Shown here: piece after piece, positions 1-14,651 of the stretch
How positions within the stretch are numbered: the stretch's first letter is position 1
How the letters are laid out: each line of letters opens with the position of its first letter
Source of the DNA: an uncultured Filifactor sp.
GTDB lineage: Bacteria > Bacillota > Clostridia > Peptostreptococcales > Filifactoraceae
NCBI GenBank assembly: GCA_947254385.1
Contig: CAMYCP010000012.1
Coordinates: forward strand, 1 to 14,651
Length of the DNA: 14,651 bases
Direction: 5' to 3'
Made by a program: the position numbers and the translations under genes
The notes under the pieces: generated by a model
What the model saw: the letters and a program-made list of their open reading frames with translations, nothing else
Told to the model about the DNA's origin: nothing
Databases searched by the model: none

Positions 1-724
1 TTTTAATTTCTTCTGCGATTTCAGCGTTGAATTTTTTAACCTGTCTACACATTACAAAAGAAAAAATGTCTATTATTAACAAAGAAATCAAGAAATATAC
101 AATAAGAAAAGATAAATTGAAAACAAAATAATTGATATCCCAATTTTCTTTATCAAACATATTTTGAAACAAAAAAACATGAAAGTGTATACCGGATTTG
201 ATGAAAATTGCGCCTTTTAAATGATCATAAATATATGGACGAATGTATTTAGGTATCCATATAAGATAAAAAAATGAAATCAACAGAATGTATTTAACAA
301 CATAAAACATAAAAAACTGCCTTAAATACATGATAAGTTTCTCAACGCTTTTAAAATAAGTAATTTTACTATATACACAAATAAAAAAAAGCATAATAAT
401 ATATGTCTGTACGCCTATGCCTAAGAAGTCGCGGGTATAAAGTGAATGATAATTTTCGCAATATTCCATTATAAAAAGTTCGTTAATTGAATCCACCAAA
501 ACCAATATAATATCCAGTATATATGCACCGATGTTTATAAATTTGTCAAATCTACTCATTTTAGCCGAAAAATCCAATTTTGCCGAATCTATTTTGTCTC
601 TTATTCTTCCGTCATTCGGGATATTTTCTTCTATAAGCGATAGACAATATGGACAAATAAATATATCATAATCTACGAAGTTACTGCATATACATCGTTT
701 TCTAAGAGAGTTCAACTTTCCCAT
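1..724 (-). CDS. Unrecognised membrane protein with N-terminal Cys-pair (zinc-ribbon-like) motif, C-terminus outside window
   Basis: An uninterrupted frame of 241 codons runs from an ATG at 724-722 to the window edge. I do not recognise the family. Near the N-terminus are two cysteine pairs, Cys11/Cys13 and Cys24/Cys27 (CIC then CPYC). They resemble a small zinc ribbon, though the first pair has one residue between the cysteines instead of the usual two. Four hydrophobic stretches follow, at roughly residues 62-83, 102-120, 137-157 and 199-224, so the protein is probably an integral membrane protein with a metal-binding cytoplasmic head. The base composition is strikingly AT-rich compared with the genes to the right, which may mean acquisition or weak expression. 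A stop codon lies two codons upstream in the same frame, so this ATG is the first possible one. It has no good ribosome binding site, so translation is probably coupled to the small ORF just upstream. Confidence 0.6.
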   Translation of the reverse strand, partial: MGKLNSLRKRCICSNFVDYDIFICPYCLSLIEENIPNDGRIRDKIDSAKLDFSAKMSRFDKFINIGAYILDIILVLVDSINELFIMEYCENYHSLYTRDFLGIGVQTYIIMLFFICVYSKITYFKSVEKLIMYLRQFFMFYVVKYILLISFFYLIWIPKYIRPYIYDHLKGAIFIKSGIHFHVFLFQNMFDKENWDINYFVFNLSFLIVYFLISLLIIDIFSFVMCRQVKKFNAEIAEEIK

Positions 725-727
725 AGC

Positions 728-868
728 TTAAAAACCGAAGTATCTCATAGCACGTTCGGATGAACGTTCACTTAAAGTCCATACCATGGCTTTCCACTTT
801 AAGCCCTCCATCATGTCCTTAACGGCAAGGAGGTCAAATTGTATGAGTGTGGCTGTAACATCTACCAT
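728..868 (-). CDS. Small 46-residue ORF upstream of the membrane protein gene
   Basis: The ATG at 868-866 is preceded by a GGAGAG ribosome binding site at a suitable distance and by an extended -10 promoter about 65 bases upstream. The 46-residue product begins MVDVTATLIQ and ends MRYFGF. It has no signal peptide, membrane segment or motif that I recognise. The stop TAA is followed by one codon (GCT) and then the ATG of the membrane protein gene in the same frame. The two could be translationally coupled, or they could be one ancestral gene split by a nonsense change. A peptide this short can arise by chance. The promoter, ribosome binding site and position are the support for it being real. 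Confidence 0.45.
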   Translation of the reverse strand: MVDVTATLIQFDLLAVKDMMEGLKWKAMVWTLSERSSERAMRYFGF

Positions 869-930
869 ATACTCTCTCCTGACTGTATAAAATTAAAAAC
901 ATTTAAACATTAACAGACATTTGTAATATT

Positions 931-939
931 ATTATATCA
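931..939 (-). promoter_or_regulatory. Extended -10 promoter for the small ORF and membrane protein gene
   Basis: On the minus strand the sequence reads TGATATAAT, a perfect TATAAT box with the upstream TG of an extended -10 element. No good -35 box is visible at 17 bases, which is acceptable for extended -10 promoters. Transcription would start near 924 and leave a leader of about 55 bases before the ATG at 868. Confidence 0.5.
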
Positions 940-1010
940 GAAAAATAAACAATTTAAAAATATTATCATTTGATGATTTAATAAAATTAAATTTATATAG
1001 AGTATGTATT

Positions 1011-1044
1011 AAATATCAGCCCGTATAATAACGGGCTGATATTT
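1011..1044 (-). terminator. Intrinsic terminator of the pyruvate:ferredoxin oxidoreductase gene
   Basis: A perfect 14-base inverted repeat (arms 1011-1024 and 1031-1044, core CAGCCCGT/ACGGGCTG) encloses a 6-base loop about 40 bases after the stop codon at 1084. The downstream side on the minus strand is AT-rich, with the outer part of the stem ending in ATATTT, but lacks a long U run. It also separates the oxidoreductase transcript from the small ORF promoter at 931-939. Confidence 0.8.
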
Positions 1045-1083
1045 CGTCTGTATTTTATCGGGGTTGGATCGGTTTTTCCTATA

Positions 1084-4000
1084 TTATTCTTCTCTGCCTG
1101 CCATTTTGGCGTATGTTTCATAGCGTGTTTTTGAATCTTCTTCACATTTTGCATAAAGTTCTTCCGCCGTTTCGGGGAAACTTGTCTTAAGTGAGGTGTA
1201 ACGCACTTGTTTATCCAAAAAGTCTCTGAAACTTTCGGTCGGTTTTTTGGAATCCAGGATAAACGGGTTTTTGCCTTCTTTTTTAAGTTCTGGGTTGTAT
1301 CTGTATAAGTGCCAGTAACCGCAAGCTACCGCATCTTTGATGTTCTTTTGCGCTTTGCCCATGCCTTCTTTAAGTCCGTGGTTTATACACGGTGAATAGC
1401 AGATTATAAGCGACGGCCCGTCATAGGCTTCGGCTTCTTTGAGCGCTTTTATAAATTGTGCTTTGTCCGCACCCATTCCGACTTGCGCCACGTATACATA
1501 GCCGTATGTCGTTGCGATAAGTCCCAAGTCTTTTTTCTTGGTCTTCTTGCCCGATGCGGCGAATTTTGCAACCGCTCCGGTCGGAGTGGATTTGGAGGAT
1601 TGTCCGCCCGTATTTGAGTAAACTTCGGTATCAAATACCATTATGTTTACGTTTTCGCCCGATGCGATTACGTGATCGAGTCCGCCATAACCTATATCGT
1701 AAGCCCAACCGTCGCCACCGAAAATCCATACGGATTTTTTAACCAGATAGTCTTTTTTGTCGATGATGTCTTGTGCGATTTTTTCATTTTCGCCCTTGAT
1801 ATCTTTTAAAACTTCCAGTACTTTTTCCGATGCCGCTTTGCTTGCTTCTCCGTCATCCATCACGGTTATCCATTCGTTCAGTGCGACCTTTGCGTTTTCG
1901 GGAATATCTGAGTTTATAAGGTTTTGCATATCTTCTTTGATGTTTTCACGCATAATTTTGGTGGCCTCAAAAATTCCAAGCCCGTATTCGGCGTTTTCTT
2001 CAAAGAGGGAGTTTGCCCATGCGGGGCCTTTGCCGTCTTTATCCACCGTATAAACCGATGCGGGAGAAGAACCGCCCCATATCGACGAGCAACCGGTAGC
2101 GTTCGCAATTATCATTCTTTCACCGAAAAGTTGAGTTACCAGACGTGCATACGGTGTTTCGCCGCAACCTGCACACGCACCCGAAAATTCAAGCAACGGT
2201 TGTGCAAATTGACTGCCTCTTACCGATTGACGGTTCATTATATAAGGTTTGTATCCGACTTTGGAGTGCAGATTTTTAAATATCGGCATTTGTTCCATTT
2301 GTGAGGCGAGAGGTTTCATTTCGAGAGCTTTGGCACCTTTTTTGCCGGGACATACTTCGGCGCAGTTGCCGCAACCCGTACAATCCAGCGGATCTATTTG
2401 TATTCTGAAGTTATAGTCTTTTAGTTCTTTGCCTGAAGCTTTAATGCCGGGAGCGTTGTATTTTTCCGATTCTTCAGCTGTCAAAAGGAAACTTCTGATT
2501 GCGGCGTGCGGACATACGAATGAACATTGGTTACATTGTATACAGTTTTCGCTTTGCCATTCGGGTACGTTTACGGCGATACCGCGTTTTTCATATTGCG
2601 ATGTGCCGGGAGGAATTATTCCTTCTTCAATTCCTTTAAAGTTCGATACGGGTATTTTGTTACCTTGAAGAGCGTTCATCGGTTTAAGCATATTTTTTAC
2701 GAAATCGGGGATGTTTTCTTCTTCGACGGTTTGTTTATCTACGGCGTTTTTCCAACTTTCAGGAACTTTGACTTCGTGAATTGCCTCACATCCGGCATCA
2801 ACGGCTTTAAAGTTCATTTCAACGACGTTACGGCCTTTTTTGCCGTAGGTGTGTTCAATGGAGTCTTTAAGATGTTTGAGCGCATCGTCCACGGGGATAA
2901 CTTTAGACAATTTGAAGAATGCACTTTGCATAATCATGTTGATACGTGTTCCGAGACCTATTTTTTCAGCAATTTTCGTGGCGTTTACCGTGTAGAATTT
3001 GATGTCGTTTTCGGCAATGTATTTTTTCATGTGAGCGGGCAGTTCCGTTTCGAGTTCTTCATCCGACCAGATTGTATTGAGTACGAATGTACCGCCTTTC
3101 TTAAGCCCTTCCAGCACGTCATAACGTGTAACGTATGATTGATTGTGACAAGCGATAAAATCCGCCTCAACTATTAAATATGTCGAATGAATCGGTTCTT
3201 TGCCGAAACGTAAGTGAGATACGGTGACGCCGCCGGATTTTTTGGAATCGTAATCAAAATATCCTTGTGCATACATATCCGTGTTGTCGCCTATTATCTT
3301 TATTGCGGATTTGTTTGCGCCGACCGTGCCGTCCGAACCTAAGCCCCAGAATTTGCAGCGTGTGGTGCCGGGTGAGGACATATTGACGTGTTCTTCTCTC
3401 TTAAGCGAGAGGTTTGTGACATCGTCTTCAATTGAAAGTGTAAAATGATTTTTGGGCGAATCGCTCATTATATTTTTAAAGAGCGCCAAAAGGTCGGACG
3501 GGGTGGTGTCTTTAGAACCCAAACCATATCTTCCGCCTACTATCAAAGGCATTTTGTCTCTTCCGTAATATATGTCTCTTACGTCGAGATACAAAGGTTC
3601 GCCGTTTGCTCCCGGTTCTTTGGTGCGATCCAAAACGCCGATTACTTTTACGCTTTCCGGCATTTCATTGAAGAAATATGATGCTGAAAACGGTCGATAT
3701 AAATGTACTTTGAGGACACCGACTTTTTCGCCCTTTTTCATCAGATAATCCACGGTTTCCTGTAACGATTCGGTAACCGAACCCATGGCTACTACAACAT
3801 ATTCAGCATCGGGAGCGCCATAATATACGAAAGGTTTGTAGGTGCGTCCCGTCGCCTTGGAAATTTCCACCATGTAGTCGTTTACTATGTCCGGTACGGC
3901 ATCATAAAACAGGTTGACCGATTCTTTATTTTGAAAGAATATATCCGGATTTTGAGCGCTGCCCTTTGTAAACGGATGTTCCGGATTTAAAGAACGAGCG

Positions 4001-4614
4001 CGAAATTCTTTTAACGCCTCTTTATCTAAAAGCGAAGACAAAAGATCGTAATCCATAACTTCTATTTTTTGAATTTCGTGGGAGGTTCTGAATCCGTCAA
4101 AAAAATGCACGAACGGAATTCGCGATTTTATGGCCGCAAGATGCGCTATACCGCCAAGATCCATGGTTTCCTGTACGGAACCCGACGCCAGAAGAGCGCA
4201 GCCTGTTTGACGTACAGCCATAACATCCGAGTGATCGCCGAAAATTGAAAGCGCATGACCCGCCAAGGCACGTGCCGCAACGTGAAATACACCCGGCAAA
4301 AGTTCTCCCGCAATTTTATACATATTCGGAACCATTAAAAGTAGGCCCTGAGATGCAGTGTAGGTGGAAGTTAAAACGCCGGCACTTAAAGAACCGTGCA
4401 TTGCTCCCGCCGCACCGCCTTCAGCTTGCATTTCAATTACCTGTACTTTTTTACCGAAAATATTTGTTTTACCGTGAGCCGCCCATTCGTCCACTGTTTC
4501 CGCCATAGGTGATGACGGTGTTATGGGGTAAATCATAGCCGCTTCACTTAAAGCGTAAGAACAATAAGCGGCGGCCGTGTTACCGTCCATGGTTTTCATT
4601 ACTTTACCCGACAT
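1084..4614 (-). CDS. nifJ: Pyruvate:ferredoxin (flavodoxin) oxidoreductase, single-chain
   Basis: This enzyme converts pyruvate, CoA and oxidised ferredoxin to acetyl-CoA, CO2 and reduced ferredoxin in the cytoplasm of anaerobes. The 1176-residue length is that of the single-chain homodimeric form. The N-terminal domain has the YPITPSS motif at 29-35. Two [4Fe-4S] ferredoxin motifs lie near residue 690 (CIQCNQC) and residue 745 (CTGCGNC). The cluster-binding CAGCGETPY lies near 813, and the thiamine diphosphate/Mg site, starting GGDGWAYD, near 963-1010. The whole frame is intact. The start at 4614 is preceded by AAGGAGGT with ideal spacing, so it is preferred over Met6, where many homologues begin. 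The gene is monocistronic, divergent from leuS, and ends in a strong hairpin. Its reduced ferredoxin would feed the Rnf complex encoded further right. Confidence 0.97.
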   Translation of the reverse strand: MSGKVMKTMDGNTAAAYCSYALSEAAMIYPITPSSPMAETVDEWAAHGKTNIFGKKVQVIEMQAEGGAAGAMHGSLSAGVLTSTYTASQGLLLMVPNMYKIAGELLPGVFHVAARALAGHALSIFGDHSDVMAVRQTGCALLASGSVQETMDLGGIAHLAAIKSRIPFVHFFDGFRTSHEIQKIEVMDYDLLSSLLDKEALKEFRARSLNPEHPFTKGSAQNPDIFFQNKESVNLFYDAVPDIVNDYMVEISKATGRTYKPFVYYGAPDAEYVVVAMGSVTESLQETVDYLMKKGEKVGVLKVHLYRPFSASYFFNEMPESVKVIGVLDRTKEPGANGEPLYLDVRDIYYGRDKMPLIVGGRYGLGSKDTTPSDLLALFKNIMSDSPKNHFTLSIEDDVTNLSLKREEHVNMSSPGTTRCKFWGLGSDGTVGANKSAIKIIGDNTDMYAQGYFDYDSKKSGGVTVSHLRFGKEPIHSTYLIVEADFIACHNQSYVTRYDVLEGLKKGGTFVLNTIWSDEELETELPAHMKKYIAENDIKFYTVNATKIAEKIGLGTRINMIMQSAFFKLSKVIPVDDALKHLKDSIEHTYGKKGRNVVEMNFKAVDAGCEAIHEVKVPESWKNAVDKQTVEEENIPDFVKNMLKPMNALQGNKIPVSNFKGIEEGIIPPGTSQYEKRGIAVNVPEWQSENCIQCNQCSFVCPHAAIRSFLLTAEESEKYNAPGIKASGKELKDYNFRIQIDPLDCTGCGNCAEVCPGKKGAKALEMKPLASQMEQMPIFKNLHSKVGYKPYIMNRQSVRGSQFAQPLLEFSGACAGCGETPYARLVTQLFGERMIIANATGCSSIWGGSSPASVYTVDKDGKGPAWANSLFEENAEYGLGIFEATKIMRENIKEDMQNLINSDIPENAKVALNEWITVMDDGEASKAASEKVLEVLKDIKGENEKIAQDIIDKKDYLVKKSVWIFGGDGWAYDIGYGGLDHVIASGENVNIMVFDTEVYSNTGGQSSKSTPTGAVAKFAASGKKTKKKDLGLIATTYGYVYVAQVGMGADKAQFIKALKEAEAYDGPSLIICYSPCINHGLKEGMGKAQKNIKDAVACGYWHLYRYNPELKKEGKNPFILDSKKPTESFRDFLDKQVRYTSLKTSFPETAEELYAKCEEDSKTRYETYAKMAGREE

Positions 4615-4652
4615 AGGTAAACCTCCTTATATAATAATTAATTGAAATGACC

Positions 4653-4712
4653 GCAATTAAAAAAAATTGCATTGATTATGAGTAGAATAAATCATGTATA
4701 TAATGCAATTTT
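4653..4712 (-). repeat. Competing inverted repeats in the oxidoreductase upstream region
   Basis: Arms 4663-4673 and 4702-4712 form a perfect 11-base inverted repeat (AAAATTGCATT on each strand). On the minus strand the downstream arm runs into eight U residues (4666-4659), so the pair has terminator-like form. The inner part of the downstream arm (4665-4670) can instead pair with GCAATT at 4653-4658, which would place the U run in a loop. The distal arm overlaps the -10 box of the nearer promoter, so it is transcribed only from a more distant start. It could equally be an operator. Confidence 0.4.
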
Positions 4713-4736
4713 ATCATCTGTAATTTCATTTTACAA
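4708..4736 (-). promoter_or_regulatory. Likely proximal promoter of the oxidoreductase gene
   Basis: On the minus strand there is a -35 box TTGTAA (4736-4731), a 17-base spacer and a -10 box TAAAAT (4713-4708) preceded by TGA, giving an extended -10. Transcription would begin near 4701, about 87 bases before the start codon. Confidence 0.5.
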
Positions 4737-4770
4737 TAATTAAATAGGGCTAAAAATCTTATATAAAAGA

Positions 4771-4798
4771 CTTATAATCTGTAATAAAGATAAATCAA
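4771..4798 (-). promoter_or_regulatory. Possible distal promoter of the oxidoreductase gene
   Basis: On the minus strand TTGATT (4798-4793), a 16-base spacer and TATAAG (4776-4771) make a plausible second promoter. Only a transcript starting here would contain both arms of the 11-base inverted repeat at 4663-4712. The surrounding DNA is so AT-rich that chance matches are likely. Confidence 0.3.
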
Positions 4799-4874
4799 GT
4801 ATTCTCAAATAACAGTAAAATTACATTTTACTCTGAAATATTTGCATAACGAGGTGCAAGAAAATAAGACTTTT

Positions 4875-4903
4875 TTGACAAAATTTTAACTTAAAGATAA
4901 AAA
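4875..4903 (+). promoter_or_regulatory. Likely leuS promoter
   Basis: A perfect -35 box TTGACA (4875-4880) is followed after 17 bases by TAAAAA (4898-4903), a four-of-six match to the -10 consensus. The leader would be about 100 bases. Confidence 0.45.
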
Positions 4904-5000
4904 TTTCACATTCAATCCATAACTGTATAAAATTAAGTTCTTGATGTAAAATACCGGTAATTTGTGATAAACTTATTATAGAATAAAAATTATTGCTAAC

Positions 5001-5013
5001 GGAGGTCAAATTG
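5001..5013 (+). promoter_or_regulatory. Ribosome binding site that places the leuS start at TTG 5011
   Basis: GGAGGT at 5001-5006 is followed by CAAA and TTG at 5011-5013. An earlier in-frame TTG at 4993 lies upstream of this site and has no ribosome binding site of its own, so 5011 is preferred. Confidence 0.75.
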
Positions 5014-7434
5014 AAAAAATCTGAAGATTTATATAATCCACATTCAATCGAAAAAAAATGGCAAAAGCACTGGGAAGAAAACAAAACTTTCAAAGCTGAA
5101 ATCGACCTAGGCAAAAAGAAATTTTATGCACTTATAGAATTTCCTTATCCGTCGGGGGCAGGGCTTCATGTAGGACACATAAGAGCCTATACTTCGCTTG
5201 AAGTAATTTCACGCAAACGCCGACTTGAGGGATATAACGTACTATTTCCGATAGGGTGGGACGCTTTCGGCCTGCCGACCGAAAATTATGCCATTCAGAC
5301 GGGCGAACATCCGCGGGATGTAACCGACCGCAACATCAAAGTGTTCACCGAGCAGCTTAAAGCCGCCGGATATTCATTTGATTGGGATCGTACGGTGGAC
5401 ACGACCGATCCCGATTATTACAAATGGACACAATGGATTTTTATACAGATGTTCAAACGAGGTTTGGCGTACAAGGACAAGACGTATGTAAACTTTTGTC
5501 CGAACTGTAAGGTTGTACTTGCCAACGAAGAATCTCAGGACGGACACTGCGACAGGTGTCACAGCGAAGTTGTACAGATGGAAAAAGATGTCTGGTTCTT
5601 AAAAATCAGAAAGTACGCCGACAGACTGCTTGAGGGACTCAAAGAGCTGGACTTTTTGCCGAGAATAAAGACGGAACAGGAAAATTGGATCGGCAGAAGT
5701 TACGGAGCGGAAATTAATTTTAAATTAAAAGATGCGGACGATACATTGCTCGTATTTACGACGAGACCTGATACACTGTTCGGGGTAACGTTCATGGTAA
5801 TGGCTCCGGAACACCCGTATATCGAAAAATATAAAGAACGCATACAAAATTTGGACGAGATAAAAGCATATCAGAGTGCCGCTAAGAAAAAGACGGAATT
5901 TGAACGTGTACAACTTGCCAAAGACAAAACCGGAGTTGAAATAAAAGGGTTAAAGGCGATAAATCCCGTAAGCGGCAAGGAAATTCCGATTTGGATATCG
6001 GATTATGTAATGATGGGCTACGGCACGGGCGCTATAATGGCGGTGCCGGCACATGACGATCGCGACTACGCTTTTGCAAAAAAATTCAATATTCCGATGA
6101 TAGAAGTGATAAAAGGCGGCGACATATCTGAAAAAGCGTTCACCGACATAGAAGACGGGGTGATGATAAATTCCGGATTTTTAGACGGGAAACCTGTCAA
6201 GACCGCGATACAGGAAATGATCGCCTATGTTGAAAGTAAGAAAATCGGCAAAAAACAAACGAATTACAAGATGAAAGACTGGGCGTTCAACAGACAACGT
6301 TACTGGGGCGAACCCATCCCCATAATTCACTGCCCGAAATGCGGCATGGTGAGCGTACCGGAAGAGGAACTTCCTTTAAGACTTCCGGAAGTTAAAGAAT
6401 ACAAACCCACTGATACAGGTGAATCGCCTCTTGCCAAAATAGATTCGTGGGTAAATGTAAAATGTCCCGTATGCGGAGCGGACGCTAAGAGAGAAACCGA
6501 CACCATGCCGCAGTGGGCGGGATCGTCGTGGTACTTTTTAAGATACACAGATCCGAAAAATAATGATGCGTTGGCCGGCAAAGACGCTCTCGAATATTTC
6601 GGTCCCGTAGACTGGTACAACGGAGGAATGGAACACGTAAGCCGCCACTTGATATATTCCAGATTTTGGAATTTGTTTTTATACGACATAGGAGCGGTGC
6701 CGTTTGCCGAACCGTACCGCAAACGTACCGCACAAGGGCTTATCTTAGGCTCGGACGGTGAAAAAATGTCAAAATCCCGCGGCAACGTGATAAATCCCAA
6801 CGACATAATAGAAAACTACGGTGCGGACACGCTTAGAACATATATCATGTTTATCGGCGACTACGAACGCCCCGCCGTTTGGTCGGACAGCAGTGTAAAA
6901 GGGTGCAGAAGATTTTTGGATCGCATATGGAACTTGAATGAAATAATGACGGACGATAAAAATTATTCCGACAAACACACCGTTTTGATGAATAAGACGA
7001 TACAAAAAGTCTCTTCCGACTACGAAAATGTCAAATTCAACACGGCTATAGCCGCCATGATGAGCGCACTCAACGTATTTACCGATGACGGATATATTAC
7101 CCGAGGCGAATTTAAAGACTTAATAACTCTCCTCTACCCGATAGCGCCGCACATAACTTCCGAACTTTGGGAAAAAGCCGGATTTGAAAACTATCTTGAA
7201 AATGCGTCGTGGCCTACATTTGATGAAAGTAAAACGGTGGAAGACATAATAGAAATTCCGGTGCAGATAAACGGGAAAGTCAGAGGCAAGGTAAACGCAT
7301 CCTCAGATGCGAAAGAAGATGAAATATGGGCGGCGGCGGAACGGATAAAAAGCGTGCGCGACTTTATCGAAGGCAAGAAGATAATTAAAAAAATATACGT
7401 TCAAGGGAAAATATTAAACGTCGTTGTAAAATAA
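5011..7434 (+). CDS. leuS: Leucyl-tRNA synthetase
   Basis: Class I aminoacyl-tRNA synthetase that charges tRNA-Leu with leucine using ATP, in the cytoplasm. With the TTG start at 5011 the protein is 807 residues, the usual bacterial length. The signature HVGH lies at 53-56 and KMSKS at 585-589. The editing (CP1) domain, which hydrolyses mischarged tRNA, carries TTRPDT near 250-255 and the [12 protein letters not shown] segment. Cysteine pairs CPNC (163-166) and CDRC (180-183), and a second set at CPKC (441) and CPVC (485), are likely zinc sites. The C-terminus has the conserved INGKVRGKV segment of the tRNA-binding region. No T-box leader is visible. A hairpin starts nine bases after the stop, ahead of the sirtuin gene. 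Confidence 0.97.
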
Positions 7435-7442
7435 AAAATAAA

Positions 7443-7469
7443 AAGCCGTGCTGAAATTCGGCACGGCTT
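7443..7469 (+). terminator. Hairpin after leuS, probably a leaky terminator
   Basis: Perfect 9-base arms AAGCCGTGC (7443-7451) and GCACGGCTT (7461-7469) enclose a 9-base loop. The tail ATCTTTGTAA is a poor U tract. Only 22 bases separate it from the sirtuin start and no promoter fits there, so some transcripts probably read through. Confidence 0.65.
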
Positions 7470-7491
7470 ATCTTTGTAAGGGGGAAAATAC

Positions 7492-8217
7492 ATGGACGCT
7501 TTGAAAAAATTTAAAGAAATTGTATTATCTTCAGATAATATCGTATTTTTTGGAGGAGCCGGAGTATCGACGGAAAGCAAAATTCCGGATTTTAGAAGTG
7601 AAACGGGACTATACTCCACCAAATTCGGCAAATTTCCCGCTGAAACGATGCTCAGCCGTACATTTTTTGACGAGCATCCGCACGAATTTTATCAGTTTTA
7701 CCGTGAAAAAATGATTTATCCCGATGCAAAACCCAACCCCGCACATATAGCTCTTGCAAAACTTGAACAACAAGGCAGACTTAAAGCCGTGATAACACAA
7801 AATATAGACGGACTTCATCAAAAAGCCGGCTCCAAAAAAGTTTTGGAACTTCATGGGAGCGTCCTTAGAAACCATTGCATGAAATGTGGTAAATTTTATG
7901 ACCTGTCCATAATAACCGAAAGTAAGGATATCCCGACCTGTCTGTCGTGCGGCGGTAAAATAAAACCCGATGTCACATTGTATGAAGAACCTTTAAACGA
8001 TGAAGTATTCATTGAGGCTATGGACTATATACGTAACGCCGACGTATTTATAATAGGCGGAACGTCACTTGTAGTGTACCCTGCGGCATCTTTGATACAA
8101 TATTACTACGGCGATGAACTGATACTCATAAACAAAGCCGAAACGGCTTTTGACAGTCGTGCCGACCTTGTACTCAGGGAAAATATAGGCGAAGTTTTCA
8201 GCAGCTTGTTAGAATAA
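7492..8217 (+). CDS. cobB: Sir2-family NAD-dependent protein deacylase (sirtuin)
   Basis: Removes acetyl groups from protein lysines, consuming NAD+ and producing nicotinamide and O-acetyl-ADP-ribose. The 241-residue protein has the NAD-binding GAGVS (22-26), FRS (34-36), TQNIDGLH (102-109) and GTSL (190-193) motifs. His121 in ELHGS is the expected catalytic base. A zinc ribbon is formed by Cys129, Cys132, Cys150 and Cys153. The segment around HPHEFY and the ITQNIDGLHQKAGSKK stretch closely resemble the Thermotoga maritima type (class U) as I remember it. The Tyr/Arg pair typical of desuccinylases is not evident, so deacetylation is the likelier activity. The ribosome binding site AAGGGGG precedes the ATG at 7492. 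It is probably expressed by read-through from leuS. Its physiological targets cannot be told from the context. Confidence 0.93.
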   Translation: MDALKKFKEIVLSSDNIVFFGGAGVSTESKIPDFRSETGLYSTKFGKFPAETMLSRTFFDEHPHEFYQFYREKMIYPDAKPNPAHIALAKLEQQGRLKAVITQNIDGLHQKAGSKKVLELHGSVLRNHCMKCGKFYDLSIITESKDIPTCLSCGGKIKPDVTLYEEPLNDEVFIEAMDYIRNADVFIIGGTSLVVYPAASLIQYYYGDELILINKAETAFDSRADLVLRENIGEVFSSLLE

Positions 8218-8280
8218 TACGCATTACACAAAACACTTTTGCCTTTTTGTTATAAGTTTTATGAAAATCAAAACAAATTA

Positions 8281-8324
8281 AAAATGCTGAATCCAACGTC
8301 TTGTTTTGTTGAATTCAGCATTTT
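8281..8324. terminator. Terminator hairpin shared by the converging sirtuin and peroxiredoxin transcripts
   Basis: Arms 8281-8297 and 8308-8324 pair over 17 positions with a single mismatch, around a 10-base loop. The core is AAAATGCTGAAT. On the minus strand the stem ends in a TTTTT run followed by more T-rich sequence, so it should stop leftward transcripts from the peroxiredoxin gene and element A. On the plus strand it ends TTTTGT and can serve the sirtuin gene. Confidence 0.75.
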
Positions 8325-8354
8325 GTATCTTAAGGTTTATCAGTCAACCGTTTT

Positions 8355-8490
8355 AAGTGAACTACACCCGAATCTAAAGATTCGGTGATTCTTGCTTCAT
8401 CCTCTGACTTACGTTTCGTAATCTATAAGAGATTACTCTTCCGTCTTACGTAAAGTTCACAAGCGTAGATTCGGGTAGTTCCTACCCTAC
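8355..8490 (-). ncRNA. Candidate omega-RNA-like structured RNA in element A
   Basis: Several nested helices can form. ACTTACGT (8407-8414) pairs with ACGTAAaGT (8448-8456, one bulge). GTAATCT/AGATTAC (8418-8436) forms a 7-base stem with a 5-base loop inside it. GGGTAG/CTACCC (8473-8487) forms a tight hairpin. The 3' hairpin is CACC-c-GAATC/GATTCGGTG (8365-8387). GTGAAC near the RNA 3' end (8357-8362) is complementary to GTTCAC at 8455-8460. In TnpB systems the guide lies directly beyond this end. Here that would be the bases just below 8355, beginning AAAACGGTTGACTGAT on the minus strand. The family name rests on resemblance and memory, not on a search. Confidence 0.4.
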
Positions 8491-8498
8491 AATAAGTA

Positions 8499-8523
8499 TA
8501 GAAAACTTAGGTTTAGTTTTCTA
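8499..8523. repeat. 9-base inverted repeat inside element A
   Basis: TAGAAAACT (8499-8507) and AGTTTTCTA (8515-8523) are perfect complements around a 7-base loop. The repeat lies between the putative promoter and the structured RNA, within the segment that element B lacks. Confidence 0.5.
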
Positions 8524-8530
8524 ATATGAT

Positions 8531-8559
8531 ATATTATACCGCAAAAAACTCTCTGTCAA
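8531..8559 (-). promoter_or_regulatory. Possible promoter at the left end of element A
   Basis: On the minus strand TTGACA (8559-8554) is followed by TAATAT at 17 bases (8536-8531) or by a perfect TATAAT at 15 bases (8538-8533). It would transcribe toward the structured part of element A. Element B lacks the corresponding segment. Confidence 0.4.
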
Positions 8560-8598
8560 TTCATCTCACGAACCTAAAGGTTCAAAGATTTCTTGACA
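8554..8598. repeat. Left-end hairpin of element A
   Basis: Three stems are stacked with internal loops: TGTCAA/TTGACA (8554-8559 with 8593-8598), ATCT/AGAT (8563-8566 with 8586-8589) and GAACC/GGTTC (8570-8574 with 8579-8583), closed by a TAAA loop. Element B forms the same fold with two compensatory base-pair changes. Confidence 0.65.
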
Positions 8599-8604
8599 CT
8601 ATCT

Positions 8605-9168
8605 TTAAAGTTCTCCTACAAGATCAATCCCCGGTGTCAAAACTTCATCTCCCGGTTCCCAGTTGGCGGGGCAAACTTTGTCACCGTGTTTGTGTACAAA
8701 TTGTGACGCTCTGACTTTTCTTAAAAGTTCGTGAGCATTTCTGCCTACTCCGGGAGCATTGATTTCATAAGCTACTACTTCCCTGTTCGGATTGATTATA
8801 AAACTTGCACGTAACGCTTGTCCTTCTTCGGGGATAAGCACATCGAGCATTTTTGACAAAACGAAATTTCTGTCACTTATCATTGAAAAGTCAACTTTTT
8901 TAATTCTGTCGGAGCGGTCTTTCCACGCCTTGTGTACAAATTCGGAATCCGTGGACACGGAATAGATGTTCGTGTGTTCTCTTCTGAAGTCTTCATACAG
9001 GTTTTGCAAATCTTCGAGTTCCGTCGGGCATACAAAAGTAAAATCTCCCGGATAAAAGAACAGTACACTCCATACGCCGTCCAAATCTTTTTCCGTAACT
9101 TGTTTAAATTCTTCGCCTACGAGAGCGGGAACTTTAAATTCATCAATTTTTTTACCGATTAAATTCAT
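8605..9168 (-). CDS. ahpC: AhpC-type 2-Cys peroxiredoxin
   Basis: Reduces hydrogen peroxide and organic peroxides in the cytoplasm. The 187-residue length equals that of classical AhpC. The peroxidatic cysteine is Cys47 in FTFVCPTEL and the resolving cysteine is Cys166 in GDKVCPANWEPG. The ATG at 9168 follows GAGGTG at good spacing. No ahpF reductase gene is adjacent, so the electron donor is unknown from this window. No convincing promoter stands out in the AT-rich 142 bases upstream. A perfect half of a PerR box (TTATAAT, plus strand near 9192-9198) is present without the second half, so PerR control is not supported. The gene lies between elements B and A, and its stop codon touches the end of element A. 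Read-through from the rnf operon is possible because no clear terminator follows rnfB. Confidence 0.95.
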   Translation of the reverse strand: MNLIGKKIDEFKVPALVGEEFKQVTEKDLDGVWSVLFFYPGDFTFVCPTELEDLQNLYEDFRREHTNIYSVSTDSEFVHKAWKDRSDRIKKVDFSMISDRNFVLSKMLDVLIPEEGQALRASFIINPNREVVAYEINAPGVGRNAHELLRKVRASQFVHKHGDKVCPANWEPGDEVLTPGIDLVGEL

Positions 9169-9310
9169 AATTTCACCTCATAATTATTTTTTTATAATGA
9201 TATCTTGTTTCAGTTATATATTTATCCCGTTTGAATTATTTTAAACATAATTTAAAAAATATTTTATACTAAAAGATATTTCTATCGGATGATAGTATGA
9301 ATTATCGTAA

Positions 9311-9440
9311 AAGTGAACTACACACGAAACTTTTAGTTAGGTGTTTCTTGATTCATCCTCTGACTTACGTTTCATAATCCATAAGATTACTCTGCTTACT
9401 TACGTAAAGTTCACAAGCGTAAGTAAAGGGTAGGTCCTAC
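9311..9440 (-). ncRNA. Candidate omega-RNA-like structured region in element B
   Basis: The TAATC/GATTA stem, the GGTAG/CCTACC-type hairpin at about 9430-9440, and the GTGAAC (9313-9318)/GTTCAC (9409-9414) complementarity are kept as in element A. A 9-base helix TTACTTACG/CGTAAGTAA around 9397-9426 is stronger here than in element A. It has no own promoter that I can see and could be carried on a transcript reading through from rnfB. Confidence 0.3.
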
Positions 9441-9452
9441 CATACTTTTATT

Positions 9453-9499
9453 GTATCAATTCATCTCACGAATCTAAAGATTCACAGATTTCTTGATAC
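9453..9499. repeat. Left-end hairpin of element B
   Basis: GTATCAA/TTGATAC (9453-9459 with 9493-9499), ATCT/AGAT (9463-9466 with 9486-9489) and GAATC/GATTC (9470-9474 with 9479-9483) stack around a TAAA loop. The fold is the same as in element A. Confidence 0.65.
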
Positions 9500-9608
9500 T
9501 ATTTTTTTAAACGGAAAATAAAAGATACAAGAAGGATCAAGTCAGAAAAATAAATTTATTTCCTTAAAAATTAAATTCAACCGGTAACAGAAAATATAGT
9601 TAATATTT

Positions 9609-10445
9609 TTAATTTGCAGTTTCTTTTTTTTCGATTTTTATTTTTTCTTCACGATAGAGCGCTTTTGAAATCGCCTTGGTCGGGCATTTTTGTACACAGA
9701 TTTTGCACATTTTACATTTGTCATAATCTACACGTGCAATTCCGCCTTCCACGTGTATTGCGTCAAATGGGCAGTTTTTTTCGCAAATTCCGCACGCTAT
9801 ACAACCGACTTGACATACGTCTTTTACGGCTTTGCCTTTGTCACGGTTGCAGCAGTCGACGACCACTTTGTTTTTATACGGTACGAGTGAAATAAGAAGT
9901 CTCGGACAGGCGTCGATACATTTACCGCACGCTACGCATTTGTCGGGATCGACAAGTGCTACGCCGTCTGAGACGTGTATGGCGTCAAATTCACATACGC
10001 TTACACAACTTCCGTATCCCAAGCATCCGGCGGTGCATCCTTTGTCGCCGGCGTTCACCATGGATGCGGCACGGCAGTTGAGTATGCCTTGATATTCGGC
10101 TTTTTTTGTGCTGAATGAATGTCCGCCGTTACATTGTACGTGAGCTACTTTTTTTACGTTTTCTTCCGCTTTTACTCCCATTATGTCTGCAATTTTAGCG
10201 GCGACGCTTTCTCCGCCTACGACGCAACCGTTCACTGGAGCTTTACCGCCGTTTATTGCCACCGCAAGTCCTGAACATCCCGGAAAACCGCAGCCGCCGC
10301 AGTTGGCGCCCGGCAGGGCATCGAGGATGGCTTTTTCTTTAGGGTCGGTTTTGACCTCAAATTTTTTTGAGGCGTACGCAAGCCCCGAACCGAATATTAA
10401 TCCCATTAATGACAGGCTTGCAAAGGCATTTAATACTGTACTCAT
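9609..10445 (-). CDS. rnfB: Rnf complex iron-sulfur subunit RnfB
   Basis: Electron-entry subunit of the ferredoxin:NAD+ oxidoreductase. It accepts electrons from reduced ferredoxin on the cytoplasmic face. The 278-residue protein starts with one membrane anchor (about residues 5-25). A four-cysteine cluster domain follows (Cys49, Cys52, Cys57 and Cys74 in CGGCGFPGC and NGCVVGG). Several [4Fe-4S] ferredoxin motifs complete the C-terminal half, including CVACGKCIDACP, CIACGICEKNCP and CKMCKICVQKCP. TAGGAGG precedes the ATG at 10445 and overlaps the rnfA stop, with 10 bases between the genes. It is the last gene of the operon. The 106 bases up to element B contain no clear terminator. Confidence 0.96.
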   Translation of the reverse strand: MSTVLNAFASLSLMGLIFGSGLAYASKKFEVKTDPKEKAILDALPGANCGGCGFPGCSGLAVAINGGKAPVNGCVVGGESVAAKIADIMGVKAEENVKKVAHVQCNGGHSFSTKKAEYQGILNCRAASMVNAGDKGCTAGCLGYGSCVSVCEFDAIHVSDGVALVDPDKCVACGKCIDACPRLLISLVPYKNKVVVDCCNRDKGKAVKDVCQVGCIACGICEKNCPFDAIHVEGGIARVDYDKCKMCKICVQKCPTKAISKALYREEKIKIEKKETAN

Positions 10446-10455
10446 TTTTTTCCTC

Positions 10456-11043
10456 CTATTTTATCAATCCTTGAAGTCCCAAAAATGAGATTGCCATAAG
10501 TCCTGCGGATATTAGGGCTATCGGAAAGCCCCGAAAACTTTTCGGTATGTCGGAAAGTTCCATGCGTTCTCTTATACCGGCAAACAATACGATGACGAGC
10601 ATAAAGCCCAGTGCGCCGGTAAAGCCGTTGAATATGGATTCCACAAGGTTGTACTGATTGTTTATATTAAGTACCGTAACGCCGAGTACCGCACAGTTGG
10701 TCGTAATGAGCGGAAGGTATACTCCGAGCGCTTGATAGAGTGTGGGAGAAGATTTTTGAATTACCATTTCCACAAACTGTACGAGTGCGGCGATTACCAG
10801 TATGAATGCTATGGTTTGCATATATTCTATGTGGAGTTTATTTAACACAAGTTCCTGTACGAGCCATGTGACCATGGAGGCGAGCGTCATTACGAATGTA
10901 ACGGCAAGCCCCATACCCAAGGCGGTGCTGACTTTTTTGGAAACGCCTAAAAACGGACAGCAACCCAAAAATTTGGACATCAGAAAGTTACTTACAAATA
11001 AGTTGCCGATTGTGATTATAAGTAGATTTTTAGCAAGTTCCAT
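10456..11043 (-). CDS. rnfA: Rnf complex membrane subunit RnfA
   Basis: Integral membrane subunit that pairs with RnfE in the ion-translocating core. The 195-residue protein is largely hydrophobic, with about six membrane segments. Cysteines in FLGCCPFLG near the N-terminus and in TTNCAVLG in the middle match positions that, in the related NqrD/NqrE pair, hold an intramembrane [2Fe-2S] cluster shared between subunits. A strong TAGGAGG lies before the ATG at 11043 and overlaps the rnfE stop codon, a tight spacing typical of this operon. Confidence 0.96.
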   Translation of the reverse strand: MELAKNLLIITIGNLFVSNFLMSKFLGCCPFLGVSKKVSTALGMGLAVTFVMTLASMVTWLVQELVLNKLHIEYMQTIAFILVIAALVQFVEMVIQKSSPTLYQALGVYLPLITTNCAVLGVTVLNINNQYNLVESIFNGFTGALGFMLVIVLFAGIRERMELSDIPKSFRGFPIALISAGLMAISFLGLQGLIK

Positions 11044-11054
11044 TTCTCTTCCTC

Positions 11055-11645
11055 CTATCTCGTTTCTCTGATTTTATTGAATGCCGCAAGCAATAGACCG
11101 AATGTGAGAAATGCGCCCGGAGGCATTATAAAGAGGAGCGCCGGAGTATAGGATGCTCCCAAGAGTGCATGACCGAATATTGTACCGTTGCCGATGATTT
11201 CACGTATGGAGCCCATTATCGTGAGTGCTACGGTGAAACCTAAGCCCATGCCGATGCCGTCCGCTATGGAGAGAATAGGAGTGTTTTTGTTGGCAAAACT
11301 TTCCGCACGGGCGAGGATTATACAGTTTACGACTATCAAGGGTAAAAAGAGTCCCAAGGCATCGTAGAGAGTTTTGACATACGCTTCGAGTATCATGGAT
11401 ACGACGGATACGAATGTGGCGATTACCACGATGTAGCCGGGTATTCTGATTTTGTCGGGAATAAATTTACGTAAGAGCGATATTACAAAGTTTGACCCTA
11501 TAAGTACGGCGGTGGCGGCAAGTCCCATGCCCAAACCGTTTATTGCCGATGTGGTTACCGCCATGGTGGGACAAGTGCCCAAAACCTGAACGAAAGTCGG
11601 GTTTTCGTCGATTAATCCGTTTTTAATCGTCTTTAAAAATTTCAT
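11055..11645 (-). CDS. rnfE: Rnf complex membrane subunit RnfE
   Basis: Hydrophobic partner of RnfA in the ion-translocating core. It has about six membrane segments and 196 residues with the start chosen here. LGTCPTMAV and VVNCIILARAE contain the cysteines expected to share the [2Fe-2S] cluster with RnfA. A TTG six bases upstream (11651) would add two residues. However, AGGAGGG lies too close to that TTG and at ideal distance from the ATG at 11645, so the ATG is preferred. The ribosome binding site overlaps the rnfG stop codon. Confidence 0.95.
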   Translation of the reverse strand: MKFLKTIKNGLIDENPTFVQVLGTCPTMAVTTSAINGLGMGLAATAVLIGSNFVISLLRKFIPDKIRIPGYIVVIATFVSVVSMILEAYVKTLYDALGLFLPLIVVNCIILARAESFANKNTPILSIADGIGMGLGFTVALTIMGSIREIIGNGTIFGHALLGASYTPALLFIMPPGAFLTFGLLLAAFNKIRETR

Positions 11646-11651
11646 TTTCAA

Positions 11652-11658
11652 CCCTCCT
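11652..11658 (-). promoter_or_regulatory. Ribosome binding site that places the rnfE start at ATG 11645
   Basis: AGGAGGG on the minus strand lies seven bases before ATG 11645-11643 and directly against the alternative TTG at 11651. It overlaps the rnfG stop codon. Confidence 0.7.
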
Positions 11659-12226
11659 ATTTAAGTTTTGTAAATATTTCCAGTGCTGTATCGACTCCTT
11701 TGGTGACTCCGTTTGAAGTTCGGGTTGCGCCGGAAATTGCTAAAATTTCATCATCTTGAGGCGTGCCGGATTTTATGACTTTTAATGTGTCCGCTTTCTT
11801 GTCTTTGTACTGGTCGATAAATTCCGGATTTACCGCTTTAGCGCCCAGCCCCGGAGTTTCATTCATAGCGCCGAGTTTTACCGCCTCTATCGTGCCGTCC
11901 GCTTTTATTCCGACAGTCACTTCTATTTCTCCGCCATAGCCTTTGGGCAGGGTCTTTATTACATATCCGACCGTTTCATCGTTTCTTAAGGCTTTACTTA
12001 CTTGTGCGACTTTTACGTCGGGATTGTTTTCGGATGTAAATTCATCATTTATTTTTTCAAATTTGTCGGCTTCGTTTAAGACGGATTTTTGTGCCTCGTT
12101 GTCGGCTTCGATTTTATGTTGCGCTATTACAGGTTCGGTCATGTCGTTTACAAATCCGAGCAAACCTCCGGCTACCGCCGTGATTATAAATAAAATAACG
12201 CCGAATTTTACAATTTCGTTTTTCAT
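11657..12226 (-). CDS. rnfG: Rnf complex flavin subunit RnfG
   Basis: Carries covalently bound FMN in the electron path through the complex. The 189-residue protein has one N-terminal membrane segment (about residues 7-26), and the rest is predicted to lie on the outer face. The flavinylation motif SGAT is at 165-168, so Thr168 is the expected FMN attachment site. The conserved ETPGLG precedes it at 123-128. Its ATG overlaps the rnfD stop by four bases (ATGA), so translation is coupled. Attachment needs an ApbE flavin transferase, which is not in this window. Confidence 0.95.
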   Translation of the reverse strand: MKNEIVKFGVILFIITAVAGGLLGFVNDMTEPVIAQHKIEADNEAQKSVLNEADKFEKINDEFTSENNPDVKVAQVSKALRNDETVGYVIKTLPKGYGGEIEVTVGIKADGTIEAVKLGAMNETPGLGAKAVNPEFIDQYKDKKADTLKVIKSGTPQDDEILAISGATRTSNGVTKGVDTALEIFTKLK

Positions 12227-13167
12227 TTTTTCTTCGCCACCTCTCCGAATATTTTGGGTGCCATAAGTTTATCCATAAGCGGAGCACATACGTTCATAAG
12301 AAGTATTGAGTATGATACTCCTTCGGGATATCCGCCGTAGTATCTTATCACCGATGTAAGGATGCCGCAACCTATGCCGTATACTATTTGCGCTTTGGAG
12401 TCTACAGGCGAGCTTGCGTAGTCGGTCGCCATGAAGAACGCGCCGAGCATCAAACCTCCGGCAAACAGGTTATACGGAACCATGACGGGGTTTCCTCCGG
12501 AAAAGAGGAATGTAAGCAATGCGACGGTTGTAAGATAGGCAAGGGGAATGCGGGGAGATATGACTTTGCGGTATATAAGGTAGATTCCGCCGAGCATTAA
12601 AAGGAGCGCCGACGTTTCACCGATTGTGCCGGCGGTGTTGCCGATGAACATATTTATAAGAGTTTCCTGTGTGGCGGCGGGATCTTTGATTATTGCAAGC
12701 GGAGTTGCTGAAGACACGGCATCCGGCCCCGGAGTTACCCAAGCGGTCATTTGTGACGGGTATGCCGCAAGCAGTGCCGCCCTTGCAATCAGTGCAGGGT
12801 TTATGAAATTGTGACCCAGTCCGCCGAATAATTGTTTAGCTATTACAATTGCAAATACCGCTCCGATAAACGTCATCCAAAACGGTATTGATGCCGGTAC
12901 GTTCATGGAGACTAAAAGCCCCGTGACGACCGCAGAAAAATCGTTTATTGTGACCGGTTTTTTCATGATTTTCTGACAGGCGTATTCGGCTATAACTGCG
13001 CCCGTCACGCCCGAAATTACGTTTATAAGTGCGCCGGTTCTGAAAAAGTAAATGCCTGCAAGTGTCGCCGGCAACAAAGCGATGACGACATCTTTCATTA
13101 TTTGAGGTACGTTTTCTTCTCCTCGTATGTGAGGTGATGAAGAAATTAAAAGTTGATTGTTTTCCAA
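12223..13167 (-). CDS. rnfD: Rnf complex flavin/membrane subunit RnfD
   Basis: Membrane subunit with covalently bound FMN and about nine to ten hydrophobic segments in 314 residues. The SSATPL motif at 152-157 marks Thr155 as the likely FMN attachment residue. GGLGHNFINPAL near 115-126 is also conserved in the family. The start is TTG at 13167 with AGGGGTGA five bases upstream. No ATG lies close by in frame, and the next residues (ENNQLLISSSPH) are typical of RnfD N-termini. It starts 11 bases after rnfC and overlaps rnfG by four bases. Confidence 0.95.
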   Translation of the reverse strand: MENNQLLISSSPHIRGEENVPQIMKDVVIALLPATLAGIYFFRTGALINVISGVTGAVIAEYACQKIMKKPVTINDFSAVVTGLLVSMNVPASIPFWMTFIGAVFAIVIAKQLFGGLGHNFINPALIARAALLAAYPSQMTAWVTPGPDAVSSATPLAIIKDPAATQETLINMFIGNTAGTIGETSALLLMLGGIYLIYRKVISPRIPLAYLTTVALLTFLFSGGNPVMVPYNLFAGGLMLGAFFMATDYASSPVDSKAQIVYGIGCGILTSVIRYYGGYPEGVSYSILLMNVCAPLMDKLMAPKIFGEVAKKK

Positions 13168-13178
13168 TTAAATCACCC

Positions 13179-14510
13179 CTATTTCTTACTGCTTCTGCGT
13201 CTTTTGGCGAGTATTTCCTGTTTTGCCACACGAATTGATTGCAAGAGAGGACGTTTGGCGGGGCAGGTATAAGAACAGCACCCGCACTCTATACAGTCCA
13301 GTGCATGATATTCTTCGGATTTTTCATAGTTGCCGAGAAGTGAATAACCGCTTATGAAAATCGGCTGAAGTTTCATAGGACAAACTTCCACACATTTGGC
13401 GCAACGTATGCAATTTGTATATTCAGGCAGGCGAGCTTCTTTTTTGCTCATGCAGAGTATTCCGCCGCTACCTTTGTTTGCAACTACCTCAAGGTTTGAT
13501 TGTGCAAGTCCCATCATGGGGCCGCCGCTTATCACTTTGCCGGGTTCTTCCGTAAAGCCTCCGCATTGTTCTACAATTTCGCTGTAGAGCGTGCCGAGTT
13601 TTATTCTTAAGTTTTTCGGTTCTTTTATTATGGAACCGGTCACGGTACAGTTGCGTTCGATAAACGGGATACCGGTTTTTAAACTGCGGGCGATTTGAGC
13701 CGCCGTGCCTACGTTATCCACAACCGCTCCCGCATCGGCGGGCAAGCCGCCGGAGGGCACTTCTCTTTGCGTGCAGGCGTATATAAGTTGTTTTTCCGCA
13801 CCTTGCGGGTATTTGGTCGCAATTTGCACGACCTCTATGTTTTTATATTCGTCCGCAACTTTTTTAACCGCATCATAAGCGTCCTGCTTGTTGGTTTCGA
13901 TGGCGATATAGCCTTTCGTCACGCCTAAGACTTTCATTATTGCTCTACAACCGTATACGACATTTTCGGGTTCTTCGAGCATGAGGCGGTGGTCGCAGGT
14001 CAAATACGGTTCACATTCGGCACCGTTTAAAATGACGACATCGACTTTTTTGTCGGGCGGAGGCGATAATTTTACTGCGGTTGGAAACGTCGCACCGCCC
14101 ATACCTACAATTCCGCTTATCTTTATAACGTCCAAAATTTCTTCGGGGCTCATATCGTCTATGTAAGGATAGGGGTGCAGGCTTTCCGAAATTTCTTCCT
14201 TAAAGTCGTTTTCAATGACAATGCAATTGACTTTTTGTCCTCCCGGCACCGACATGGTTTTGAAAGCCTTGACAGTTCCGGAGACGGATGCGTGTACCGG
14301 CGCCGAAACGAATCCGCCCGCCTCCGCTATCATTTGTCCCATTTTTACACTGTCACCTATTTTTACCGTAGGTTTTGCAGGTGCGCCGATGTGCTGTGAT
14401 ACAGGTATGTATACAGTCTTGGGCGCCGCGGCTTTCTCCACGGGTTTGGAGGAAGTATAGTCCTTGTGATAGTTAGGATGTATACCTCCCATGAAACTTA
14501 AAACACTCAT
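13179..14510 (-). CDS. rnfC: Rnf complex NADH-side subunit RnfC
   Basis: Peripheral cytoplasmic subunit that passes electrons to NAD+. The 443-residue protein has the RnfC N-terminal GGIHPNYHKDYT. It is followed by a lipoyl-like domain and a complex I 51-kDa-like nucleotide/flavin-binding domain (GMGGATFPTAVK and NGAECEPYLTCDH, about 135-165). Two [4Fe-4S] motifs complete it, CIRCAKCVEVCP near 367 and CIECGCCSYTCP near 405. It is the first gene of the operon. GGGAGGAG lies before the ATG at 14510. The 141 bases upstream are AT-rich, and I see no promoter that I would call with confidence. TATAAA near 14535-14540 (minus strand) is a possible -10 box without a good -35. Confidence 0.96.
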   Translation of the reverse strand: MSVLSFMGGIHPNYHKDYTSSKPVEKAAAPKTVYIPVSQHIGAPAKPTVKIGDSVKMGQMIAEAGGFVSAPVHASVSGTVKAFKTMSVPGGQKVNCIVIENDFKEEISESLHPYPYIDDMSPEEILDVIKISGIVGMGGATFPTAVKLSPPPDKKVDVVILNGAECEPYLTCDHRLMLEEPENVVYGCRAIMKVLGVTKGYIAIETNKQDAYDAVKKVADEYKNIEVVQIATKYPQGAEKQLIYACTQREVPSGGLPADAGAVVDNVGTAAQIARSLKTGIPFIERNCTVTGSIIKEPKNLRIKLGTLYSEIVEQCGGFTEEPGKVISGGPMMGLAQSNLEVVANKGSGGILCMSKKEARLPEYTNCIRCAKCVEVCPMKLQPIFISGYSLLGNYEKSEEYHALDCIECGCCSYTCPAKRPLLQSIRVAKQEILAKRRRSSKK

Positions 14511-14651
14511 AAATCTCTCCTCCCGTATAAGATAAATTTTATAAATCCGAAAAACACGGGTTTAATTGAATTTACCGAACACTTAAAAATTTTTAGTTTT
14601 AACGCTTGTAACGATAAAAATTAATGAAATAAATGATATTTTATACATACC

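Follow-up and report, generated by a model that had tools for sequence, protein, structure and literature searches.

Structured RNAs that occur without a nuclease gene are exemplified by HEARO and the orphan IscB omegaRNAs. Gene-free derivatives of IS605 are also known already, and the interest here lies in a class of them that keeps its omegaRNA, not just in the two copies, A and B, described below. The PATEs of Haloquadratum walsbyi are gene-free, IS605-derived elements with palindromes near their ends, some of which arose by core deletion and which are possibly mobilised (PMC3119063). A and B resemble PATEs in lacking genes, in their IS605 origin and in their near-terminal palindromes, but keep a whole omegaRNA scaffold, whereas PATEs are end-only or core-deleted and the available part of their description mentions no guide RNA; a non-exhaustive search of the literature returned no description of PATEs that keep a complete TnpB omegaRNA. 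Variants of the IStron BcISt1 in emetic Bacillus cereus, which according to the available part of the report have lost both ORFs (PMC4227781), are like A and B in being IS-derived and devoid of genes. IStrons carry a group I intron, whereas A and B match no Rfam intron family, group I included, and an IStron identity was rejected for these elements of only 248 and 194 nt.

Closer still are the IS200/IS605 elements with TnpB, from which A and B differ in having neither tnpA nor tnpB. ISDra2, as described in the available part of its report (PMC8612924), and an element on viral contig L132 share with A and B hairpin ends, an omegaRNA running into the right end (RE) and a target-adjacent motif (TAM) 5' of the element; the motif is TTTAA for A and B, in contrast to TTGAT for ISDra2. 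The available parts of two reports describe how TnpB, with the RNA of the right end and its flank, cuts the re-sealed donor site by the TAM, after which repair may restore the element (PMC8612924, PMC11870625). A and B have the DNA and RNA components for such a process and encode neither of its proteins.

The window (the whole stretch of DNA analysed, 14,651 nucleotides) contains genes for PFOR, LeuRS, a Sir2-type deacylase, an AhpC-like peroxiredoxin, RnfB and RnfC; its RnfB is 80% identical to a Filifactor alocis MAG protein, the other 79 among the matches listed reaching at most 59%, and the host is therefore probably related to Filifactor. A and B lie on either side of the peroxiredoxin gene, oriented as it and the Rnf genes are, with the following features.

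8357-8604 (248 nt), minus strand: element A, gene-free, left end (LE), spacer and omegaRNA scaffold/RE; bounded by its repeat with B, covariance matches and TTTAA/TTCAC
9313-9506 (194 nt), minus strand: element B, gene-free, LE almost abutting the omegaRNA scaffold/RE; bounded by its repeat with A and covariance matches
8357-8486, minus strand: predicted omegaRNA scaffold of A (models R1 and R2)
9313-9441, minus strand: predicted omegaRNA scaffold of B (models R1 and R2)
8570-8583, minus strand: LE hairpin of A, GAACC-TTTA-GGTTC (sequence and fold), with the layout of the LE of L132, L115, L139, L126 and L156
9470-9483, minus strand: LE hairpin of B, GAATC-TTTA-GATTC (sequence and fold)
8368-8385, minus strand: RE hairpin of A (inverted repeat and fold)
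9322-9344, minus strand: RE hairpin of B, unlike that of A in sequence with the hairpin kept (fold and sequence)
8605-9168, minus strand: AhpC-like peroxiredoxin gene between A and B (TIGR03137, E 7e-75, 250.9 bits, below the curated cut-off of 272)

The initial annotation had recognised two related elements in the same orientation, and a BLASTN search of the window with the A region bears this out (82% identity across 137 nt at E 6e-33, 90% across 51 nt at E 5e-15), with the bounds shifted to those given above. The segments of A and B are alike in order and orientation, and the repeat families D1, D3 and D8 of the window also pair them; in a MAFFT alignment the two are collinear end to end, A being 56 bases longer altogether, mostly between the LE and the core. 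The likeness stops no more than 2 nt from the element ends that relatives indicate, which leaves the flanks of A and B unrelated, and the TT following GTAGTTCAC (8355-8356 and 9311-9312) is assigned to the flank because relatives end in TTCAC followed by varying bases. In six frames, the longest run without a stop reaches 31 codons in A and 30 codons in B, and thus tnpA, tnpB and iscB are absent from both, as had been stated; an HMM made from TnpBs found no TnpB in the 1700 nt that precede either scaffold. With the nuclease and transposase genes gone, A and B could work only with proteins supplied elsewhere in the cell. Folding predicts the subterminal hairpins that had been described at both ends of each element, and a single compensatory change, from C-G to T-A, distinguishes the LE hairpin of A from that of B. 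Both minus-strand segments are copies, now diverged, of a single gene-free element, and their anatomy as listed is near certain.

Guide RNA scaffold, ends and promoter-like sites

The core of A and B was compared with two covariance models that contain no sequence from the window. Model R1 was made from 10 omegaRNAs, and because two of these (L126 and L130) lack tnpB by HMM, model R2 was built from 15 omegaRNAs, each of them preceded by tnpB sequence, which is partial or split in five cases (L090, L093, L123, L125 and L128). R1 matches A with E 1.7e-14 and B with E 5.5e-8, and R2 matches A with E 1.3e-17 and B with E 2.9e-10, these E-values being rough owing to short calibration; R1 has no other match in the window at E up to 10. 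In sequence and structure, the scaffold of A and B is a predicted omegaRNA of the TnpB type that runs to the RE, which agrees with the earlier proposals of a structured core and of a retained guide RNA part.

When A, B and the ten R1 sequences are aligned, a three-helix consensus is paired in 154 of its 156 cells, B and L126 breaking one pair each and A none, and 19 cells are altered on both sides. Neither value is equalled in 500 shuffles, and structures slid along the same alignment pair at most 53% of cells; these pairing statistics are support, not proof, because the structure was derived from these very sequences and rows that are related can exceed shuffles. Further pair types, a measure of covariation, are no better than in shuffles of these twelve sequences (314 of 500 reach the observed value).

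Rfam, which the initial annotation had suggested as a check, gives no match to A or B at gathering score, and the five matches that it gives for 8300-9560 at E up to 10 include no HEARO, guide RNA or intron family. A HEARO or IscB omegaRNA identity, compared by Rfam alone, was dropped on this basis; the scaffold is of the TnpB type by R1 and R2. The check is otherwise uninformative: at E up to 1, Rfam finds no guide RNA in nine loci that bear RNA of the A/B type, five of them adjoining tnpB, and its blank on A and B therefore means little. R1 and R2 detect RNA of this type at loci where Rfam finds none.

One of the weak Rfam matches is the Helicobacter pylori sRNA HPnc0580, at 8418-8499 of the minus strand in the scaffold of A (24.2 bits against a gathering score of 37, E 0.23). 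HPnc0580 and the scaffold have a GGAA hairpin, ACGC and GUGA in the same order, and HPnc0580 could be an omegaRNA too.

Viral contig L132 has the same left end as A and B, CAAGAAATC-hairpin-GATGAATTG, and there the LE is followed by tnpB and then by an omegaRNA/RE of the A/B kind. L132 is a full-length relative, with tnpB between such ends, of the sort that had been recommended as something to look for. A and B have hairpin ends homologous to those of a tnpB-bearing element and no genes within, and are probably non-autonomous IS200/IS605 elements, in keeping with the derivation first proposed. In the loci collected for this analysis, the LE motif CARGAA-hairpin-GATGAATTG occurs at seven distinct places (A, B, L115, L126, L132, L139 and L156), not all of them independent, since the LEs of L126 and L139 are alike. 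In all seven, TTTAW ends 9-11 nt upstream of the motif (TTTAA in six, TTTAT in L126); the per-source chances multiply to 10^-12.6 for this range, which was set post hoc, and to about 10^-10 if 7-13 nt is allowed. The TTTAA beside A and B is placed where the insertion site and TAM are expected, and is predicted to be both.

8605-8609, minus strand: predicted TTTAA target/TAM of A, its TAA being the stop codon of the peroxiredoxin gene
9507-9511, minus strand: predicted TTTAA target/TAM of B (LE motif search and sequence)
8337-8356, minus strand: predicted guide of A, 20 nt of flank after TTCAC, from TnpB biology as available in part (PMC8612924)
9293-9312, minus strand: predicted guide of B, 20 nt of flank
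8533-8559, minus strand: promoter-like TTGACA-15-TATAAT between the LE and the omegaRNA of A (12/12 consensus match)

The promoter-like site of A is equalled by none of 2000 shuffles when spacers of 15-19 are allowed, whereas with the usual spacers of 16-18 the best score in A is only 10/12, which 117 of 2000 shuffles equal. L139 has TTGAAA-17-TATAAT, equalled by 0/2000 shuffles (1/2000 for spacers of 16-18). No site beyond shuffles is present in the LE-to-omegaRNA interval of L126, L155 or L156, the 9/12 score of L181 (a copy without the LE motif) is not beyond shuffles either, and B has no room for a promoter between its LE and its omegaRNA. In a general scan, 8 promoter-like sites were counted and 4.5 +/- 2.2 expected. 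A promoter as a feature of the whole class was dropped, as it rises above shuffles in only two of the five LE-bearing elements scored (A and L139); since the other scored elements do not exceed chance and B lacks the space, a private promoter is considered for A and L139 only, in which it is plausible.

Relatives with and without tnpB

At the DNA level, A has partial matches in six of 393 genomes of the order, none of them full-length. The best (locus L084 of genome G226, E 5e-9) consists of a tnpB gene end and, after it, sequence resembling the core of A, and is the sole one of the six confirmed as a tnpB-linked omegaRNA; of the others, L086 has no omegaRNA layout in the part read, and L087 was rejected because it falls inside a long frame. 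Plasmid and phage collections contain no match to A, a core pattern is found in none of the 11 genomes of the nearest family, and a gapped pattern gave no matches, a result of little weight since this pattern mixed features and fits neither A nor B. An exact 18-mer search of viral contigs hit three places (L001, L002 and L003) with at most 21 nt in common with A or B, those in L002 and L003 lying within long frames, and all three were discarded as chance. Within the order, R1 matches 48 genomes out of 386, including G022 and G089 from the nearest family, with 11 first-look candidates scored per genome.

Pattern searches of viral contigs yielded 14 omegaRNA places, with tnpB upstream in 11 and none for L126 or L130; L131 has too little sequence for tnpB to be judged. 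Patterns based on the spacing of LE and core hit 11 + 5 places in viral contigs, 14 of which were dropped as chance, only L126 and L139 matching R1. A scan of 75 sources with R1 gave 51 matches, 50 of which were examined with an HMM of 13 TnpBs, L107 being left out as a duplicate of L153. Among the 32 matches preceded by 1000 nt or more of sequence, tnpB (in some cases truncated or split) is present in 21 and absent from 11, including A and B, a division that is not a frequency, as the sample was pooled from several searches. L139 has no tnpB in the 923 nt available upstream. An omegaRNA with a full LE motif and no tnpB is found in viral contigs L126 and L139 and in L156 of genome G069, and L155 of genome G046 has an omegaRNA without tnpB and a partial LE motif (ATGAATTG after the hairpin). 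The layout without a nuclease thus recurs in two viral contigs and two bacterial genomes besides A and B. Truncated or split tnpB genes adjoin the omegaRNA at several loci, such as L125, L150, L154 and L160.

Genomes G046, G055 and G069, which are rich in TnpB and contain omegaRNAs without a nuclease, have 8, 12 and 8 matches to PF07282 and 12, 20 and 8 matches to PF01797, respectively, so that proteins of both kinds are present there. R2 finds only 1, 1 and 2 omegaRNAs in them, with 150 first-look candidates scored in each, and most of their TnpBs are therefore expected to use RNAs outside R2. No TnpB adjoining RNA of the A/B type was found in the three genomes, which disfavours ready use in trans. 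PF07282 is unmatched in G001, the nearest MAG, and matched in three of the 11 genomes of its family.

Retention of the omegaRNA and competing explanations

A and B are probably PATE- or MITE-type derivatives of an IS200/IS605 element that keep the LE, a whole omegaRNA and the RE, and are served in trans by TnpA and TnpB. Loss of tnpA and tnpB would have left the two ends and the complete scaffold in place; TnpA from elsewhere would excise A or B and reinsert it 3' of TTTAA. The omegaRNA of A may be transcribed from a promoter of its own, and that of B perhaps by read-through from the co-oriented genes upstream, each taking as its guide the flank after TTCAC. TnpB from elsewhere would then cut the emptied site, consisting of TTTAA and this flank, and repair from the sister copy would put the element back. 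As the guide is specific to the flank of one copy, a copy without genes would need an omegaRNA of its own to be protected, and because each guide would address only its own copy, retention of the omegaRNA would be explained.

The main rival, compatible with much of the data though rather unlikely, is that internal deletions took tnpA and tnpB and that the omegaRNA, now functionless, has merely not yet decayed. Such deletions of the IS605 core are described as a source of PATEs in the available part of that report (PMC3119063), and the truncated or split tnpB genes next to omegaRNAs, the lack of room for a promoter in B and the lack of a cognate TnpB in G046, G055 and G069 all fit; A and B, being diverged, could be old inert remnants. 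Decay is less readily reconciled with an omegaRNA and two ends that are whole and paired in both diverged copies, with RE hairpins that are unlike in sequence yet both fold, or with a minimal layout seen again in viral contigs and other genomes.

It is far less probable that A and B have been co-opted as guides for a host role, for instance in the control of the peroxiredoxin or of some other gene by a TnpB-like or TldR-like protein, TldR being a descendant of TnpB. Each guide is simply the insertion flank, and no window site with four or fewer mismatches to either 16-nt guide follows TTTAW except its own flank, even though A and B stand on both sides of one gene and are co-oriented with it, and a phage TldR acting as an RNA-guided transcription factor is reported in the available part of one account (PMC13418256). 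An ordinary intergenic duplication with no link to a transposon, an alternative raised in the initial annotation, is scarcely credible: the presence of only two copies in 14.6 kb with no transposase would suit it, but independent TnpB-linked models match both A and B, TTTAA precedes each, and the similarity halts at the element ends.

A broader and more tentative proposal is that A and B belong to a recurrent class of gene-free IS605 elements, in phages and bacteria, selected to keep their own omegaRNA and sometimes their own promoter, as 'self-addressed' parasites of a TnpB gene drive. A shared TnpB acting in trans would restore a parasitic copy only if that copy brings its own RNA, because the guide encodes that copy's flank. 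Gene-free copies with ends and omegaRNA are a natural test of the model in which TnpB keeps the transposon in place; they predict that many addressed RNAs make use of one TnpB in trans, and they allow PATEs that have an omegaRNA to be compared by direct measurement with those that lack one.

Further omegaRNA loci

Several other loci bear omegaRNAs of note. L155 and L157 (the latter in genome G055) have the leader GTTCTTTGATAACTGGATATAT before the scaffold, with a near variant in L156 and no leader in A or B. The omegaRNA at 4233-4326 of L125 is also present in viral contigs L129 and L133, and the adjoining tnpB frame is split near the end of the zinc finger. Viral contig L130 contains two unlike omegaRNAs (1682-1773 and 5318-5408), neither with tnpB by HMM, the first being preceded by what appear to be the last codons of a tnpB gene. 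The viral record G395 (170,695 bases) has three omegaRNA matches (L139/L179, L181 and L183) with no adjoining tnpB by HMM, two of which have near-identical scaffolds and a promoter-like stretch in common. G395 has three partial PF07282 matches and no Y1 transposase; an identical short TnpB-like piece points inward from both of its ends, suggesting that these are inverted repeats, and a more complete TnpB gene may lie past the ends of the record.
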